Positions 1 through 64,000 of a stretch of DNA of 64,000 nt are shown piece by piece. The stretch comes from a cyanobacterium PCC 7702 (GTDB taxonomy: Bacteria; Cyanobacteriota; Cyanobacteriia; Cyanobacteriales; Nostocaceae). The position numbers were made by a program, and so were the translations under genes. The notes under the pieces are model-generated. The model did no database searches, was not told where the DNA came from, and was given only the letters and a program-made list of their open reading frames with translations. Location of the stretch: positions 2,226,769-2,290,768 of the forward strand of contig KB235926.1 of NCBI GenBank assembly GCA_000332255.1. Reading direction: 5' to 3'. The first letter of the stretch is position 1, and each line of letters opens with the position of its first letter.

Positions 1-1833
1 CCTTTCTAGAAAGGCTAACCAAGCCATTCCGCGCTGTTGATAAGGCCGCAGCTGTCCCTGGAAACCAACGGGTGTGGGTAAAGGTTCGATAGCTTTGTTA
101 TTTGTGAGAGTTGTGACCAATTCTTGCAGCGCACCCGATGCTTCGAAACTGACTACTGGTAATTTTTCAATGGTCTGGGTATCGCCAGTACTCAAGCGCA
201 GGGCGTCTTCTAGCGAAAGCGTCATTTGGTCTTTGCGAGCAGCAAAAAATGCTTGCGCTGCTTTGATGTCTTGGGGTCTTAACTCTACCCACTCGCCGTT
301 GATTTCCACAAGTGGACTGTTTAAGGCTGCAAGTTTGTCGAACTCTTCTCGAGAAAGAGTTTGTCCACCGATGGCCAATTGCCATTGAAAATTCAACAAA
401 CTTTGCAAACCCAAACGTCCTTGTTTTTTTTGAGGCGTTTCCGCGATAATCTTCAAACCGAGGCGATTTGCCCATCCTTCCCGGTTTGCCAAACTTTTGG
501 GTAAAACTACACCTAAACCGTTATCTTCAAATCGGTATTTCACCGATTTGATAAATTCGTAGGCTTGTGTGGAACTGAGCTGGCAAGATTGGGGATAAGG
601 TGTTTCTAGACTGGGTGCAATGACTGGATACAATCGCGAAGCTAATCCCAAACCCCGCAAAAATGTTTCTTGGGGTTGTTTTACAGTTCGATTTTGATAA
701 ACAAAGCTTTCAACTGGATGTTGCCATATTGTTTCTGCATCTACCAAAAATTCCGGATCGTCTGGTGCTTGTAGAAAATATGCCAACGTCCATTCTGTTT
801 CTTGCGGTTTTGGCGGTTGCAGAACAAAACAGGTTCGAAATCGATTTTTGCCGCCGATTTGGTATTGTAGCGGCATTGTCCAAGCTTTTAAAGCCGCTTC
901 TAAGCGTTCCAAAGCTGCAGGATCGCCGGTGACTTTCGATGATGTGTTTGTTAAAGCATGCAGCCACTGTCTGATTGTTGATGGTAGAGATGCCATGACT
1001 CTGGTGTCGAGCAGGACTTGGGACCCTACCATGCTTCGAATTTGGGCATCGATAGTACTGTTGAGAAATTCTAGCAGTAGTTCCTGCGGTTCGATGGGGA
1101 TGTCTGTGCGGATAGGTGAAAATAAGGTGGATGATTTTTCGATTTCGCCTTGATACGTTCGGCAGGCCAGTGGCATGAATTGGGAAAATTTTTCTAGACG
1201 AGTTCCATCTTGGGCGCTATCTAGAAGTGCTTGCCATTTAGCAACTATAGAATTATCGAGACGTCGCTCGAGTGTGGGCAAAAATTTCGAGCGGGCGATT
1301 AAATCTAAACTCCAACGAGCTATGTGCGACCAAAAGCGTAAATCCGCACCAATAAAATCATCCTCTTGATTGGCGATACTGATGGGTAGAGAAGTCAAAA
1401 AAGCGATCGCCTCTTTTGGATTCAGACAAAAACCCTCGACTAGCCAAGGTTGTAGATATTGTGGAAATGGTTTTTTCAAGCCGGTTATAGCCGAATGCAC
1501 CGGATAAATAAATTCTCGGTCCTGTTTTTTGCTTTTGGAAAAATATGTAGGTAAAACAACAACACAGCAGTCTGTTGCTACAAAAGCAGCTTTTTCCTTG
1601 TTTTGTTCTGTTTGCCCGCAACCAACATTAGCCTCTAAAGAAGCAGGTATTTTGATACCGCGCGAACTCAGCCAACTTTCCAATTCTATCGCTGTCATCC
1701 CGTAGGGATGAAACGGTACCTGTGTCAATGCAGCTGTATCTATTTTTGTCTCTAGGGAACGCCAAGTCTCTCCCCAAATAAATAAACCACTTCCTTGACC
1801 TCGTAACAACCAACTACCGTGTAAAATTGCCAT
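1..1833 (-). CDS. SNF2-family DEAD/DEAH-box helicase, N-terminal part (runs off left edge)
   Basis: Reading the minus strand from the ATG at 1833 gives 611 uninterrupted codons to the window edge, so the gene continues outside. The protein begins MAILHGSWLLRGQGSGLFIW, the usual opening of large cyanobacterial SNF2 helicases (about 1,000 residues in full). The visible part is the long SNF2-helicase-associated region. It ends in LRPYQQRGMAWLAFLER, the Q-motif-like segment that precedes the Walker A loop, so the ATPase motifs are just beyond the edge. The family consists of nucleic-acid-dependent ATPases that remodel or translocate on DNA; the role of the cyanobacterial members is not known to me. 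No frameshift is seen. The family call is firm, the function is not. Confidence 0.88.
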   Translation of the reverse strand, partial: MAILHGSWLLRGQGSGLFIWGETWRSLETKIDTAALTQVPFHPYGMTAIELESWLSSRGIKIPASLEANVGCGQTEQNKEKAAFVATDCCVVVLPTYFSKSKKQDREFIYPVHSAITGLKKPFPQYLQPWLVEGFCLNPKEAIAFLTSLPISIANQEDDFIGADLRFWSHIARWSLDLIARSKFLPTLERRLDNSIVAKWQALLDSAQDGTRLEKFSQFMPLACRTYQGEIEKSSTLFSPIRTDIPIEPQELLLEFLNSTIDAQIRSMVGSQVLLDTRVMASLPSTIRQWLHALTNTSSKVTGDPAALERLEAALKAWTMPLQYQIGGKNRFRTCFVLQPPKPQETEWTLAYFLQAPDDPEFLVDAETIWQHPVESFVYQNRTVKQPQETFLRGLGLASRLYPVIAPSLETPYPQSCQLSSTQAYEFIKSVKYRFEDNGLGVVLPKSLANREGWANRLGLKIIAETPQKKQGRLGLQSLLNFQWQLAIGGQTLSREEFDKLAALNSPLVEINGEWVELRPQDIKAAQAFFAARKDQMTLSLEDALRLSTGDTQTIEKLPVVSFEASGALQELVTTLTNNKAIEPLPTPVGFQGQLRPYQQRGMAWLAFLER

Positions 1834-2265
1834 TTGTTAACTGCTTAGATGTTCACCAAAATAAAGCTTGATTTTGCTTGCGTTTTTCTTCCGGTAATTA
1901 CTTAATTTACAAATTCTGAAAAATTATTATTATCATCCTATTTACTTAATATTTTGTTAAAATTATTTAATAATTTTAACAAACATCTAACTATGAAAAG
2001 AAGATAAGGTAAAATGCATCAACAAGAACAGAAGACAATCAAGAAATTACTGACTCTGGCAATTAGGGAAGTAAAACTTATCCCCGAAATAGACTCCTTT
2101 CTTGGTTAAATTTGACAAGTTCCTGGTGAATTCAGGATGCCTGATTGTCAAAACAGAAAGGAAATTTACAACATATAGTATGTATGTTACCCCAGCTAGC
2201 ATTTGTTCATAAATGTTAGGATTGCCACAGAGAGAGATAGCGTGCATAGAAGGAAAACAAACTGA
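1834..2265. other. Intergenic region between divergent helicase and pnp genes
   Basis: AT-rich noncoding stretch that must hold promoters for both divergent genes. The only clear structure is the nested inverted repeat at 2111-2152, listed separately. A good ribosome-binding stretch (GAAGGA) lies about a dozen bases before the pnp ATG. No credible small gene was seen. Confidence 0.6.
2111..2152 (+). promoter_or_regulatory. Nested inverted repeat upstream of pnp
   Basis: TTTGACA (2111-2117) pairs with TGTCAAA (2146-2152), and inside it CCTG (2122-2125) pairs with CAGG (2133-2136). It starts about 155 bases before the pnp start. Leader hairpins control pnp in enterobacteria through RNase III and PNPase; a similar role here is only inferred. 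It could also be a DNA-level operator. Confidence 0.35.
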
Positions 2266-4416
2266 ATGGGAGAATTTGAGAAGTCAATATCCTTTGATGG
2301 ACGGGATATTCGACTGAAGGTGGGTCTACTAGCACCCCAAGCTGGTGGCTCGGTGTTGATTCAATCTGGGGACACGGCAGTTCTAGTTACAGCCACGCGC
2401 TCAGCAGCCAGAGAAGGCGTTGATTTTCTCCCCCTGACTGTGGATTATGAAGAAAGACTTTACGCAGCAGGTAGAATCCCAGGGGGATTATTGCGGCGGG
2501 AAGGCCGACCGCCAGAAAGAGCAATCCTTACCAGTCGTTTGATAGACCGTCCATTACGTCCTTTGTTTCCATCTTGGTTGCGAGATGAATTGCAAATAGT
2601 GGCACTTACCCTTTCGATGGATGAACTAGTGCCACCTGATGTACTGGCAGTTACAGGTGCTTCTATTGCCACTTTATTGGCAAAAATTCCTTTTAACGGC
2701 CCGATGGCTGCGGTGCGGGTCGGTTTGGTAGGAGACGATTTTATCATCAACCCTACCTACGCAGAAATAGAAGCCGGAGACCTGGATCTTGTGGTTGCAG
2801 GTTCGCCGGAAGGGGTAATCATGGTGGAAGCAGGAGCCAATCAGCTGCCAGAACGAGATATTATCGAGGCAATTGAATTTGGCTACGAAGCTGTGCAGGA
2901 CTTAATTCAAGCGCAGCGAGATTTAATGGCAGAACTAAATCTAGAAATCGTTGTAGAAGCACCGCCAGAAGTAGACTCGACCTTAGAGAACTTTATTCGC
3001 GATCGCGCCAGTGAGGAAATTAAAAAAATCCTCTGCCAATTCGATCTGGAGAAAACTGAGCGAGATGCTGCTTTAGATGCAGTCAAAGAATCAGTTGCAG
3101 CAGCGATCGCCGAATTACCCGAAACCGATCCGATCCGAGTCGCTGCCAGTACGGACAGCAAAGTAATTGATAATACTTTCAAAGAAATTACTAAAAAGCT
3201 CATGCGTCGCCAAATTATCGAAGATAATATTCGAGTTGACGGTCGCAAATTAGACGAAGTACGTCCCGTTTCCTGCCAAGTTGGGATCTTACCCAAACGA
3301 GTCCATGGTAGTGGTTTGTTCAATCGCGGATTAACGCAGGTGCTGTCAGCTTGTACTCTCGGGACACCAGGAGACGTACAAACTTTAGCTGATGACCTGC
3401 AACAAGATCAGCAAAAACGCTACATGCACCACTACAACTTCCCGCCCTTCTCGGTAGGAGAAACAAAGCCCCTACGTGCTCCAGGACGGCGAGAAATCGG
3501 TCACGGAGCGCTAGCAGAAAGAGCCATATTACCCGTACTACCACCTAAAGAACAATTTCCTTATGTTATTAGGGTAGTTTCAGAAGTCCTGTCCTCCAAC
3601 GGTTCCACTTCCATGGGTTCGGTTTGCGGCTCAACTTTAGCTTTAATGGATGCTGGCGTACCGATTACAAAACCTGTTAGCGGTGCTGCAATGGGTTTGA
3701 TTAAAGAAGGTGACCAAGTACGAGTCCTGACCGATATTCAAGGAATTGAAGACTTTTTGGGCGATATGGACTTTAAAGTAGCCGGAACAGATACGGGAAT
3801 TACAGCCCTGCAAATGGACATGAAAATTCCCGGCTTGTCTTTGAAGATTATCGAGCAAGCTATTAACCAAGCGAAAGCAGCACGGTTGCACATACTAGAA
3901 AAAATGCTTCAGGTAATCGACAAACCGCGCAGCCAGATGTCGCCCTTTGCTCCCCGTTTGTTGACAATAAAGATTGACCCAGACATGATTGGTCTGGTCA
4001 TCGGACCGGGAGGCAAGACTATTAAGGGTATTACCGAAGAAACCGGTGCTAAAATTGACATTGAAGACGATGGCACGGTCACGATCTCTGCTGTAGACGA
4101 AAACAAAGCCAAAAAAGCTAGAAACATCATCCAAGGGATGACACGCAAGCTGAATGAAGGCGATGTTTACGTGGGTCGTGTAACTAGAATTATACCGATA
4201 GGCGCGTTTGTGGAATTTTTGCCAGGCAAAGAAGGTATGATCCACATTTCCCAACTTGCTGACTACCGTGTTGGTAAAGTTGAGGATGAGGTCGCAGTCG
4301 GTGACGAAGTAATTGTGAAAGTACGGGAAATAGACAACAAGGGTAGAATAAACTTAACTCGCTTGGGTATTCACCCTGACCAAGCAGCCGCAGCGCGGGA
4401 ACAAGCAACGCGATAA
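2266..4416 (+). CDS. pnp: Polyribonucleotide nucleotidyltransferase (PNPase)
   Basis: Phosphorolytic 3'-5' exoribonuclease and RNA-tailing enzyme that acts in mRNA turnover. At 716 residues it has the full bacterial length. Domain order: first RNase PH domain (about 10-145), all-helical linker (about 240-320), second RNase PH domain (about 325-555) with the [19 protein letters not shown] core, KH domain with [15 protein letters not shown] (about 567-581), then S1 domain ([20 protein letters not shown], about 635-700). The ATG is preceded by a GAAGGA ribosome-binding site. It is monocistronic, with a terminator-like hairpin about 165 bases after the stop. Nothing is unusual in the protein. Confidence 0.97.
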
Positions 4417-4580
4417 ATTGATAAAATTCATAGTGGATTGGGAACTTTACCCCAAATCCATAGTCTTATGAGCGAACTACCTAAACCCGCTACGCTAAGG
4501 TTTAGGCTTCTGTACTCAACGGGGAGTGCCAAAGATGAGACTTTCGCCCCATTTTTGGTCTTACCCCTCTCCTATAGCTG

Positions 4581-4610
4581 AAGGCGGTAAAGTATCCGCC
4601 TTTAATATTC
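4581..4610 (+). terminator. Rho-independent-like terminator after pnp
   Basis: AAGGCGG (4581-4587) pairs with CCGCCTT (4596-4602) around an 8-base loop, followed by a T-rich tail (TTTAATATT). Position and strand fit termination of pnp, although it lies about 165 bases past the stop codon. Confidence 0.55.
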
Positions 4611-4619
4611 TGATTTTCT

Positions 4620-4830
4620 CTTCCCTGTCATGGTCAGTTCTACCTGGTTATAGGCTCAAAACAGCAGGGTTGCTCCTGAGGGAAACCCCATGAGCGTGCA
4701 CTTTTGCCTCCTATTTGTATACTTCTGTTGATTTGAAAGCATAATTCCATCAGCAGGGAGCACTTCCAAAGGTCCTGAACTAATGGTACTTACTGTTTTG
4801 GTGATGGAAAGGGACTTGTACGACTTTTTT
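4620..4830 (+). ncRNA. Candidate structured noncoding RNA of unknown family
   Basis: The segment can fold into one long imperfect hairpin. TATAGGC and AAAA (4650-4661) pair with TTTT and GCCTCCTAT (about 4702-4714). Inside, GCTC and GGG (4672-4682) pair with CCC and GAGC (4686-4695). Outside, AGTTC (4636-4640) can pair with GAACT (4777-4781). It ends near a run of six T at about 4825-4830. A TAATAT -10-like box lies at about 4603-4608. The rod-like shape recalls 6S RNA, but the true 6S gene is near 17.8 kb, so this is not that. It matches no RNA family I can recall. Strand and ends are inferred. Confidence 0.3.
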
Positions 4831-5336
4831 GGATTTGGATGCTTTTAGCCTAACATATTAACGATAAACTTTCTGAAGATGCGAGGCAGTGCAATATCCC
4901 TGCTATCGATCCTCACCTCTACAGTAACGATGCGATCGCTTGCTGTTGTGTGGCTCTACACGGTCAGCATCTTTGGACTCCTAAAATAAGCTCGCTCTAA
5001 ATTTCTTTCACCTCATCAAGACTTTTTTTGAGTTAAATTTCTTACTAGCATTGGTGACTAAAAATAGCATGCACAAGAGTTAGTTATTTTTATTTTCACG
5101 ACTTTGCTTGTACAGTCAATACTTTGGAAGCATTCTTTCAAAAAGCAAGGTTATCAATAAAAAAAGGAGAATCTTTGGGCGGAATTTCCATAAATATAGC
5201 ACCAGGATTCTAATTTACACTGAGGGCATCCCTAGGGTCGATTTTCAATTACTACCATTGATGCATTCTTATGCATTTTGAGTACATGTAAAGTTATTAC
5301 TGTTAGGCTTTTATTTTCAATTTGATTTTAAGCATC

Positions 5337-5600
5337 GTGAGTGCTAAACGTTTACCCCAGACTACCGCCTATGTCAGGATTGTCCGTCAGTCTTGGCAAC
5401 AGGGCTTACTTGAAGGTGAAGTCAAAGCAGGTGATTTTGAGTGGCAATTTCAATGGCATTTTCGCCGCGGAGAACTATCTGTAAGACCATCCCAGGGTCG
5501 CGCCTTGATCCAAGAACCACTTGGTCGTTTCTTAGAACAAAAAGATTATCAGCTTGAGCCGGGAGGAGACTATGCTTTTACGATTCGGGCTGAATTGTAA
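5337..5600 (+). CDS. DUF3146 family protein
   Basis: Small soluble protein of about 87 residues (MSAKRLPQTTAYVRIVRQSW...). It matches my memory of the cyanobacterial DUF3146 family, with conserved EGEVKAGDFEWQFQWHFRRG in the middle and QLEPGGDYAFTIRAEL at the C-terminus. I place the start at the GTG at 5337 because relatives begin close to SAKRLP; a TTG five codons upstream (5322) is the alternative. No membrane segment or catalytic motif is visible and the function is unknown. It converges with the YqgF-like gene, whose end is four bases away. Confidence 0.8.
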   Translation: MSAKRLPQTTAYVRIVRQSWQQGLLEGEVKAGDFEWQFQWHFRRGELSVRPSQGRALIQEPLGRFLEQKDYQLEPGGDYAFTIRAEL

Positions 5601-5604
5601 GCGT

Positions 5605-6054
5605 TCAATCTTCGCTGGTTGACTGGGTGAGGCGATTTAGGTATCTTTCTATCAAAAGAATGGCAACAATGTCATCTATCGGGCGGGGTGGTGTTCGCAT
5701 TCCTTTTGGCAGTAGTTTTACTAGTCCTTGGGGAGGATACATTTGCCAGTAGCGATCGCGTGCTTCTAGGCTTGTGTGGCGCTCGTCTATTAAAACAATG
5801 TTTAGTTGTTCTGATAATTGCTGTTGCAGCTGCTGTTTCCAGCTTTGGGCTGTAGTTTGATCGCCCATTACTACCAAAGAAATGGGGTATTTTTGTTGTA
5901 GCGTCTGGATTGTAGCAATAGCTTCAGCGGAAGGTACAACTTGGTGATAGTATAATTGTCGGTCTAATCCCATCACTGCTAGACCGCACTTATCTCGTCC
6001 TGGGTCAAATCCTAAAACTACTGGTTGTGTTGGTATAAATTTAGTGGCATTCAT
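5605..6054 (-). CDS. YqgF/RuvX-like RNase H-fold nuclease
   Basis: A 149-residue protein with the RNase H-like fold of YqgF: N-terminal acidic strand VVLGFDPGRDKCGLAVMG (Asp about residue 17), the VVMGDQT strand, IDERHTSLEARDRYW in the middle, and a C-terminal PIDDIVAILLIERYL helix. These positions carry the metal-binding acids of the family, which processes the pre-16S rRNA 5' end or resolves Holliday junctions. This cyanobacterial form is longer and more divergent than canonical RuvX, so it may be a paralogue and the exact substrate is uncertain. It is encoded downstream of the DUF3084 gene on the same strand, with a gap of about 125 bases. Confidence 0.75.
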   Translation of the reverse strand: MNATKFIPTQPVVLGFDPGRDKCGLAVMGLDRQLYYHQVVPSAEAIATIQTLQQKYPISLVVMGDQTTAQSWKQQLQQQLSEQLNIVLIDERHTSLEARDRYWQMYPPQGLVKLLPKGMRTPPRPIDDIVAILLIERYLNRLTQSTSED

Positions 6055-6178
6055 ATCAAAATCTTATTAAACGTTGCTGCAATTTAAGTTAATTATTTCT
6101 AGTGATATATTTCGGCATGTTACTATTAGTTAGAGGTAAATAATACTAATAAAAATATTCCTCGCTTTTCAATTTTTT

Positions 6179-7672
6179 TTAAGTACTAAAAATAACTTGT
6201 CCGTTTCTCATGGCTACCAATTTCACTCTTAGCGGTCCAGCAGTATAAGTATCTTCGGCAGCAATCGCTTTAATATCTACTGGTTGGTCATATTGGCGCA
6301 ATTGAGCAATAAAACGAATGAAAGCACCATCTATTTGAATGTTTTCTAAAATTCCCGCATTCCGAGCACGAAATTGGGAAGCGGAAATTAAAAGTTCCAG
6401 GCGTTGTCTGAGTTGATAGGATGTCATAGTTTTGGGATTAGCACTAGTTGTAGCTAATACCTCACCTCCGGAAAAAACCACTTTATTTATTGCTGCATCC
6501 GCAAAAAACTCTATGGGGTTTTCTCCCCTGACGTAATTACCTGCAGAGAAAATTCGCACTACGTATTCTCGTCCATCTTGAATTTGCTTGCTCAATTGCT
6601 CGACTTGTTCCTCAGTCACGCGCAATATTTGTACGTTGGGGGCGGGATTTTGATTGGGTTCGGTTAACTCCAGGCTGGCATGGCGGTTAGCTTCTTGCAA
6701 CAGCTGAATTACTGCTTGACGTGCTGCTTGTGGTTGTTGGACGCGAATTACTGCAGCAGCAAGAATTTGACCGCGGACCAAGGCCAGTTTTCCCAAACGC
6801 AGGTCGCGATAGGATTGATAGTATTTTTCTAGCCTTGCAACTTCTTGTTCGAGAGCACTTTGTTGTGCTTCCAAATCTTTCAAGCGAGCTTCCCTTTGGG
6901 CGATAATTTCTTCCCGTGCCGCAATTTCAACATTACGTTTTTGAATCATCCGATCTAAGTTAGCTATTTTGCGATCGCGCGCTTCTATTTGTTGTTGTCG
7001 CTTAGCAAGTTCGCGATCGCGCCTGTCGATTGCTGCTTGAGCTTCACTCAGTGCTTTTTTTGCTTCTTCGTATAATCTTTGGCGTTCTGCTTTGAGTCGT
7101 TGAATTTCTGCTAGCTGCTTGTTTCTTTCTACATAAACGCTTTGCAGTTGTATTTTTGCTTTTTGGTATTGAGTTGCAACTTGGTTGAGCTGCTTTTGAG
7201 TGTTTTGAAGTTGCTGTTGAGTTTGTGCTTGTTGCTTGAGGGTTCGGTTTAGTTGAGCTTGGGTTTGTTGCTGCTTGGTGTTGGCTAATTGCAAAGATTT
7301 ATTTATTGCTTGCAATTGTTGGCTTGCTTGTGATTGCTGAACTCGTGCTTGTTCTAATTCTTTTGTAGTTGCTTGAAGCTGTGCGGTAGTATTTTCCAGC
7401 TGCACGCGCTTGCGCCTGAGGTCTTTTTGAATATCTTCAAGTTCAAATACTCCTTTACGCAATCCTTCATCCGCTAAAAATAAAATTCCTAGGGTTGATG
7501 CTGAAATGCCCAACCCTGTGAGAATGGTGACCAAAACAGCTGTGTTTTTGGGTCTGAGATTAAACAGCGAGAGTCGCTTTTTGCCAACCCGCGTACCAAT
7601 GCGATCGCCCACGGTGGCAATTACGCCTCCCAAAATCAAAATTGCAATGATAAGGATGTACCCGGTGGTCAT
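6179..7672 (-). CDS. DUF3084 domain protein, membrane-anchored coiled coil
   Basis: A 497-residue protein. Residues 1-25 and about 45-68 are hydrophobic (IILGGVIATVGDR and VTILTGLGISASTLGILFLA). A very long heptad-rich coiled coil follows from about 75 to 290, rich in Q, L, K and E, then a globular C-terminal domain of about 200 residues (QILAAAVIRVQQPQAARQAV to the end). This layout is typical of cyanobacterial DUF3084 proteins, whose function is unknown; an envelope-linked scaffold is plausible from the topology. The coiled-coil DNA is Q-rich and repetitive, but the frame stays open throughout. Confidence 0.88.
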   Translation of the reverse strand: MTTGYILIIAILILGGVIATVGDRIGTRVGKKRLSLFNLRPKNTAVLVTILTGLGISASTLGILFLADEGLRKGVFELEDIQKDLRRKRVQLENTTAQLQATTKELEQARVQQSQASQQLQAINKSLQLANTKQQQTQAQLNRTLKQQAQTQQQLQNTQKQLNQVATQYQKAKIQLQSVYVERNKQLAEIQRLKAERQRLYEEAKKALSEAQAAIDRRDRELAKRQQQIEARDRKIANLDRMIQKRNVEIAAREEIIAQREARLKDLEAQQSALEQEVARLEKYYQSYRDLRLGKLALVRGQILAAAVIRVQQPQAARQAVIQLLQEANRHASLELTEPNQNPAPNVQILRVTEEQVEQLSKQIQDGREYVVRIFSAGNYVRGENPIEFFADAAINKVVFSGGEVLATTSANPKTMTSYQLRQRLELLISASQFRARNAGILENIQIDGAFIRFIAQLRQYDQPVDIKAIAAEDTYTAGPLRVKLVAMRNGQVIFST

Positions 7673-7787
7673 CTGTAATTATTTAGCGAAGAAATCCCTC
7701 CAGATACAGCCTACTACTTTCAGCCCTTTTGTGTAGAAAATTGGAGATGAGCAATAGCTGACATTTCACTCCAGTTTCCAAGTACTT

Positions 7788-8459
7788 TTAAGTGAATTGC
7801 CGACTTAAGGTAACAGGCTTGTGGACGGTAATTTTTTTCTTGTGTATGGAAATCATTTTCTTTTCGCGCAAATCGCCCAGTAGCCTAGTGACGGTAACGC
7901 GGGTCGAACCAATTGCTTCTGCGATCGCTTGATGGGATAGCTTCAAGTCAATTGTGATTCCATCTGCACAAGGAATGCCAAAATCGCGACAGAGAATTAG
8001 CAGAAAACTGATCAACCTCGAACCCATATCTCGGTGAGCAAGTGTTTCGATCATCATCTCTGTCTGCAGAATACGCGAAGATAAACCTCGCAACATTAGC
8101 ATTGACAATTCTGGATTTTCCTTTAGTGCTTGTTCTACCTGTTCAATTGGTGCTGACAGCAACTCTACAGGTGTAAAAGCAACTGCATGATAAAAGCGAT
8201 CGGATTTGTTTCCCGTAAGTAGAGACAGAACCCCAAAAACACTATTTTCCCGCAGCAGCGCAACGGTGATTTCTTCTCCTGCTTCGTACACCCTGGAGAG
8301 TTTGACTGCGCCTTTTAAAAGAAAATAAACTCGTTCAGCAGGATCGCCGGGGAAAAAGATCGTTTTATTGCGCTCAAAGGTTTCCACCACTGGCGGAAAC
8401 GCTCCAGTCGCCATCTGACGAAAAACATTTGCTAGGGCTTTATCTTGTGTCACGATCAT
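7788..8459 (-). CDS. ntcA: Global nitrogen regulator NtcA
   Basis: CRP-family transcription factor that senses 2-oxoglutarate and controls nitrogen assimilation and heterocyst genes. At 223 residues it has the family's usual length. The effector-binding beta-barrel spans about 25-120 ([31 protein letters not shown]), the dimer helix about 125-155, and the C-terminal helix-turn-helix about 172-195 with the diagnostic [20 protein letters not shown]. The ATG is supported by the conserved [19 protein letters not shown] start. A degenerate NtcA box lies about 130 bases upstream, fitting the autoregulation known for ntcA in other cyanobacteria. Confidence 0.97.
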
Positions 8460-8843
8460 CTCCCTTCCCCTATCCCAATGCCGGAAAAACTAAGATGCAT
8501 TTCCTAAGAATACACCTGAAAAATCAAGAAAACATTGTTAACCTTTTTGTTCTTTCCTATACTTATCCTTTTTGACTCATAAATATTGTTTAACATCATA
8601 CAAAATTTCTAGTGTTGGAAGCTAGCACTTTTTAAACCCCACTTACTAAAATTAAAGACCATGGTTTTTTTTGAGAAGAAATTAGGTTACGTTGAACATT
8701 TATTAAGAATTAATCAGTGATTTTGTTCTAGCAAACAGCTTTGTTAATAATCATAATTTGCAAATCGCGTTTCTAACAAAGACAAACAAGTCTCAGATTC
8801 TAGTATGCTCCTAATGAAACAATAATACGAAAGTAAATTCATT
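8460..8843. other. Divergent promoter region between ntcA and fabI
   Basis: AT-rich noncoding region shared by two divergent genes. It contains one NtcA-like site at 8588-8601 (separate entry). No other clear repeat or small gene was seen; a run of eight T at about 8665-8672 is the only other feature. Confidence 0.5.
8588..8601 (-). promoter_or_regulatory. NtcA-like box upstream of ntcA (one mismatch)
   Basis: On the minus strand the site reads GTA-N8-AAC against the consensus GTA-N8-TAC. About 22 bases further downstream, towards ntcA, lies the AT-rich stretch TAAGTATAGG, which could hold the -10 region; that spacing matches class II NtcA-activated promoters. The half-site mismatch and the commonness of such short motifs keep confidence low. 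Confidence 0.4.
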
Positions 8844-9620
8844 ATGTTGGATCTGACTGGAAAAAACGCCTTGGTTACAGGTATTGCCAATAACCGCTCT
8901 ATTGCTTGGGGTATCGCTCAACAACTACACAAAGCAGGAGCAAAACTCGGCATTACCTATCTGCCAGACGAAAAAGGCAAAATGGAAAAGAAAGTCGCAG
9001 AACTGGTAGAACCTCTGCGCCCAAGTTTATTTCTACCCTGTAACGTCCAAAATGACGAGCAGGTCAAATCTACTTTTGAAGCAATTCGCAATCAATGGGG
9101 TAGTTTAGACATTCTCGTTCACTGCCTTGCTTTTGCCAACAAAGATGATTTAAATGGAGACTTTAGCCAAACTTCCCGCGCTGGTTTCCAGACAGCTTTA
9201 GATGTCAGTACATATTCATTGATACTACTAGCTGGCGCAGCTAAACCTTTAATGACACAAGGAGGAAGTATTGTGACCCTTTCCTACTTAGGATCTGTAA
9301 GGGCAATTCCAAACTATAACGTTATGGGAGTTGCTAAAGCTGGACTGGAAGCAAGCGTGCGTTATTTGGCTGCAGAACTGGGACCATTGCAAATTCGGGT
9401 GAATGCAATTTCCGCCGGTCCAATTCGGACTTTGGCCTCCAGTGCCGTTGGAGGTATTCTGGATATGATCCATCATGTAGAAAAAGTAGCTCCCTTACGG
9501 CGCACCGTTACTCAAATAGAGGTTGGTAACGCTGCAGCTTTTTTATGCAGCAACCTAGCAAGTGGAATCACAGGACAAGTTCTGTACGTAGACGCAGGAT
9601 ATGAAATAATGGGTATGTAA
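8844..9620 (+). CDS. fabI: Enoyl-[acyl-carrier-protein] reductase (NADH)
   Basis: Catalyses the last reduction of each fatty-acid elongation cycle in type II synthesis. It is 258 residues, normal for FabI. Visible features are the FabI-type nucleotide-binding start (NALVTGIANNRSIAWGIAQQ, which replaces the classical SDR glycine pattern), and the active-site Tyr-x6-Lys as YNVMGVAK, about residues 157-164. The C-terminal GNAAAFLCSNLASGITGQVL is also characteristic. It begins with MLDLTGKNALVTG at an ATG. A 13-bp inverted repeat follows, before hisB on the same strand. Nothing odd is seen. Confidence 0.97.
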   Translation: MLDLTGKNALVTGIANNRSIAWGIAQQLHKAGAKLGITYLPDEKGKMEKKVAELVEPLRPSLFLPCNVQNDEQVKSTFEAIRNQWGSLDILVHCLAFANKDDLNGDFSQTSRAGFQTALDVSTYSLILLAGAAKPLMTQGGSIVTLSYLGSVRAIPNYNVMGVAKAGLEASVRYLAAELGPLQIRVNAISAGPIRTLASSAVGGILDMIHHVEKVAPLRRTVTQIEVGNAAAFLCSNLASGITGQVLYVDAGYEIMGM

Positions 9621-9630
9621 CACAGGTAAT

Positions 9631-9682
9631 GCTAATAGCTAATAGTTAGTAGTTAATCGCCTTTTGACCATTAGCTATTAGC
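9631..9682 (+). repeat. 13-bp perfect inverted repeat between fabI and hisB
   Basis: GCTAATAGCTAAT (9631-9643) is the exact reverse complement of ATTAGCTATTAGC (9670-9682), with a 26-base loop. The arms are built from short TTAGCTAT-like units that also appear as loose repeats in other gaps (for example 16060-16100). It may act as a fabI terminator, although no strong T tract follows. Confidence 0.6.
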
Positions 9683-9733
9683 TATGTAACTAATAGCAAA
9701 TAACCACCACCCAATTGTCAAAGCCAAGCTTGT

Positions 9734-10366
9734 ATGCAAATCGGCGATCGCCAACTTCTTTCTCCTCAAATTCCATCTCCACGTATCGCTTCTTTACGCC
9801 GTACCACGCAGGAAACAGACGTACAGGTGACCATCAATTTAGACGGTAGCGGAGTTTGCAAAGCAGCCACAGGTATTCCATTCTTGGATCACATGCTGCA
9901 CCAAGTCGCCTCCCACGGCTTAATTGATTTGGATATCCAAGCTAGTGGCGATCTCGACGTTGATGACCATCACACTAACGAAGATGTGGGGATCGCTCTC
10001 GGACAAGCAATAAACAAAGCACTAGGCGATCGCAAAGGGATTATCCGCTTTGGTCATTTTCTCGCTCCCCTGGATGAAGCATTAATTCAAGTGGCGTTGG
10101 ACTTTTCCGGACGTCCCCATCTCAGCTATGGTTTAGAAATTCCAACCCAGCGGGTAGGAACCTACGACACCCAACTAGTACGAGAATTTTTTGTCGCCAT
10201 AGTCAATAACAGCCAAATGACACTGCATATTCGTCAGTTAAACGGCATTAATTCTCATCACATTATTGAAGCAACTTTTAAGGCATTTGCTAGAGCTACG
10301 CGCATGGCCATAGAAATCGATCCCCGTCGCGGTGGAACTATACCTAGTTCGAAAGGAGTTTTATAA
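9734..10366 (+). CDS. hisB: Imidazoleglycerol-phosphate dehydratase
   Basis: Sixth step of histidine synthesis: dehydrates imidazole glycerol phosphate to imidazole acetol phosphate. It is 210 residues, a single-function HisB as usual in cyanobacteria. Metal-binding histidine clusters are visible: [13 protein letters not shown] (about 50-62), [18 protein letters not shown] (about 75-92), and near the C-terminus [17 protein letters not shown] (about 175-191). The N-terminal 25 residues before [17 protein letters not shown] are poorly conserved, so a slightly later start is possible, but 9734 is the first suitable ATG. Confidence 0.96.
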
Positions 10367-10839
10367 AGCCTCGTTAAGCTAAAAATTAGGAACAGTGAAA
10401 GCAGAGAATTTTAGAAAAGTTTAAATTTTAATTTTATCTCGATAAATTGCAGTCACCTTTCCATCCACTTTCCATTATCATCTCACAATTCAACTATTAA
10501 CAATCACAATAGAAGATTTAATTTGCTGCTGTTAGAGTCGCCTGACAAAAAGCAGAGCGATCGCGCATTTGTGCTGTTTTGCAACAAAACTATTATTAAT
10601 CTCCCTGGAACTGGAAAATTTATCGACTAATAAATTAAGACAAGATACTTGGAAGCTTGGTACCGACCACAGCAGTGCATGGATGCAAATGCAAAATTGG
10701 CGATCGCTACACTTTCCCATTCTTAGCTACTTTGGCAATTTTTACTTTGTGCCTGCTAAACAGAATCGCCTGACAAGATTAGTAAAAATTTGTTAACAAT
10801 CAATAGTAATAACTTCTGCAACAAAAGGAAATAAATCTT
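10367..10839. other. Noncoding gap between hisB and the broken NDH-2 gene
   Basis: About 470 bases with no gene I can support. It contains a partial and a full GCGATCGC-type motif and AT-rich stretches. A short reading frame inside it lacks coding character. A purine-rich AAAAGGAAAT stretch just before 10840 is the former ribosome-binding site of the next (broken) gene. Confidence 0.5.
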
Positions 10840-12220
10840 ATGGTGAACAAATTTGACAATCAATCACCTCACCATGTGGTGATTGTCGGTGGTGGTTTTG
10901 GTGGAATTCATGCCGTAAAAACACTGAATATCGATAATATAAAAGTTACTATAATCGACAAGCGAAACTTCCATTTATTTCAACCGCTGTTGTACCAAGT
11001 GGCAACAGGTATCCTATCTCCTGCAGACATTTCTTCACCGCTGCGTTCCGTACTGAGTAAAAAAAAGAATACAAAAGTTCTGTTAGGGGAAGTTTGCGAT
11101 ATCGATCCCCAAGCTCAAAAAGTGTTTGTAGGTGAGGAAGTAATACCTGACGACACTTTGATTGTTGCCATAGGAACCAAGCATTGCTATTTTGGCAAAG
11201 ACGATTGGGAAAAATTCGCTTCCGGGTTGAAAACTGTTAAGATGCAATAGAAATACGCGGCTGCATTTTTATGGCGTTTGAAGCTGCAGAAAAGGAAATC
11301 AATCCGCAACTGCGCCGTGCTTGGTTAACATTTGTAATTGTTAGTGGTGGTCCTACAGATGTGGAATTAGCTGGTGCGATCGCAAAACTGGCGCATCAAA
11401 CTTTGAAAGAAGATTTCTGCAATATCGATACCACGCAAGCACAAATTTTAATTTTAGAAAGTTTAGATCGAGTGTTACCTTCTTTTGCGCCGGAGCTATC
11501 GACGCAAGCAGCAGCATCCCTGGAAAAATTAGGTGTAATTGTACAAACGAAAACTCTAGTAACGAATATAGAAGGTGATTTTGTCACCATCGAACAAGAT
11601 GGGCAATTAGTTCGTATCCATGCCAAAACGGTATTATGGGCAGCAGGGGTAAAAGCTTTACCTATAGGAAAAGTGTTGGCAAAAAGAACGGGTGTGGAGT
11701 GCGATCGCGCCGGAGAGTAATTGTGGAACCAGATTTAAGCATCAAGGGATACCCAAATATTTTCGTGCTTGGTGACCTAGCCCATTATGCTCATCAGGAT
11801 GGAAAACCGCCTCCTGGTATCGCACCAGTAGCAATGAAACAAGGAAGATACGTTGGTTGTCTAATTAAACAACGCCTTGCAGGTAAAACGGAGAACTCCA
11901 AAAACTTGCTGAATAGCGCAAATTTTTGGGGACCCCGATTGCCCAGATTTCATTATGTTTACCGGGGTAGTTTAACAGTAATCGGACAAAACTCTGCTGT
12001 CGTTGATTTGGGCTCGATCAAGTTTACAGGTTTTTTGGCGTGGCTGTTTTGGTTATTAATTCAGATCTATTTTTTAATTGAATTTGACAACAAATTGGTA
12101 GTAATGATTCAGTGGAGTTGGAATTATTTTACTCGAAAACGTGGTGCTCGATTGATTGTACCTCAGGAACTCACAGGCTATTACGCCGCCGACCAAAATA
12201 GACAAATATTGAACTATTGA
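10840..12220 (+). pseudogene. Type-2 NADH dehydrogenase (NDH-2/Ndb-like), frameshifted
   Basis: Three reading frames together spell one FAD-dependent NADH:quinone oxidoreductase: HVVIVGGGFGGIHAVKTL at the N-terminus (FAD site), ELAGAIAKLAHQTLKEDF in the middle (NADH domain), and GYPNIFVLGDLAHYAHQDGK near the second FAD motif, ending in a hydrophobic FTGFLAWLFWLLIQIYFLIEF helix. The frame is lost near 11238 (one G missing from the expected GTTGAAGAT) and again near 11714 (one C missing from GGACGAGTA). Conserved glycines are also altered: the NADH site reads SGGPTDVELA where GGGPTGVELA is expected. Two deletions plus substitutions argue for real decay rather than one sequencing error. Confidence 0.82.
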
Positions 12221-12270
12221 ACGTGTAGCAAGCTGCAAGGGTACAATATAAATCCACAGTAGTAGTAGTA

Positions 12271-12999
12271 ATGAAAAGAATGGTGTTGCTAAAACCAGCC
12301 TTAAAAATAACACCAGCAGAGATGTTAGGAGTTCCTTTTGGTTGGCGTCGCGGCGACGGCGATTGGGTAGCAGTTAATGCGGCGGTGACACGGGGTGATG
12401 TTGTGCAAGTAATTCAAGAAGCTGGTTGTCCCTTGTGGCAAAAGAATTTACCCGCAGAACATCCCTTTGAATTTGGTGTGTCTCCTAAAGTAAAGGCAAA
12501 AGTTTGGATTACCGCCAAAGTTCCTCACTTTCTTAGTTCCCAAATTCCTGAAGTTTATTGGCATCCAAGGGTTTTGTGGGTAGGAATTGGTTTTCAACGG
12601 GGAACTTCTCGCCATTTGCTGGAAGCTGCAATTGAGCACATATTTCGAGAACATCAACTGGCGCAACAAGCGATCGCCAAAATTGTCACCATTGACACTA
12701 AAGCCGAGGAAGTTGGTTTAGCAGAACTTTGCCAAAAACGGCAATGGGCTCTCAAAACCTTTGCTGCTGAAGTTTTGCGCTCTATTTCTGTTCCCCATCC
12801 TTCTCCGATAGTTGAAAAAGAAGCGGGAACACCTAGCGTTGCTGAAGCTGCTGCTATATGCGGCGCCTTTAGCGATACTGCCTCAGAGGCGCTGCAGAAT
12901 TTTATTCCCAAGCAAATTTTTCGACGACCAACACAAACTGGCGCTGTGACGGTAGCAGTTGCCCAAGCGGAGATAGAATACATTGAACTTTCTCACTGA
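12271..12999 (+). CDS. CbiG-like cobalamin protein fragment (lacks N-terminal domain)
   Basis: The 242-residue frame matches the middle and C-terminal parts of CbiG (cobalt-precorrin-5A hydrolase), which in cyanobacteria is commonly fused to CobJ. The mid-region MLGVPFGWRRGDGDWVAV is at about 18-35, and the C-terminal domain VLWVGIGFQRGTSRHLLEAA...GTPSVAEAAA...TGAVTVAVAQAE at about 100-235. The CbiG N-terminal domain (roughly 120-150 residues) is missing, and no CobJ methyltransferase domain follows. It starts only about 50 bases after the NDH-2 pseudogene. I read it as a truncated remnant of a cobJ/cbiG gene, though a stable stand-alone protein cannot be excluded. An intact copy should exist elsewhere if the pathway works. 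Confidence 0.65.
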   Translation: MKRMVLLKPALKITPAEMLGVPFGWRRGDGDWVAVNAAVTRGDVVQVIQEAGCPLWQKNLPAEHPFEFGVSPKVKAKVWITAKVPHFLSSQIPEVYWHPRVLWVGIGFQRGTSRHLLEAAIEHIFREHQLAQQAIAKIVTIDTKAEEVGLAELCQKRQWALKTFAAEVLRSISVPHPSPIVEKEAGTPSVAEAAAICGAFSDTASEALQNFIPKQIFRRPTQTGAVTVAVAQAEIEYIELSH

Positions 13000-13070
13000 C
13001 AGTGCAAAGCAAAGTCTTGCTTGTCAAGTATCTGTTTCAACTGCTACAAGTAACATTGGCTCTCTGCTTT

Positions 13071-13436
13071 CTACTCTACTGCTCGTAGAAAGTAATTAAT
13101 TATACTAGCAATCACGGAAAGTACGATGGAACCGAACAGTGCCGCAATCGGCCCTTCGATGACAAAACCGTAACTGCGAGTCAGGTAGCTTGCTAGCCAA
13201 AGAGTAAAGCCGTTAATGACGAATGTAAATAAACCAAAGGTCAACAATGTAATTGGAAATGCCAATAACTTTAAAATTGGACGAATAATAGCATTAACAA
13301 TCCCAACCGCTACAGCAGCAACAATGGCTGTGCTAAAATTATCTACTCTGAAACCAATATTGAAGGCTTGGAGTATGTGAGCTGTTATCAGTAATGCTAT
13401 TGCTGTACCTAACCAAGTTAACAAAAAATGCTTCAT
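13071..13436 (-). CDS. YvlD-like small membrane protein (phage holin 4-2 family)
   Basis: 121 residues with four hydrophobic helices (about 5-23, 33-50, 57-80 and 92-115). The pattern NAIIRPILKLLAFPITLLTFGLFTFVINGFTLWLASYL is diagnostic of the YvlD/phage_holin_4_2 family. Despite the family name, members are chromosomal inner-membrane proteins without known lytic function; in Bacillus they belong to envelope-stress operons. Here it is a single gene on the minus strand, converging with the CbiG fragment. Its ATG is the first codon of a clean hydrophobic N-terminus (MKHFLLTWLGTAIALLITAH). Confidence 0.85.
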   Translation of the reverse strand: MKHFLLTWLGTAIALLITAHILQAFNIGFRVDNFSTAIVAAVAVGIVNAIIRPILKLLAFPITLLTFGLFTFVINGFTLWLASYLTRSYGFVIEGPIAALFGSIVLSVIASIINYFLRAVE

Positions 13437-13812
13437 AATTCTATATTTATTACAATTATCGATTATCTCCCCTAATTTAGAATGTTCCTAAAATTTTTAT
13501 TACAGCTTTTTATCAGTAAAATTTCATACCAAATTTCGGGAAATTCTAGCTGCACTTATAGATTGGTTAGAATTCAATAACTCAACATCCACGATCTTAT
13601 CTGGCATTTAGTTACCTGTCGAAAAACAGTCATTAAAGTTTTATATTGATCGCAAACACAATTTTTCTTGTTTAGGTGGTAGCATTTAATCATACCTCTT
13701 GTTGAGGTATTTTGCTCATCCTATCACTACTGTGGAATGGGAAAATTCAGAATTCCTAATCAGAATTCTTAACTCATTGGTTTGACCAAAGATTTAAAAT
13801 TGCACTTACATT
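13437..13812. other. Noncoding gap with two inverted repeats
   Basis: Holds the promoter of the YvlD-like gene and the 3' region of the peptidoglycan-binding gene. Two hairpins are visible: AGAATTC/GAATTCT at 13749-13769 and ATACCTC/GAGGTAT at 13692-13710. Either could terminate the minus-strand peptidoglycan-binding gene, though neither has a strong T tract on that strand. No small gene was seen. Confidence 0.5.
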
Positions 13813-14667
13813 CTACAGTTGGCGCTGTAAAACTCTCCAAGTTGCAGCACCGACGATGCCATCTGCTTCGAGTCCGTAGCGTTTTTGCAATGCGATCGCA
13901 GCAGCTTCTGTTTCCTCACCAAAATAACCATCCACTTCGCCTTTGAGAAAGCCAAGTTTTTGCAGTAGTCGCTGCAGTTTGATCACTTCGGAACCACGCA
14001 TTCCTTTACGCAGAATCGGAAATCCTTCCAAGGTATACTGAATACCAGGAATTTGCTCGGAAGGAGGAGTTGGTCGCACAGCAACAGTTGGTTGGGAACG
14101 ACGATTTCCCTGCTGTAAATTTGTGCTTTTTTGTCCGCGCGCGGATAATGTTCCTGCTTTGTTAAGTGGTTTTGCTGGTTTTGGCTCGGTGCTTGCGGCG
14201 GTCAATGTTGTCTGGGTGGGAACGGTAAAATTGGGTGAAGTTGCGGCTTTAGTTTCGTCAGGAAAAAGTCTTTCCCAGGTAGTAGTGTCAACAATTCCGT
14301 TTGGACTCAAACCAGCTGCTTTTTGAAATTGGGAAACAGCTAAAGCAGTGATTTGGTCGTATACTCCATTAACCGCACCTGTATAAAAGCCTAAAAGTTT
14401 CAGTGCTGCTTGCAATTCAGAAACAAACTGTCCTCGACTGTTCAGTTTCAGGATGGGACGATAAATGCTACCTTGGGCTGTTGGTAGCGGTGGCGCTGCT
14501 AAAGAGGATGTTACAACTGTAGTTCCCAAAAGCAAGGAGAGGGAGGAATAAACTAGTTTTTTTAAAAATAATTTAAACCTTTGTCTTGCTTGTGCGGTCG
14601 AACGTTTCACAGGCGAAGTTAGCGAAAATACGCAGTTGAAGATACTGGCCTTCTTACTCTCTTTCAT
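13813..14667 (-). CDS. Secreted peptidoglycan-binding protein with two PG_binding_1 domains
   Basis: About 284 residues from the ATG at 14667, which has a G-rich ribosome-binding stretch (GGGGGTG) a few bases upstream; an in-frame ATG at 14775 would overlap the upstream peptidase gene and is less likely. The N-terminus carries basic residues and a hydrophobic signal (SLSLLLGTTVVTSSLAAPPLP). Two peptidoglycan-binding repeats follow: LKLNSRGQFVSELQAALKLL...FQKAAGLSPNGIVDTTTWERL and LRKGMRGSEVIKLQRLLQKL...LQKRYGLEADGIVGAATWRVL, joined by a P/T/S-rich linker. No catalytic domain is seen, so it probably anchors to or senses the cell wall. It follows two M16 peptidase genes on the same strand. Confidence 0.85.
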   Translation of the reverse strand: MKESKKASIFNCVFSLTSPVKRSTAQARQRFKLFLKKLVYSSLSLLLGTTVVTSSLAAPPLPTAQGSIYRPILKLNSRGQFVSELQAALKLLGFYTGAVNGVYDQITALAVSQFQKAAGLSPNGIVDTTTWERLFPDETKAATSPNFTVPTQTTLTAASTEPKPAKPLNKAGTLSARGQKSTNLQQGNRRSQPTVAVRPTPPSEQIPGIQYTLEGFPILRKGMRGSEVIKLQRLLQKLGFLKGEVDGYFGEETEAAAIALQKRYGLEADGIVGAATWRVLQRQL

Positions 14668-14761
14668 GGGAAAACACCCCCAGTCAAGCCGATGACAACA
14701 ATTTATTCGGTAACTATGGATGCAAAATGCAGTTTGGTATTCTAAATGCATGTAATTATCG

Positions 14762-16033
14762 TTACTCAATCGCACCTCGAATTGCTTTTTCTTGACCGAC
14801 TAAAGACACGTAAGGTTCCTGCAAATACCGGGATGCAACTGCCATAGCATCACCAGCACTGACGTTGGCAATGATTTGTTGAAACTTGAGATCGAATTCT
14901 ACTCCCAAACCTAAAATTTCATACCAACCGTATATCTGAGCAATTTGGCTATTAGTTTGTTTACCCAAAGCATACTGTCCTAGAATTTTGTTCTTTGTTG
15001 CTTGCAGTACCTCTTGTGCAAGTGGAGTAGTAGAAAGTAAATCTACTTCTGCACGCAGTCCGTAAAGAGCTTTTTTAGTATTTTCTGGGGCTGTGCCCAT
15101 GTAAACTACAAATGTTGCTGGAAAAAGCCGTGTTGGATAAAAAGCAGACACTTCGTAAGCTAAACCCTGCTTTTCGCGCAACTGTACGAACAAACGGCTG
15201 GAAAGACCGTTTCCCAAGTAGGTAGATAATAGTTTTAAGACTGCATAATCAGGAGAATTAACCGTCGCCCCCAAATAACCTAGCATGACGATTGATTGTT
15301 GGGTTGGTTGGGGTACGATTGCTATTTGTGGCTGAACATCGGGGTTCGGTAAATGAAGTTTCGGTAAGGGTGCATCGGGAACTGGCCAATCGGCAAAGAT
15401 TTTTTCTACCACCGCAACCGCATCGTTTGGGGTGATCCGACCAGCGATGCTGATGACTATGTTGTCGGGACGGAAATAGATCTTGTGAAATTGCACCAAG
15501 TCCTCGCGTGTAAGGCGACTGATGGTTGATTCCTCTCCCAAAGCTGACATGGCGTAAGGATGGTCTCGGTACATTACCCGTCGCAGACGATCGAAGGCGA
15601 TGGTAAATGGATGTTCTTTTTGAGAACGAATATCTTGGAGAACGATGCGTCGTTCTAGTTCTACTTCCATTTCTGGAAAAGTAGGCGATCGCAAAATTTG
15701 TCCTGCCAATTCTAAAATCTCTGCAAAATCGGAGCTGACTGTTTTCAAAGATACTAAAAAATAATCGGCGGCTGTATCTGCACTCAAATTGGCGCCAACA
15801 GACTCTACTCGCTCAGCAATTTCCAAACTTGAAAGTCCCTCGCATCCCTTTGTTAATACAGTAGATAGCAAATGTGCTAATCCAGCTTGCTGCGGTTTTT
15901 CGTACGCACTACCAGCGCGGATAAAAATTCGCGCTGCAATAATATCTACTGTGGAATTTTCTGCTAGAAGTAGTACGATGCCATTGTGCAGTACGGTGCG
16001 ATAAATGTGAGATGCGCTCCTCAAAGTTTTCAT
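14762..16033 (-). CDS. M16-family peptidase homologue, probably the inactive subunit
   Basis: 423 residues with the two-lobed M16 (insulinase/processing-peptidase) fold. Where active members carry the zinc motif HxxEH, this protein reads GLAHLLSTVLTKG, so the Glu and second His are lost. Conserved structural segments remain: ERRIVLQDIRSQKEHPF in the N-half and KQGLAYEVSAFYPTRLFPATFVVYMGT in the C-half. It lies downstream of an active M16 gene (gap about 130 bases), the usual arrangement for heterodimeric M16 enzymes with one catalytic and one non-catalytic chain. The substrate is unknown; cyanobacterial pairs are presumed to degrade peptides. The ATG at 16033 gives MKTLRSASHIYRTVLHNG, a normal family start. 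Confidence 0.88.
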   Translation of the reverse strand: MKTLRSASHIYRTVLHNGIVLLLAENSTVDIIAARIFIRAGSAYEKPQQAGLAHLLSTVLTKGCEGLSSLEIAERVESVGANLSADTAADYFLVSLKTVSSDFAEILELAGQILRSPTFPEMEVELERRIVLQDIRSQKEHPFTIAFDRLRRVMYRDHPYAMSALGEESTISRLTREDLVQFHKIYFRPDNIVISIAGRITPNDAVAVVEKIFADWPVPDAPLPKLHLPNPDVQPQIAIVPQPTQQSIVMLGYLGATVNSPDYAVLKLLSTYLGNGLSSRLFVQLREKQGLAYEVSAFYPTRLFPATFVVYMGTAPENTKKALYGLRAEVDLLSTTPLAQEVLQATKNKILGQYALGKQTNSQIAQIYGWYEILGLGVEFDLKFQQIIANVSAGDAMAVASRYLQEPYVSLVGQEKAIRGAIE

Positions 16034-16161
16034 TTGTCCGTAGTTATTTGTCTATGTCTGTTAGGTAGTAGTTGGTAGTTAGTAATTAGTAAAAGCACAA
16101 GGCTTTGCAGCTAACTGCACCGCAGTTGGTGATTTTCCGCTCCTTACTAACCCTTTAACCA

Positions 16162-17511
16162 CTACCACTCATAAGGTTTGAGTACTGTCACCACGTAATG
16201 GTCTGGTGAAAGATGTTCTTTTGCTAATTGTTGCAGTTGCTGGGCATCAAAGGACTTGATTTTTTCTGGATATGTCACTGCTATTTCTGCTTGGGCAATG
16301 GTGTTGTAATAACCATACAACCCTGCTAACTGATTTGGGGTTTCTGTAGAAAATGCAAAATCATTGCACAGCAACCTCTGAGCTCGAGCTATTTCTTGTT
16401 CGCTGATTCCACAAGCGATCAAATCATGCAAGTGGAGGCGAATTAAAGACTCGACTTGCTCCAAATTTTCTGGTTCCAGCCAAGCAGCGATTGTAAATAA
16501 ACTAGAGTCTTTTTGTAGGGAAAAGTTGCTGCAAATTCGCTGTACCAATTGTTGTTCTTCCCGTAAGTCTCGCACCAAGCGTGAAGTTCTACCTTCTGAT
16601 AACAGCACTGACAACAAATCTAAACCATAAGCTTTACCAAGCTGTTCGACTCCAGGACCTATCCACCCCATCAATAATCGCGCCTGTTCTAAACGCGGTA
16701 AATACAATTCTTGACGACGAATTCCTGTAATTTGCGGTTTTGCAAATTCCTGATTTTGAGGACACTTATGACTAGGAACAGTAAATTTATCAAACGTGCG
16801 GTTGACTAATTCCAGTGCTGGTTGCTCAGCAATTCCCCCAACAATTACTACTGTCATGTTCTCTGGTTGGTAGTAAGTGCTGTGAAAACAGCGCATCGCC
16901 TCTGGAGAGTGCTGCATCAATTGCTCCTCACTACCTAAGACGGAACGTCCGTAGGGATGGTGCTGGTAAAGATTTTGGATGAGGGACTGAAATCCGATCC
17001 AATCAGGATCGTCTTGACAAGAGCGAATTTCCTCTAACACCACATCCCGCTCGCGCCGAAATTCGTCCTCCGGTATGGCTGGATTTTGTAACAGTTCTCC
17101 TAAATAAGGCAAAATTTCTGGCAAAAAAGGGGTAGCTGTAGTAATGCAGTAATGGGCGTAATCATAGCTTGTTGCTGCATTCGTTACTCCGCCCCAGTTT
17201 TCAATTTTTTGATCGAACATTCCCGGTGGAAGTGTTGCTGTACCTTTAAATATCATGTGCTCTAAAAAGTGAGCCATGCCAAACCAAGGTTCTGGCTCTA
17301 CTCTTGCACCAGCACGCACCCAAACATCCGCCACAACTACGGGAGTGGCAGATATTTCCTGATGAATGAACGTTAAACCATTAGCTAATCTGAAAACCGA
17401 GGCTGGAAACACAGTGAGTGATGATGATGATGATGATGATGATGATAATGAGTTATAAATTAGTTCGTTTAACAAATTTTCGGTTCGATCTGCAACGTAT
17501 CGCAATCTCAC
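16162..17511 (-). CDS. M16-family zinc metallopeptidase, catalytic subunit
   Basis: 449 residues. The zinc-binding HFLEH motif is at 81-85 (GMAHFLEHMIFKG), and the downstream metal ligand region REEQQLVQ/ERDVVLEEIRSCQDDP is present. It is a peptidase of the insulinase/mitochondrial-processing family, probably acting as a heterodimer with the inactive homologue encoded next. The N-terminus is odd: residues 23-31 are nine serines encoded by nine TCA triplets (17419-17445), inserted just before the conserved FRLANGLTFIHQE. The start at 17511 makes this tract part of the protein; no better start lies between the tract and the fold. Confidence 0.9.
   Translation of the reverse strand: MRLRYVADRTENLLNELIYNSLSSSSSSSSSLTVFPASVFRLANGLTFIHQEISATPVVVADVWVRAGARVEPEPWFGMAHFLEHMIFKGTATLPPGMFDQKIENWGGVTNAATSYDYAHYCITTATPFLPEILPYLGELLQNPAIPEDEFRRERDVVLEEIRSCQDDPDWIGFQSLIQNLYQHHPYGRSVLGSEEQLMQHSPEAMRCFHSTYYQPENMTVVIVGGIAEQPALELVNRTFDKFTVPSHKCPQNQEFAKPQITGIRRQELYLPRLEQARLLMGWIGPGVEQLGKAYGLDLLSVLLSEGRTSRLVRDLREEQQLVQRICSNFSLQKDSSLFTIAAWLEPENLEQVESLIRLHLHDLIACGISEQEIARAQRLLCNDFAFSTETPNQLAGLYGYYNTIAQAEIAVTYPEKIKSFDAQQLQQLAKEHLSPDHYVVTVLKPYEW
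17419..17445 (-). repeat. Trinucleotide microsatellite (TCA)9 inside the M16 peptidase gene
   Basis: Nine perfect tandem TGA triplets on the plus strand (TCA on the coding strand) encode a run of serines near the N-terminus. Because the unit is three bases, length changes keep the frame. Slippage could therefore vary the serine tract between strains. Confidence 0.9.
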
Positions 17512-17644
17512 AATTGTAACTATTATCTCGACCTAAATTAGAATCAATTGATACAGATTCTCTTCAGGTAAGATTTAGATAATAGCCTGCATACTCTCGT
17601 AAATTTGTAAAGCTTTTTATTTTTCTTTTACCAAAGTATAAAAA

Positions 17645-17689
17645 CTTTTAATAATTAAAGCTCCTAAGCCTGGTCTGACTTAAGGAGCT
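17645..17689 (-). terminator. Rho-independent terminator after purK/6S RNA
   Basis: On the minus strand AGCTCCT (17689-17683) pairs with AGGAGCT (17665-17659), with an inner CTT/AAG extension. It is followed by TTTAATTATTAAAAGTTTTT. It lies just beyond the mature 3' end predicted for the 6S RNA, as expected for a precursor trimmed at its 3' end. Confidence 0.75.
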
Positions 17690-17699
17690 ACTAGTCTTG

Positions 17700-17882
17700 A
17701 ATTCACCGCAACGCCGTTTTACCTAAGTTTTTGACCTGGAGAAACCAGGTGGGCACCGGTGTTTTTCGTTTAAAGTTTCCGGGTACAAGCCCGGTCTACT
17801 GCCACGAAAAATGTTTGGTTCCCTTATTTTTTAAGTCATAGATCACAAAACTTGTTGGCAGTCACCAACGTTGCAGTGCAAT
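17700..17882 (-). ncRNA. ssaA: 6S RNA
   Basis: The segment downstream of purK folds as 6S RNA. The 5' end ATTGCACTGCAACG (17882-17869) pairs with the 3' end CGTTGCGGTGAAT (17713-17701) through a long closing stem with one bulge. The interior holds hairpins such as CCGGG/CCCGG and ACCTGG/CCAGGT. Length is about 183 bases, close to the roughly 185 known for cyanobacterial 6Sa RNA, and as I recall the cyanobacterial gene commonly lies next to purK. A strong promoter sits exactly 7 bases before the 5' end. 6S RNA binds the RNA polymerase holoenzyme by mimicking an open promoter. I did not verify the sequence against a known 6S RNA. Confidence 0.85.
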
Positions 17883-17888
17883 ACGACC

Positions 17889-17917
17889 ATTATAGCTTTC
17901 AAAAATCATGTTGTGCA
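17889..17917 (-). promoter_or_regulatory. Sigma70-type promoter of the 6S RNA gene
   Basis: On the minus strand TGCACA (17917-17912), a 17-base spacer, then a perfect TATAAT (17894-17889). Transcription would start at 17882, which is precisely the first base of the closing stem. The promoter lies inside the purK-6S gap, so the RNA need not depend on purK readthrough. Confidence 0.75.
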
Positions 17918-17940
17918 TGTAGGTGAGATTTTTTGAGAAT

Positions 17941-19104
17941 TTAGTTTTGATACCAGATATTTTCTATAGTTTCGGCGATCGCTATTGCCTCGTCGCGATT
18001 TTTATGGTCTAATAAAACGGTAACGTGTCCTAACTTTCGGCCAGGACGGGATTGCGTTTTCCCATACCAATGGACGGTAGCTCGGGGAATTTGTTTCAGT
18101 TTTTGCCGCTGAGCAAGATAATCACTTTCGGATCTTTCATATCCTAATAAATTTACCATCACCGCACCTGCACAAATTAAACTCGGATTGCCCAAGGGAA
18201 AGTCACAAATAGCTCTCAAGTGTTGTTCAAACTGGGAAGTTTCGCAGGCATCGATAGAAAAATGCCCAGAATTGTGAGTGCGCGGTGCAATTTCATTCAC
18301 TATCACCTTGCCATCAGTACACAAAAACAGTTCAATTCCAAAAACTCCTACTGCTTCCAAGCTATTGAGGATTGTACAAGCAATATTGTTAATTTCTGCT
18401 GCTGCTTCTAGAGAAATATCAGCTGGCGCAATTACTCGCCGACATACTTGCTGTTGTTGCTGAGTCTCCACAATTGGGTAAATTACCACTTTTCCATCTG
18501 AAGAGCGTGCACCAATCACAGCGAGTTCTTTCACAAACGGAATAAAATCTTCTAATAAAAACACTGAATTAGATAAAAGACCGTCTAAAGAGTAAAATTC
18601 TAACTTTTGTTGTAGAGCTTTTTGATTGTTAATAATAAAAGTGCCTTGACCATCGTACCCGTGACGGCGAGATTTTAAAACGACTGGAAAACCAAATACA
18701 TTTCTGACCGCACAACCCAAATCTTTGGTCTCGAACTGCTCAACAGCAGCAAATTTGGGTACGGGTATTCCCAGTTTTTGCAAATAGCAGCGTTGGTGAT
18801 ATTTATCTAACAAGAAAGCTAATGCTTCTAATTTAGGACGAAAGCATGCTCCCTGCTGTGCTAGTGGTGATAAAGCCTCGAGGTTGACAAATTCATTTTC
18901 AAAAGTAATAACATCGCACTTGCTGGCTAAAATCTTCGTAGCTGCAATATCGGTCACTGGTGCAAAAACAGTCTCGCTGGCGATCGCCACAGCTGGATCG
19001 CTGGTGTTAGGAGTTTGTACTATCAATTCCACTCCTAGTTTCTTCGCCGCAGCTCCCATCATCCAAGCTAGTTGTCCGCCACCTATGACACCAACACGTT
19101 TCAT
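17941..19104 (-). CDS. purK: N5-carboxyaminoimidazole ribonucleotide synthase
   Basis: ATP-dependent carboxylation of aminoimidazole ribonucleotide in purine synthesis, paired with PurE elsewhere. It is 387 residues, normal for PurK. The preATP-grasp start RVGVIGGGQLAWMMGAAAKKLG, the ATP-grasp lid FPVVLKSRRHGYDGQGTFII (about 140-160) and the active-site segment KVIVNEIAPRTHNSGHFSIDAC (about 262-283) are all present and intact. It begins with ATG at 19104. The 6S RNA gene follows on the same strand, an arrangement I recall from other cyanobacteria. Confidence 0.97.
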   Translation of the reverse strand: MKRVGVIGGGQLAWMMGAAAKKLGVELIVQTPNTSDPAVAIASETVFAPVTDIAATKILASKCDVITFENEFVNLEALSPLAQQGACFRPKLEALAFLLDKYHQRCYLQKLGIPVPKFAAVEQFETKDLGCAVRNVFGFPVVLKSRRHGYDGQGTFIINNQKALQQKLEFYSLDGLLSNSVFLLEDFIPFVKELAVIGARSSDGKVVIYPIVETQQQQQVCRRVIAPADISLEAAAEINNIACTILNSLEAVGVFGIELFLCTDGKVIVNEIAPRTHNSGHFSIDACETSQFEQHLRAICDFPLGNPSLICAGAVMVNLLGYERSESDYLAQRQKLKQIPRATVHWYGKTQSRPGRKLGHVTVLLDHKNRDEAIAIAETIENIWYQN

Positions 19105-19951
19105 TTTTACTCCAAAGATTCACTAACAAGCGCACCTGTTGGGAAAATTTTCTTGGCAAGCTTTTCCCAGATTTCAGCTTAACACTACTGCTGTTACGAC
19201 AGCGATCGCCAAGCCAGCGAATTTAACTGATTTATACTTTGTCATCATCACTTAAGTGTTTACTACAATCTCAGTAAACTTTTTAGTCATTTTCTCGCAA
19301 CAGTATAAAACCAATCACACTATTTTTATATAGTATTTATTTATACTTAAATTTCAGCAGTTTAGTTGATTTTACTTTGGCAACTTTCGGTCATACCTTA
19401 CAATTAAAAACAATTAAAATTATTGAGCCAATACGTTAACATGTAAAAAATAAAACTTTTATTACTAGCCTTGACTCACAGCAGCAACAATGATTTGTCA
19501 AAATATATGTCCTTTTCTATACAACACCTGATATATTTACTAAAAAAGATAGATATTCGATTTACCAGAAACCAACAATCTCGGTAAAATTTTGTTGCTT
19601 AACAAAACTAAATGTAAAAAATTAACAAATACTTAAGAATTCACCCGCAATCAGAAACTAGTTTTGTTGTTAATTACAAGTAAACTTTTAATAACTTATT
19701 TCTTCCAAAGTATCAAATTTACCTGACAATAGTTCAAGTATCAAATTTATCTAGTAACTCAGAAATTATGCTAAAGCTTTGACTAATGCTCTAGGAAAAA
19801 TTACTTATTACAACACCTACCCTGTAGTGAAATTGATTTCTTAAATATTTCCAAGGAATTAATCTTGCCGGGATAAAAGAGTAATGATTTCCTATTCGTG
19901 GCAAAAGTTTATTTATCGATAACGTAATTCTAGATTATCAGAATCTTAACG
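19105..19951. other. 847-base AT-rich divergent intergenic region
   Basis: Separates purK from a Crp-type regulator. Apart from AT-rich tracts, it holds one clear repeat: 17-base near-identical direct repeats at 19708-19724 and 19736-19752 (listed separately). A small GC-richer patch with a GCGATCGC near 19201 follows the purK start. No gene or RNA was recognised. Confidence 0.5.
19708..19752. repeat. Direct repeat pair AAGTATCAAATTTA(C/T)CT
   Basis: Two 17-base copies with one difference start 28 bases apart, 200-245 bases upstream of the Crp-type regulator gene. A spacing of nearly three helical turns places them on the same face of the DNA, which is typical of tandem operator sites. The binding protein is unknown. 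Confidence 0.5.
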
Positions 19952-20575
19952 ATGATGTACCATTCCACAAGTCGCTCACAAAATTCGACTGCTTCTTATA
20001 CTCTACCCCAAAGGTTATTCACTCGTAGAGAGATCATACCACCACGCAATGACGTGCTGTGGCGAATCGAGCGTGGAGCAGTAAGAACATTAACCTGGAG
20101 TGAAGATGGCACATTTATTACTTTGGGTTATTGGGGTCCGGGAGATTTAGTCGGTTATCCTTTATCCAAGGTAAAACCTTATCAAATAGAGTGTTTGACA
20201 AGTGTGGAAGTAAGTATTTTACCTCCCCATCTTTGGAATCAAGATATTAACACTTTAATAACCCACATCCAACAGGCAGAAGAACTTTTAAGCATAGTGC
20301 ATCGAAAACCAATTTACTTACGTTTGTGGCAATTTCTAGTTTGGTTAAGTGAAAAATTTGGACGGGATGTAGAACAAGGAAAGCTGATCGACCTTAACGT
20401 TACTCATCAAGAAATGGCGGAAGTACTGAACACAACAAGAGTAACAGTGACGCGTTTGTTGCAACAGTATGAAGAAGAAGGCAATCTTTTACGGCTTAAA
20501 CGCAGGTTAATCTTACGTTTACCAAATACGAGAATTGAAAGCCATGAAAAAAATACGAAAAAGTTCAAGAAGTGA
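19952..20575 (+). CDS. Crp/Fnr-family transcriptional regulator
   Basis: 207 residues. An N-terminal cyclic-nucleotide-binding-like beta-barrel (about 25-115, with IERGAVRTLTWSEDGTFITLGYWGPGDLVGYP) precedes a C-terminal helix-turn-helix ([24 protein letters not shown], about 155-178). The barrel lacks the full phosphate-binding cassette of cAMP receptors, so the ligand cannot be predicted. The C-terminal tail is lysine-rich. It precedes an outer-membrane porin gene on the same strand (gap about 130 bases), which has its own promoter-like TATAAT and may be a target. The start is set at the second ATG of an ATG-ATG pair region (MMYHSTSRS); the exact start is uncertain by one codon. Confidence 0.88.
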   Translation: MMYHSTSRSQNSTASYTLPQRLFTRREIIPPRNDVLWRIERGAVRTLTWSEDGTFITLGYWGPGDLVGYPLSKVKPYQIECLTSVEVSILPPHLWNQDINTLITHIQQAEELLSIVHRKPIYLRLWQFLVWLSEKFGRDVEQGKLIDLNVTHQEMAEVLNTTRVTVTRLLQQYEEEGNLLRLKRRLILRLPNTRIESHEKNTKKFKK

Positions 20576-20601
20576 CTTGCATTAACAACCACTAGTTCTG
20601 G

Positions 20602-20668
20602 TATAATTGTTGCTGAAATATGGCTAAATTTCCAAAAAAAAATAAAATTCTTCTGCAAATTTAGCCAT
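20602..20668 (+). promoter_or_regulatory. Porin promoter -10 box and 12-bp leader hairpin
   Basis: A perfect TATAAT lies at 20602-20607, with a weak TTGCAT about 19 bases upstream. Downstream, ATGGCTAAATTT (20620-20631) is the exact reverse complement of AAATTTAGCCAT (20657-20668), around an A-rich 25-base loop. If transcription starts near 20614, this hairpin lies in the leader of the porin mRNA, about 35 bases before the start codon. It could control translation or stability, or terminate the upstream gene, but no T tract follows. Confidence 0.5.
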
Positions 20669-20703
20669 GATGATCCAAGTAGGTGTGGGTGAGATAAACA
20701 CTA

Positions 20704-22344
20704 ATGACAAAAACATCCTGGAAGTTGTTTAAACTTAGTCCAGTTGTATTTGCCACAACTTTATTTTTTGCTAACAGTGCCTTAGCTGGGGAAGTACAGC
20801 CGGAATTAAACCAAGAGGTAACTCCTGTTACTCAGTTGTCCCAAAATAGCAGCGAAAATAGCCTAGGCCAGGTAACGTCGGTTTCTCAGTTTTCAGATGT
20901 ACAACCAACAGACTGGGCTTTCCAAGCTTTGCAGTCCTTAGTAGAGCGCTACGGATGTATTGCAGGCTACCCAAACGGCACATACCGCGGAAACCGCGCT
21001 ATGACCCGCTATGAATTTGCTGCAGGTTTGAACGCTTGCTTAGAGCGAGTCAACGAACTGATAGCAACAGCAACAGCAGATTTAGTTACTAAAGAAGACC
21101 TCGCTACTTTACAGCGCTTGCAAGAGGAATTTTCTGCAGAACTGGCAACACTGCGAGGTCGTGTAGATGCTTTGGAAGCTCGCACCGCACGGTTGGAAGC
21201 AAATCAATTTTCTACCACGACGAAATTGGTAGGGGAAGCTATTTTTAATCTTGGCGGAGCTTTTGGAGACAGCAGAGCTATTCCTAGCGGTAGAACCGCT
21301 GCTAGGAGAGATGTCGATGATAATTTTACTTTCTCCGATCGCATTCGTTTGAACTTAAACAGTAGCTTTACTGGTAAAGATAGGTTGCAAATTCGCCTGC
21401 AGGCTGGCAACGTGCCGAATTTTGCCACAGCAACGGGTACGAATATGGCCCGCCTGTCGTTTGACAACAACACCAACAACAACGTTCAAATCGATAAAAT
21501 TAACTACGCATTTAATATCAGCGATGCCCTTCGGGTGAAAGTAGACGCCAACAACGGTGAATTCTGGGAAAATATCAACAACTTTAATCCTGATTTTGCC
21601 AGTTCTGCTAGAGGTGCTCTTTCCCGCTACGGTCGTTTCAGTCCTATCTACCGTCAAGGTGCTGGCGGTGCAGGTATAACTGTAAACTTTCAGCCCAAAA
21701 ATTCACCCGTGAACGCATCTATTGGTTACCTAGCGGGTGGGAGCAACAACGTAGCCAGCGATCCCAGCGACAAAAGAGGTTTGTTTAACGGTAACTATGC
21801 TGCACTGGGCCAGCTTGGCTTTCAATTTAACAAAGCATTTAGTTTCGGTTTGACTTACGCCCACACATACCAAAACAGTTCTGGCGGTATCAGCTTGTTT
21901 GGTGCTACAGGTAGCGGTTATGCCAACAACCCCTTTAACAATGCTGCCACTACTGCTAACCACTACGGTGCGCAAGTGAACTTCCAGGCTACTCCTAAGA
22001 TAGCACTTGGTGGCTGGGTAGGTTACACTACTGCTGTAAGTGAAAGCGGTCCACGTCGCGACGCAGATATTTTCTACTGGATGGCTAATGTCGCCTTCAG
22101 AGATCTGGGTAAGGAAGGTAGCGTGCTTGGTGTTTTCTTCGGTCAACCGCCGAGGGTAACTAGAAACGATATCGCTACTCGGGAAGATAATGGCACTTCA
22201 TATCATCTAGAAGCCCTTTATCGTTACCAGCTTACCGACAACATTTCTCTGACACCGGGCGTCCTAGTCATTTTCAATCCCGAGCATAACGATAGTAATG
22301 ACACTATCTATGTGGGTACGCTTCGGACTACCTTCACTTTCTAA
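20704..22344 (+). CDS. SLH-domain outer-membrane porin (iron-uptake/OprB type)
   Basis: 546 residues. A signal peptide (FKLSPVVFATTLFFANSALA, cleavage near residue 28) comes first, then one S-layer-homology domain (FSDVQPTDWAFQALQSLVER...GNRAMTRYEFAAGLNACLER, about 62-118), a short coiled coil (about 120-165), and an OprB-type beta-barrel to the terminal aromatic F (TLRTTFTF). This is the architecture of the abundant cyanobacterial porins (SomA/SomB and relatives), which bind the cell wall through the SLH domain and admit small ions and solutes. It follows a Crp-type regulator and ends in a strong terminator. The substrate cannot be told from sequence alone. Confidence 0.93.
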   Translation: MTKTSWKLFKLSPVVFATTLFFANSALAGEVQPELNQEVTPVTQLSQNSSENSLGQVTSVSQFSDVQPTDWAFQALQSLVERYGCIAGYPNGTYRGNRAMTRYEFAAGLNACLERVNELIATATADLVTKEDLATLQRLQEEFSAELATLRGRVDALEARTARLEANQFSTTTKLVGEAIFNLGGAFGDSRAIPSGRTAARRDVDDNFTFSDRIRLNLNSSFTGKDRLQIRLQAGNVPNFATATGTNMARLSFDNNTNNNVQIDKINYAFNISDALRVKVDANNGEFWENINNFNPDFASSARGALSRYGRFSPIYRQGAGGAGITVNFQPKNSPVNASIGYLAGGSNNVASDPSDKRGLFNGNYAALGQLGFQFNKAFSFGLTYAHTYQNSSGGISLFGATGSGYANNPFNNAATTANHYGAQVNFQATPKIALGGWVGYTTAVSESGPRRDADIFYWMANVAFRDLGKEGSVLGVFFGQPPRVTRNDIATREDNGTSYHLEALYRYQLTDNISLTPGVLVIFNPEHNDSNDTIYVGTLRTTFTF

Positions 22345-22391
22345 AAGTGCTGCTTTAGCCTTAGCTGTATCTATAAATTCAGAGTATCAAT

Positions 22392-22418
22392 AGCTCGCCC
22401 AAGGGCGAGCTTTTATTA
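22392..22418 (+). terminator. Strong terminator after the porin gene
   Basis: AGCTCGCCC (22392-22400) and GGGCGAGCT (22403-22411) form a perfect 9-bp stem with a two-base loop gap, followed by TTTATT. It lies 48 bases past the porin stop and between convergent genes. Confidence 0.88.
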
Positions 22419-22434
22419 GTACAAACAGTTAACC

Positions 22435-22689
22435 TTAACAGTTGATTTTCACAACGGTGGGAGGGCGATCGCTACTCCAGGCCCACCAAGCGCAACTACA
22501 ATGACACAAGTAAAATTCTTGCCATTTGCGGCGACGATCTTCCCCCAGTACCGGAGAACGACGATTAATCCACACTTGTACTGCTTCTAAACTGCTAGCC
22601 CCACACTTAGGGCAGCAAAATCGATCGTAAGCGTGAATGGCCTGACGAGTCCATTCTGGCGGGGTAGGAGCAAAAGCATCGAGCATCAT
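22435..22689 (-). CDS. Small conserved zinc-ribbon-like protein
   Basis: 84 residues with two cysteine pairs, CCPKCGASS (about 25-33) and YLCHCSCAWW (about 61-70), arranged like a zinc ribbon. Aromatic residues surround the second knuckle (WWAWSSDRPP). No other domain is visible. It is compact and full of conserved-looking motifs, so I take it as a real gene despite its size; similar short proteins are common in cyanobacteria, but I do not know a function. It converges with the porin gene. Confidence 0.65.
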   Translation of the reverse strand: MMLDAFAPTPPEWTRQAIHAYDRFCCPKCGASSLEAVQVWINRRSPVLGEDRRRKWQEFYLCHCSCAWWAWSSDRPPTVVKINC

Positions 22690-22772
22690 TATCTATCAGC
22701 AGTCATTGAGACTTCTACCTTAAAATTTAATAAACAGAGCGTGGTAAATACACCAAGCATATATAAAGAAAG

Positions 22773-22821
22773 TTCGCCTTCTTTGTAACAAAGCGATAAA
22801 TCTAACTTTCTGCAAGGCGAA
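22773..22821 (+). promoter_or_regulatory. Nested hairpin upstream of the DUF3318 gene
   Basis: TTCGCCTT (22773-22780) pairs with AAGGCGAA (22814-22821), and just inside it CTTTG (22781-22785) pairs with CAAAG (22789-22793). The element sits about 80-125 bases before the DUF3318 start, in a position to be part of its leader RNA. Confidence 0.3.
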
Positions 22822-22898
22822 AAGTTATCGTTTAACCAAGTCCAAATAGCACGTCAACTGTCGCCCCTTAGGAAATTAAACTTTTCTTTCTACCTGAT

Positions 22899-23495
22899 AT
22901 GGAGCCGAATGTTGAAATTCGTCGTTTGTTTGAGTTAATGCCAGCTTCAGGACGAATGATGGCTAAAATTATCAGCAGGCCAGAGCAGGCAAAAGTAATT
23001 GACGCTTCCTTTCCTTTGCCTTGGCAATGGGAGCGACCGATATATATTAACTTCGACCTGTGGCGTCGATTGACCAAACCGCAAAGAGATCTGTTACTGC
23101 TGCAAACCGTGAGTTGGTTAATAGCAGTGAAATGGTTTCAGCCTCACCCTTACCAAGGTATTTTACTAGTTGGTTTGTTGGGAGGATTGGTTGAATTCCT
23201 TCAGCAAGATGCAGTGGGTGTGGTAATGGCGGGCGGATTAGCTACCTTGGCAGGGTATAGAATTTGGAGTGTAAACCGCTCCCAACAGTCACAACTAAAC
23301 GCCGACCTAAGCGCCATCGAAGTAGCTCAAAGACGGGGTTATTCCCAAACTGAATCTGCACAAGCACTGTTGTCTGCAATTGAAACAGTTGCTAAGTTGG
23401 AAGGACGTGCTGCTTTGAATTTTACTGAATTAATTCGCTGTCAGAACTTGCGGGCGATCGCAGGATTATCAGCAGTTGGTGTTCCCGAAGATTAG
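22899..23495 (+). CDS. DUF3318 domain protein
   Basis: 198 residues. The start MEPNVEIRRLFELMPASGRM is typical of cyanobacterial DUF3318 proteins. A central conserved part (PLPWQWERPIYINFDLWRRLTKPQRDLLLLQTVSWL, about 45-85) is followed by two hydrophobic segments (YQGILLVGLLGGLVEFLQ and VGVVMAGGLATLAGYRIW, about 88-128), so it is probably a membrane protein with a soluble helical tail (about 135-198). The function is unknown. The gene stands alone, with a possible hairpin in its leader, and converges with the GT39 gene 33 bases away. Confidence 0.85.
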   Translation: MEPNVEIRRLFELMPASGRMMAKIISRPEQAKVIDASFPLPWQWERPIYINFDLWRRLTKPQRDLLLLQTVSWLIAVKWFQPHPYQGILLVGLLGGLVEFLQQDAVGVVMAGGLATLAGYRIWSVNRSQQSQLNADLSAIEVAQRRGYSQTESAQALLSAIETVAKLEGRAALNFTELIRCQNLRAIAGLSAVGVPED

Positions 23496-23528
23496 GAGTG
23501 CAAAGACGCAAGCTAATTAATCATCATT

Positions 23529-25256
23529 CTACTGTCGGGCAGGAAAAGGACAGTGATAGATTTTATATTTGTAACCATTGATTGCTGGTAAAGCTCGCGT
23601 GTCAGCCAAGCAACTTTTGACTGTCTCCGGTTCAGCAGCATAAAAATTCACTAACCACAAATCAACAGGGCGGGGTGAATTCTTTAAAACGTTTTCAAGA
23701 ACAATAGTAGAAGTACTGGCATTTTCCTCTTGATGGGCAAGCAAAAATTGAACCGCAGGGGAAGAATGACCGTGAAGTTTAAATTCCCTTGCTACACCCA
23801 TCATTTCCCCGATCTGGACGTGGGTTTTTTGAGTAGCAGCAATTAGTACCGGTACCTGGGACGTTTTTTGAATTAATTGCCTTAATAAGTCCGGACGGTA
23901 GTATTTCTGGTAACCTAAATTAAAAATGACGGTGATGGCACTTGCTAATCCCATCAACCAGATAGCTGCTACGGCTATTTTCCCGTTTACTTGCCATTTT
24001 TTCTTTTTGGGGGGAAAATGCCAACACACTGCCAAACTACCCCCGACCAGGACTATCACCGCCGGAAAGTAAACAAAGTTATAGCGAGCGCCGCGGGTGA
24101 GGTCGATACCAAGAAGATACGTAAATAAAAAAAATAATGCTACCGCTCCTACAACCACAGCAGTCAATGTCTGAGCCACAATACGTGTCTTTGTTTGTAC
24201 AAGCAGTACCCGAAAACCACGTATCAAAATCGGTACTGACCAAATCAAAAATAAAAACATCACCAAACCCGAGGCAATTACTACCACAAGATGGGGAGAT
24301 TCCACCGGTAGCAAACAAAGCATTGTCACCCATGCTGCCAAAGCCTGAAAAATCGGGCTAATCCAAGCGAAGCCAACACGCGAACCTTGAATCCAGTTAG
24401 TTAATTTATTACCATAGGTATTGTGGGAAAATGCTGGTATCCAAATGATAGCCGCGATCGCGGTCCCGACAGCAACTACAAAAACACGCCTGCAAAAAGA
24501 AGAGAAAAAAAGCGAATCGCTTCCCCGATCCCATTGCGTCCTGGCAACAAAAATGAAAGCAATAGCTTCGCTGCAAAGGGTCAGGATGAAGAAATAATGA
24601 GTAGCAATACCCAAAGCATTAGTGAAAATCCAGGTACCTACCAGCCATACAGGCAAGGGCATGCGGTTTTGGATGCGGCGCACAGCTACCACCAGACAGA
24701 TCAGGGAAGCAATTACCCATAAAATTGCTAAGGTATAATGGCGGGCTTCTTGTGCTAAAAAAATAGCATAAGGTGAAATTGCCGCGATCGCAGCAGCTAT
24801 ATGACTTGCCAAACGACAGCGAAAGGTAAACCAACTCAAAGTATAAATAGCAGGAACAGATAATGCACCAAAAATAGCAGCTAGCGATCGCCCTCCCCAC
24901 AAAGAAACCAAACCTCCTGAAGTAGGAAATAATTGCATCCACAAATGAGCCAGCACAAAATACAAAGGAGGGTGATTGCTTTCACTGAACAAATGCACCA
25001 ATACATCTTTAATACTTGCTCCGGGTTGGGGTTGTAGTGGTTGCAACAAAACATCCACAGTGATTGGTTCATTCAACGGTACTGGCAAAAAACTATTTCC
25101 CAAGCTAAATACTAAAGTTGAAAATTCATCTGTCCAAGGTGGCTTTGCTGTTAAGTTAATTAAGCGCAAACCCATGGCGATGACTAGCCAAACCAACAAC
25201 AGTAAACGGTTCAGCCAACGGGAATTTATCTTAGCTGTCATAGCTAGCTGTGCCAT
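23529..25256 (-). CDS. GT39/ArnT-like membrane glycosyltransferase
   Basis: 575 residues with about ten to twelve membrane helices. The N-terminal extracytoplasmic loop carries the acidic pair (PPWTDEFSTLVF, about 38-49) where PMT/ArnT-type enzymes bind the lipid-phosphate sugar, and HPPLYFVLAHLW follows (about 94-105). Such enzymes move a sugar from a polyprenyl-phosphate donor to an acceptor outside the membrane. The C-terminal domain (about 440-575) is soluble. It is encoded 65 bases after a GT2-GtrA fusion on the same strand, which could make the donor. An alternative start is the Met at residue 7. The acceptor is unknown. Confidence 0.85.
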   Translation of the reverse strand: MAQLAMTAKINSRWLNRLLLLVWLVIAMGLRLINLTAKPPWTDEFSTLVFSLGNSFLPVPLNEPITVDVLLQPLQPQPGASIKDVLVHLFSESNHPPLYFVLAHLWMQLFPTSGGLVSLWGGRSLAAIFGALSVPAIYTLSWFTFRCRLASHIAAAIAAISPYAIFLAQEARHYTLAILWVIASLICLVVAVRRIQNRMPLPVWLVGTWIFTNALGIATHYFFILTLCSEAIAFIFVARTQWDRGSDSLFFSSFCRRVFVVAVGTAIAAIIWIPAFSHNTYGNKLTNWIQGSRVGFAWISPIFQALAAWVTMLCLLPVESPHLVVVIASGLVMFLFLIWSVPILIRGFRVLLVQTKTRIVAQTLTAVVVGAVALFFLFTYLLGIDLTRGARYNFVYFPAVIVLVGGSLAVCWHFPPKKKKWQVNGKIAVAAIWLMGLASAITVIFNLGYQKYYRPDLLRQLIQKTSQVPVLIAATQKTHVQIGEMMGVAREFKLHGHSSPAVQFLLAHQEENASTSTIVLENVLKNSPRPVDLWLVNFYAAEPETVKSCLADTRALPAINGYKYKIYHCPFPARQ

Positions 25257-25321
25257 GTTTCATTTTCGATGTTGCCATCCTCGTCTGGGATACAATTACT
25301 AAACACAACCACTGCTTTTAC

Positions 25322-26572
25322 TTACTTTACCTGCGTCACGCGCCAACTTAGTTTGAGGTTGACCCAAAAGTTCCAAATAGTAGCAGATGCGATCGCAATC
25401 AAGTTAGCAATATAACGGTTGTGAATAACAAAATTAAACACTAGATTTAAGACCAGCACGTTCAACATCAAGCCGGCAAGACAAATAATGTTAAATTTTA
25501 GAAATCGCTTCAGGCGCTGATGCCATTGTTGCTGCTGCAAGCTAACATCTGCAAACGTCCAAGCATCGTTCCACAAGAAATTATTAAAAATTGCCACTTC
25601 CCCAGCGATAATTTTACTACGAGTTAAAGGTAATCCTAAAGTTGTTGGATCGCTAAGCAAATACAGCACCGCCATGTCTACAAACACTCCGCTCAATCCC
25701 ACCAAGCTAAAGCGGATAAATCTTCCCACAGGAAAACTTGAATGCTCTTGGCTGAATTTTCCCATCCTTCCAGTGGAAAACCGTAACCGCAACAGGTGAC
25801 GAATATAATCTGCATACTGTTTCCAAGTAACTTTGCTCTCACCCCCTTGGCGCTCGCAGAAAACGTAACCAACTTCTGCTATTCGCTTAATTCGACCTCG
25901 CCCCATGACCTCCAGCAAAATCTTATACCCGATGGGATGCAATGTCACGTTGGCGATCGCGCTTCGACGTACTAGAAAATAACCGCTCATCGGATCTGAA
26001 ACCCTACCCACTACTTGTGGTAGGATTATTAAACCCAATAATTGAGCTCCGCGAGACAAAAAACGCCTTTGTAAACTCCAACTGCTTACCCCTCCACCTT
26101 CAACGTGACGGCTAGCTACTGCTAAGTCCGCCCCCTGCTCGATGGCATGTAAAAGCTGTAATAATACATGGGGAGGATGTTGTAAATCACCGTCAATCAC
26201 TCCTAATATTTCTCCTTTGGCGACTTGCCAACCCCGAATCACCGCTGAAGAAAGTCCCCGCTCGTGCTGGCGCCGCATTACCCGTAACTGTGGATATTCT
26301 GTCATTAACGACTGTGCTACCTTCCAAGTACCATCCGGACTGTCGTCATCTACCACAATCAATTCGTAATCGCCAGAAGGGATGACTTCATCCAAAGTTT
26401 GACTTAAAATGCCGATTAGTTTTTGAATGTTAGCAGCCTCGTTATATGTCGGCACGACTAAAGAAAAATACAACTGTTGTTTTCTTTTTTCCCCCATTCC
26501 GGAAGTTAATTCTGAAATCTGCAAAACTCCTAAAGGTTCTGGTAATAATAAACGAGATTGGTTAACACTCAT
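25322..26572 (-). CDS. Fusion of DPM1-like GT2 glycosyltransferase and GtrA domain
   Basis: 416 residues. The N-terminal GT2 domain (about 30-260) has the nucleotide-sugar motifs VVPTYNEAANIQKLIGIL, ELIVVDDDSPDGTW and GVIDGDLQHPP, typical of polyprenyl-phosphate mannosyl/glucosyltransferases. The C-terminal part (about 285-412) is a four-helix GtrA domain (FIRFSLVGLSGVFVDMAVLYLL...). It probably makes a polyprenyl-phosphate hexose on the cytoplasmic face and may help move it across. The adjacent GT39-like enzyme would be its user, making a two-gene surface-glycosylation operon (inference). The start ATG at 26572 is the first of the frame; the fold begins about 30 residues later, so a later start is possible. 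Confidence 0.9.
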   Translation of the reverse strand: MSVNQSRLLLPEPLGVLQISELTSGMGEKRKQQLYFSLVVPTYNEAANIQKLIGILSQTLDEVIPSGDYELIVVDDDSPDGTWKVAQSLMTEYPQLRVMRRQHERGLSSAVIRGWQVAKGEILGVIDGDLQHPPHVLLQLLHAIEQGADLAVASRHVEGGGVSSWSLQRRFLSRGAQLLGLIILPQVVGRVSDPMSGYFLVRRSAIANVTLHPIGYKILLEVMGRGRIKRIAEVGYVFCERQGGESKVTWKQYADYIRHLLRLRFSTGRMGKFSQEHSSFPVGRFIRFSLVGLSGVFVDMAVLYLLSDPTTLGLPLTRSKIIAGEVAIFNNFLWNDAWTFADVSLQQQQWHQRLKRFLKFNIICLAGLMLNVLVLNLVFNFVIHNRYIANLIAIASATIWNFWVNLKLSWRVTQVK

Positions 26573-27124
26573 GGAGCCTGATTTAGGTTGTCAAATATCG
26601 TTTTGATTATTTTTATTTAACTATCTTGATTCCTATTAGTTATGATTTTTTATTTTTATGCCCGTTCTTAATTCTGCACGCTGGGAAAATTATTACCATA
26701 ATTTCTTTAAATATCCTACAAGTTTTATCCTATTTTTGCACGCTTGTGTGGAAATATTTACCTGTTTTTTTAATCTTTCCTCACACATTCATAATTTTAT
26801 ATCTCCAGGTAATCTTTCCATATTATTGTCTGTCAAATTCCATAATTATGCTAGCTGTTGGCAAAAATAAATCAAATTTATGAAGCAGTTTGTAGGTAAA
26901 ATAAAGTAAGATTTTAGACTATTTTTCGTAAAATTTAGATGGTAGGTTCTGAAAAGTTCAGCTTGCCAAATTCCAGTAATTTTGGAAGAGCAAACGGCAA
27001 AAAATGCAGTCGGAAAATGGTAGATGAGCAAACCTCTTCCCTGCTTTTTAGTCAATTAGGTATAATAATTATATTCTAATTAAGAAATTATTAATGAAAA
27101 TTTTACTAGTCAGGACAAAATAAT
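26573..27124. other. 552-base AT-rich divergent intergenic region upstream of cofH
   Basis: Very AT-rich and without a credible gene; the overlapping short plus-strand frames near 26626-26883 read as low-complexity F/I/L-rich translation of AT-rich DNA. A perfect TATAAT at 27061-27066, about 60 bases before cofH, is a likely -10 element, but no good -35 box accompanies it. Confidence 0.5.
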
Positions 27125-28315
27125 GTGAAAAACAATACTGTAGATGCCATTATCGAGCGCGCTCTGTCAGGAAATGACATCTCTTTTGCAGAGGGAGTAG
27201 AGTTGTTAAAGCAAACCGAGCCGCAGGTGATCGCTAAAATCCGCGCCGCTGCAGACGCGTTGCGGCAAAAACAAGTCGGCGAGACTGTAACCTACGTGAT
27301 CAATCGCAACATCAACTTTACAAATATCTGCGAGCAGCACTGCAGTTTTTGCGCTTTTCGGCGGGATGAAAACCAAGAGGGTGCCTACTGGTTAGATTGG
27401 AGACAAATTTTAGAAAAAACAACAGATGCAGTCCAGCGCAAGGCAACGGAAATTTGCATGCAAGGAGGTTTAAATCCCAAAGCCAAAATTAACGGCAAGT
27501 GCTTGCCATATTACCTCAAACTAGTGGAAACAATCAAGCAGGAATTTCCCCAACTGCACCTACATGCTTTTTCTCCCCAAGAAATAGAATTTATAGCCAG
27601 AAGCGACGGACTGAAGTATGCAGAAGTTATAAAGGCTTTGCGCGACGCCGGTGTAGGTTCAATACCAGGAACAGCAGCTGAAATTTTAGACGATAAAGTA
27701 CGGCAGATTTTGTGTCCCGAGAAAATAGACACGGCCACCTGGTTAGAAATTGTCAGCACCGCCCATAAATTGGGTTTGCATACCACCAGTACCATGCTAT
27801 CGGGACACATAGAAACACCAGAGCAACAAATAGGACATTTAGAAAAATTGCGATCGCTGCAAAAGACCGCCATTAATCAGGAATATCCAGCCCGAATTAC
27901 AGAGTTTATTTTATTGCCATTTGTTGGTCAACAAGCACCAAAGCCATTACGCCGCCGTGTGGGACGCGATCAACCCGTATTAAGCGACGCACTTTTACTC
28001 ACAGCTGTAGCGAGAATTTACCTAGGAAAATGGATTCCCAATCACCAACCCAGCTGGGTCAAGCTAGGACTTGCAGGTGCGACGGAAGCCTTAAATTGGG
28101 GTTGTAACGACATTGGGGGTACGTTAATGGAAGAACACATCACTACTATGGCTGGTGCCATAGGCGGTACAGCTATGGAAGTGGAAACCTTGCAAGCAGC
28201 GATCGCTTCCTTAGGAAGACCTTATCAACAAAGAGATACTCTTTATCAGCCTGTTTCACCCAAACAAGATCAAGCCAGCAATAGCTCTGTTAGGCCGCTT
28301 TGTTGTCAAAATTAG
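27125..28315 (+). CDS. cofH: FO synthase subunit 2 (CofH), radical SAM
   Basis: With CofG it makes the deazaflavin FO (7,8-didemethyl-8-hydroxy-5-deazariboflavin), in cyanobacteria used as antenna chromophore of DNA photolyase. It is 396 residues, close to family length. The radical-SAM cluster motif [10 protein letters not shown] is at 69-78 (Cys 69, 73, 76), followed by [22 protein letters not shown] and the CofH-type [20 protein letters not shown] segment. The start is a GTG at 27125, since the nearby ATG at 27123 is followed at once by TGA. CofG is not in this window, so the pair is split in this genome or CofG lies elsewhere. Confidence 0.93.
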
Positions 28316-28422
28316 TATTGGTGATATCTTGGCTTTTTGTGTTCCCTCCTCCAGAATGATCCCCAAGATACCAATCCAAGATAGGATGGACGTTGATTTA
28401 CGTATTTTGTCACATCATGCTT

Positions 28423-28821
28423 ATGAAGCGCTATTGGTCACGTTTGCTTGCTTTAGTTTTAGTTGCAGTTATTGGTTTAATCGGTTGTTCTGGCAGTCCG
28501 GATGGATTAAGTGGAGATTATCGCCAAGATACCTTGAGTGTAATTAATACTTTGAGACATGCTTTAGAGCTGCCAGATAACTCACCAGAAAAAGGAGCAG
28601 CACAAGCACAAGCGCGTCAAAAAATAAACACCTTTGCAGCTCGCTACCAACGGGATAGTTCTGTTACTGGTCTTGCTTCCTTTACAACCATGCGAACCGC
28701 CCTTAATTCCCTAGCCGGACACTACAGTTCTTACCCTAACCGTCCTGTTCCCAAGAAAATGAAAGAGCGCCTGGAAATGGAGTTCGAGCAAGTTGAAGCA
28801 GCACTGAAGCGCGGCGCCTAG
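28423..28821 (+). CDS. psb27: Photosystem II assembly lipoprotein Psb27
   Basis: 132 residues from the ATG at 28423; a start ten codons earlier is possible but would spoil the signal peptide. A lipoprotein signal (RLLALVLVAVIGLIGCSG, lipidated Cys at 22) leads to the compact four-helix domain with the family pattern GDYRQDTLSVINTLRHALEL...FAARYQRDSSVTGLASFTTM...LNSLAGHYSSYPNRPVP. Psb27 binds CP43 on the lumenal side of immature photosystem II and helps assembly of the Mn cluster. It sits about 105 bases after cofH and ends in a long hairpin. Confidence 0.96.
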   Translation: MKRYWSRLLALVLVAVIGLIGCSGSPDGLSGDYRQDTLSVINTLRHALELPDNSPEKGAAQAQARQKINTFAARYQRDSSVTGLASFTTMRTALNSLAGHYSSYPNRPVPKKMKERLEMEFEQVEAALKRGA

Positions 28822-28840
28822 AAATTTAGGAAGCAAACTT

Positions 28841-28890
28841 AAAAGTCCATAGTTAAGCCATCCATAGATTAAAGCTATGGACTTTTAACT
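28841..28890 (+). terminator. Long-stem terminator-like hairpin after psb27
   Basis: AAAAGTCCATAG (28841-28852) is the exact reverse complement of CTATGGACTTTT (28875-28886), a 12-bp stem with a 22-base loop. The T residues are within the stem, so it could work in either direction. It lies 20 bases beyond the psb27 stop. Confidence 0.65.
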
Positions 28891-29051
28891 ATGGGGTAGC
28901 TATTGACTGGGATCTATAGTTATTATTGTTAAATTTTATGCTTAATTCACCTCTGTGATAGTACTGTATTGATATTGCCAACTAAATTAGCCACAACCAC
29001 GTAGGGCATTTAACCTTTATCCTTTGTGACTTCAGGAAATAGTAAAATGCG

Positions 29052-29120
29052 GCAACAGAAATAGAAATTTGGCAGTCTGCAAAAGCAGACCCCTGTAAAG
29101 CCTCTCGCCGAATCTGTTGC
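29052..29120 (+). promoter_or_regulatory. Candidate structured leader of the GH10-like gene
   Basis: GCAACAG (29052-29058) pairs with CTGTTGC (29114-29120), enclosing a perfect GTCTGC-AAAA-GCAGAC hairpin at 29075-29090. The closing stem ends 40 bases before the next start codon. The shape, a closed stem around an internal hairpin, is that of a cis-acting RNA, but it matches no riboswitch consensus I can recall. Confidence 0.4.
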
Positions 29121-29160
29121 GGGTAAGACCTTGTGTGGTTTTGTGATTATACCTCTACGT

Positions 29161-30663
29161 ATGCACGAACTTTCCTCGAAAATTGCAAAATTAATACTAT
29201 TTCGCCTAAGTATTATTACTACAATAGCCAGTAGTGCTTTATTGGTACTTGATTTGAAAAGTCTACCAGCACGGGCACAAGTAAATTCCTTTTGTCAATT
29301 ATCAGCAGCAGAAGCACGAGAAAAAGAAAACTTACGTTTATCGGCGCTGCAAGGAAATCAACAAGCTCAAAACAGCTATCGGCAACTGCTACAAAAACAC
29401 GCACAAATTTTGCAAGAATGTCGTGCTCGCAACTGGCCTCAAGTTCAGGCAATTTGGTTGCGCTTGTATCCCTGCGATGTCAAACCAGGAGAAATCGATC
29501 GCATCCTGGATCGGATTGTCAACCGGGGCTACAATCAAGTTTATGTGGAAGCTTTTTACGACGGGCAGGTACTGTTACCCGCGGCAAACAATCCCACCAT
29601 CTGGCCTTCTGTAGTTAGGACACCGGGAACAGAGACCACTGACCTGCTATTAACAGCAATTCAAAAAGGGCGGGAACGAGGTCTAAAAGTCTACGCCTGG
29701 GTATTTACGACTAATTTTGGTTATACCTACGCTTTGCGTCGCGATAGAGAAAAAGCGATCGCCCGCAACGGCAAGGGTCAAACAAGCTTGTACGTTGTAG
29801 ATAATGCTTCGCAAGTATTTATAGATCCCTATAACTTGCAAGCTAAACGCGACTATTACCAAATGATACAAGAAATTGTGCGCCGTCGTCCGGACGGGAT
29901 TTTATTCGACTACGTGCGCTATCCCCGCCAAACCGGAGCTAACTCTGTTGCCACCAAGGTAACAGACTTGTGGCTGTATGGCGAAGCTGCTCAACAAGCT
30001 TTATTTCAAAGAGCAGAGAATCACAAAGGACTAGAATTAATTCGGCGCTTTTTGAGTAAAGGATATATCACAACCACAGACATAGCAGAAGTTGATAAAC
30101 TTTATCCTCAGGAAGGAGAACCCCTGTGGCAAGGTCGCAGAATACCACCTCTAGAGCAAAAAGCAATCTTGCCTTTAGAACAAAGACAACCACAACTGCA
30201 ACTAGAATTGTGGTATTTGGCTGTTGCCCACGCCATGCAAGGTATTTTAGACTTTTTGAATTTAGCAATTTATCCTGCCCAGCAAATTGGAATTCCCGCA
30301 GGGGTAGTTTTTTTTCCTGATGGCAATCTTAACATCGGCAAAGGTTTTGACTCGCGCTTGCAACCCTGGGATAGATTTCCTAGTTTTTTAGAGTGGCATC
30401 CCATGTCCTACGCCAACTGCGGTAATATCACCTGTATCGTCCAACAAGTACAACGAGTATTAAGCATGGCAAAACCCGGTACGCAGGTAATTCCAGCCCT
30501 CGCCGGACAGTGGGGTAAATCCTTCAACGGTCGTCCTCCCTTAGAGGTGCAAATGCAGGCACTTCGCCAATTTGCATCCCGCATCAAGGGAGTAAGCCAT
30601 TTTGCCTATTCCTGGCAAGACCCCGAATACGATAGCGATCGCAAATTTTGTCGCGCTTTATAA
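29161..30663 (+). CDS. Secreted GH10-like (GHL10/DUF187-type) glycoside hydrolase
   Basis: About 500 residues from the ATG at 29161; an earlier start at 29131 adds ten residues ahead of a good signal peptide (LILFRLSIITTIASSALLVLDL, then cleavage near ARA-QV). The core from about 90 onwards is the family-10-like TIM barrel: IWLRLYPCDVKPGEIDRILDRIVNRGYNQVYVEAFYDG, then GLKVYAWVFTTNFGY, then PDGILFDYVRYPRQTG with the Asp expected near the active site, and FLEWHPMSYANCG late in the barrel. Such proteins are thought to cleave cell-wall or surface polysaccharides. The protein acts outside the cytoplasm. The substrate is unknown. Confidence 0.85.
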   Translation: MHELSSKIAKLILFRLSIITTIASSALLVLDLKSLPARAQVNSFCQLSAAEAREKENLRLSALQGNQQAQNSYRQLLQKHAQILQECRARNWPQVQAIWLRLYPCDVKPGEIDRILDRIVNRGYNQVYVEAFYDGQVLLPAANNPTIWPSVVRTPGTETTDLLLTAIQKGRERGLKVYAWVFTTNFGYTYALRRDREKAIARNGKGQTSLYVVDNASQVFIDPYNLQAKRDYYQMIQEIVRRRPDGILFDYVRYPRQTGANSVATKVTDLWLYGEAAQQALFQRAENHKGLELIRRFLSKGYITTTDIAEVDKLYPQEGEPLWQGRRIPPLEQKAILPLEQRQPQLQLELWYLAVAHAMQGILDFLNLAIYPAQQIGIPAGVVFFPDGNLNIGKGFDSRLQPWDRFPSFLEWHPMSYANCGNITCIVQQVQRVLSMAKPGTQVIPALAGQWGKSFNGRPPLEVQMQALRQFASRIKGVSHFAYSWQDPEYDSDRKFCRAL

Positions 30664-30762
30664 ATCTGTGCTCGGTAAATCCTTCTACCAGGAAGTACAA
30701 ATGCGCGCATTGGTAAGTTTCGTGCGTGCATTTTTTCTGCGACACTAGCCTGGCTGGGTGCG

Positions 30763-30795
30763 TATCTCTACGAGAAGCCGCACCTCGGGCGTCTG
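30763..30795 (-). repeat. Copy 1 of a short interspersed hairpin repeat (AGACGC...GCGGCTTCTCG)
   Basis: On the minus strand it reads AGACGCCCGAGGTGCGGC followed by TTCTCGTAGAGA. The copy at 58326-58357 has the same frame with a CGCGC-GAA-GCGCG hairpin. The shared edges with a varied centre are those of a short interspersed repeat in gene gaps. Confidence 0.55.
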
Positions 30796-30802
30796 GTGCG
30801 CG

Positions 30803-30831
30803 CAAAAAAGAGCAGGTACAAAACCCGCTCT
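30803..30831 (-). terminator. Terminator of the ndhF1-ndhD1 transcription unit
   Basis: On the minus strand AGAGC and GGT/ACC arms form a hairpin (30831 to 30809), followed by TTTTTT (30809-30804). It lies about 30 bases past the ndhD1 stop codon. Confidence 0.8.
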
Positions 30832-30861
30832 GCAATAACGTGCCATTTATTTTGCTGTGCA

Positions 30862-32448
30862 CTACCTTAATCTGAGTCCTTCTCCAACAGCAGGAGCGTG
30901 AAAGGAGACCGCAGTTCCTTTTTCTCCAGCTAGTGTCGGTACAGCATCTCGCAATTTTTCAGTCAGCTCAACTGTAGTAGCATCGTACACCTGAGTCAAA
31001 ATCTTGGGATATAAACCAATCCCGATCACTGGTACTAACAAGCAGGCGATAATAAAAATTTCCCGCGGTTCAGCATCGATCAGTTTTTGGTGAGCAATCA
31101 ATTCCTTGTTCTCTTCACCGTAGAAGATTTCCCGCAGCATCGACAGCAGGTAGATAGGAGTGAGAATTACTCCGACTGCCATCAAGAAAACAACAATAAT
31201 TTTGAAAGTGGGGCTGTAGGCGTCGCTGGTGGAAAACCCCACAAATACCATTAGTTCTGCAACAAAACCACTCATTCCCGGTAAAGCTAAAGACGCCAGA
31301 GAGCAAGCCGTCCACATGGCGAAAATCTTACCCATTTTTTTACCAACGCCACCCATTTCATCCAACATCAAGGTGTGGGTGCGATCGTAAGTTGCGCCTA
31401 CCAAAAAGAACAAACTAGCTCCTATCAAACCGTGGGATACCATTTGCAGCATTGCCCCATTCAAGCCTAAATCGGTAAAGGAAGCAATACCAATAGTGAC
31501 AAAGCCCATGTGGGAGATAGAAGAATAGGCGATTTTCCGCTTCAGGTTGCGCTGAGCAAAGGAGGTGAGGGCAGCATAGATAATGTTAACTACCCCTAAA
31601 ATCACTAAAACCGGAGCAAAGTAAGCATGAGCGTCGGGAAGCATACCAGCATTCATGCGAATTAAGGCATAACCGCCCATTTTTAAGAGAATACCAGCCA
31701 GTAACATGTGCACGGGCGCTGTGGCTTCCCCGTGAGCATCCGGTAACCAGGTATGAAGTGGAAAGATAGGCAACTTGACTGCATAAGCAATTAAAAAAGC
31801 GCCGTAAAGCCACAGTTGCAAATTTAGAGGGTAATGTTTGGCAGCAAGCGATCGCATGTCAAAGGTAACGGTATCGCCATAAAAGGCCATCGCTAAGCCA
31901 GCTACCAAAATGAACAGCGAACCACCAGCGGTGTACAAAATAAACTTGGTTGCCGCGTATTGCCGCTTTTTACCTCCCCAAATTGCCAACAGCAGATAAA
32001 CCGGAATTAATTCTAACTCCCAGACCAGGAAAAACAGCAGCATATCCTGGACAGCGAACACGGCAATTTGGCCGCCATACATCGCCAGCATCAAAAAGTA
32101 AAATAGCTTCGGCTTGAGCGTTACGGGCCAAGCTGCTAAAATTGCCAGCGTTGTAATAAATCCAGTCAAAATAATTAAGGGCATGGACAAGCCATCTGCC
32201 CCTACCGACCAGTTTAAATCTAGCTGGGGAACCCAGGCGTAACTCTCAAACAACTGCAAATTAGGATTGGAAATGTCATATCCCGTGTAAAAAGCAGTAA
32301 CAATCAAAGCAAAGTCTATCAGTCCGATAATCAGAGCGTACCAACGCACTGTTTTGCCGTCTTTATCCGGGATAATGGGAATTAGCAGCGAGGCTGCTAT
32401 GGGTAACAGAATAATTGTGGTCAGCCAAGGAAAATTAGCCGTATTCAT
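30862..32448 (-). CDS. ndhD1: NAD(P)H-quinone oxidoreductase chain 4 (NdhD1)
   Basis: Proton-pumping membrane subunit of NDH-1, homologous to Nqo13/NuoM; the NdhD1/NdhF1 pair belongs to NDH-1L, used in respiration and cyclic electron flow. It is 528 residues with about fourteen membrane helices. The conserved [13 protein letters not shown] (Glu of the pump helix), [23 protein letters not shown] and [15 protein letters not shown] segments are all present. It is encoded downstream of ndhF1 on the same strand, with a gap of about 215 bases, and ends at a strong terminator. Distinction from NdhD2-4 rests on the partner ndhF1 and is inferred. Confidence 0.95.
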
Positions 32449-32665
32449 TGAAGTCGCTTGTGATGTAAGGGCTGAGGCTACTAGCTATTAATTAGCAGTT
32501 TTTTGACGATGGGATCTTCATTTATTAGGTTGATTTAACAAAAAGCGAAAAAGATAAAGACAGGTAAATAACATGGATTTACCTGCCCTCCCAGTCATAG
32601 TACACACTTGTTGTCGAGCAATCAAACTTAGACGAGATAGCAATTATCCGCTCCTCTGGTTAACT

Positions 32666-34780
32666 TTAAGTCACACCAAAGAAAATTACCAAGCCCAAGA
32701 CTGCTGCAAATACAATCAAGGCATAGAATTGAGCGCGACCGTTCTCGAAGTATTTCAAGCCTTCACCACTAATTAAGGTGAAAAAACCTGTAAGGTTGAC
32801 AGCACCGTCGACAACGCGGTAGTCAACTTCCATCACTTGTCGGGCTAAACGACGCGAACCAAGAACAAACACGTGGTGGTAAATGTCATCAAAGTACCAT
32901 TTATTGACAGACAGCTGGTAAAGTGGTTTGATTTGGTTTGCGATCGCCACCGGGTTAATTTTACCCCACAGATACATCAAGCAAGCTAGTGCAATTCCGA
33001 TTAAGGAAATTCCAACGGAAGCACCTGCCATCACGTAAAATTCCTGTAGGTTTACCTCTGCAGCTTTGGTCAGAACTTCCTCGAGGCTTTCGTTCGGGGG
33101 ATAGATAAACTGTTCAAAGTAGTTACCAAAAGGTGTACCCACCAAGCCAATCAACACTGAAGGAATAGCCAGCAGCACTAAAGGCAAAGTCATGGTCCAA
33201 GGTGACTCATGCGGATATTCACTTTTGCTGTGACCGTGGTCGCCATCCTCACTACTACTACTGCTGCTGTGGTGTTGGCGTGCTTGTAGTTCTCCTTTGG
33301 TCATTGCACCGGGACCAAAAGCAGGAGTTGGTTCAAAACCCGTAACAATTGCCATGCCAATGGGTGATTTGAGTTTCTCCCACAAATAAGTTTTATTGCC
33401 CCGAAATTGACCTTCAAAGGTGATGAAGTACATCCGGAACATATAGAAGGCAGTAATTCCGGCTGTTAGCCAACCTACACCCCACAACAGCGGGTTGGAA
33501 GCAAACGCAGCTGAGAGAATTTCATCTTTTGACCAAAATCCGGCAAAAGGCGGGATTCCAGCAATTGCCAAGCAGCCGATGAAAAAGGTAATTGCCGTGA
33601 TGGGCATAAATTTGCGCAGTCCACCCATTAACCGCATATCCTGTGCTAGGTCGGGGTCGTGACCGACGACTGCTTCCATACCGTGAATTACCGAACCCGA
33701 GCCCAAAAATAGCATCGCCTTAAAGTAGGCGTGGGTCATCAAGTGGAAAAGTCCAGCCGAATAGGCGCCTGTCCCCATGGCCATGACCATGTAACCTAGT
33801 TGAGAAATGGTGGAGTAAGCCAAACCTTTTTTGATGTCGTTTTGGGTAATTGCAATTGTTGCCCCCAAAAAAGCCGTAAACGCGCCGGTGTAGGCAATTG
33901 TGTTCATTGCGGCCGGGACGTGTTCGAACACCGGATACATGCGGGCGATCAAAAAGACGCCTGCTGCTACCATTGTCGCGGCGTGAATCAAGGCGGAGAT
34001 TGGCGTGGGACCTTCCATGGCATCTGGTAGCCACACGTGCAGGGGGAATTGGGCTGATTTGGCTACTGGACCCAGGAAGACTAAAATTGCAAACAAAGCT
34101 GCTAGTACATTGCTCAGAGAACCTGCCTGCACCAGTTGGGCAAGGCGATCGCCCATAATTTGAAAATCAAAACTTCCCGTTGCCCAGAACAGTCCAAGAA
34201 TGCCCAAAAGCAAGCCAAAGTCACCAACACGGTTGGTCACGAATGCTTTTTGTGCTGCATCTGCTGCTGATTTGCGATCGTACCAAAAACCAACTAGCAG
34301 GTAAGAACACATTCCTACTAGTTCCCAGAAGATGTAAATTTGTACCAAGTTGGGACTGACTACCAAGCCCAACATTGAGGAGCCAAACAAGCTGAGATAG
34401 GCATAGAACCGGACATAGCCAGGATCCTGCGCCATGTAGCCATCCGTATAAACCATTACTAGGAAAGCTACTGTTGTCACAACCACCAGCATTAAGGCTG
34501 TCAGGTGGTCAACAGTATAGCCCATACTCAGGTGAAAATTGCCAGCAGCTGCCCATTCCAGGGTGCGCGTGTAAGGGGCGTGTCCTTGCAATTGACTCCA
34601 CAATACGGCAAACGACAGACCCATCGCCACTCCCATCAGGGAAATAATCAGCGCGGCGTTAAGCTGTCGCAGGCTGTTTGTCACCTGATTGAAAGAGATT
34701 AATCCCAGCCCAACCAACATTGCCCCTAAAAGGGGTAATACCGGAATCAGCCAGGCATATTGATAGATTGCTTCCATCAC
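32666..34780 (-). CDS. ndhF1: NAD(P)H-quinone oxidoreductase chain 5 (NdhF1)
   Basis: The largest proton-pumping subunit of NDH-1 (NuoL homologue). It is 704 residues with about sixteen hydrophobic helices. The antiporter-like core is visible: YIFWELVGMCSYLLVGFWYDRKSAADAA, KSAQFPLHVWLPDAMEGPTPISALIHAATMVAAG and DIKKGLAYSTISQLGYM. The region after about 500 (RQHHSSSSSSEDGDHGHSKSE) is a hydrophilic loop with a serine run, then the lateral helix and last helices. Its C-terminus ends 217 bases before ndhD1. The start is the first of two ATG codons at 34780. Confidence 0.96.
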   Translation of the reverse strand: MMEAIYQYAWLIPVLPLLGAMLVGLGLISFNQVTNSLRQLNAALIISLMGVAMGLSFAVLWSQLQGHAPYTRTLEWAAAGNFHLSMGYTVDHLTALMLVVVTTVAFLVMVYTDGYMAQDPGYVRFYAYLSLFGSSMLGLVVSPNLVQIYIFWELVGMCSYLLVGFWYDRKSAADAAQKAFVTNRVGDFGLLLGILGLFWATGSFDFQIMGDRLAQLVQAGSLSNVLAALFAILVFLGPVAKSAQFPLHVWLPDAMEGPTPISALIHAATMVAAGVFLIARMYPVFEHVPAAMNTIAYTGAFTAFLGATIAITQNDIKKGLAYSTISQLGYMVMAMGTGAYSAGLFHLMTHAYFKAMLFLGSGSVIHGMEAVVGHDPDLAQDMRLMGGLRKFMPITAITFFIGCLAIAGIPPFAGFWSKDEILSAAFASNPLLWGVGWLTAGITAFYMFRMYFITFEGQFRGNKTYLWEKLKSPIGMAIVTGFEPTPAFGPGAMTKGELQARQHHSSSSSSEDGDHGHSKSEYPHESPWTMTLPLVLLAIPSVLIGLVGTPFGNYFEQFIYPPNESLEEVLTKAAEVNLQEFYVMAGASVGISLIGIALACLMYLWGKINPVAIANQIKPLYQLSVNKWYFDDIYHHVFVLGSRRLARQVMEVDYRVVDGAVNLTGFFTLISGEGLKYFENGRAQFYALIVFAAVLGLVIFFGVT

Positions 34781-35239
34781 TGACGCCTACTTTTAGAATG
34801 CTTGAGGAAAAAGGATGAAGGCTAAAAGGTTAAGCATAAAAAATGTGCAAGTTTGGATGCCACTGTTAAGATTGCTTGCTTGCCCACTTTCACACTTGTT
34901 GTTGCTCTTGAATTTTAATTTCCAACTGCAGTCAAAGCCTCTCCAGTAGCTGGCAACCAGACATCGATTCATACTTCAACCTTTATACTTCAGCCTTTAG
35001 TTAACTAACTTGTTGGATCTGTTAATAATTGTGACACACACGCTTGAGGATAAAATACCCCACCCGATACTGATTGGGTAGGGTAATTAAACATGGTTTT
35101 ATATTTTTGCTTTTTTCCACAGGCGGAAGTCAAGATTTTTCAGCCAAAAGTTTCGCCACTTTTAACTTTAATTTACCAGTTCTGCACAAACATCCAAGAC
35201 TGACTCTGCTTGCTGTTAACTCTTGACTATTGACTATTT
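34781..35239. other. Gap upstream of ndhF1
   Basis: Must contain the ndhF1 promoter. The thioredoxin terminator (35051-35085) occupies one part. No operator with a recognised consensus was seen and no small gene. Confidence 0.5.
35051..35085 (-). terminator. Terminator of the thioredoxin gene
   Basis: On the minus strand TACCC and ACCC arms pair with GGGT and GGGGTA (35085 to 35056) with one mismatch, then TTTTA. It lies about 155 bases downstream of the thioredoxin stop. Confidence 0.65.
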
Positions 35240-35626
35240 TTATGCTAAACGATACCCAACCTTCGCTGTTTGAGGACTGCTGTAAGCCTTAAGGTAGCTG
35301 CCGTAACTCAGTTTTATTTCTTCTAGGGCCTGAAGTAAATCTTCACGCCTGCGAAAACCTTCCAAACGGTGCCTAACAACACCGTTTTCCAGCAACAGTA
35401 ATGTTGGCAATGATTTTAGTCGATATGTGGTGGACAATTTAAAATTGTCATCTGCATTAATGCTGACTAACTTAATTTGCTCGCCGCATTGCGCTTGAAA
35501 TTGTAATAACAAAGGATGAATGATGCGGCACAAGCCACACCAAGGAGCTTCAAAGTTTACCAAAACAGGAATCGGAGATTCTAAAACTTCTTGATTAAAC
35601 GTCCGCTCACTAACCGACAAAACCAT
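35240..35626 (-). CDS. Thioredoxin-family protein with WCGLC active site
   Basis: 128 residues with the thioredoxin fold: strand VLVNFEAPWCGLCRIIHPLL (redox Cys 30 and 33), cis-proline segment LPTLLLL, and the usual C-terminal helix EDLLQALEEI. The classical WCGPC is changed to WCGLC; Pro-to-other changes at this position usually alter redox potential, so it is probably a specialised thioredoxin rather than TrxA. About twenty extra residues at the C-terminus (YLKAYSSPQTAKVGYRLA) follow the fold. It is cytosolic, with no signal peptide. It lies between ndhF1 and the NnrU-like gene on the same strand. Confidence 0.9.
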   Translation of the reverse strand: MVLSVSERTFNQEVLESPIPVLVNFEAPWCGLCRIIHPLLLQFQAQCGEQIKLVSINADDNFKLSTTYRLKSLPTLLLLENGVVRHRLEGFRRREDLLQALEEIKLSYGSYLKAYSSPQTAKVGYRLA

Positions 35627-36073
35627 GATGCCTCTAAACTTATAGGGTTTTCATATCCAACTAACAACCGGCAGGAGGGTAGGAAAACTAAGTAACTGCC
35701 GATGGGTGTTTTCAGGGCATAAACAGACATACAAAAATCTCAGCCAGCATGAAATTTTGGCTGGATGGCATTGATGAAAAGACCAACACATCAGTGACAG
35801 CAGCATTTTAGGATTTTGAACCTATGTTTGCTTCTGTTGGGATGGGAAGGAAAATTAAACGCTCGGTGCCATTTACTCCCAAAATTAACAGATAACCAGC
35901 AACTACCAATTCGAATTCTCAAATAAATCGCTCCCACCCTCGCTGACAGCTATTTCAATTCATCCTACATTGATTTGGTAGTAACTGGCGAGCCAAAAAT
36001 AGCTTGCTATTTTTTAGCCTCTGCTGCCCGACCCCCTTGTCGGTCACTCGCTGTCAGGTTGTTTTCACCTGAA
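35627..36073. other. Gap between thioredoxin and NnrU-like genes
   Basis: Contains the hairpin at 35733-35764 (NnrU-like terminator) and a CCGAC/GTCGG hairpin near 36029-36044. No small gene was seen. Confidence 0.5.
35733..35764 (-). terminator. Terminator-like hairpin after the NnrU-like gene
   Basis: On the minus strand CAGCCA pairs with TGGCTG around a 12-base loop, followed by AGATTTTTG. It lies about 310 bases past the gene's stop, so it may instead serve an unseen small transcript. Confidence 0.45.
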
Positions 36074-36796
36074 TCACCATTGTACCTTACTAGTTACCGC
36101 CAACAAAAGAGGATGGAACCACCACAACAGCAACACAAAGACGGTAACTCCCAAGTAGGCAGGACGAAGAAATTCTCGCCACTCCAAAAATTGGCGTCCA
36201 TCTAGAATAGCTGCAAAAGGAATAATACTCGTGCGTTGCTTGAGTTTGGCAAAAGCCTCGCCGTAACGCCAGTTCAAACGGCGATCGCCATGCCATGCTC
36301 CAAATAAATGGTGTAAAATCAAGCCTGCAGAAGTAACAAGGGCAAAAGTAGTACCCAGCCACAAAGTATGAGCTACACACCAAATTACCTGCCCAACCAT
36401 TTGTGGATGGCGGGTAATACGAATGATTCCTGTTTCGTAAAGATGGACCTGCGGTTTGGTGATAGCAGCAATTTCTAGTAGATTGAAAGTAGCAGGATAT
36501 AAAAATAAAAAAGATATCGCTGACAAAATCCAAACTAACGTCCCAATTCCAGGTACGTTTTGCACGTACCAAAGTTGCAAGCCATCATAGCGGTGATTGC
36601 AAAAATAGATAATCAAGATTGCAGCAAAAGGTAGACTGACCAACGCAAATATAATGCGATAAAGTCGTGCCCCAATGCGCTTTTCTGCCCAAGGGCGCAA
36701 AGCTGCTCCTCCGCTATGAGCAACAGCAAAGCCAAGCTGCAATCCCAGCATGATGAAATGACTTGTAGTTAACCACGGTGGCAGCATCATAAACAT
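36074..36796 (-). CDS. NnrU/Z-ISO-like membrane protein
   Basis: 240 residues with about six membrane helices. The conserved His-containing segments HFIMLGLQLGFAVAHSGGAALRPWAEKRIG (about 13-42) and GIIRITRHPQMVGQVIWCVAHTLWLG (about 122-147) are those of the NnrU family. Plant 15-cis-zeta-carotene isomerase (Z-ISO) is a haem-binding member, and a cyanobacterial homologue has been assigned that activity, so carotenoid isomerisation is the best guess. The conserved histidines could bind haem. The gene is divergent from rbcR, with a gap of about 200 bases. Confidence 0.82.
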   Translation of the reverse strand: MFMMLPPWLTTSHFIMLGLQLGFAVAHSGGAALRPWAEKRIGARLYRIIFALVSLPFAAILIIYFCNHRYDGLQLWYVQNVPGIGTLVWILSAISFLFLYPATFNLLEIAAITKPQVHLYETGIIRITRHPQMVGQVIWCVAHTLWLGTTFALVTSAGLILHHLFGAWHGDRRLNWRYGEAFAKLKQRTSIIPFAAILDGRQFLEWREFLRPAYLGVTVFVLLLWWFHPLLLAVTSKVQW

Positions 36797-37002
36797 AGGT
36801 GAACTAACTTAAAGCAAGCTGAATTCAGTACAATCAATACCACAAAGTATTCAAAGGGGGACTTGAATCAAGATGTTTTGTCACTGTCTTTTGCGAAGAA
36901 AGCCTCCAAGTTTAAGATGCAATAAATTACGCCTTGCCAGAATACTATGAAATGCTGGTTTGTTGCTAATGCCGCTCCTTTCTTGTTTGTGGGTTAAGCC
37001 TT

Positions 37003-38025
37003 ATGTCTGACCTTCCTTTCACATTAGATCAGTTACGTATTCTGAAAGCGATCGCCGTAGAAGGGAGCTTCAAGCGTGCTGCTGATAGCCTCTACGTCTC
37101 CCAACCCGCCGTTAGCTTACAGGTACAAAACCTGGAACGACAACTAGATGTCCCCTTATTCGACCGTGGAGGACGCCGCGCCCAATTAACCGAAGCAGGA
37201 CATCTACTCCTAAGCTATGGAGAAAAAATCCTCAGTCTGTGCCAGGAAACCTGTCGCGCCATCGAGGATCTGCAAAATCTTCAAGGCGGTACCTTAATTG
37301 TCGGAGCTTCTCAAACCACAGGCACTTATCTTTTGCCTCGGATGATCGGCTTGTTCAGACAAAAATACGCGGATGTGGCAGTGCAGCTGCACGTCCACTC
37401 TACCCGTCGAACTGCCTGGAGTGTAGTGAACGGACAAGTGGATCTGGCAATCATCGGCGGCGAAATCCCTGCTGAGTTGGCAGAATCTTTGGAAATCATT
37501 CCCTATGCCGAAGATGAATTAGCTCTGATTCTACCTGTGTTCCATCCCTTTACCAAACTTGAAACCATTCAAAAAGAAGACCTATATAAACTGCAATTCA
37601 TAGCCCTTGATTCGCAATCGACAATCCGCAAGGTCATAGACCAGGTTTTAGCACGCCACGATATCGATACACGGCGTTTGAAAGTGGAAATGGAACTCAA
37701 TTCTATAGAAGCAATTAAAAATGCTGTGCAATCTGGCTTGGGAGCTGCCTTTGTCTCTACCTCCGCAATTGCTAAAGAATTGCAAATGGGTATACTCCAC
37801 TGTGCTCCCATTGAAGGTGTCACGGTCAAGCGAACGCTATGGCTGATTTTTAACCCCAATCGCTATCGCTCCAAGGCAGCAGAAGCTTTTAGCCGAGAAA
37901 TTCTACCTCAGTTTGCTGCCCCAGGATGGAATATCGACGTGTTAAAATCGTCACACCATCACAGAAACATAGCCATCAATACAACCGTAGATACAGACAC
38001 GTCATCCCCAACTGACGAAAGTTAA
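37003..38025 (+). CDS. rbcR: LysR-type regulator RbcR
   Basis: 340 residues. The N-terminal winged helix-turn-helix ([40 protein letters not shown], about 6-45) and the LysR effector domain (about 95-300) are intact. The sequence closely resembles the cyanobacterial RbcR/CcmR-NdhR group, and RbcR is the likelier because of the conserved [19 protein letters not shown] helix and the neighbouring NDH-1 and NnrU genes. RbcR activates carbon-fixation genes, including rbcLS. The last 35 residues ([20 protein letters not shown]) form a disordered His/Thr/Ser-rich tail. Confidence 0.88.
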
Positions 38026-38298
38026 AATTTGATCGTTGGTCATTTCATAAGGAGCTAGCGCCGTGGTGAGGCAAGCCCGCAACAACAGGGAGTTCCTCCC
38101 CCAGCCTCCTTACCCCTAATTTCTAGAGGAACCCCAAGCCCCAAACAAGGGGTGCTAAAGGCAGGGTGCGATCGCCAAAAAACCTAAGCTGCAGACGCCT
38201 TCTCGGTCGTTTTCCCTCAGGATGTTCATTGGCGTTCGCAAACTATTAAAAAATGTGGACCATTAACTATTAACTAGGGACTACAGACTACAAAAAAT

Positions 38299-39669
38299 AT
38301 GGAAATTTACTGCACTCGTCCCGGTTGCCCCCATCCGCAAAACTATTTCCGAGATCTAGACGACCACTCCACCCTCAGAACAGTGCAGCAAAAATACTGT
38401 ACCAGTTGCGGTATGCCTCTGATTTTAGCCGTTCGCTATCTACCAACAAAGTTGCTGGGGCGTGGAGGCTTTGGAGCAGCTTTTTTAGCACGCGATCGCT
38501 ATACCCCCGGAATGCGTCCGTGCGTGGTCAAACAATTCCAACCTGCTGGCAATTTAACCCCTACCCAACTACAACTAGCCCAAGATTTATTTGAGCGAGA
38601 AGCAGCAGTTCTAGAACAAATAGGTACCCAACACGAGCAAATACCCGATCTGTACGCTTTTTTCCCAGTCGTAGTTCCTAGCTTGCTACAGCCACAAAAG
38701 CAGGAGCAATTTTTTTACATTGTCCAAGAATACATCGACGGACAAAATCTCGATCAGGAATTAGCCCAAAAAGGCAAGTTTTCGGAAACGGAAGTACTGG
38801 AAGTATTGCAAGAAATATTGAAGATATTACAATTTGTTCACCACAAAGGCATCATTCACAGAGATATCAAACCTTCCAACATTATGCGCCATCGCAATGG
38901 CAAACTCTATTTGTTAGATTTCGGTGCAGTCAAGCAAGTAGCTAATGTCCCTTCCCAAGAAAAAACCGCCTCCACAGGAATTTATTCTCTGGGCTTTGCA
39001 CCACCAGAACAAATGTCCGGAGGACAAATATTCCCATCAACAGATTTATACGCCTTGGCAGTGACGGCAGTGACGTTGCTCACGGGTGAAAAAAACGTCA
39101 CCCAGCTTTTTGATGTCTGCAGCAACCAATGGAAGTGGCGCGATCGCGCTGCGGTTAGCCCCCATTTGGCTAATGTTCTCGACAAAATGCTTTCACCTGC
39201 TGTCAACCAACGCTTTCAATCCGCCCAGGAAGTTTTAGATGCTCTCAATGCACCGCTACAACAGGTTCTACCCCCAAAACTCCACCAAAAACACAAACTA
39301 CAATCACCCCAGCAACACCCACCCTTCTCTGTTTGGGAAATTTTAGCCAGTGCAGGATTTAGCGGTGCTGAAGGTGCCTTGCTCGCCATTGCCCTTTACA
39401 GTTTATCTTCATCTCCCATCATCACGCTCCTTACATCGGCATTTTTCTTAGGAATACTCATTTTTGCCCAAACCCGACGCTGGATTGAAAAATGGGATCT
39501 GTTAATTATTCCCACTATTACTTTAGCCATTATTTTTTTTATCCCCCTCTTGCATGCAGGTCTTACCTTTGAGCAAACTATTATTTTATCCTCTGGTGCC
39601 GGATTAATAGCAATTGCAGTTACAGCCCTATTTCGTCTGGTTTATAAATTATTATCTTTAATTTTTTAA
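38299..39669 (+). CDS. Membrane-anchored Ser/Thr protein kinase with N-terminal zinc ribbon
   Basis: 456 residues. An N-terminal zinc-ribbon-like segment (CTRPGCPHP...KYCTSCGMPL, about 4-38) leads into a Hanks-type kinase domain (about 50-318): glycine loop LGRGGFGAAFLARDR, Lys in CVVKQF, catalytic loop HRDIKPSN, DFG in LLDFGAVKQ, and APPEQM. Four hydrophobic segments follow (about 355-455), so the kinase is held in the membrane by its C-terminus. All catalytic residues are present. Three membrane-tethered solute-binding proteins are encoded directly downstream on the same strand; the first begins 26 bases after the kinase stop. I infer a shared role in sensing. Confidence 0.93.
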   Translation: MEIYCTRPGCPHPQNYFRDLDDHSTLRTVQQKYCTSCGMPLILAVRYLPTKLLGRGGFGAAFLARDRYTPGMRPCVVKQFQPAGNLTPTQLQLAQDLFEREAAVLEQIGTQHEQIPDLYAFFPVVVPSLLQPQKQEQFFYIVQEYIDGQNLDQELAQKGKFSETEVLEVLQEILKILQFVHHKGIIHRDIKPSNIMRHRNGKLYLLDFGAVKQVANVPSQEKTASTGIYSLGFAPPEQMSGGQIFPSTDLYALAVTAVTLLTGEKNVTQLFDVCSNQWKWRDRAAVSPHLANVLDKMLSPAVNQRFQSAQEVLDALNAPLQQVLPPKLHQKHKLQSPQQHPPFSVWEILASAGFSGAEGALLAIALYSLSSSPIITLLTSAFFLGILIFAQTRRWIEKWDLLIIPTITLAIIFFIPLLHAGLTFEQTIILSSGAGLIAIAVTALFRLVYKLLSLIF

Positions 39670-39694
39670 AAAAAATTCTCGATTGGATTTATAT

Positions 39695-41095
39695 ATGTCC
39701 GCTAAAAATGAAACTACTATTTTCTTTTTATCTCTATTAATTACGTTGGGGTTGCTAGGGATTGGAATTTGGTGGTTGAAAGACAAAATTTGGTTAAAAA
39801 CAACTAATAATCAAGAGCTTCAAGAGCGCATTAGTTTTGGAGAAAAATCTTTTCTCAAAAGTAATTCTGTTGCCAAAAAAGAAGCTATAGCAGCACTAAA
39901 GGCAGGTAATTTTCCCCAAGCAGTTTCTAATCTGGAAACAGCACTGCAATTGCAAAAAAATGATCCAGAAGCATTGATATTTCTCAATAACGCTCGCATC
40001 GGCTCCAAAAAAAGCTACGCGATCGCCACCTGCTTACCTCTGGGTACCGATGTGAATGGTTCTTTAGAAATTTTACGCGGAATTGCCCAAGCCCAAAACG
40101 AAATTAATGCTGCTGGAGGAATTAAAGGAATACCACTAAAAGTAGGAATAGCAAATGATGATAACAATCCAGAGATTGCCAAACAAATTGCCAAAGTTTT
40201 AGTCGAAAATGAGCAAATACTAGGCGTAGTGGGACATTTCACCAGCGACGTTACCTTAGCAGCAGGAACTGTTTATACCTCTGGAAAACTGGTAGCCATT
40301 TCTCCTACAAGTACTTCTGTAAAAATTTCTAACTTTAGCCCTTACGTTTTTCGCACAGTTCCCAACGATTTTATAGCAGCGCGAGCTTTAGCCAAGTACA
40401 TGGTAGAAAATTTACGACAAAAAAATGTCGCAGTTTTCTTCAATAGTGAAAGTGGCTATAGCCAATCCTTAAAATCTGAGTTTGTTTCCTCAGTTTCTTT
40501 AGAAGGTGGACAAGTTTTCAATGAATTTGATTTTTCTCAACCGGATTTTAGTGCTGCCAAAAGCGTGGATCAAGCAGCAAAAGAAGGCGCAAAAGTCTTA
40601 ATGTTAGCTTCTGATACCAATACTTTAGATAAAGCACTGCAAGTAGTGCAATTAAACCAAAAACGTTTCCATCTTTTGGCGGGGGATGACGTTTATACCC
40701 TTAAAACCCTAGAAATAGGACGAGAACAAGCAGCAGGAATGGTGTTGGCTGTTGCTTGGCATATAGATGCTTTTCCTAAATCCAATTTTCTCCGTCAATC
40801 CCGGAAATTATGGGGTGCTGATGTCAGCTGGCGCACGGCTTTAAGTTATGATGCCACCATCGCTTTGATTGAAGCATTAAAAATTAACCCCACGCGTGCG
40901 GGTGTGCAAAAAGCCCTGCTTGCACCCAACTTTTCCCCCACAGGCGCTTCTGGTTCCATCCGGTTTTTGCTCTCAGGCGATCGCAATGCTTTCGTCCAAC
41001 TTGTCAAAATTATCCCTAGAAATCCTTCTCGCTCTGGTACTGGGTTTGACTTTGTGCCAATTTCACTTTTAGCTGCTAAAAAATCCTTCAATTAA
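39695..41095 (+). CDS. Membrane-tethered PBP1-type solute-binding protein with TPR-like insert
   Basis: About 466 residues from the ATG at 39695 (a TTG four codons upstream is the alternative). Residues about 8-28 are a single hydrophobic anchor (IFFLSLLITLGLLGIGIWWL). A TPR-like helix pair follows (AIAALKAGNFPQAVSNLETALQLQKNDPEALIFLNNA, about 60-95), then a complete type-1 periplasmic ligand-binding domain of the Leu/Ile/Val family (KIGVANDDNNP-like start; EIAKQIAKVLVENEQILGVVGHF, TSTSVKISNFSPYVFRTVPND). No permease or ATPase genes are adjacent. The protein probably binds an amino acid or similar ligand outside the membrane and signals rather than transports (inference). Confidence 0.87.
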   Translation: MSAKNETTIFFLSLLITLGLLGIGIWWLKDKIWLKTTNNQELQERISFGEKSFLKSNSVAKKEAIAALKAGNFPQAVSNLETALQLQKNDPEALIFLNNARIGSKKSYAIATCLPLGTDVNGSLEILRGIAQAQNEINAAGGIKGIPLKVGIANDDNNPEIAKQIAKVLVENEQILGVVGHFTSDVTLAAGTVYTSGKLVAISPTSTSVKISNFSPYVFRTVPNDFIAARALAKYMVENLRQKNVAVFFNSESGYSQSLKSEFVSSVSLEGGQVFNEFDFSQPDFSAAKSVDQAAKEGAKVLMLASDTNTLDKALQVVQLNQKRFHLLAGDDVYTLKTLEIGREQAAGMVLAVAWHIDAFPKSNFLRQSRKLWGADVSWRTALSYDATIALIEALKINPTRAGVQKALLAPNFSPTGASGSIRFLLSGDRNAFVQLVKIIPRNPSRSGTGFDFVPISLLAAKKSFN

Positions 41096-41166
41096 CCAGT
41101 TCTTAACTTCCATATATTAAATTGATTGGAATCATTGCTTCATATCAAAAAATATTAACAACTGTG

Positions 41167-42201
41167 ATGTCTAAAAAAAATGAAACTGTAGTTTTAGTTT
41201 TAACTTTGATCGTTACTTTCGGATTAACGAGCAGTATATTTTTTTGGTTAATAAAGAATTCTGGTATTAAATTATTCAGCCTTAACAACTCATCTCAAAC
41301 GCTTAAACAACCCAGTAGCATTAATACTTTTGCTGAAGTTACTAACGTACCTTCAGGCTTATTTAACTACGGTGGTAGCACAACTTGGGCGCCCATTCGT
41401 AAAGAAGTCGATCCAATAATTCAAACTGTCTTCCCCCAATTTCAGCTCCGCTATACAGATCCAACCACTGGCGCTCCTGGTTCCGGAAGTGGAATTAAGA
41501 TGCTGTTAAACAATCAGCTTGCGTTTTCTCAGTCATCACGCCCAATTAAAGATGAGGAATTGAAACAAGCGCAACAGCGGGGTTTCACCCTGCAAGAAAT
41601 TCCAGTAGCAATTGATGGTATTGCAATTGCAGTTCATCCAAATCTTAGTATTTCCGGTTTAACTCTTTCCCAACTCAAAGATATCTACACTGGTAAGGTA
41701 ATCAATTGGCAAAATTTAGGCGGACCGAATTTAAAAATCAGACCTTATTCTCGCCGTCAACAAGAGGGAGGCACTGTAGAATTTTTTGATGAAAATGTTT
41801 TAGAACAAGCAAAGTTTGGCGCTAACGTCAAATTTATCTCCACTACAACCCAAGCTTTAAGAGAAGTAGCCAAAAATCCTGGAAGTATTTACTACGCTTC
41901 CGCTGCCGAAATTATCGGACAGTGCGGAGTTAAGCCTTTACCATTGGGACGCAAAAGCGATCGCTTGGTTCCTCCTTATCAAGAACCTTTTATTCCTCCT
42001 TCTCAATGTCCGCAAAAACGCAACCAACTTAATACAGCTGCTTTTAAAAGCGGCGAATATCCCATTACTCGGAGATTATTCGTCATTGTTAAACAAAATC
42101 ACCAAAGCGACCAGCAAGCAGGAGAAGCTTACGCTAACTTGCTCCTCACTTCTCAAGGCCAAGAATTAATTTCCAGAGCTGGATTTATTAGAATTCGCTA
42201 A
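41167..42201 (+). CDS. Membrane-tethered PstS-like substrate-binding protein (copy 1)
   Basis: About 344 residues from the ATG at 41167; earlier in-frame codons do not improve the start. The N-terminal anchor (VVLVLTLIVTFGLTSSIFFWLI) is followed by a type-2 periplasmic binding fold of the PstS family: FNYGGSTTWAPIRKEVDP, GAPGSGSGIKML, QLAFSQSSRPIKDEEL, IPVAIDGIAIAVHPNL, YTGKVINWQNLGG and YPITRRLFVIVKQN. The phosphate-type GSGSG and SSRP motifs are present, so an oxyanion ligand is plausible. It resembles the next protein throughout, indicating tandem duplication. It lacks neighbouring pstCAB genes. Confidence 0.9.
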   Translation: MSKKNETVVLVLTLIVTFGLTSSIFFWLIKNSGIKLFSLNNSSQTLKQPSSINTFAEVTNVPSGLFNYGGSTTWAPIRKEVDPIIQTVFPQFQLRYTDPTTGAPGSGSGIKMLLNNQLAFSQSSRPIKDEELKQAQQRGFTLQEIPVAIDGIAIAVHPNLSISGLTLSQLKDIYTGKVINWQNLGGPNLKIRPYSRRQQEGGTVEFFDENVLEQAKFGANVKFISTTTQALREVAKNPGSIYYASAAEIIGQCGVKPLPLGRKSDRLVPPYQEPFIPPSQCPQKRNQLNTAAFKSGEYPITRRLFVIVKQNHQSDQQAGEAYANLLLTSQGQELISRAGFIRIR

Positions 42202-42286
42202 TTGTTTTAGTTGATGGACAATAATTATTAGTTTGAGTTATTTTTTTACAGTCTAAAAATATCAATTAATACTTAGGTTTCTTTCT

Positions 42287-43339
42287 ATGACCCAAAAAAA
42301 AGAAACACCAATTTTAGTATTATCCTTGTTAATTACGTTAGGAATTCTCGCTGCTGGTTTTTGGTGGTTTACAAGAAAAACTGACTTGAATTTACATCTG
42401 CTTTCCAAATTTCCATCGACTAACTCTAGTCGCGATTTTAGCAAATTAGAGCCCCATGGGAAAACTTTTGCTTCTGTACCAAATGTACCCATAGGAACGT
42501 TTAATTACGGAGGAAGCACTTCTTGGGCTCCAATTCGACTTACTGTTGACACCGCAATACAAGCGGCGCGACCAGAGTTTCAGTTGCGATATGTAGAACC
42601 TAACAACGCAGCTCCTGGTTCTGGTACCGGCATCCAAGCTTTAATTGACGGTAAACTAGCATTTGCCCAATCCTCTCGACCAATCTTGGATGAAGAGTTA
42701 GCTCGTGCTCGACAGCGTGGATTTAGCCTACAACAAATTCCTGTAGCGATCGACGGTTTAGCAGTAGCAGTAAATCCCAATCTTTATATTCCAGGACTAA
42801 CAACAGAGCAGTTGAAGTCGATTTACACTGGCAAAACTACAAACTGGAGTCAGCTGGGAGGTCCAAACATTCCTATCAAAGCATATTCCCGTCACCTTAG
42901 CGACGGGGGTACAGTAGAGCTATTTTGGCAAGAAATCCTAGGCGGTCAACCTTTCGGAGCGAATGTAGAGTTTGTTTCTACTACCACCCAAGCTTTACAA
43001 AAAGTGGCTGCTAATGTTGGTGGCATATACTACGCTTCAGCTCCTGAAGTCGTACCCCAATGTTCAATCAAGCCCTTGCCGTTGGGGCGAACGCAAGGGG
43101 AATATGTTCCTCCCTACCAAGAGCCATTTGTTCTCCCTTCTGAATGTCCTGGTAAGCGGAACCGATTGAACATTGAGGTTTTCCAGTCAGGAAAATACCC
43201 TATCACCCGCAATCTGTTTGTGGTGGTCAAACAGAATGCTCAACCACAAGAGCAAGCGGGTATTGCTTATGCCAATTTACTGCTGACCGAACAGGGACAA
43301 GAACTTATTTCCAAAACTGGGTTTGTCAAAATTCGCTGA
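42287..43339 (+). CDS. Membrane-tethered PstS-like substrate-binding protein (copy 2)
   Basis: 350 residues. The N-terminal anchor (PILVLSLLITLGILAAGFWWF) is close in pattern to that of the two preceding binding proteins. The PBP2 domain parallels copy 1 motif by motif: FNYGGSTSWAPIRLTVDTAI, GSGTGIQALIDGKLAFAQSS, RPILDEELARARQRGFSLQQ, IPVAIDGLAVAVNPNLYIPG, IYTGKTTNWSQLGGPN, YPITRNLFVVVKQN. It ends LLLTEQGQELISKTGFVKIR against LLLTSQGQELISRAGFIRIR in copy 1. The two genes are 85 bases apart. A signalling or storage role next to the kinase is inferred, since no Pst transporter genes are adjacent. Confidence 0.9.
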   Translation: MTQKKETPILVLSLLITLGILAAGFWWFTRKTDLNLHLLSKFPSTNSSRDFSKLEPHGKTFASVPNVPIGTFNYGGSTSWAPIRLTVDTAIQAARPEFQLRYVEPNNAAPGSGTGIQALIDGKLAFAQSSRPILDEELARARQRGFSLQQIPVAIDGLAVAVNPNLYIPGLTTEQLKSIYTGKTTNWSQLGGPNIPIKAYSRHLSDGGTVELFWQEILGGQPFGANVEFVSTTTQALQKVAANVGGIYYASAPEVVPQCSIKPLPLGRTQGEYVPPYQEPFVLPSECPGKRNRLNIEVFQSGKYPITRNLFVVVKQNAQPQEQAGIAYANLLLTEQGQELISKTGFVKIR

Positions 43340-43483
43340 CACCTGTAACGAGCCAGATACCCGTGAAACCTTGCATCTTTTGCCAATAGCTAGCTAGTTG
43401 TGCGGGTGCTTCTCCTTTATTAGGGTAATTTGCACCTTGCCTGTAGCAAGACAACTTTTGCTCGGAACCAGGGCGATCGCGCT

Positions 43484-44242
43484 TTAGCTAGCTCTATTAA
43501 TCGACTCTGCTGGCAAGCAAATTAAATTATCCCCTTGAGTCAGGATTAAGCCACGTTGACGCAATTTGCCCATCAAGCGAGTGACAGTGACACGAGTCGA
43601 ACCAATGGCACTACCGATTTGGGCATGAGTGAGGGGGAAGGGCAAACAATAGCCACGAATGACTTCGGGGTCGGTTTCGCTCATGGCCGGCTCCCCATAC
43701 TCCTCTATCAACAATGTGAGGAATCCTAAGAGTCGATCAATTGTGCGTCGTTGTCCTAAAGCACTGAGCCACAGCAGTTTTCGCTGGTGCTGATACCTGA
43801 AGGCATCCATAACTTCACGACGGAAGTGAGGCCAGTTGTCTAAGTCATGCCAGTACATCCACAGCACCGCTGTTTGATCGACATGAGCGTAGGCTTGCAG
43901 GGTGAACGGTGACTGGGCAACAATTTCAAATGGCTGTCCTGCACCAACAAACCCCAAGAAAGCTTCTTCTGGCGTTCTGTTGATACGCCGAGACGTTAGC
44001 TGACTGGCTGTAGCACTTACTTGGGCTGTTCCTACCATACGGATCGCACCCCTTTGCACCAAATATAGCAATCCAGGTCGGGCTGGAATGCGCTCATCTT
44101 TGCTGAAGGTGCGGCAGCGGTAGTGTTCCTGAGCCCAATCAAGAATCCGTTGCCAAGTTAGAAAAGGCCGTGATGCCTCAGAAAAAGAGGATGGAGATTG
44201 CATAGGTAACAAAGAGCGTTCGGCTGAAGACAAAGACGTCAT
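43484..44242 (-). CDS. Crp/Fnr-family transcriptional regulator (second in window)
   Basis: 252 residues. A divergent N-terminal effector domain (about 45-150, with LYLVQRGAIRMVG and EEAFLGFVGAGQPFEIVAQS) and a C-terminal helix-turn-helix ([24 protein letters not shown], about 204-227) place it in the Crp family. The recognition helix [14 protein letters not shown] resembles that of NtcA ([14 protein letters not shown]), so it may read similar sites. The Met at residue 14 is an alternative start. A perfect GTA-N8-TAC box lies in the divergent promoter region about 125 bases upstream. The ligand is unknown. Confidence 0.88.
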   Translation of the reverse strand: MTSLSSAERSLLPMQSPSSFSEASRPFLTWQRILDWAQEHYRCRTFSKDERIPARPGLLYLVQRGAIRMVGTAQVSATASQLTSRRINRTPEEAFLGFVGAGQPFEIVAQSPFTLQAYAHVDQTAVLWMYWHDLDNWPHFRREVMDAFRYQHQRKLLWLSALGQRRTIDRLLGFLTLLIEEYGEPAMSETDPEVIRGYCLPFPLTHAQIGSAIGSTRVTVTRLMGKLRQRGLILTQGDNLICLPAESINRAS

Positions 44243-44366
44243 AAATAAGGTGCAAGGAGTGTCTTCGTTGTTGGCAAGTCAGGCTTAACACCTAACAGTG
44301 CCAGCCATTGAAAAGGTAGAAACTCGAGCTTCTACTTTGTTGTATACTTCTTACTGTACAATGATT

Positions 44367-44380
44367 GTAGTAAAATTTAC
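44367..44380. promoter_or_regulatory. NtcA-consensus site between a Crp-type gene and the DALR gene
   Basis: GTAGTAAAATTTAC fits GTA-N8-TAC exactly and is AT-rich in the centre, as functional sites tend to be. It sits in a 257-base divergent gap, 124 bases from the regulator gene and about 120 from the DALR gene. The motif is short, so about a dozen matches would be expected by chance in a window of this size. Confidence 0.35.
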
Positions 44381-44499
44381 TCCGTTTCAAAAAAAATTTG
44401 CACAATTCTAATTTTTCTTTTTTGAGATTAAACTTCTATCTAAAGATAGATGACAGAAAATTAAAATTTATTAATTAGCGAGTGGAAAATGTATAGTAG

Positions 44500-45330
44500 G
44501 TGGACAAGAAACTGCTAGTTAACAATTATACAGCAATTAAGCAGCTTGTATATAGTTATTTGATGAGTGCCTTGAGTATTTATACTAGTAACTCTCAGAT
44601 CCCATGCACATTAAATAATAAATTTCCTCTATCCAAAGCTAGAGACGATAGGAAGATATCATACATCACAGGTATAGCGTTAAAGCTATCGAAATATGAG
44701 AATCTACCAGCAATGGAAATAGCCAACGCTATTGCCTGTGATCTATCAACAAAATTTCCCGAGGTTTTGAACGTTTGGATTGCTTCACCTGGTTGGGTTT
44801 ATTTAGAAGTAGCTCATACTGTTGTTGCTGCTTGGTTACAAAGGCTGGTAGGACCAGAATTGTTCGAGCGTGCAGCTGTTCGCAAGACCGAGCAACTATC
44901 AACAATCGCCGATTCCCAATTTTCCGTGTTTTATGTTCAATATACTCACGCACGCTGCTGTTCGTTAATGCGGTTAGCTCAACAAGAAAAATTATTGCTT
45001 GCTATTGACGCCATACCTTGGCTAAACGAGAAGCAAAAACTGCGGCTAAATCACGATGCTGAGCTTCGTCTGCTCGGGAAACTAGTACAAGCTACAGATG
45101 AAGAATCAGAATGTTCGGTTTTTGGGAATGAATTCAGGTGGGAAAAAAGAGCATTTTGTTTAAGTCAAGCTTTTGAAAACTTCTGGTGCAGCTGTCGCAT
45201 CTGGGATGAGGTGAAAGTTTCTTCACCAGAACTAGCACAAGCCAGACTAGGGTTAGTTATGGCTACCCAATCAGTTTTAAGATTTTTACTGGAAGAAAAA
45301 TTAAATACTTTCGCTCCTTGGGAATTATAG
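44500..45330 (+). CDS. ArgS-derived protein: additional N-domain plus DALR anticodon-binding domain
   Basis: 276 residues. The N-terminal part (about 40-115: ISYITGIALKLSKYENLPAMEIANAIA...VLNVWIASPGWVYLEV) resembles the Add-1 domain of arginyl-tRNA synthetase. The C-terminal part (about 140-276, starting SVFYVQYTHARCCSLMRLAQ and ending LRFLLEEKLNTFAPWEL) is the DALR all-helical anticodon domain. The whole class-I catalytic core with HIGH and KMSKS is absent, so it cannot charge tRNA. It may bind tRNA-Arg or have another role; I know of no described function. The start is a GTG at 44500; a later ATG at 44563 is possible. Confidence 0.75.
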   Translation: MDKKLLVNNYTAIKQLVYSYLMSALSIYTSNSQIPCTLNNKFPLSKARDDRKISYITGIALKLSKYENLPAMEIANAIACDLSTKFPEVLNVWIASPGWVYLEVAHTVVAAWLQRLVGPELFERAAVRKTEQLSTIADSQFSVFYVQYTHARCCSLMRLAQQEKLLLAIDAIPWLNEKQKLRLNHDAELRLLGKLVQATDEESECSVFGNEFRWEKRAFCLSQAFENFWCSCRIWDEVKVSSPELAQARLGLVMATQSVLRFLLEEKLNTFAPWEL

Positions 45331-45481
45331 TCGCGACCATGTTTTCTCAAGTGTTTACTTGCATAAAGTTTCTTGGCAGTTTTATTTTTCTAGCACTTAA
45401 GGGGCAACTGAGTAAAAAAGTCAGCGGAAAACAAGCACATACGGTTTTTATCAGCCAAAATCAAAACTTTTGTAACGAATA

Positions 45482-45510
45482 TTGACTGCTGGAATGACTT
45501 AATGTATAGT
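45482..45510 (+). promoter_or_regulatory. Near-consensus sigma70 promoter without a following protein gene
   Basis: TTGACT (45482-45487), spacer of exactly 17 bases, TATAGT (45505-45510). Each hexamer has one mismatch to the bacterial consensus. No open reading frame starts within the next 250 bases on this strand, so it may drive a noncoding transcript. Confidence 0.6.
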
Positions 45511-45515
45511 ATCAG

Positions 45516-45590
45516 GTGTGTGAGGAGCGAACCAGCGAGGGTACCGAGACGAAACACGGCCAGTCGTCGGTGCCCTTTCTGATTTGGAGG
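45516..45590 (+). ncRNA. Candidate small RNA behind the 45482 promoter
   Basis: Predicted to start near 45516. It is dominated by a strong hairpin, AGGGTACCGA (45538-45547) pairing with TCGGTGCCCT (45567-45576), extended inside by GAC/GTC, and followed by TTCTGATTT, a modest T-rich tail. The unpaired 5' part GTGTGTGAGGAGCGAACC is purine-rich and could contact mRNA ribosome-binding sites. A second GTGAGGAG sits just after the hairpin. It overlaps no gene and lies downstream of the 2-OGDC gene on the other strand. The family is unknown. Confidence 0.4.
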
Positions 45591-45791
45591 TGAGGAGACG
45601 GCAAGGATCTCTGGAATCAATCAGTAACCGTACTGCCTGCTGTCATACTCCTAGCCATCAAGTTCAGCTATTTTCAATAGCCCATCACCCCAATCAAGGT
45701 CACAGTTCTAATTTTCAGCCGACGGACTAGTTTGGTAATTTCTGCACTTCGGCTGAACTAACTCGAACAAAAACTCAACGCAGGTTAATGT

Positions 45792-47435
45792 TCACACCGA
45801 ACAATTTAACTCGCCTGCTTTTTGGGAAAAGCGAATATTCTCTCTGTAGTCTACAGGACAATCGATAACAGCGGGTACATCTTGAGCAAGGGCCTGTTTA
45901 AGAAGAGGAACCAGATCGCTAGCATCTTCGACCCGGTAACCTTTTAAACCCATACTTTCGGCAAATTTAACAAAATCTGGATTGCCAAAATGTACAAAAG
46001 ATGAGTTTCCTCTACCAAATTGATTTTCCTGTTTCCATTCGATCAGACCGTAGCCACCATCGTTGAAGATAAGGGTAACAAAAGCGGTACCGACACGCAA
46101 CGCCGTTTCTAGTTCCTGGCAATTCATCATAAAGCCGCCGTCGCCTGTGGCAGCTACAATTCTGCGTTCAGGATAAACTAGTTTAGCCGCGATCGCCCCG
46201 GGGATGGCAATACCCATTGCGGCAAAGCCGTTGGAAATAATACAAGTATTGGGACTGTAGCAATGATAGTGACGGGCTATCCACATTTTGTGCGCACCCA
46301 CATCAGAAATTACAATATCCTCTGGTCCCATCACCTGTCGCAAGTCATAAATTAATTTTTGGGGTTTGACAGGAAAGCCATCGTCATTGGCATACTGTTC
46401 GTAATCGCTACGAATGTTCGCCCGCAAACTAATGGCGTAAGGATTGGGTTTACCTTGACGGTCTGCGACCTTTAAAATTTCATAAAGAGAATCAGAAATA
46501 TCTCCTACTACTTCCACATTGGGAATATAGCTGCTATCGATCTCTGCTGGAGTAGCAGCGATATGGACAATGGGAATTGTACCACTGGGGTTCCATCTTT
46601 TGGGAGAAAATTCGATCAAATCGTAGCCAATAGCAATTACTAAATCTGTATTGTCAAAGCCACAGGTGATAAAGTCACGTTGCTGCAATCCTACTGCCCA
46701 TAAAGCTAAAGGATGGGTATACGGAATCACACCTTTGCCCATAAAAGTATTGGCAACAGGGATGTTTAACTGAGTAGCAAATTGAGTAACGGCGTCGCTG
46801 GCTTGAGCGCGGATAGCACCATTTCCTACTAAAATAATCGGGTTAACCGCCTGGGAAATCATTGCCGCCGCCGACCTGATACTGGCAAAAGAAGCATAAG
46901 TTTTTTCCACATTATGTTTGTATAAAGGTTTACCTTCCACTGGCATAGCAGCAATGTTTTCTGGCAGATCGATGTGAACCGCACCCGGTTTTTCACTTTG
47001 GGCTAGCTTAAAGGCCTTGCGTACAACTTCAGGCGTAATACTTGGCCGCACAATTTGTTTGTTCCATTTTGTCACCGGAGCAAACATTGCCACTAAATCC
47101 AAGTATTGGTGGGACTCAATGTGCATGCGGTCTGTTCCAACTTGCCCGGTAATTGCCACTAATGGCGCCCGATCTAGGTTAGCATCTGCTACTCCTGTCA
47201 TCAGGTTTGTTGCTCCCGGACCTAGAGTGGAAAGACAAACTCCTGCTTTTCCTGTCAGGCGTCCGTAGACATCGGCCATAAATGCCGCGCCTTGTTCGTG
47301 GCGAGTGGTAATAAATTTAATAGAAGAGTGTTTGAGTGCTTCTAACACGTGAAGGTTTTCTTCGCCAGGAAGTCCGAAAACATATTCCACACCTTCATTT
47401 TCTAAACACTTTACTAAAAGTTCTGCTGTATTCAT
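45792..47435 (-). CDS. 2-oxoglutarate decarboxylase (acetolactate-synthase-like)
   Basis: 547 residues, a thiamine-diphosphate enzyme of the acetolactate synthase family: catalytic Glu in TTRHEQGAAFMADVYGR, ThDP motif GDGGFMMNCQEL...FNDGGYG. By similarity it would be annotated acetolactate synthase, but it follows a succinate-semialdehyde dehydrogenase gene on the same strand, 61 bases away. In Synechococcus PCC 7002 such a pair was shown to convert 2-oxoglutarate to succinic semialdehyde and succinate, closing the TCA cycle without 2-OG dehydrogenase. On that basis 2-oxoglutarate decarboxylase is the better call; biosynthetic IlvB is a separate gene in cyanobacteria. Confidence 0.85.
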   Translation of the reverse strand: MNTAELLVKCLENEGVEYVFGLPGEENLHVLEALKHSSIKFITTRHEQGAAFMADVYGRLTGKAGVCLSTLGPGATNLMTGVADANLDRAPLVAITGQVGTDRMHIESHQYLDLVAMFAPVTKWNKQIVRPSITPEVVRKAFKLAQSEKPGAVHIDLPENIAAMPVEGKPLYKHNVEKTYASFASIRSAAAMISQAVNPIILVGNGAIRAQASDAVTQFATQLNIPVANTFMGKGVIPYTHPLALWAVGLQQRDFITCGFDNTDLVIAIGYDLIEFSPKRWNPSGTIPIVHIAATPAEIDSSYIPNVEVVGDISDSLYEILKVADRQGKPNPYAISLRANIRSDYEQYANDDGFPVKPQKLIYDLRQVMGPEDIVISDVGAHKMWIARHYHCYSPNTCIISNGFAAMGIAIPGAIAAKLVYPERRIVAATGDGGFMMNCQELETALRVGTAFVTLIFNDGGYGLIEWKQENQFGRGNSSFVHFGNPDFVKFAESMGLKGYRVEDASDLVPLLKQALAQDVPAVIDCPVDYRENIRFSQKAGELNCSV

Positions 47436-47496
47436 TTAATAAATTCCTCAGTAGCGAAAATTTTGAGATGGTTAGTAGATAACTAACAATTCCCAA

Positions 47497-48864
47497 TTAC
47501 TTAACCCACACCGTTTTAATATTGACGAATTCGTGTATACCGTGAATGCCTAGTTCTCTACCGTATCCAGAACGTTTGACTCCTCCAAAGGGAATGCGCG
47601 GGTCAGATTTAACCATACCGTTTATAAATACTGCACCGGCTTCGATTTCGTTTATGAAACGCTGTTGTTGTTGAGGATCGTTACTCCAGGCGCTTGCCCC
47701 CAGACCAAAGGGTGTGGCGTTAGCTAGTTTTATAGCTTCGTCTATACCCGGTACGCGGAATAACAACGCCACAGGACCAAAAAATTCTTCTTGCGCAATG
47801 GCACTGCTAGGAGGAAGGTCTGTAATTATTGTTGGGGGATAAAAATTACCTGGACCATCAGCGAAAGCTTTTCCGCCAATTAGAATTTTGCCTCCACAGC
47901 GAACACAAGTTTGCACTTGTTTGTCTAAATCCTGGAGGATTTTGGGAGTAGCCAGCGGACCGATATCGGTGTCTGGTTCCATGGGGTCGCCAACTTTCAG
48001 CGCTTGGAATTTTTCTAACAGTAGTTTTTCAAATTTATCCGCGATCGCTTCTTGAACGATAAAGCGTTTAGCAGCAATACAAGATTGCCCGTTATTGAGC
48101 ATTCGTGCTGTAGTGGCTGTAGCAACTGCTGCTTGTAAATCAGCACTTTCTAGTACGATGAACGGATCGCTACCCCCCAATTCTAGAACAGTTTTTTTGA
48201 TTTGTTTTCCTGCCGCCGCTGCCAAACTTGCGCCTGCTGGTTCGCTTCCAGTTAAAGTAGCGGCTTTGATGCGATCGTCGGCAATTAAGTCTGCAATTTT
48301 CTCTGCGCCTATTAATAATGTTTGAAATACGCCCTTTGGAAAACCAGCTTGATGGAAAATCTCCTCTATTGCCAAAGCAGATTGTGGCACGTTGGAAGCG
48401 TGTTTTAGCAAGGCAACGTTTCCGGCCATTAGTGCGGGTGCGGCAAAGCGAAACACTTGCCAAAAAGGAAAATTCCACGGCATAACTGCAAGAATCGCAC
48501 CTAACGGCTGGTACTTGATAAAGCTTTGGCTTGCATCGGTTTCGACCTTGACATCGCTTAAAAATTGCGCTGCGTGTTCGGCATAGTAGCGACAAACCCA
48601 AGCGCATTTTTCCGCTTCCGCGATCGCGCTTTTGTAAGTTTTGCCCATTTCTAAGGTCATTAACCTAGCAAAGTCTGCTTTTTGTGCCTCTAGGATGTTT
48701 GCTGCTTTTTGCATCCACCTAGCTCTGCTCTCAAAACTTGTTTGACGGTAATGCTCAAAAGCCTGTTGTGCCAAATCGAGTTTAGCTGCTATTTCTTCAT
48801 CTTTGTGCGGCTCAAACGTCTTGAGCACCTCCCCCGTGGCGGGATTGATGGTGGCGATACCCAT
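47497..48864 (-). CDS. NAD(P)+-dependent succinate-semialdehyde dehydrogenase
   Basis: 455 residues, aldehyde dehydrogenase superfamily. Rossmann and catalytic features: PWNFPFWQVFRFAAPALMAGN, TLTGSEPAGASLAAAAGKQIKKTVLELGGSDPF (general-base Glu) and NNGQSCIAAKRFIV (nucleophilic Cys). SSADH-type length and NPATGEVLKTFEPH start. It oxidises succinic semialdehyde to succinate and pairs with the 2-oxoglutarate decarboxylase encoded next. The operon order is SSADH then decarboxylase. It may also serve a GABA shunt. Cofactor preference cannot be read from sequence alone. Confidence 0.92.
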   Translation of the reverse strand: MGIATINPATGEVLKTFEPHKDEEIAAKLDLAQQAFEHYRQTSFESRARWMQKAANILEAQKADFARLMTLEMGKTYKSAIAEAEKCAWVCRYYAEHAAQFLSDVKVETDASQSFIKYQPLGAILAVMPWNFPFWQVFRFAAPALMAGNVALLKHASNVPQSALAIEEIFHQAGFPKGVFQTLLIGAEKIADLIADDRIKAATLTGSEPAGASLAAAAGKQIKKTVLELGGSDPFIVLESADLQAAVATATTARMLNNGQSCIAAKRFIVQEAIADKFEKLLLEKFQALKVGDPMEPDTDIGPLATPKILQDLDKQVQTCVRCGGKILIGGKAFADGPGNFYPPTIITDLPPSSAIAQEEFFGPVALLFRVPGIDEAIKLANATPFGLGASAWSNDPQQQQRFINEIEAGAVFINGMVKSDPRIPFGGVKRSGYGRELGIHGIHEFVNIKTVWVK

Positions 48865-49164
48865 TGCCTAACCTCCCGTTTGAAAATAGCTTGCACTAGC
48901 TTATTGGTAATAACACATTCTTTGCCGAAGCTACCACCCAAATTTTAGACTTTGAAATCGGGCTTATTTTCTAGTTGTTCATTTTTCTCAAAATAAATGC
49001 CACCAAAGATACAAATAAATAAGTAAATATATTGATGGGCAAGGGTTGCCAGTTAGTAGACAGCACAAAAAAGCTACTACCTAACTCGATTGACGTACCC
49101 TATTTAAGGGTAGAATATGAATACGAATTCTACTTGCAAATACCTACTAACTATCCACCAAAAA
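48865..49164. other. Gap upstream of the SSADH gene
   Basis: Holds the promoter of the SSADH/2-OGDC operon and the 3' end of the adenylate cyclase gene. No repeat, hairpin with T tract, or small gene was seen. Confidence 0.5.
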
Positions 49165-50778
49165 TTAATGACGTAATTTAGTTTGATAAACCTTTACTAA
49201 TCTATCAATTCCTTTAAAACGATAATCTCCCATTTCCTGGAAATAGGATGGTCGGGATAGCATTTTATAAGTAGCTTCGCTAATAACACACTCACCAGGA
49301 GGACAAACTGCTTCCATGCGAGCTGCCAAGTTTATTGTGGCACCCAAAGCAGTGTAATCTACCCTTTGCGAACAGCCCATATCTCCAACAACAGCTTTAC
49401 CACTATTAATTGCTATGCGCAATTGCAGTGGCTCTTGCCAAAAGTTACTGGCGTTGAGGGATTCTAGGCGAGTAAGCATGCGCAAAGCAACAGCAACGGC
49501 GCGCTCGGCGTGATCTGGTTGTGGTTCGGGAGCCCCAAAAATAGTCATGATGCAATCGCCGATATATTTATCTAAAGTGCCACCAAAGGCAAACACCTCT
49601 TGCAGCATCTCCTCAAACAAGTTATTCAGCAACTCAGCAATTTCACTAGCTGTGAAACGTTCGGACATAGCAGTAAAACCGACAATATCCGCAAACAAAA
49701 TGCTGATTTCGCTTTCCCGGGGTGGTAGGCGACCGTCGGGTAGTGCTCCCACAGCTATCAACTGCTGTACCACTGCTGGAGAATGATAGCGTTCTAATCT
49801 GTGGCGAATTACCTCTTCAGTTTTGAGTTTTTCTGCCAACAGCCAACGTTGTACGCTAGAAGCAACAATATTTGCCAACGCTGAAAAAAAGCTCAATTCT
49901 TCTTCACCTTCTTTTGCCCAATGGTAAGAAGATAGATGGGCATCAGCGTAAAGTACGCCAACTACTTTATTTTCATCCCATAAGGGTACTGCCATCGCAC
50001 TGCGAATGCCTTTGACCAAAATACTTTGTTCTCCAGCAAAACGTTCGTCGTACAATGCATCAGCAATTTGAATGGCCACTTGCTCGTCAAATACCTTTTG
50101 ACAAATACTGCGGCTAATCCAACTACCGTCATTTGGTAGGTATTCCTGTTGGTCGGTATTTCTGGTAGCACAATTGAGCAATTCTAATTTACCACCGCCC
50201 TTGACATCAATTAACAATGCTAAACGATCAATACTGCTTAGGTAGCGAAAGACAACTTTCTGTACCTGGGAAAAGATTTCTTCTATGGATGCAGCAGCAC
50301 AAAGGTTTTTGGCTATATCTACTAAGTCTTTGAGGCGAGCTATGCTTTTGTCTTTGTTGTTGATGTCGCCGTTATGGCTATCAGCTTGTATCCATTGCTC
50401 TTGCAGCTGCTTGACATTGTGAAAAATTGTTCTTTGTTCTCCTGCTGCGTCAATTGCTTTGGGTGTCTCTGTTTGCACAGGTTCTCCCAACAGTACTAAA
50501 ACACTTACATCGCCCAACCAAATTGTGTCTCCGTGGCGAATCTGTTGGGGTGAAATGACTACGCGATCGTTTAACTGCGTGCCATTTTTGCTACCCATAT
50601 CCTCAATAGTCCACACCCCAGCAGCAGTTTTTACCAAGCGAGCATGCCAACGGGAAACTCCTACATAGGGTAAGCATAAATCACACTCTGGTAAACGACC
50701 AATAGTAAATACATCTTGGTTAACGGTGACTGTTCTTTCAGTATTTCCCTGTTGTAGGCGTAGTCTGAGTTCTGTCAT
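49165..50778 (-). CDS. FHA-GAF class III adenylate cyclase
   Basis: 537 residues from the ATG at 50778 (MTELRLRLQQGN); the upstream start at 50829 only adds 17 residues before the FHA domain. Order: forkhead-associated domain (about 1-100, VGVSRWHARL and SKNGTQLND), GAF domain (about 160-315), cyclase catalytic domain (about 350-535). The first metal Asp is in SILFADIVGFTAM, the substrate Lys in TLDKYIGDCIM and the transition-state pair in ATINLAARM. The residue that reads Asp in mammalian cyclases is Thr (DYTALGATIN), the class IIIb pattern linked to bicarbonate-responsive adenylate cyclases. It makes cAMP, probably gated by GAF ligand and phosphoprotein contact. Confidence 0.92.
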   Translation of the reverse strand: MTELRLRLQQGNTERTVTVNQDVFTIGRLPECDLCLPYVGVSRWHARLVKTAAGVWTIEDMGSKNGTQLNDRVVISPQQIRHGDTIWLGDVSVLVLLGEPVQTETPKAIDAAGEQRTIFHNVKQLQEQWIQADSHNGDINNKDKSIARLKDLVDIAKNLCAAASIEEIFSQVQKVVFRYLSSIDRLALLIDVKGGGKLELLNCATRNTDQQEYLPNDGSWISRSICQKVFDEQVAIQIADALYDERFAGEQSILVKGIRSAMAVPLWDENKVVGVLYADAHLSSYHWAKEGEEELSFFSALANIVASSVQRWLLAEKLKTEEVIRHRLERYHSPAVVQQLIAVGALPDGRLPPRESEISILFADIVGFTAMSERFTASEIAELLNNLFEEMLQEVFAFGGTLDKYIGDCIMTIFGAPEPQPDHAERAVAVALRMLTRLESLNASNFWQEPLQLRIAINSGKAVVGDMGCSQRVDYTALGATINLAARMEAVCPPGECVISEATYKMLSRPSYFQEMGDYRFKGIDRLVKVYQTKLRH

Positions 50779-51289
50779 GGTCGCGATCGCTTTACCCTGA
50801 AATTGGAGAAGCAACAATTTCTGATGCAAACAACGAGTCTGAGTTTAACGTTCTTTCTTTATGGCACTCTCTTAGTCATTCCGACAACTAGGACTGTTAT
50901 ACAAAACATGTTTTTCTCTTCCCGGTTTATATCGTATCAAAACATACGTTTCCCAATGCCTTCATTCCAGTCATCTTCTGTATTAACGATTATTTGGTAT
51001 CAGCTTTGTAACTATATAGCTACAGTCTAGCTCCTGGTGCCAGTGTAAGAATATTTTCCACTCATCTACTAGATTTTATTGGCTTTTTAGTATAATCAAT
51101 AACTTTCAGCAGGTAAATCTTATCTTCTTTATCAAAAATTAACAATTTATTTAAATTTTCTAAACCCTATTTATCTATTCATAAAAAATACTAGAAAAAG
51201 TGTTCGTATTCGACTTAATTCACCACCTACTGATAGTACTCAATTCTGTAGCATTGGTTTCCTAATTACAGGAAGAATAAGCAGTTATT
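50779..51289. other. Divergent AT-rich gap between the cyclase and VanZ-LamG genes
   Basis: About 510 bases. A plus-strand frame of 75 codons at 50803-51030 runs through the cyclase promoter region and has no recognisable composition or motif. No clear operator was found. Confidence 0.5.
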
Positions 51290-52825
51290 ATGAAGAGACA
51301 AAAATTATTTAAAATTCCTAATTACTCTGACTTCCAAAATAATTGGATTCTCTGTCTTGTCAGCATTTTAGTAATTTTAATAGCAACAATTTATCCATTT
51401 AAATTTGTACTACCAGAAGATTTTTCTCTTCAATATATTGCTTATCGTTTTCATAACCACAGTACTTTGCAAGACAAGGTAGAAAATATTTTACTATTTA
51501 TGCCTTTAGGTTTTTTTGGTTCTGGTCTGCTACAAAAAATAAGAATAAATTTTCTGGCAGAAATTTTCACAGTTGTATTTGGAAGTGCAGGATTATCAGC
51601 AATAGTTGAGCTTTTACAAGTTTTTTTGCCTAGCAGAACACCCACTCCTGATGATATCATTCATAATACTATTGGCGGTTTTGCTGGTTGGTTATTTTTT
51701 AATTGGTTGATTTCCAAAAAATTTGCACACAGATTAGCGTACTTGACCGACATTAAAAAAAATCAATTGTGGAACAGTATACCAGTATTTGTTCTGGGCT
51801 ATATTTTCTTAACTTTTTTAATTATTACCTTTTGGGAAAGTACAACGAATTTGAACAATTGGAATCCCAACTACCCTTTATTAATTGGTAATGAATTAAC
51901 CGAAAATAGAGCTTGGCAAGGTTATATTTCAGAAGTTGTGATTGTCGATAAAGCTATTGATAGCTCTGAAATCAATCAGGCACTAACTAATAAAAATTAT
52001 TTTCACACCAGAAAAGATTCTCTCCTCGCCTACTATCAATTAGAAGGTCAATATAACTATAAAGATAAAACTGGAAGCATGCCAAAATTAGTGTGGAGCA
52101 ATCAACCTTCACATTTTCAAGAAGGACGGGGAGCTTTAGTCAATTCCAACAATTGGCTGAAAACGGCAACTCCTGTTTATCAATTGAATAAAAGGATATC
52201 TAAAACTTCTGAATTTACCGTTAGTACTATTGTAGCTACTACAGATATAGCTCAAACTGGTCCTGCTCGTATTATCTCAATTTCTCATGATAACCTGCGT
52301 CGTAACTTTACTTTAGGACAGGAAGGAACAACTTTAAATATACGAGTAAGAACACCAGCTACTGGGACAAACGGAAGTGATATACAGATGAATATTCCCA
52401 ACATTTTTACAGACACTAAACCGCACCACATCATTCTTACTTATTCCCGAGCCAACCTTCAGGTGTATGTAGACAATTTTCAAAATTATTACTCATTAAA
52501 TTTACTGCAATTAATGCCTATACAGCATAAGTTGTTTTATTATGTGTTAACTTTTATTCCTTTAGGAATGTACTTAACACTTCTGAGTCTTTTAGTTAAG
52601 AAAAAGCAAATTATCCACCAATGCTTGATAGTCTTTGGTATATTTTTACCTTCTTTGATACTAGAAGCTAGTTTGATGAGCAAAAGCGGTAAGACAATCA
52701 GCTGGAAAAATATATTAATCGGTATATTATTTACGGCTGGAACTGTAATTATACTGAGGATAAGAGCCGCAGCTTTATTGAAAAAAGTAAGTACGAAACT
52801 CGTGCAAAGCTATCCCACTTACTGA
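51290..52825 (+). CDS. VanZ-family membrane protein with LamG-like domain
   Basis: 511 residues. The N-terminal part (about 18-150) is VanZ-like: a first helix, then VENILLFMPLGFFGSGLLQK, AIVELLQVFLPSRTPTPDDIIHNTIGGFAGWLFF. A large extracytoplasmic insert (about 180-400) reads as a concanavalin/LamG-like beta-sandwich (LLAYYQLEGQYNYKDKTGSM, FTVSTIVATTD, HHIILTYSRANLQVYVDNFQ). Two to three more helices close the protein (about 410-500). VanZ gives teicoplanin resistance in enterococci; the role of fused VanZ-LamG proteins is unknown, but a carbohydrate- or lipid-binding surface outside the membrane is likely. It is a single gene ending in a terminator. Confidence 0.85.
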   Translation: MKRQKLFKIPNYSDFQNNWILCLVSILVILIATIYPFKFVLPEDFSLQYIAYRFHNHSTLQDKVENILLFMPLGFFGSGLLQKIRINFLAEIFTVVFGSAGLSAIVELLQVFLPSRTPTPDDIIHNTIGGFAGWLFFNWLISKKFAHRLAYLTDIKKNQLWNSIPVFVLGYIFLTFLIITFWESTTNLNNWNPNYPLLIGNELTENRAWQGYISEVVIVDKAIDSSEINQALTNKNYFHTRKDSLLAYYQLEGQYNYKDKTGSMPKLVWSNQPSHFQEGRGALVNSNNWLKTATPVYQLNKRISKTSEFTVSTIVATTDIAQTGPARIISISHDNLRRNFTLGQEGTTLNIRVRTPATGTNGSDIQMNIPNIFTDTKPHHIILTYSRANLQVYVDNFQNYYSLNLLQLMPIQHKLFYYVLTFIPLGMYLTLLSLLVKKKQIIHQCLIVFGIFLPSLILEASLMSKSGKTISWKNILIGILFTAGTVIILRIRAAALLKKVSTKLVQSYPTY

Positions 52826-52880
52826 GTTTGCTAAACTTTTTCTCACTCAGAAGTCGAAAAGGAAAAAGCAAAAGGAATGG

Positions 52881-52907
52881 GATGGGAATAAAAACCCATC
52901 TCTTTAC
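52881..52907 (+). terminator. Terminator of the VanZ-LamG gene
   Basis: GATGGG (52881-52886) pairs with CCCATC (52895-52900) around an A-rich loop, followed by TCTTT. It lies 56 bases past the stop. Confidence 0.6.
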
Positions 52908-52958
52908 CCCTTGTTTTTTTGCTTAACTTTTGTGATGAGCAATTTTACTATTTTTTAA

Positions 52959-52992
52959 TAGTATACTAAAATCTAATTAGATAACCATCTAA
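52959..52992 (+). promoter_or_regulatory. Two palindromes before the excisionase-like gene
   Basis: TAGTATACTA (52959-52968) is a perfect 10-bp palindrome and TTAGAT-AACC-ATCTAA (52977-52992) is a 6-bp inverted repeat just before the start codon. ATCTAAT also occurs twice, 16 bases apart. The first overlaps a TATACT -10-like box. Such an arrangement suits autoregulation by the small DNA-binding protein encoded next (inference). Confidence 0.45.
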
Positions 52993-52997
52993 TCTTA

Positions 52998-53282
52998 ATG
53001 CCAAAAACACATCAAAGCATGTTCAAGCAAGGTCTTCCACCAGTAAAACCAACAAAGCGCTTGCATGTAGGATCCAAAAAACAAAGGTATTCGCACAACA
53101 GACACGGTGTTCCGCTTGTAGAAGCTGCTAGACGCTTGTGCATCGATCAAAGCAATCTATTTATGGCTTTGCAAAAAGGGCAGATACCGATGATCAAAAG
53201 GGATGGACGAACTTTAGTCAGTGATGGAGCTTTAAGGGAATATCAAGCGAGAAGAAATCTCAAAATCATTTATCGCTATTGA
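52998..53282 (+). CDS. Small excisionase/MerR-like DNA-binding protein
   Basis: 94 residues. A basic N-terminus (MPKTHQSMFKQGLPPVKPTKRLHVGSKKQRYSHNRHG) is followed by a helix-turn-helix of the excisionase type: VPLVEAARRLCIDQSNLFMALQKGQIPMIKRDGRTLVSDGALREYQARR (about 39-88), where the pattern of a helix pair, then a wing with ...KRDGRTLVS, is typical. No phage or integrase genes are seen nearby, so I read it as a stray regulatory gene or mobile-element remnant. Its start ATG follows a palindromic stretch. It is read away from the ylqF gene's 3' end. Confidence 0.6.
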   Translation: MPKTHQSMFKQGLPPVKPTKRLHVGSKKQRYSHNRHGVPLVEAARRLCIDQSNLFMALQKGQIPMIKRDGRTLVSDGALREYQARRNLKIIYRY

Positions 53283-53374
53283 AAACGAAAGATAACTGGT
53301 TTGATTTCTCAAGTAAGCTGAATAAAAAGGACAGCGATCGCGCGGGTTTGGGACTCGCTTTGAAAAAACCCTGC

Positions 53375-54259
53375 TTACCCTACAGGAGGTAATTCTAAGG
53401 GAATAGCACCTAATAAACCTTTGCGAAAATCTTGTAGCAGTCGACTTGCAGTCCGCTCTAAATTGCCTTGAAAGTGAGATTGTGCTAAAGCATGCAAGTA
53501 TGACTCACCCGTTTGAGAGGTGGGGTCTAGTTTGTAGCGCGATCGCAAGGGATGCTCTAAGAAAAGATCGCTACTGCGAGAGTAAATTTGATTCACTATA
53601 TCTACAAAAGCTGCTGCTACTTGTTGTTTGTCGTAAGCTGCTTCGCCTATATCGTCACATATAGCTAACTTTAAAGCATCTTCTTGGTTTTCTAACTTAG
53701 CAGGAATTATACCCGGAGTATCAAGCAACTCTATGTCTTGGGAAATTCGCACCCAGCGCAATTGGCGAGTTACCCCAGCACGAGCAGCACTTTCCACTAC
53801 TCGCTGTCCCAGTAAACGATTGATTAAAGCTGACTTACCAACGTTAGGGAAACCAATGACTACAGCGCGAACTGCTCTAGGTAACATACCGCGACTTTTT
53901 CGCCGTTGGTTAATCGCTAATCCTGCAGCTTGTGCAGCTTTTGATACCGCTGCTACTCCTTGGCCTTGCTGAGCATTGGTAAAATACGGTTCTTCACCTT
54001 GGCTTTTAAACCATTCGGTCCACAGTTGTCTGACTCGGGGAGAAATCATGTCCCAGCGATTTAAGATTAATAGCCGTGTTTTGCTTCCTATCCACTTGTG
54101 TAACTGAGGATGACACGTAACTATAGGGATGCGAGCATCTCTGACTTCCAGCACCACATCTACTAGTTTCAGCTGTTCTTTGAGGTTCCTTTCAGCTTTG
54201 GCAATATGACCCGGATACCACTGTATGACATTTAACTTGTAGTTCGCGTTGATACTCAT
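53375..54259 (-). CDS. ylqF: Ribosome biogenesis GTPase YlqF (RbgA)
   Basis: Circularly permuted GTPase that assists late assembly of the 50S ribosomal subunit. It is 294 residues. The G motifs are in permuted order: LLILNRWDM (G4 type, where NKxD is expected, here NRWD), then GFPNVGKSALINRLLGQ (Walker A) and LDTPGIIP (G3, DxPG). YPGHIAKAERNLKEQLKLVDVV is the family's N-terminal start, which supports the ATG at 54259. The C-terminal alpha-helical domain is present (LLQDFRKGLLGAIPLELPP). Nothing unusual. Confidence 0.95.
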   Translation of the reverse strand: MSINANYKLNVIQWYPGHIAKAERNLKEQLKLVDVVLEVRDARIPIVTCHPQLHKWIGSKTRLLILNRWDMISPRVRQLWTEWFKSQGEEPYFTNAQQGQGVAAVSKAAQAAGLAINQRRKSRGMLPRAVRAVVIGFPNVGKSALINRLLGQRVVESAARAGVTRQLRWVRISQDIELLDTPGIIPAKLENQEDALKLAICDDIGEAAYDKQQVAAAFVDIVNQIYSRSSDLFLEHPLRSRYKLDPTSQTGESYLHALAQSHFQGNLERTASRLLQDFRKGLLGAIPLELPPVG

Positions 54260-54534
54260 TTTTCATTGTCTCAATAAGTAGTTGCAGCTTAGTTCTGAAA
54301 AGGAAACAAAAAGATATATCTTCTCTAGCTTTAAAGATTTTACCCTCTGGCTTTTTCAAAATCATTTCATCCTGCGCAATCGAGACTGAGCTGCAATTTT
54401 ATAAAGTCAATTGCATTTTTTGGTACGTTGGCGAACAACACTGCAATCTCAGCAAGCAATATTAAGCGTTTGCGAAGCCTGCTGAATAGCATATCGCCCA
54501 CTTCTTTTCCAGAAGTAGATTTTTTCTGCTGGTT

Positions 54535-54596
54535 GTTTGAAGTACTAAAGTACTGATTGCGAACAGTTTGAAGTGCTAAAGTACTGGCTGCGAACA
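54535..54596. repeat. 31-bp tandem duplication at the 3' end of fadE
   Basis: Units 54535-54565 and 54566-54596 (plus strand GTTTGAAGTACTAAAGTACTG..., 31 bases) are 90% identical and directly adjacent. They cover the last codons and stop of fadE. A 31-base duplication shifts the frame, so the C-terminus ends RSQYFSTSNCSQSVL, with the first unit carrying the stop. It appears recent. Confidence 0.8.
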
Positions 54597-57031
54597 GTTT
54601 TTTGTATTTGTGGTGTGGAATGATCTTGCTGATACTCTTCTAGTGTAAATGCATCCACTTCAATAGCGTCATTGCGAGCTACTTGTGCTTCGTGTAGAAT
54701 TTCAGCCTCATGTTTGCTAATTATCCCTGCTTCTAGTGCTGCTGCAATCAAGCGTTCTGGTTTTTGGCGCGGTAATTTAGCGATGTGACTTTTGGCTTTG
54801 ATGGTTTGTAGAATGGTCTCGGCTTGGAACGATAGAACAAAAGCGCGTTCTAAGCGTCCCAATGCTTCATCTGCACTAGTAGGAATGTATATACCTGCAG
54901 TCAGTCTGTCTCGCTGTTCTCCTGGAGTTTGAAGGCTGCGGGCAATTTTACTCCCGAGGCGATCGCAAGGCAATTGACCGATGGGATTGACTCGCCACCA
55001 CCAAGCGATCGGTCCTTGTAACAAAATACCCAGTATTGGTACGGGCATATTACTAAAAATACCCTCAAATCCCTGCTGAATTTGAGCAAAACTGTATTGC
55101 ATAGCCCAGTGTACAAAAGGCAAGTCTTGTGATAAAGAGCCTTCTGCTTCGAATCGCCGTAGGGTAGCAGTTCCTAGATACATCCAAGATAGAATATCAG
55201 CAAATCTTCCTGTTAACTTTTCCCGTCGCTTCAGCGTACCGCCAAAACAAAACAAAGCAATATCTGTTAGAAAAGCGAAGGTAGCAGATGCCCATTGTAA
55301 TTTGCGGTAATATTTGGCTGTTGCTCCACCTGTAAAATTAGCTGCTAGATAGCCGCGGGAAATACTAAGAAAAGCAGCGCGGAAAGCATTACGTATCGCT
55401 AGCCCGACGTGATTCCACAACGCTTGGTCAAAAGCTTTTATGTCTGAGCGTTCGAGAGCGACTATTTCCGAATAGACATAAGGATGGCAGCGAATTGCTC
55501 CCTGGCCGAAAATCATCATCGTTCGGGTCAAAATATTCGCTCCTTCCACAGTAATCGAAATGGGTGTAGCTGTATAAATATTTGCCAAAAGATTTCTCGG
55601 TCCGCGACAGATTCCCGCACCTCCGAGAATATCCATACCGTCATTGATAATCTTGCGGGAAAGTTCTGTGAGGTTGTACTTGGCGATCGCCGAAATTACC
55701 GCGGGTTGCTCACCCTTATCCACCGCACCGCAGGTGTAAGCACGAGCTGCTTCCATCAGATACGTCAACCCCCCAATGCGAGCCAAGGGTTCTTCGATGC
55801 CTTCAAAATAGCCGATGGGCAAACCAAATTGCTGCCGTACTGTTGAATAAGCACCTGTCACTCTTGCTACCAGCTTGGCAACTCCCGTACAAGTAGCTGG
55901 AAAACTTATACCTCGACCAGCTGCCAAGCATTGCATCAGCATTTTCCAACCCTGACCGGCTTGTTCTATACCACCGATAATTTGGTCTGCGGAAACAACT
56001 ACGTCATGTCCTTGAGTAGGTGAATTGTAAAAAGGTACACCCATTGGATCGTGACGCTTTTTCATCAAAATACCAGGTGTATTTGTAGGAATTAAGGCAC
56101 AGGTAATACCTACATCTTCCCCCTGACCCAAGAGATTTTCTGGATCTCGCAACCTGAATGCCAGTCCCAACAAAGTAGCGATCGCGCCCAAGGTAATATA
56201 TCTTTTGTTCCAGTTCAACCGCAGATAAAGTTTGCCATCTTCACCTTTAAACAGTACTCCTTCCGATTTAATACTTGCTGCATCTGAGCCAGCATTTGGT
56301 TCTGTAAGGGCAAAACAAGGAATTTCTTCTCCCCGAGCCAGACGTGGTAAGTAATAATTTTTCTGTTCCGGTGTGCCGTAGCGCAGTAGTAGCTTAGCAG
56401 GTCCTAAGGAGTTTGTTACACCCACAGTGGCAACATAAGTAAAAGAACGAGATGCTAATTTTGTCATCACACAACTGTAGGCAAAGTTGGAAAAGCCCAA
56501 ACCTCCATACTCTTTAGGAATCATCATTCCCAAAAAGCCTTGTTGTTTGAGATAATCCCAAACTGGAGGCGGTAAATCCTTATGACGGTAAATTTCCCAA
56601 TCGCTTGCCATCTGACAAAGTTGTTCTACCGGTCCATCCAGGAATGCTTGCAGTTCCGGTGTTACCTGAGGTAATGGTTCACTTCTTATTCGTTGCCAAT
56701 CAGGTTGACCTGAAAAGAACTCACCATCTATCCAAACGTTTCCCGCTTCTATTGCTGCCCGCTCGGTATCAGAAATTTTTGGTAGTAAATTAAATTTTTT
56801 TATACCATGAAGCAAGGAAGCAGTAAGAAGCGATTGCCTCAGAACAGGCACGTTCAAAATCGCAACTACTATGCCAAATAACGCCCAAATCGGAACAGAT
56901 ACTTGCCATGCTGCCAGTATTAGCGCAAAATATAGCGACCACATCCACAAGGGAACACCGATGTAACCCAGTAACAGAAATAAGACAATGAATGTGGAAT
57001 TAAAAATCGCTGGATGAAGGAGGTTGTTCAT
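54545..57031 (-). CDS. fadE: FadE-type acyl-CoA dehydrogenase
   Basis: First oxidation step of beta-oxidation (acyl-CoA to trans-2-enoyl-CoA). I place the start at the ATG at 57031, preceded by GGAG at a good distance, giving 828 residues. The layout matches E. coli FadE (814 residues): N-terminal hydrophobic helices (about 5-75), acyl-CoA dehydrogenase N, middle and C domains (SLGPAKLLLRYGTPEQKNYYLPRLARGEEIPCFALTEPNAGSDA, LRLNWNKRYITLGAIATLLGLAFRL), the ITVEGANILTRTMMIFGQGAIRCHPYV region with the catalytic Glu, then a DUF1974 C-terminal domain. Last gene of the fad unit, 79 bases after fadA. The 3' end is altered by a tandem duplication. Confidence 0.94.
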   Translation of the reverse strand: MNNLLHPAIFNSTFIVLFLLLGYIGVPLWMWSLYFALILAAWQVSVPIWALFGIVVAILNVPVLRQSLLTASLLHGIKKFNLLPKISDTERAAIEAGNVWIDGEFFSGQPDWQRIRSEPLPQVTPELQAFLDGPVEQLCQMASDWEIYRHKDLPPPVWDYLKQQGFLGMMIPKEYGGLGFSNFAYSCVMTKLASRSFTYVATVGVTNSLGPAKLLLRYGTPEQKNYYLPRLARGEEIPCFALTEPNAGSDAASIKSEGVLFKGEDGKLYLRLNWNKRYITLGAIATLLGLAFRLRDPENLLGQGEDVGITCALIPTNTPGILMKKRHDPMGVPFYNSPTQGHDVVVSADQIIGGIEQAGQGWKMLMQCLAAGRGISFPATCTGVAKLVARVTGAYSTVRQQFGLPIGYFEGIEEPLARIGGLTYLMEAARAYTCGAVDKGEQPAVISAIAKYNLTELSRKIINDGMDILGGAGICRGPRNLLANIYTATPISITVEGANILTRTMMIFGQGAIRCHPYVYSEIVALERSDIKAFDQALWNHVGLAIRNAFRAAFLSISRGYLAANFTGGATAKYYRKLQWASATFAFLTDIALFCFGGTLKRREKLTGRFADILSWMYLGTATLRRFEAEGSLSQDLPFVHWAMQYSFAQIQQGFEGIFSNMPVPILGILLQGPIAWWWRVNPIGQLPCDRLGSKIARSLQTPGEQRDRLTAGIYIPTSADEALGRLERAFVLSFQAETILQTIKAKSHIAKLPRQKPERLIAAALEAGIISKHEAEILHEAQVARNDAIEVDAFTLEEYQQDHSTPQIQKTVRSQYFSTSNCSQSVL

Positions 57032-57109
57032 ACATAACTCCGAATTTAAATTCGCTCTCAAGTAGAAGGAAGAAACAAACAAACATTCCTTTCCTTGTGC
57101 TTTTTTGTA

Positions 57110-58297
57110 CTAGTTTTGGACTGCAAAGTTCTCAAACACTGCTGCTGCTCCCATTCCACCGCCAACGCACATTGTCACAAGACCGTAGCGAACACCACGT
57201 CGCTTCATTTCGTGGAGAATAGTAGCTGTCAATTTTGCCCCCGTGCAACCTAAAGGATGACCAAGGGCGATCGCACCACCATTGACATTTACAACCTCCT
57301 GATGCAAACCAAGTTTGCGAATCACAGCCAGACTTTGGGCTGCAAAGGCTTCATTGAGTTCGACCAGTCCGATATCATCTAAAGTTAAACCCACCTGCTT
57401 GAGGACTTTTGGCACTGCTTCTACAGGACCGATACCCATAATTTCCGGCGGAACCCCAGCTACCGCATACCCCAACATCCGTCCTAAAGGCTGCACACCG
57501 AGTTGCTCGAGTGCGCGATCGCTCATCACTACTGTCGCTGCTGCACCATCCGACATTTGCGACGAGTTACCAGCCGTAACCGTACCATCGACCCGAAACG
57601 CAGGTGACAATTTAGCTAAAGCTTCTAAGCTAGTATCAAGACGTGGTCCCTCATCTACTTGAAAAACTTTCTCTATCAACTGTAACTTGCCATCTACGTA
57701 CAAATTTTCTCGTAGTTGTAAAGGCACAATTTCTTCAGCAAAGCGGCCTTCGGCAATTGCGGCTAAAGCCTTTTGATGCGATCGCAAGGCAAAGGCATCT
57801 TGATCTTCACGAGAAATGCGATACTGCTGCGCTAAGTTTTCCGCCGTCAGACCCATCGTGGAATAAACTCCGGGATTGTTTGCCAATATCTCTGGGTTCG
57901 GAGCTAAATAATGACCTCCCATGGGAATCAAGCTCATTGATTCAGCTCCGCCCGCAACTATTACTTCTGCTTGTCCTGTTACAATTGCCTGATGTGCTAT
58001 TGCAATGGTTTGCAATCCAGAAGCACAAAAACGATTAACAGTAGTACCCGGTATAGAATCAGGTAAGCCTGCTCGCTGGACTATAACTCGCCCTAAATTA
58101 AATCCCTGTTCAGCTTCCGGAAAAGCACAGCCAAAAATCACATCATCAATGCGAGCTGGATCTAATCCTTTGACTCGCTCAATCGCAGCTTTGGTAACAA
58201 CTGCTCCCATATCATCCGGACGCATGTTGCGTAACGTACCGCGCGGTGCTTTGCCAACGGCAGTCCGAACACTGCTTACAATGTAGGCTTGTTTCAT
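57110..58297 (-). CDS. fadA: Acetyl-CoA acyltransferase (3-ketoacyl-CoA thiolase)
   Basis: Thiolytic cleavage of 3-ketoacyl-CoA to acetyl-CoA and a shortened acyl-CoA. It is 395 residues, normal for thiolases. The nucleophilic Cys is in [10 protein letters not shown] (Cys 91), the catalytic His in [15 protein letters not shown] and the second Cys in [15 protein letters not shown]; all three are present. The ATG at 58297 follows an AGG-type ribosome-binding site. It lies between the FadN-type gene and fadE on the same strand, consistent with one operon. A biosynthetic (PhaA-like) role is less likely given the FadE neighbour. Confidence 0.95.
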
Positions 58298-58325
58298 GTT
58301 TTTTCACCTAATTACTAACTGTTGT

Positions 58326-58357
58326 AGACGCGCGAAGCGCGGCTTCTCGTTAGAGAA
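58326..58357 (+). repeat. Copy 2 of the AGACGC...GCGGCTTCTCG hairpin repeat
   Basis: AGACGCGCGAAGCGCGGC followed by TTCTCGTTAGAGA; its centre is a CGCGC-GAA-GCGCG hairpin. It lies in the gap between fadA and the upstream hydratase/dehydrogenase gene. It is the same repeat family as the copy at 30763-30795 (minus). Confidence 0.55.
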
Positions 58358-58455
58358 GAGAAAACAAATGGCGCGAGGAAATACTAAACTCAGGTAATGC
58401 TCGAGCATCAAGGATAGGAATTTTTCTGTCTTTCTTCCCATCTTGGAGCCTGCTT

Positions 58456-60828
58456 CTAATTTCGCAGTGGCTTTTTCCTTTTGAGCATATGAGCAATCCG
58501 CTCTTGAGTCTTGGGTTGTTGCAACAGCGGTAAAAACTTTTCTCGTTCTAATTGCAGCAGGTATTCTTCATCAACTAAAGCAGGTGCGGATAGTTCTCCA
58601 CCGGTCATCACATAAGCTAACTGTTGAGCGAGGTAGCGATCGTATTCGCTAATAAAACCTCCCTGCTGCATAATGCAGGCAGCATGTTCCAACACAGCGG
58701 CCGCGGGACGCCCCAGGACCATAATGGCATTACGCTTTGGAGGCGGTGTATAGCCCGTTCGTTCCAGACACAACACTTCTTGTTTGGCAACTTTCAATCG
58801 CCAATCTGCGTTCATCACAATTTTAGTTTTGGGTGAGAGAAATCCCAATTCCTGGGCGTGGTAAGCACTATTAGATACTTTTGCCATGCCAATAGTTTCA
58901 AAGGCTTGGCGTAAAAAAGGCTGAATGTGTTGGGGCGATTCACTTGCTGCTTTATCAGTTGCCCAAGTTGCCATACGCATAATACCGCCTGCACCCGGAA
59001 TCAGACCAACGCTGAGTTCTACCAAACCAATATAGCTTTCGGCTGCTGCAACAACGTGCGGACAAGCCATTACTAACTCACAACCACCTCCTAAAACACG
59101 CCCCACAATTGCTGCAACAATAGGTTTGGGGAAATAGTGGATTCTTTGTAGAAGTGATTGAAACTTGACAATGAGGTTGGCTATGCTGGAGTAGTTTCCT
59201 GTTTGTGCCAACATTCCTATTTCTGCCAAATTGGCTCCAGCACAGAAATTCGCACTGTCATTACCAATTACCAATCCTCGAATATCTTCTGTTTCGATAA
59301 TATCCAGGACTGTAGCTAAACCGTTTACTACCTGTAGGCTTAGGGTGTTGCCTTTGGAGCGAAATTCGTACAAAACTACGCCATCTCCTAAATCCAACAG
59401 CGCCGCCTCCGCATTTTGCCACAGTGTTCGTTTTGGATCTGCTTTCAACGCCACCAGCAGTTGCTCCCCGGGTAGACCGCACTGCCTCGTCAAGTTAATT
59501 TCATCTTCCAAAGAAGATAGTGCCGTTGTCTTCGGATAGAAGACAGATTCGCTTCTCAAGTCTTCTGGCTTGTGGGTTTTACTTTTCTCCTCTACCCACT
59601 TTGGCACTGCAATACCAGCAGCTTTCATATCTGTTAGTACTGTTTCAAATCCAAGCGCATCCCAAATTTCAAATGGACCGAGTTCCCAACCAAATCCCCA
59701 GCGCATGGCTTTATCAATATCGGCGGGATTGTCGGCAATTTCGGGAATGCGACTAGCACTGTAGGCCAAGATATTTAAGGTTAATCGCCGGAAAAAGTCT
59801 CCCGCCCGACCTGGGTGTTGGTAGAGAATTTGTAGGCGTTTCCTTAAGTCATGAATTTGACTGAGCGCTTCGATATCTCCTAAGTTCATAGGCTTAGCTG
59901 GTTCGTAAGCCAATGTTTCTGGATTGATAGAGAGTATTTCCTCACCTTGCTTTTTGTAAAATCCTTGACCTGTTTTCACCCCCAAGTTCCCCATTTCTAC
60001 TAGCTTGCGGAGCAATTCGGGAACGCGAAAGATTTCTCTACTTTCATCGTCAGGAATAGCCGGATAAAGGTTATCCGCTACATGCACCAGTGTATCCAAT
60101 CCTACTAAATCGGCTGTGCGAAATGTTGCTGATTTTGGTCGCCCGACTAAAACTCCTGTCAGAGTATCAATTTCTTCAATAGAATATCCCTGCTCTGTTA
60201 AAGCCTGAAGACCGAGCATGGTCGCGTAGATGCCAATGCGGTTGGCAATAAAGTTAGGAGTATCTTTTGCCACTACTACTCCCTTGCCTAAATACAGGCT
60301 CGCAAACCACTGCATTCTTTCCAGAACTTCAGTAGCGGTATTTTTTGTCGGAATGAGTTCTAGCAACTTCAGATAGCGTGGAGGGTTAAAAAAGTGGGTA
60401 CCTAAAAATCGTTTTTGGAAAGATGCAGAGCGTCCCGAAGCAATAGTGTGGATGGGTAAACCACTGGTGTTGGTAGACACGACTGTGTCGTCGCGGATAA
60501 CGCTTTCTATACGTGCCATTAATTGCTGCTTTATAGGGAGATTTTCTACCACCGCTTCGATAACCCAATCCACATCCGCAATTCTGTGAAAATGCTCGTC
60601 AAAATTGCCCAAAATGACCCGACGGGCAGTTTTTTCTGTAAAGAAGATAGGCGGAGACTGTTTTAAAGCTTTTTTGAACGCTGTTTCCACTATTTCATTT
60701 TTATTGCTGCTATTGGCGGGAATGTCTAACAAATGTACGATCGCTCCTGCATTAGCAAGGTGAGCAGTAATTTGGGTTCCCATGACCCCCGCACCACAAA
60801 CTGCAACTGTCCGAAATGGCTTAAACAT
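58456..60828 (-). CDS. fadN: 3-hydroxyacyl-CoA dehydrogenase/enoyl-CoA hydratase (FadN type)
   Basis: Second and third steps of beta-oxidation on one chain. It is 790 residues, close to Bacillus FadN (about 789). The N-terminal NAD domain VAVCGAGVMGTQITAHLANAGAIVHLLD (about 8-35) and catalytic His in GTHFFNPPRYLKLLEL (about 145-160) are intact. The C-terminal hydratase domain (about 470-700) has both acid residues, LGGGCELVMAC and GLVELSVGLIPGAGGIMRMA. Thus it is not the E. coli FadB order (hydratase first), but the dehydrogenase-first FadN order. It is the second gene of the fad unit, 113 bases after the acyl-CoA ligase. Confidence 0.94.
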   Translation of the reverse strand: MFKPFRTVAVCGAGVMGTQITAHLANAGAIVHLLDIPANSSNKNEIVETAFKKALKQSPPIFFTEKTARRVILGNFDEHFHRIADVDWVIEAVVENLPIKQQLMARIESVIRDDTVVSTNTSGLPIHTIASGRSASFQKRFLGTHFFNPPRYLKLLELIPTKNTATEVLERMQWFASLYLGKGVVVAKDTPNFIANRIGIYATMLGLQALTEQGYSIEEIDTLTGVLVGRPKSATFRTADLVGLDTLVHVADNLYPAIPDDESREIFRVPELLRKLVEMGNLGVKTGQGFYKKQGEEILSINPETLAYEPAKPMNLGDIEALSQIHDLRKRLQILYQHPGRAGDFFRRLTLNILAYSASRIPEIADNPADIDKAMRWGFGWELGPFEIWDALGFETVLTDMKAAGIAVPKWVEEKSKTHKPEDLRSESVFYPKTTALSSLEDEINLTRQCGLPGEQLLVALKADPKRTLWQNAEAALLDLGDGVVLYEFRSKGNTLSLQVVNGLATVLDIIETEDIRGLVIGNDSANFCAGANLAEIGMLAQTGNYSSIANLIVKFQSLLQRIHYFPKPIVAAIVGRVLGGGCELVMACPHVVAAAESYIGLVELSVGLIPGAGGIMRMATWATDKAASESPQHIQPFLRQAFETIGMAKVSNSAYHAQELGFLSPKTKIVMNADWRLKVAKQEVLCLERTGYTPPPKRNAIMVLGRPAAAVLEHAACIMQQGGFISEYDRYLAQQLAYVMTGGELSAPALVDEEYLLQLEREKFLPLLQQPKTQERIAHMLKRKKPLRN

Positions 60829-60941
60829 AATTTCAAGTCTCCATAAGTTAAGTAGAGTTCAGAAGAAGGTAGATGGTAGACGGCAGCAAAAACAAGTAAA
60901 GTTAAGCTATATTCCTTGTGCTTTTTTGTTGCTTGGTAGCT

Positions 60942-63107
60942 TTAAATATTCAAGGATTGTGCAAATGCAGGACAATCAGCTTGAGGTATGGAAGGACAAC
61001 AAGAAAATAACAGGCTATGTTGTTCTTCTACCTTCCCTGTCTGGGTAATCTCGTGTTTTTGTGTTCCCGCGTCTGCGTACATGGCATCAATTTCTTTGGC
61101 AAAAGCTTTGAGGATGTTTGCACGTTTTAGTTGTCGTTCCGGCGTCAACATGCCATTTTCTACCGTCAGGGTGGCATTGACTAGTTGGAAACGCTTTACT
61201 GTTGACCAGTGTGGTAAATGACAATTTGCTTGGTCGACTAATGCTTGATAAGTGGCAATAATACACGGATGCTTGAGCAACTCTTGCGTTGGTAGATTTA
61301 TTCCTATGGTCGAAGCATAGGAATGCAGGCGGTCTAGATTGGGGAAAATTAGCATGGCGCAGAATTTGCGCTCTGCTCCCACAGCTACTGCCTTTGCTAC
61401 CAAAGGAGATTGTTCTAACTTACTTTCTATTGGTTGTGGTGTCACGTACTTACCTGTGGAGAGTTTAAATCGGCTTTTCTTCAAACCAGTAATTTTGAGA
61501 AAACCGTCAGCGGTAAATTCTCCAAGGTCGCCTGTGTGCAACCAACCGTCTTTGTCGATCAACTGTTGAGTAGCTTCAGGGTTTTTGTAGTAGCCTGGAG
61601 TAATGTAAGGACTTCTAGTGAGGATTTCTCCATCTGGAGCGATCGCAACCTCTACCCCAGCAATTGGTACGCCTACGGTTCCAGAACGGTTGAATTGTCC
61701 GCGATTGCAAGTAACGGCGGAACTTGTCTCGGTCAAACCATATCCTTGCCAAATTCTGATTCCTGCTGCAGCAAACAAGTTTGCTATTTCTGCTTTTAAT
61801 GCTGCACCTCCACAAATAAGGTATTTGAGACGACCCCCAAATACTGACCGCCATTGCCAAAACACTAGCTTGTCTGCCAACTTCAACATCAAAGCATATC
61901 TTCCTCTGGGTGGATTTCCTATTTCATAACGTTTGGCAAGGTTGAGCGCCCAATTGTAGATGCGCTTGCGAAATGCTATCTCGCTCCATCCCGAAGCAGA
62001 AACAGAAAACTGTAAAGGTGAAAATTTCCAATCCAAGGAAGATAAACGAAATCTCTGCATTTTTGAGTGGCGCAAGCGTGGAATTTGAGTTGCAAACCAG
62101 CGGATGCTAAAAAGGTTATGTTTGGCTTTTGTTTGAGCGATCGGCTTGGTTGCTTGAGCTGCTTGTTCCAAAATTTTGTTATAAATCCTTTCTAGTAATA
62201 GGGGTACTGTGGCAAATACAGTTGGTTGCACTTGTTCGAGATGTTTGATGACCTGATAAGGGGTAGTAAGATAAATGCTGTGCCCGTAGCGAATGTGACC
62301 GTACAAAAAGACGCGAGCAAAAACGTGCGTCAAGGGTAAATACGAAAGCGCAACTTCCTTAGCACCAAATTCTAAATCGGGAATACCGCTAAACATCGCT
62401 AAGGCATTACCAGAAAGGTTTTCGTGGGTCAGCATCACTCCCTGCGGCTTTCCCGTAACTCCAGGAATATAAATAATAGTAGCTAGATCGCTAGCTGCTA
62501 GTTGAGACCGCAGCAGCTGCTGCTTGCTTTGTGATAATAAAGCCTGTCCTTTGGCACGGATTTCTAAAAGCGAAAATACTTGAATTGCTGGCGGTAATTC
62601 CGACCATTGTGGCTGTTGTGAGTACTGGTTTTGTTGTCCATCGGTATCAGCAACGATCGCTATCTTTAAGTGGGGTGTAGAGTGCAAGTAAGGAGCAATC
62701 TGAGAAAGCAAGTTCAAATCAGAAACAATCAGGACTTTTGCTTGCGAATGCTGCAAAATAAAGATGATGTTCTCTAAAGTCTGGGTTAGGTCAATAGGTA
62801 CATCCACCAAACCAGCTAGCAAGCAACCCATGTCAGCAATGCAGAAGTCAACATCGCTGTGCATCAACAAGGCAACGCGATCGCCTTTCTCTAACGCCAA
62901 ATCCACTAAAGAAAGTGCCACTTCCCAAGCAGCCTTTTGCAATTCTTGATTGGATAGAGCTTGCCAACCCTTTTTTGTCCATTCGTTCAAGGCCTGGAAG
63001 TTGGGGTGGCGATCGCATGCTTCCTCCAATAAAGAAGGTAAAGTCCGCCCCAATAGAACTTCTCCTGGGTTAGGCAGAGCTTTATAAGTCTGAACTGACC
63101 ACAACAT
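60942..63107 (-). CDS. fadD: Long-chain acyl-CoA ligase (AMP-forming)
   Basis: Activates fatty acids with ATP and CoA, the entry step of the operon. The start is the ATG at 63107 (a TTG four codons upstream is the alternative), giving 721 residues, longer than the roughly 650 of cyanobacterial Aas. Conserved motifs: YGLTETSSAV, LHTGDLGEF, and the catalytic Lys in FKLSTGKYVTPQPIE. The nucleotide P-loop reads IYIPGVTGKPQGVMLTH where YTSGTTGKPKGVMLTH is usual, so Ser, Thr and Lys positions differ; activity may be reduced or altered. The last 45 residues after IDAMYADAG look non-homologous. First gene of the fad unit. Confidence 0.9.
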   Translation of the reverse strand: MLWSVQTYKALPNPGEVLLGRTLPSLLEEACDRHPNFQALNEWTKKGWQALSNQELQKAAWEVALSLVDLALEKGDRVALLMHSDVDFCIADMGCLLAGLVDVPIDLTQTLENIIFILQHSQAKVLIVSDLNLLSQIAPYLHSTPHLKIAIVADTDGQQNQYSQQPQWSELPPAIQVFSLLEIRAKGQALLSQSKQQLLRSQLAASDLATIIYIPGVTGKPQGVMLTHENLSGNALAMFSGIPDLEFGAKEVALSYLPLTHVFARVFLYGHIRYGHSIYLTTPYQVIKHLEQVQPTVFATVPLLLERIYNKILEQAAQATKPIAQTKAKHNLFSIRWFATQIPRLRHSKMQRFRLSSLDWKFSPLQFSVSASGWSEIAFRKRIYNWALNLAKRYEIGNPPRGRYALMLKLADKLVFWQWRSVFGGRLKYLICGGAALKAEIANLFAAAGIRIWQGYGLTETSSAVTCNRGQFNRSGTVGVPIAGVEVAIAPDGEILTRSPYITPGYYKNPEATQQLIDKDGWLHTGDLGEFTADGFLKITGLKKSRFKLSTGKYVTPQPIESKLEQSPLVAKAVAVGAERKFCAMLIFPNLDRLHSYASTIGINLPTQELLKHPCIIATYQALVDQANCHLPHWSTVKRFQLVNATLTVENGMLTPERQLKRANILKAFAKEIDAMYADAGTQKHEITQTGKVEEQHSLLFSCCPSIPQADCPAFAQSLNI

Positions 63108-63519
63108 TTTGCCTGACAAGAGTTTAAAACTCTTTCCTTTACTAATACTTTTTGGAAATTTACAAACGATAACTTAAATTACATGCAATTTTTCGTTGTT
63201 AACTATTCATCCACAATAATTAACAAATAATTTCCTACCTTTTTATGTTATTTCTAAGGCTATTCCAGTCAGCTTGGATAACCATTCATCCAATTTGCTG
63301 TCTTGCTTACGTGCCATAATTAGATATTTAACCTGGATGCTAGCTTTTGATACCTAAGTCCCTAACCCTGAGCTATTTCTCTCTGACAGTAATTATATTT
63401 TTTAGACTTCGGCTCTGTCAGACCTAATTGTCTTTAAAGTATGTACTTAGTACATAATATTAATTTAGATCGGGATGGGGATCAAATTCCACCTTTGTAT
63501 CTTTTTCGCAAAACTACGC
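63108..63519. other. Promoter region of the fad operon
   Basis: About 410 AT-rich bases with the operator-like palindrome at 63118-63134, a possible -10 (TATTAG on the minus strand, 63147-63142) just ahead of it, and another TATAAT-like box near 63387-63396. No small gene was seen. Confidence 0.5.
63118..63134 (-). promoter_or_regulatory. 17-bp palindrome just upstream of the fad operon start
   Basis: AAGAGTTT and AAACTCTT flank a single central base, a perfect palindrome 10 bases upstream of the acyl-CoA ligase ATG. A TATTAG -10-like box lies 7 bases upstream of it, so a bound protein would cover the transcription start. This is the typical place for a TetR- or GntR-type fatty-acid repressor operator. 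As RNA it could also form a hairpin next to the ribosome-binding site. Confidence 0.5.
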
Positions 63520-63999
63520 CTATAAATTCATAGTTTTAGGCTGTAAAGAGGGAATTTTTATTTGACAAACTAATGGCTGATGATTTGTTTCTCTATGCAA
63601 ATGTTTTTCCAGCCAATTTCCCAAGTCTACCAACACATCTTGATAATTGATATCCAAATGTAAATCGTGGTAGTCACCAGGATAAACATGGCATTCTTTA
63701 TCTGCAAAGGTCACTTGTTCGAAAAAAGCTAAACTACCCTCTGGAGGTGTGACTAAGTCCTCACAACTATGCAAAATTAACAAAGGAACTTTTAAATCAG
63801 ATGCATGAGCTTCCACCCAATTCTTGGCAGCAAAAAATTCTGTAGCCAATCGGGCACTACTGTACTCATGCCGCAAAGGATCTTGAGAATGGGCAGTAAG
63901 TGCTTTGGAATTTGGCGAATTTGCACTGCGTTTAATACCAACCTTAAGGCTGAAACGCGGCCAAACTCGTGAGAGCATTAGCCCCAGTGCAACTTTCAA
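63520..63999 (-). CDS. Alpha/beta hydrolase, monoacylglycerol-lipase-like (partial, runs off right edge)
   Basis: The last 159 codons of a gene that continues beyond the window. The visible part is the C-terminal half of a lysophospholipase/monoacylglycerol lipase-type fold: DLKVPLLILHSCEDLVTPPEGSLAFFEQVTF with the catalytic Asp, and ECHVYPGDYHDLHLDINYQDVLVDL with the catalytic His. The nucleophilic Ser must lie outside the window. It is on the same strand as the fad genes and 412 bases upstream of them, so it could feed fatty acids to the acyl-CoA ligase, although it is probably a separate transcript. Confidence 0.78.
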   Translation of the reverse strand: MKVALGLMLSRVWPRFSLKVGIKRSANSPNSKALTAHSQDPLRHEYSSARLATEFFAAKNWVEAHASDLKVPLLILHSCEDLVTPPEGSLAFFEQVTFADKECHVYPGDYHDLHLDINYQDVLVDLGNWLEKHLHRETNHQPLVCQIKIPSLQPKTMNL

Positions 64000-64000
64000 A

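Follow-up and report, generated by a model that had tools for sequence, protein, structure and literature searches.

What does a membrane-bound Ser/Thr kinase sense when the genes directly behind it encode small-nutrient binding proteins and no transporter accompanies them? To our knowledge, hardly any cyanobacterial Ser/Thr kinase has a known signal. Here we describe one such gene set from the window (the whole 64,000-nucleotide stretch of cyanobacterial DNA that was analysed), and conclude, with a probability of about 0.82, that it encodes a split receptor Ser/Thr kinase, sensing nutrients through three anchored binding proteins.

The gene cluster

Four co-directional open reading frames lie on the forward strand at 38299–43339, as an earlier note on this DNA had claimed: a kinase, one PBP1-type and two PstS-type binding proteins. 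The first encodes a membrane-bound Hanks-type Ser/Thr kinase of 456 amino acids (38299–39669; PF00069, 6.8e-35). A gap of 25 bp separates it from the gene for a PBP1-type (type I) binding protein of 466 amino acids (39695–41095; PF13458, 1.4e-35), which is followed after about 70 bp by PstS-like (type II) binding protein A (41167–42201, with an ATG start codon at 41167; PF12849, 1e-31) and, after a further 85 bp, by PstS-like (type II) binding protein B (42287–43339; PF12849, 5e-28). Upstream, on the same strand, lies a gene for a LysR-family regulator (37003–38025; PF03466/PF00126), for which an NCBIfam search gave no exact subtype and which we call RbcR-like on the basis of its sequence and position. 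Neither the list of open reading frames nor a domain search revealed a permease or ATPase gene between 37003 and 44242, again in line with the earlier note, and no GlnX-like reading frame is found in the same interval.

The kinase

The catalytic residues of a Hanks-type enzyme are intact in the kinase: within its catalytic domain (38437–39252, forward strand), the catalytic Lys (K78), Glu (E101), HRD Asp (D189), Asn (N194) and DFG Asp (D207) are all present, as they are in 158 of 158 relatives. The catalytic domain is preceded by a four-cysteine prefix (38299–38421, forward strand) that scores 49.9 bits against NF045510 (cut-off 24); its cysteines (C5, C10, C34 and C37) are kept in every aligned kinase that covers the region and probably bind metal. 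Domain searches of the window kinase gave no match to TPR. Hydropathy and an AlphaFold2 model (pLDDT 81.7) both place four transmembrane helices at the C-terminal end (residues 345–455; 39331–39663, forward strand), joined by loops of only 3–8 residues, and the protein has no extracytoplasmic domain. A352, F354, G356, E358 and Q391 are conserved within this membrane domain, which we propose as the docking site for the anchors of the binding proteins. The kinase is widespread, occurring in 160 of the 242 genomes sampled. SpkD, SpkB and other Synechocystis kinases were weighed as candidate named orthologues, but the reviews consulted mention no link between these and binding proteins.

Conservation of gene order

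Lack of a conserved gene order in related genomes had been set beforehand as a refutation of the proposed module, and this is not what we see. In 52 of 83 cyanobacterial genera, the kinase orthologue is directly followed by, or fused to, a co-directional binding-protein gene; the gaps are mostly below 60 bp and several of the genes overlap. Because it recurs so widely, the arrangement is not due to chance. By the same synteny count, 62 of 83 genera have a LysR-family regulator immediately 5′ of the orthologous kinase gene. No adjacent binding-protein gene is seen in the remaining 31 genera; in four of these the contig stops beside the kinase, so that they count as no data rather than as negatives. 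The kinase might therefore also act with partners encoded elsewhere, or serve other functions. Orthologues of the PBP1 protein are likewise found apart from the kinase (for example, at L048, L050 and L066), and one PstS-like paralogue in the genome of the window (L003) is unlinked to it.

Could the kinase sense something else, such as a metal or redox signal at its four-cysteine site or the state of the membrane, with the binding proteins being neighbours through shared expression? The near-invariance of the cysteine prefix, together with the third of genera in which the kinase lacks an adjacent binding-protein gene, would fit such a role, but shared expression alone hardly explains fusion of the kinase to both types of binding protein (see below), and we consider this very unlikely.

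The binding proteins and their shared anchor

The earlier note's claim that the three binding proteins carry similar short N-terminal anchors holds on several counts. Each protein has one N-terminal transmembrane segment by hydropathy, in which a LITLG-like stretch is followed by WW or FW, and by sequence the anchor is uncleaved and lacks a lipobox; in the PBP1 protein it occupies 39695–39784 on the forward strand (MSAKNET..LLITLGLLGIGIWWLKDK), and PstS-like A and B have the same type. A hidden Markov model built from PBP1 anchors only matches 116 of 135 PstS-like N termini but otherwise just five of 2,530 unclassified reading frames, three of these being broken pieces of the genes in question and one resembling another binding protein. 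On this sequence evidence, the PBP1 and PstS-like anchors are homologous beyond chance likeness. That the same anchor should be common to two unrelated binding-protein folds suggests that they have one common membrane partner.

In the PBP1 protein (model pLDDT 90.8), the anchor is followed by TPR-like helices (residues 59–102; 39869–40000, forward strand), seen in the model and by a SHNi-TPR match, with TPR matches also present in one relative. The ligand-binding domain itself lies at 40013–41068 on the forward strand. In fold it best resembles proteins that bind amino acids (Z about 40), in a comparison covering Foldseek-ranked families only, so that the absence of a family from it is not informative. 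Residues S184, T207 and D331 occupy the places of LivJ S79, T102 and E226 (the last changed to Asp) and are kept in 130, 118 and 117 of 133 unfused relatives, respectively; the pocket thus retains the LivJ contacts to an alpha-amino acid. In fused relatives, the T207 position is frequently Ser. The protein therefore shares fold and contacts with LivJ/LivK-type proteins of ABC importers (3td9, 4nv3, 1z15), but differs from these in having no permease or ATPase, an uncleaved anchor and a TPR-like neck.

PstS-like proteins A and B are 60% identical and share the type II fold and anion-site motifs of PstS/SphX (GGST, GSG, SSR and GGT in B, a conserved set), and their pockets retain a phosphate-type anion site. 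Unlike PstS/SphX, they score below the curated TIGR02136 cut-off (148 and 149 bits versus 206.6), are anchored to the membrane and are not accompanied by Pst transporter genes.

Natural fusions

Further evidence comes from genomes in which kinase and ligand domain are one polypeptide, as they are at L177–L179, L082–L084 and L191, whereas in the window they are split. Within the clade of the window kinase, fused forms number eight proteins from two taxonomic families: kinase–PstS-like fusions in three genomes of one genus (g102; L177–L179), at the RbcR-adjacent place, and kinase–PBP1 fusions in family f36 (L082–L084, L189 and L191). The two types fall in separate clades of the kinase tree, with support of 100 for the kinase–PstS-like clade and 98 for the main kinase–PBP1 clade (L189 is unplaced), and a more distant kinase clade contains further fusions of both kinds. 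In the fusions, the four-helix domain of the kinase is absent and the sole membrane helix is the binding-protein anchor. A further candidate, a 1011-amino acid open frame at G000:C1:392835 (L006), was rejected as a chance match beside a repeat.

Because other species fuse the same kinase with either type of binding protein, the genes at this locus most likely specify a receptor for nutrients rather than a component of a pump. The fused forms are few and lack the four-helix domain, and might thus be derived specialisations, unrepresentative of split genes whose binding proteins act as membrane substrates or scavengers without signalling. We regard this as highly improbable, since the kinase–PstS-like fusions occupy the syntenic place of the split genes and the homology of the anchors across two folds suggests a single partner in the membrane.

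Do the binding proteins instead feed ABC permeases encoded elsewhere, with the neighbouring kinase merely regulating or accompanying the transporter? Cyanobacterial transporter genes can be scattered, those of the Nat system being an example, and this genome has PF02653 permease genes with no adjacent PF13458 binding protein, which leaves some room for an additional function in transport. Each of the genome's three other PF13458 proteins, however, carries a signal peptide with a lipobox, and two lie beside permeases, so transport partners are already available, whereas the window proteins have the conserved uncleaved anchor, and the PBP1 protein has no permease neighbour. Fusions of such binding proteins to cytoplasmic domains, CHAT and caspase among them, also occur and, like fusion to a kinase, are typical of sensors. 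A transport role is accordingly unlikely, and the earlier note's suggestion that the binding proteins report to the kinase rather than to a transporter gains strong comparative support from gene order and from fusions to both types.

A proposed split receptor

In the receptor that we favour, the kinase would sit in the cytoplasm on its four-helix membrane domain, lacking an outer sensor of its own, whilst the three binding proteins, with their N termini on the cytoplasmic side, would be tethered by membrane helices of a common type that hold their ligand domains in the periplasm. The PBP1 protein would most likely bind an alpha-amino acid, and PstS-like A and B phosphate or a similar oxyanion. 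Binding of the small nutrient would close the two-lobed domain, and the change would travel through the tethering helix, by contact with the membrane domain of the kinase, to alter kinase activity towards its presumed targets.

More tentatively, and at somewhat less than even odds, the family may be a modular kit, in which one anchor helix carries either of two folds and plugs into different cytoplasmic outputs, the split-form kinase reading several binding proteins and combining amino-acid and phosphate-type signals via the four-helix dock. Outputs in such a kit would comprise two kinase clades and CHAT, caspase and receiver-like domains.

Comparison with known systems

The closest functional parallel is the actinobacterial GlnH–GlnX–PknG system, in which a binding protein reports to a Ser/Thr kinase (PMC6069109; PMC9769921). 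There, a non-transport periplasmic binding protein signals amino-acid availability across the membrane, the role proposed here, and the genes are adjacent and conserved, as in the window. The window set may work in a similar way, but it is built differently. GlnH is a lipoprotein, whereas the window binding proteins carry their own uncleaved anchor; signals there pass through a separate relay protein, GlnX, which has two helical domains (four-helix bundles) in the periplasm and no counterpart between 37003 and 44242; PknG is soluble with rubredoxin and TPR regions, whereas the window kinase has its own membrane domain; and only the window set has two binding-protein folds. Class C GPCRs (metabotropic glutamate receptors) also use a PBP1 domain as the ligand sensor of a membrane receptor, and match in fold, but the output in the window is a Ser/Thr kinase rather than 7TM G-protein coupling.

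Amongst cyanobacterial kinases, a 2007 survey tabulated fusions to ANF (PBP1) domains as cbSTKII-ANF (for example, alr0344, Ava_2791 and CwatDRAFT_0902), and described cbSTKI-TM kinases with three to six transmembrane helices after the kinase domain (PMC2176072). In the former, a single protein combines the kinase with the PBP1 domain, as in the fused relatives described above, with the window representing a split version that has a four-cysteine kinase and added PstS-like proteins. The latter have the same layout as the window kinase, with no partner or signal proposed, and the survey connected kinases neither with binding-protein genes next to them nor with PstS-like domains (PMC2176072). 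The earlier note's description of the module as novel thus stands only in part: neither the kinase–ANF fusions (PMC2176072) nor reporting from a binding protein to a Ser/Thr kinase (PMC6069109; PMC9769921) is new, but we found no published link from those fusions to these split genes. Papers dedicated to kinase–binding-protein fusions in cyanobacteria were not found in the open literature, a scope outside which most subscription journals fall.

Significance

These results give one widespread cyanobacterial kinase a set of candidate ligands open to direct testing, and the one-piece natural fusions make such tests simple. They also point to a second, independently built route, with no transporter involved, from binding proteins to the control of a Ser/Thr kinase that bacteria may use. 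Should signals of the phosphate and amino-acid kinds indeed meet at this RbcR-adjacent kinase, it could, we speculate, be a nutrient integrator beside the control of carbon fixation.

Organisation and conservation of the cluster

Four genes reading in the same direction occupy positions 38299–43339 of the window: a Ser/Thr kinase gene (38299–39669), a PBP1-type (type I) binding protein gene (39695–41095) and two PstS-like (type II) binding protein genes, A (41167–42201) and B (42287–43339), separated by gaps of 25, ~70 and 85 bp. Domain matches bear out this gene content, which the earlier note had proposed, and no permease or ATPase gene is found at the cluster, again as claimed. The PBP1 gene should start at ATG 39695 and not, as listed, at TTG 39683, and the first PstS-like gene at ATG 41167 instead of its listed position, with the result that both proteins open with the family anchor motif. 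A LysR-type gene (37003–38025) lies 273 bp upstream of the kinase and may point to a link with carbon-fixation control; downstream is a convergent Crp-type regulator gene (43484–44242). Similar Crp-type genes are also found 3′ of the kinase where a genus has no binding protein gene next to it (e.g. L202, L206 and L214).

Among 242 cyanobacterial genomes, orthologues (counted at stated cut-offs) of the kinase are present in 160, of PBP1 in 153 and of the PstS-like proteins in 107. Kinase neighbourhoods were read for 83 of the 85 genera possessing the kinase. The LysR gene is immediately upstream in 62 of the 83 and a binding protein gene is either fused to the kinase or located downstream in the same direction in 52, so that the co-occurrence across cyanobacteria that the earlier note had suggested checking is indeed seen. 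In four further genera a contig edge cuts the kinase neighbourhood; in two of these (L033, L053) another contig starts within the kinase and continues into binding proteins. Some loci were picked for carrying PBP1 but the resulting bias is small, as the genus table takes in nearly all kinase-bearing genera. Nostoc linckia z4, Nostoc punctiforme NIES-2108 and Anabaena azotica are among those that carry the cluster.

Protein anatomy and likely ligands

The kinase comprises a four-cysteine prefix, a catalytic domain with an intact active site and four C-terminal membrane helices with short connecting loops. As it lacks an outer domain, it cannot bind an external ligand on its own in the ordinary manner. 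In the PBP1 protein, a single membrane helix is predicted to lead through a short TPR-like neck into a two-lobed domain. Most of the top fold matches are proteins that bind leucine, alanine or valine (Z ~40, 2.5–2.9 Å over ~340 residues). In LivJ, S79, T102 and E226 hold the α-carboxylate and α-amino group of the ligand. Alignment to E. coli LIVBP (1z15) places S184, T207 and D331 of the window PBP1 at these positions. In 133 unfused relatives, S184 is kept in 130, T207 in 118 and D331 in 117, whilst 22 of 23 fused relatives have Thr or Ser at the T207 position. Retention of these contacts makes an α-amino acid the leading guess for the PBP1 ligand. The PstS-like pair join an anchor of the PBP1 kind to a type II domain akin to that of phosphate-binding proteins, and their GGST, SSR and GGT motifs match those of the latter, suggesting, less certainly than for PBP1, a phosphate-type oxyanion.

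A rival reading is that the binding proteins of the window serve transport with permeases encoded elsewhere. The genome's three other PF13458 proteins all have lipoprotein signal peptides; two adjoin permeases and the third may serve permeases that lack a neighbouring binding protein. PstS-type genes also exist elsewhere, one adjoining a PstC-like gene. With other binding proteins available for transport, those in the window would appear spare to it, although this is not proof. Elsewhere in the genome (L006:2715–3257, minus strand, near G000:C1:392835) is a tandem array encoding repeats of MSESVDSTEGGCCSRASETSGISGACWR.

A shared membrane anchor

The earlier note's remark that the N-terminal anchors are similar holds well: over the first 33 residues, PstS-like protein B shares 55% identity with the PBP1 protein, despite the different folds of their ligand domains. 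A profile trained on no anchors but those of 45 PBP1 proteins matches 157 of 174 PBP1 N termini and 116 of 135 PstS-like N termini but just 5 of 2,530 others, of which three are fragments of the same genes and one resembles another binding protein. Similarity so far beyond the needs of a membrane helix has a natural reason in a shared membrane partner, which the anchors of both folds may thus have. A further, different binding protein-like gene (L182:229–1110) bears a similar anchor (MSQKSAPPPIVFILIFLALIGGGYWFF).

Fusion proteins

The kinase is found fused to either type of binding domain, Pfam confirming both domains in each case. Kinase::PstS-like fusions occur in three genomes of one genus (L177, L178, L179), beside the LysR gene, where other genomes keep separate genes; kinase::PBP1 fusions occur in taxonomic family f36 (L082–L084, L189, L191), certain genomes of which retain a split kinase as well as a fused one. 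In the kinase tree, the kinase::PstS-like clade (support 100) is nested among split kinases of its own taxonomic family, with four of the five kinase::PBP1 proteins in a separate clade (support 98), and hence fusion arose at least twice within this kinase family. Further fusions of both types are found in a distant kinase clade. All the fusions lack the four-helix domain, having instead a proline-rich or otherwise low-complexity linker followed by a single helix, either the anchor of the binding protein itself or a helix replacing it. This suggests that in the fused form the anchor can carry the signal and that in the split form the four-helix domain is probably a dock.

Other outputs are joined to the same binding domains. 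In L095:12588–15200 a CHAT (caspase-like) domain is connected via one membrane helix to the PBP1 domain family, and in L086:7973–11572 a Peptidase_C14 caspase domain is fused to TPR and PBP1 domains. PstS-like domains are also fused to CHAT (L180:9726–11828, L182:6390–8525), so both binding protein folds recur on the same outputs. In family f36, loci L183–L187 (e.g. L183:3158–4936) encode a PstS-like domain fused to a receiver-like N-terminal region for which no Pfam match was found.

Relation to known systems

Kinase::ANF proteins (ANF being the PBP1 domain) and kinases with trailing membrane helices were both listed in a 2007 survey without comment on function (PMC2176072). In an open-access library we found neither a published kinase::PstS-like fusion nor a paper combining these elements into a receptor. 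GlnH–GlnX–PknG is closest in mode of working, but the window set departs from it on two tested features, the PknG architecture with its GlnX relay and the lipoprotein nature of the binding protein. The anatomy, the conservation of gene order, the common anchor, fusion to both folds and the intact active sites are shown here, whereas contact between kinase and binding proteins, their ligands, kinase activation and its targets are inferred, and the earlier note's reading, that membrane-anchored binding proteins report to the Ser/Thr kinase across the membrane and not to a transporter, is very probably right.

Follow-up and report, generated by a model that had tools for sequence, protein, structure and literature searches.

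The mammalian acyl-CoA dehydrogenase VLCAD uses ETF. For FadE of Escherichia coli, the accessible parts of two papers name no identified ETF partner and consider direct quinone reduction possible (PMC11495604, PMC9329746). Because E. coli, where FadE works, has several ETF homologues (accessible part of PMC9329746), it is a poor test of the FadE acceptor. Cyanobacteria have been stated to lack β-oxidation (PMC7379126, in the section available). In Chlorogloeopsis fritschii PCC 9212, four consecutive β-oxidation genes are up about 10-fold in far-red light, an induction that the authors link to thylakoid membrane reduction (PMC6424891, in extract). Our search of the literature on cyanobacterial β-oxidation and the FadE acceptor, which covered few subscription journals and had bioRxiv outside its range, found no paper that describes a fadDBAE operon in cyanobacteria or the distribution of ETF-less FadE.

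The window described here (the whole stretch of cyanobacterial DNA that was analysed, 64,000 nucleotides) carries such an operon. Judging from its genes, we lean towards a working β-oxidation operon, expressed and active in this organism, whose FadE would be independent of ETF and would most likely deliver its electrons to plastoquinone. The features are as follows:

54545..57031, minus strand: fadE, acyl-CoA dehydrogenase of the long ACDH_C (PF09317) type, 828 aa (Pfam and NCBIfam)
56795..57013, minus strand: predicted N-terminal membrane region of FadE, residues 7-79, with four predicted helices and two hydropathy peaks (AlphaFold model, hydropathy)
55532..56614, minus strand: acyl-CoA dehydrogenase core of FadE, residues 140-500 (PF02771, PF02770, PF00441; fold like VLCAD and ACAD9)
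55544..55546, minus strand: Glu496 of FadE, putative catalytic base, conserved without exception (41 of 41 FadE in the alignment) and aligned with the EG motif of ACAD9/VLCAD
54647..55495, minus strand: C-terminal ACDH_C domain of FadE, residues 513-795 (PF09317, E 2.8e-97)
57110..58297, minus strand: fadA, 3-ketoacyl-CoA thiolase, 395 aa (PF00108, PF02803; NCBIfam acetyl-CoA C-acyltransferase)
58456..60828, minus strand: fadB, 790 aa, N-terminal hydroxyacyl-CoA dehydrogenase and C-terminal enoyl-CoA hydratase (positions of PF02737, PF00725 and PF00378; Staph_FadB the best NCBIfam match)
60942..63119, minus strand: fadD, long-chain acyl-CoA synthetase, 725 aa (PF00501, PF23562)
63520..64000, minus strand: 3' part of an alpha/beta hydrolase gene that runs off the window, 301 aa in full (PF12146 on the full genome protein)

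The 828-residue protein that the first-pass annotation had reported at 54545-57031, with no strand given, is real and lies on the minus strand, which is open, whereas a plus-strand reading of the same interval meets 40 stops. The ORF list also offers an upstream TTG as alternative start, giving 845 aa. The genome has no second copy of the gene; apart from fadE itself, just a short ACAD, 27% identical, was matched. The proposed domain match with E. coli FadE, including the DUF1974 C-terminus, was borne out: the ACAD N, M and C domains are followed by PF09317 (ACDH_C, of which we take DUF1974 to be the former name), so that four Pfam domains are common to the two proteins, at 47% identity. Among NCBIfam models, FadE exceeds the cut-off of the broader subfamily PRK09463 (1056 bits against 600) and falls short of that of the strict E. 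coli-type model FadE_coli (910.7 bits against 1300). The N-terminal membrane helices, also claimed at first pass, agree with hydrophobic segments at residues 8-26 and 46-64 and with the four helices that the model predicts within residues 7-79; across 95 FadE rows, hydropathy finds two such segments in 70 and one or more in 89. The AlphaFold model (pLDDT 89.6) has a VLCAD/ACAD9-like fold, and the top rows of both Foldseek and VIA-align are VLCAD, ACAD9 and other dehydrogenases. The Glu of the ACAD9/VLCAD EG motif, with which Glu496 aligns, is presumably the catalytic base there. Sequence and model together point to a putative acyl-CoA dehydrogenase, VLCAD-like and probably membrane-bound.

The hydrolase, fadD, fadB, fadA and fadE form, in this order, a conserved unit in which fadE comes last, and of the window's genes only these five recur across loci. 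The hydrolase gene adjoins fadD in relatives and is fused to it in one genome (G193); its product is probably a (mono)acylglycerol or phospholipid lipase. In the pathway that we propose, this lipase-like hydrolase would release fatty acids, presumably from membrane lipid, and FadD would convert them to acyl-CoA, which FadE would oxidize to enoyl-CoA. FadB would then hydrate and dehydrogenate the enoyl-CoA and FadA would cleave off acetyl-CoA, which in the host genus could enter the glyoxylate shunt; from the reduced FAD of FadE, electrons would pass straight to the plastoquinone pool, without ETF. The host genus has the shunt, malate synthase being present in 3 of 3 of its genomes and isocitrate lyase adjoining it in both loci read. 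The operon might instead trim or salvage unusual acyl chains, natural-product or alkane-derived, at a flux so low that electron disposal would hardly matter. The patchy distribution of FadE would suit such a role, as would the recycling of fatty acids by acyl-ACP synthetase, rather than their degradation, in other cyanobacteria (PMC10830646 and PMC11546870, as far as their available text goes). However, the cycle is complete, a lipase-like gene is attached to it and once fused to FadD, the host genus has a glyoxylate shunt, and the far-red induction in C. fritschii was tied by its authors to thylakoid reduction (same extract of PMC6424891); we hold salvage to be quite unlikely. A β-oxidation operon contradicts the statement, in the section of PMC7379126 available, that cyanobacteria lack the pathway, and it bears on lipid turnover and on the design of biofuel strains.

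Of the first-pass remarks, that on the electron acceptor proved the most productive. The absence of ETF genes, noted there for the window, extends to the whole genome: profile searches found neither ETF (PF01012) nor ETF-QO (PF05187), the latter sought in this genome only. PF01012 likewise had no match in any of the 26 Cyanobacteriia genomes with FadE, 25 of them distinct (0/5, 0/7 and 0/14), with a stated completeness of 96-100% for 12 and none stated for 14; the same search gave a match in 10 of 14 control genomes. These genome-wide searches, in the own genome and the 26 carriers, rule out an ETF hidden outside the window. They also led us to reject an ETF-dependent acyl-CoA dehydrogenase system, ETF alpha/beta being absent from the own genome and all 26 carriers, and ETF-QO from the own genome. 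Absence from the carriers is, by itself, expected by chance, since it is the rule in the class (ETF is present in 17 of 291 genomes of Cyanobacteriia), and it tells us no more than that these genomes retain FadE while lacking ETF. Neither does it single out FadE, because ETF-less cyanobacteria also carry short acyl-CoA dehydrogenases (the own genome and G386). Outside the phylum, ETF is present in 5 of the 6 non-cyanobacterial genomes with the same operon. Many Gammaproteobacteria likewise combine FadE with no ETF: of 116 FadE-bearing genomes, the 73 of at least 2.6 Mb were searched (43 smaller ones were left out), and 41 of these lack ETF over the cut-off. In this sample 33 genomes match at E 0.001 and 32 over the cut-off, G698, below the cut-off only, being counted as lacking ETF. 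Absence in 26 of 26 cyanobacterial carriers, taken with 41 of 73 Gammaproteobacteria, suggests that FadE probably needs no ETF.

Three routes for its electrons were weighed. A soluble carrier unrelated to ETF (ferredoxin, flavodoxin or another protein) might take its place in linking FadE to the electron transport chain. That the operon is kept although ETF is absent would fit, and the sequence holds nothing against it; yet among the window's genes none for such a carrier recurs with the hydrolase and fadD-B-A-E across loci, and we regard this route as rather unlikely. FadE could also be an acyl-CoA oxidase whose FADH2 is reoxidized by O2 to give H2O2, tolerable in an oxygen-making, peroxidase-bearing cell. 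The lack of ETF in the own genome and the carriers agrees with it, and strong expression of E. coli FadE raises cellular H2O2, its authors likening the structure to ACOX-1 (PMC11495604, accessible part). An oxidase would, however, have no need of the membrane-type N-terminus kept in those 89 of 95 rows, the closest folds are those of dehydrogenases, and energy lost as peroxide would presumably be wasteful; an oxidase seems to us unlikely. Direct reduction of a quinone by FadE seems to us the best mechanism and would be the most likely one. The plastoquinone pool of cyanobacteria serves photosynthesis and respiration alike. Extended to the whole long-FadE family, the idea becomes more tentative, a little short of an even chance in our estimate: these proteins may be ETF-independent, membrane-embedded acyl-CoA:quinone oxidoreductases, which in cyanobacteria would bring electrons from membrane lipid to the plastoquinone pool, for example as an energy bridge in far-red light or darkness. 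With a complete β-oxidation operon and no ETF of any kind, cyanobacteria offer a clean natural system for the FadE electron question.

The first-pass annotation had taken the long FadE as characteristic of Proteobacteria and as acquired from them. The family turned out to be far broader: among the best 80 of 586 candidates, beyond which nearer relatives are possible, it occurs also in Rhodothermota, Balneolota, Bacteroidota, Planctomycetota, Bdellovibrionota, Nitrospirota and other phyla. In the FadE phylogeny, for which L029 (322 aa) and L098 (580 aa) were too short and from which the short ACADs L038 and L039 were excluded, all 27 cyanobacterial rows form one clade (SH-aLRT 99), and a branch with a support of 100 parts it from another clade, in which 21 of the 27 Pseudomonadota rows lie, that of E. 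coli among them. When the tree is rooted with short acyl-CoA dehydrogenases, the cyanobacterial clade becomes sister to the E. coli-type one (SH-aLRT 90), a rooting that we do not rely on because the outgroup branches reach 10 changes per column. This placement, together with the domains shared with E. coli FadE at 47-48% identity, is what would speak for a proteobacterial source, but in both trees, unrooted and rooted, the cyanobacterial sequences do not join the E. coli-type clade and are nowhere nested within Pseudomonadota. Among the matches listed, FadE is also nearer to Rhodothermota (best 61%, median 59) than to Pseudomonadota (57% and 50), the cyanobacterial rows of the identity table including those of f30. 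FadA and FadB are closest to Rhodothermota/Bacteroidota operons, with medians of 66% and 55% to Rhodothermota among the matches listed, and far from their proteobacterial neighbours (36% each). FadB, moreover, has its HCDH domain at residues 7-292 and its ECH domain at 491-633, the reverse of the order in gammaproteobacterial L102 (Pfam), and for that reason a FadB of proteobacterial type (ECH first, HCDH second) was rejected. Acquisition of fadE from Proteobacteria is thus highly improbable, and the tree and the identities of FadA, FadB and FadE rule out a recent transfer of this kind.

Other signs read as favouring an old acquisition fared unevenly. The GCGATCGC-type motifs are present in the operon (1.05 per kb, compared with 0.92 per kb over the whole window), and their counts, like GC and GC3, are compatible with amelioration. 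The flanking genes thought typically cyanobacterial (ylqF, SSADH/2-OGDC) are there, Pfam finding a ylqF-like GTPase, an aldehyde dehydrogenase and a TPP enzyme as neighbours of fadE. However, no ylqF was found in 19 kb stretches of two sister species of the host genus, and because its place beside fadE is not kept even there, the flanks say nothing on the origin of fadE.

Transfer as such does find support, in another sense. FadE is patchy in the phylum (9 of 386 genomes), and the FadE data reject the topology of rpoB in an AU test (p ~1e-92; 0.0002 in the reverse test), which rules out vertical inheritance alone. The two trees (LG+F+G4, rpoB being a single gene) have 6 of 22 splits in common, including those that unite the host's family (7 genomes), its genus and three Pleurocapsales. 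They are compared unrooted only, because an outgroup of three f30 genomes fell inside the cyanobacteria in the rpoB tree. Of the outcome named beforehand as contrary to transfer, FadE grouping with other cyanobacteria by vertical descent, the clade was thus recovered and purely vertical descent was not. Since the FadE and rpoB trees conflict, the operon has also moved among cyanobacteria; it appears to have been inherited within families and to have passed between orders.

Comparison with known systems places the operon as follows. The E. coli K-12 FadE (b0221) resembles that of the window in its four Pfam domains, length (814 versus 828 aa), hydrophobic N-terminus and identity (47%), but belongs to another clade, its gene stands alone rather than in an operon, and its host has the ETF homologues that the window's host lacks. 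No solved structures are closer in sequence than mammalian VLCAD and ACAD9, which also rank among the nearest in fold and have the same two-part chain and C-terminal helical domain; however, identity is 21-25% and the matches start at residue 98 or later, leaving the N-terminal region uncovered. The FadB of Staphylococcus gives the best end-to-end NCBIfam match to that of the window (Staph_FadB, 665 bits) and has the same domain order, although the cut-off of 999 is missed and the Staphylococcus FadE model is weak (63.6 bits against 600). Among cyanobacteria, UYEDRAFT_05553-05556 of C. fritschii PCC 9212 (PMC6424891, in extract) are four consecutive β-oxidation genes which, on description rather than sequence comparison, are presumably the same operon, and a glyoxylate shunt, common to the window's genus, is reported for that strain (available text of PMC11546870). 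The order fadD-fadB-fadA-fadE is shared with the Rhodothermota/Bacteroidota MAGs L053, L069, L072, L074 and L103 (L057 shows B-A-E), at 60-69% identity for FadA and 52-61% for FadE, and the FadB domain order is the same in the one locus tested (L053). Of these six hosts, five have ETF, which the cyanobacterial ones lack, and a hydrolase beside fadD is found in the window, whereas none was seen in these loci, most of which begin inside fadD. The FadA tree (FadA under 360 aa left out) puts six non-cyanobacterial operon rows inside the cyanobacterial ones, with supports of 91-92, while the FadB and FadE trees keep the cyanobacterial clade separate from the Rhodothermota/Bacteroidota rows; FadB under 640 aa or aligned over fewer than 600 aa were left out, and FadB of swapped domain order are therefore mostly missing from that tree. 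The cyanobacterial operons appear to descend from a single operon, whose lineage is separate from the E. coli type and has its relatives in Rhodothermota/Bacteroidota.

The FadE protein is encoded on the minus strand by the last gene of an operon of the order hydrolase-fadD-fadB-fadA-fadE; the plus strand presents no open frame over 54545-57031, where it contains 40 stops.

Features of the operon (fadE as an open reading frame, the others by Pfam)
54545-57031, minus strand: fadE, 828 codons
FadE residues 140-235: Acyl-CoA_dh_N
FadE residues 239-336: Acyl-CoA_dh_M
FadE residues 359-500: Acyl-CoA_dh_1
FadE residues 513-795: ACDH_C (PF09317)
57110-58297, minus strand, upstream of fadE: fadA
58456-60828, minus strand, upstream of fadA: fadB
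FadB residues 7-292, first: dehydrogenase
FadB residues 491-633, last: hydratase
60942-63119, minus strand, upstream of fadB: fadD
Beyond fadD, minus strand, cut by the window end: alpha/beta hydrolase (Pfam on the full protein)

The four FadE domains are shared, at nearly equal positions, with E. coli K-12 FadE (MG1655 record; 47% identity), in agreement with the first-pass annotation, which had described an 828-residue protein laid out like the E. coli enzyme. This long FadE is single-copy; besides it, the genome yields a single match, a 398-aa frame with 27% identity. In a confident AlphaFold model (mean pLDDT 89.6, pTM 0.90, alignment of 40 rows), the stretch from residue 98 to about residue 710 resembles long acyl-CoA dehydrogenases (ACADs), both in Foldseek and in a second structure alignment, whose scores are those for the B. 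anthracis ACAD (Z 32.6, rmsd 2.7 over 538), VLCAD (Z 31.8, rmsd 2.6 over 518) and ACAD9 (Z 31.5, rmsd 2.2 over 507). Glu496, invariant in 41 of 41 aligned FadE, aligns with the EG motif of VLCAD and ACAD9, whose glutamate is the catalytic base of those enzymes, and is thus the putative catalytic base of FadE. The N-terminal membrane helices noticed earlier are recovered as a prediction: four helices are modelled within residues 7-79, where hydropathy peaks twice; this hydrophobic character is common to most of the FadE family, and the region would serve as the membrane anchor.

The fadD-fadB-fadA-fadE order was found in the window and at 21 more cyanobacterial loci, which amount to 20 distinct ones because L041 and L162 are one contig; at locus L048, fadB-fadA-fadE is visible up to the end of its stretch, and contig ends truncate L044, L047, L050 and L051. 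The hydrolase immediately precedes fadD in the host genus and in genomes G393, G403, G407 and G185. In genome G193, the two proteins make a single 1021-aa frame (L025:16142-19207; Pfam hydrolase at residues 48-278, AMP-binding at 330-799), a fusion which links lipid hydrolysis with acyl-CoA formation. The fadD of G403 (L160:6716-8851) is split into two adjacent frames of 313 and 376 aa, possibly through a frameshift or an assembly error.

A profile search detected PF09317 in 9 of 386 genomes of the phylum, five in the same class (the source genome G000, G211, G060, G185 and G193) and four in another class (family f30), in contrast to the class of an Achromobacter genome, where 116 of 185 genomes drawn carry FadE. 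Among 60 close relatives, the full-length protein is encoded by the three members of the genus, by four more genomes from the family and by one more from the order. When named genome contigs were scanned with an alignment of eight sequences, the best 80 of 586 candidates began with 15 cyanobacteria and one Rhodothermales MAG (first 16 rows), followed mostly by Rhodothermota, Planctomycetota, Balneolota, Bacteroidota and Bdellovibrionota at 52-60% and, last, mostly by Pseudomonadota at 48-52%.

In a tree of 95 FadE rows, from which two short rows had been left out, a single branch (SH-aLRT 99) separates the 27 cyanobacterial rows from all others. E. coli FadE belongs to a 26-row group (21 Pseudomonadota rows, Nitrospirota, Eiseniibacteriota and f30) that sits behind a branch 0.42 long (support 100); the remaining six Pseudomonadota rows (three Rickettsiales, one Lysobacteraceae MAG, two Proteobacteria MAGs) are found across this branch, among Bdellovibrionota and their neighbours. 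With the root at the midpoint, the cyanobacteria join the Rhodothermota-Bdellovibrionota side; rooted on short ACADs, whose branches are too long to be of use, they come out next to the E. coli group (support 90). In neither tree are they nested within Pseudomonadota. Median identities to the window proteins are 66% for Rhodothermota (3 rows) versus 36% for Pseudomonadota (13 rows) in FadA, and 55% (3 rows) versus 36% (5 rows) in FadB, and branches of support 100 separate the two phyla in both trees. The FadA and FadB results count decisively against a proteobacterial operon and leave the proteobacterial origin proposed in the first-pass annotation unsupported; partners and gene order are common with Rhodothermota/Bacteroidota operons. 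The operon stands as a cyanobacterial lineage of its own; Rhodothermota/Bacteroidota rows fall inside the cyanobacterial ones in the FadA tree (supports 91-92), and exchange with them may have run in either direction. The f30 proteins at L026-L028 group with Alphaproteobacteria/Eiseniibacteriota rows (L029 was too short for the tree) and all four f30 genomes possess an electron-transfer flavoprotein (ETF, PF01012), so the history of f30 FadE is a separate one.

Comparing topologies for 25 carrier genomes, we found 6 of 22 splits common to FadE and rpoB (the family clade, the genus, a Pleurocapsales trio and three more), and in AU tests neither data set is compatible with the complete topology of the other (p about 1e-92 for the FadE data and 0.0002 for the rpoB data). 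The operon has thus long been resident in several families and has, in addition, passed from order to order: of a cyanobacterial FadE clade with vertical inheritance, which would have spoken against transfer, the clade stands and pure verticality does not. The operon has a GC of 0.452, where the remainder of the window has 0.425, and a GCGATCGC density of 1.05 versus 0.92 per kb, with no foreign signature in GC, GC3 or GCGATCGC density. Elsewhere in the window, a protein gene at 51290-52825 has a GC of 0.33 and a GC3 of 0.27, well under the window mean of 0.43.

The source genome, 100% complete, has no ETF, nor does any of the 26 FadE-bearing Cyanobacteriia tested (0/5 including it, 0/7 and 0/14; G418 and G615, with identical FadE and contigs of equal length, taken as one genome, and Tolypothrix FACHB-123, L040, left out). 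A search of the source genome found no ETF-quinone oxidoreductase (PF05187) either, so that the lack of ETF genes first noticed in the window extends genome-wide. Since only 17 of 291 Cyanobacteriia genomes bear ETF (G177, G332, G426, G435 and others; families f27, f61, f68 and f69), its absence from FadE carriers is no enrichment. ETF is present in 5 of 6 non-cyanobacterial genomes with the same operon, the exception being the MAG of L057, and in one Balneola and one Achromobacter genome. Lineages free of ETF have kept the operon, whose value is to show FadE maintained without ETF. Among FadE-bearing Gammaproteobacteria of at least 2.6 Mb, 41 of 73 genomes had no ETF over the cut-off, a number that incomplete assembly alone is unlikely to explain. 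At L038 and L039, in relatives without the long FadE, a roughly 400-aa short ACAD adjoins a 290-aa hydroxyacyl-CoA dehydrogenase-like frame; the pair is reminiscent of methoxymalonyl-ACP biosynthesis, another use of ACADs in a class mostly without ETF.

We infer that the reduced FAD of a membrane-anchored FadE would be oxidised by plastoquinone; possible acceptors also include O2 and a different carrier. Malate synthase was found in 3 of 3 genomes of the host genus versus 0 of 22 other carriers (25 tested), and isocitrate lyase adjoins it in the source genome (glyoxylate shunt genes side by side at L163:2381-5608, G000:C1, near 30-34 kb) and in G387. The shunt is described as known in Chlorogloeopsis fritschii PCC 9212 (PMC11546870). 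The host genus may be Chlorogloeopsis or a close relative of it. Cyanobacteria are said in two papers to be without beta-oxidation (PMC7379126; PMC10830646); nevertheless, four consecutive beta-oxidation genes of C. fritschii PCC 9212 are reported to be up about 10-fold at 48 h of far-red light, with increases of 15- to 70-fold in rfpBC mutants (PMC6424891).

Finally, FadB differs from its E. coli counterparts: the Staphylococcus FadB model is its sole end-to-end match among the NCBIfam rows shown (665 bits, below the cut-off of 999), whereas models of the E. coli type (FadB/FadJ) align with it in two separate parts, its N-terminal region corresponding to their second half, and a gammaproteobacterial neighbour protein at L102 has the opposite domain order. 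As for FadE, an ETF system dedicated to growth on fatty acids has yet to be identified in E. coli according to one paper, which adds that the electron-transfer role proposed for the FadE C-terminus is without experimental support (PMC9329746); according to another, E. coli FadE has no identified ETF partner and direct quinone reduction might occur (PMC11495604).
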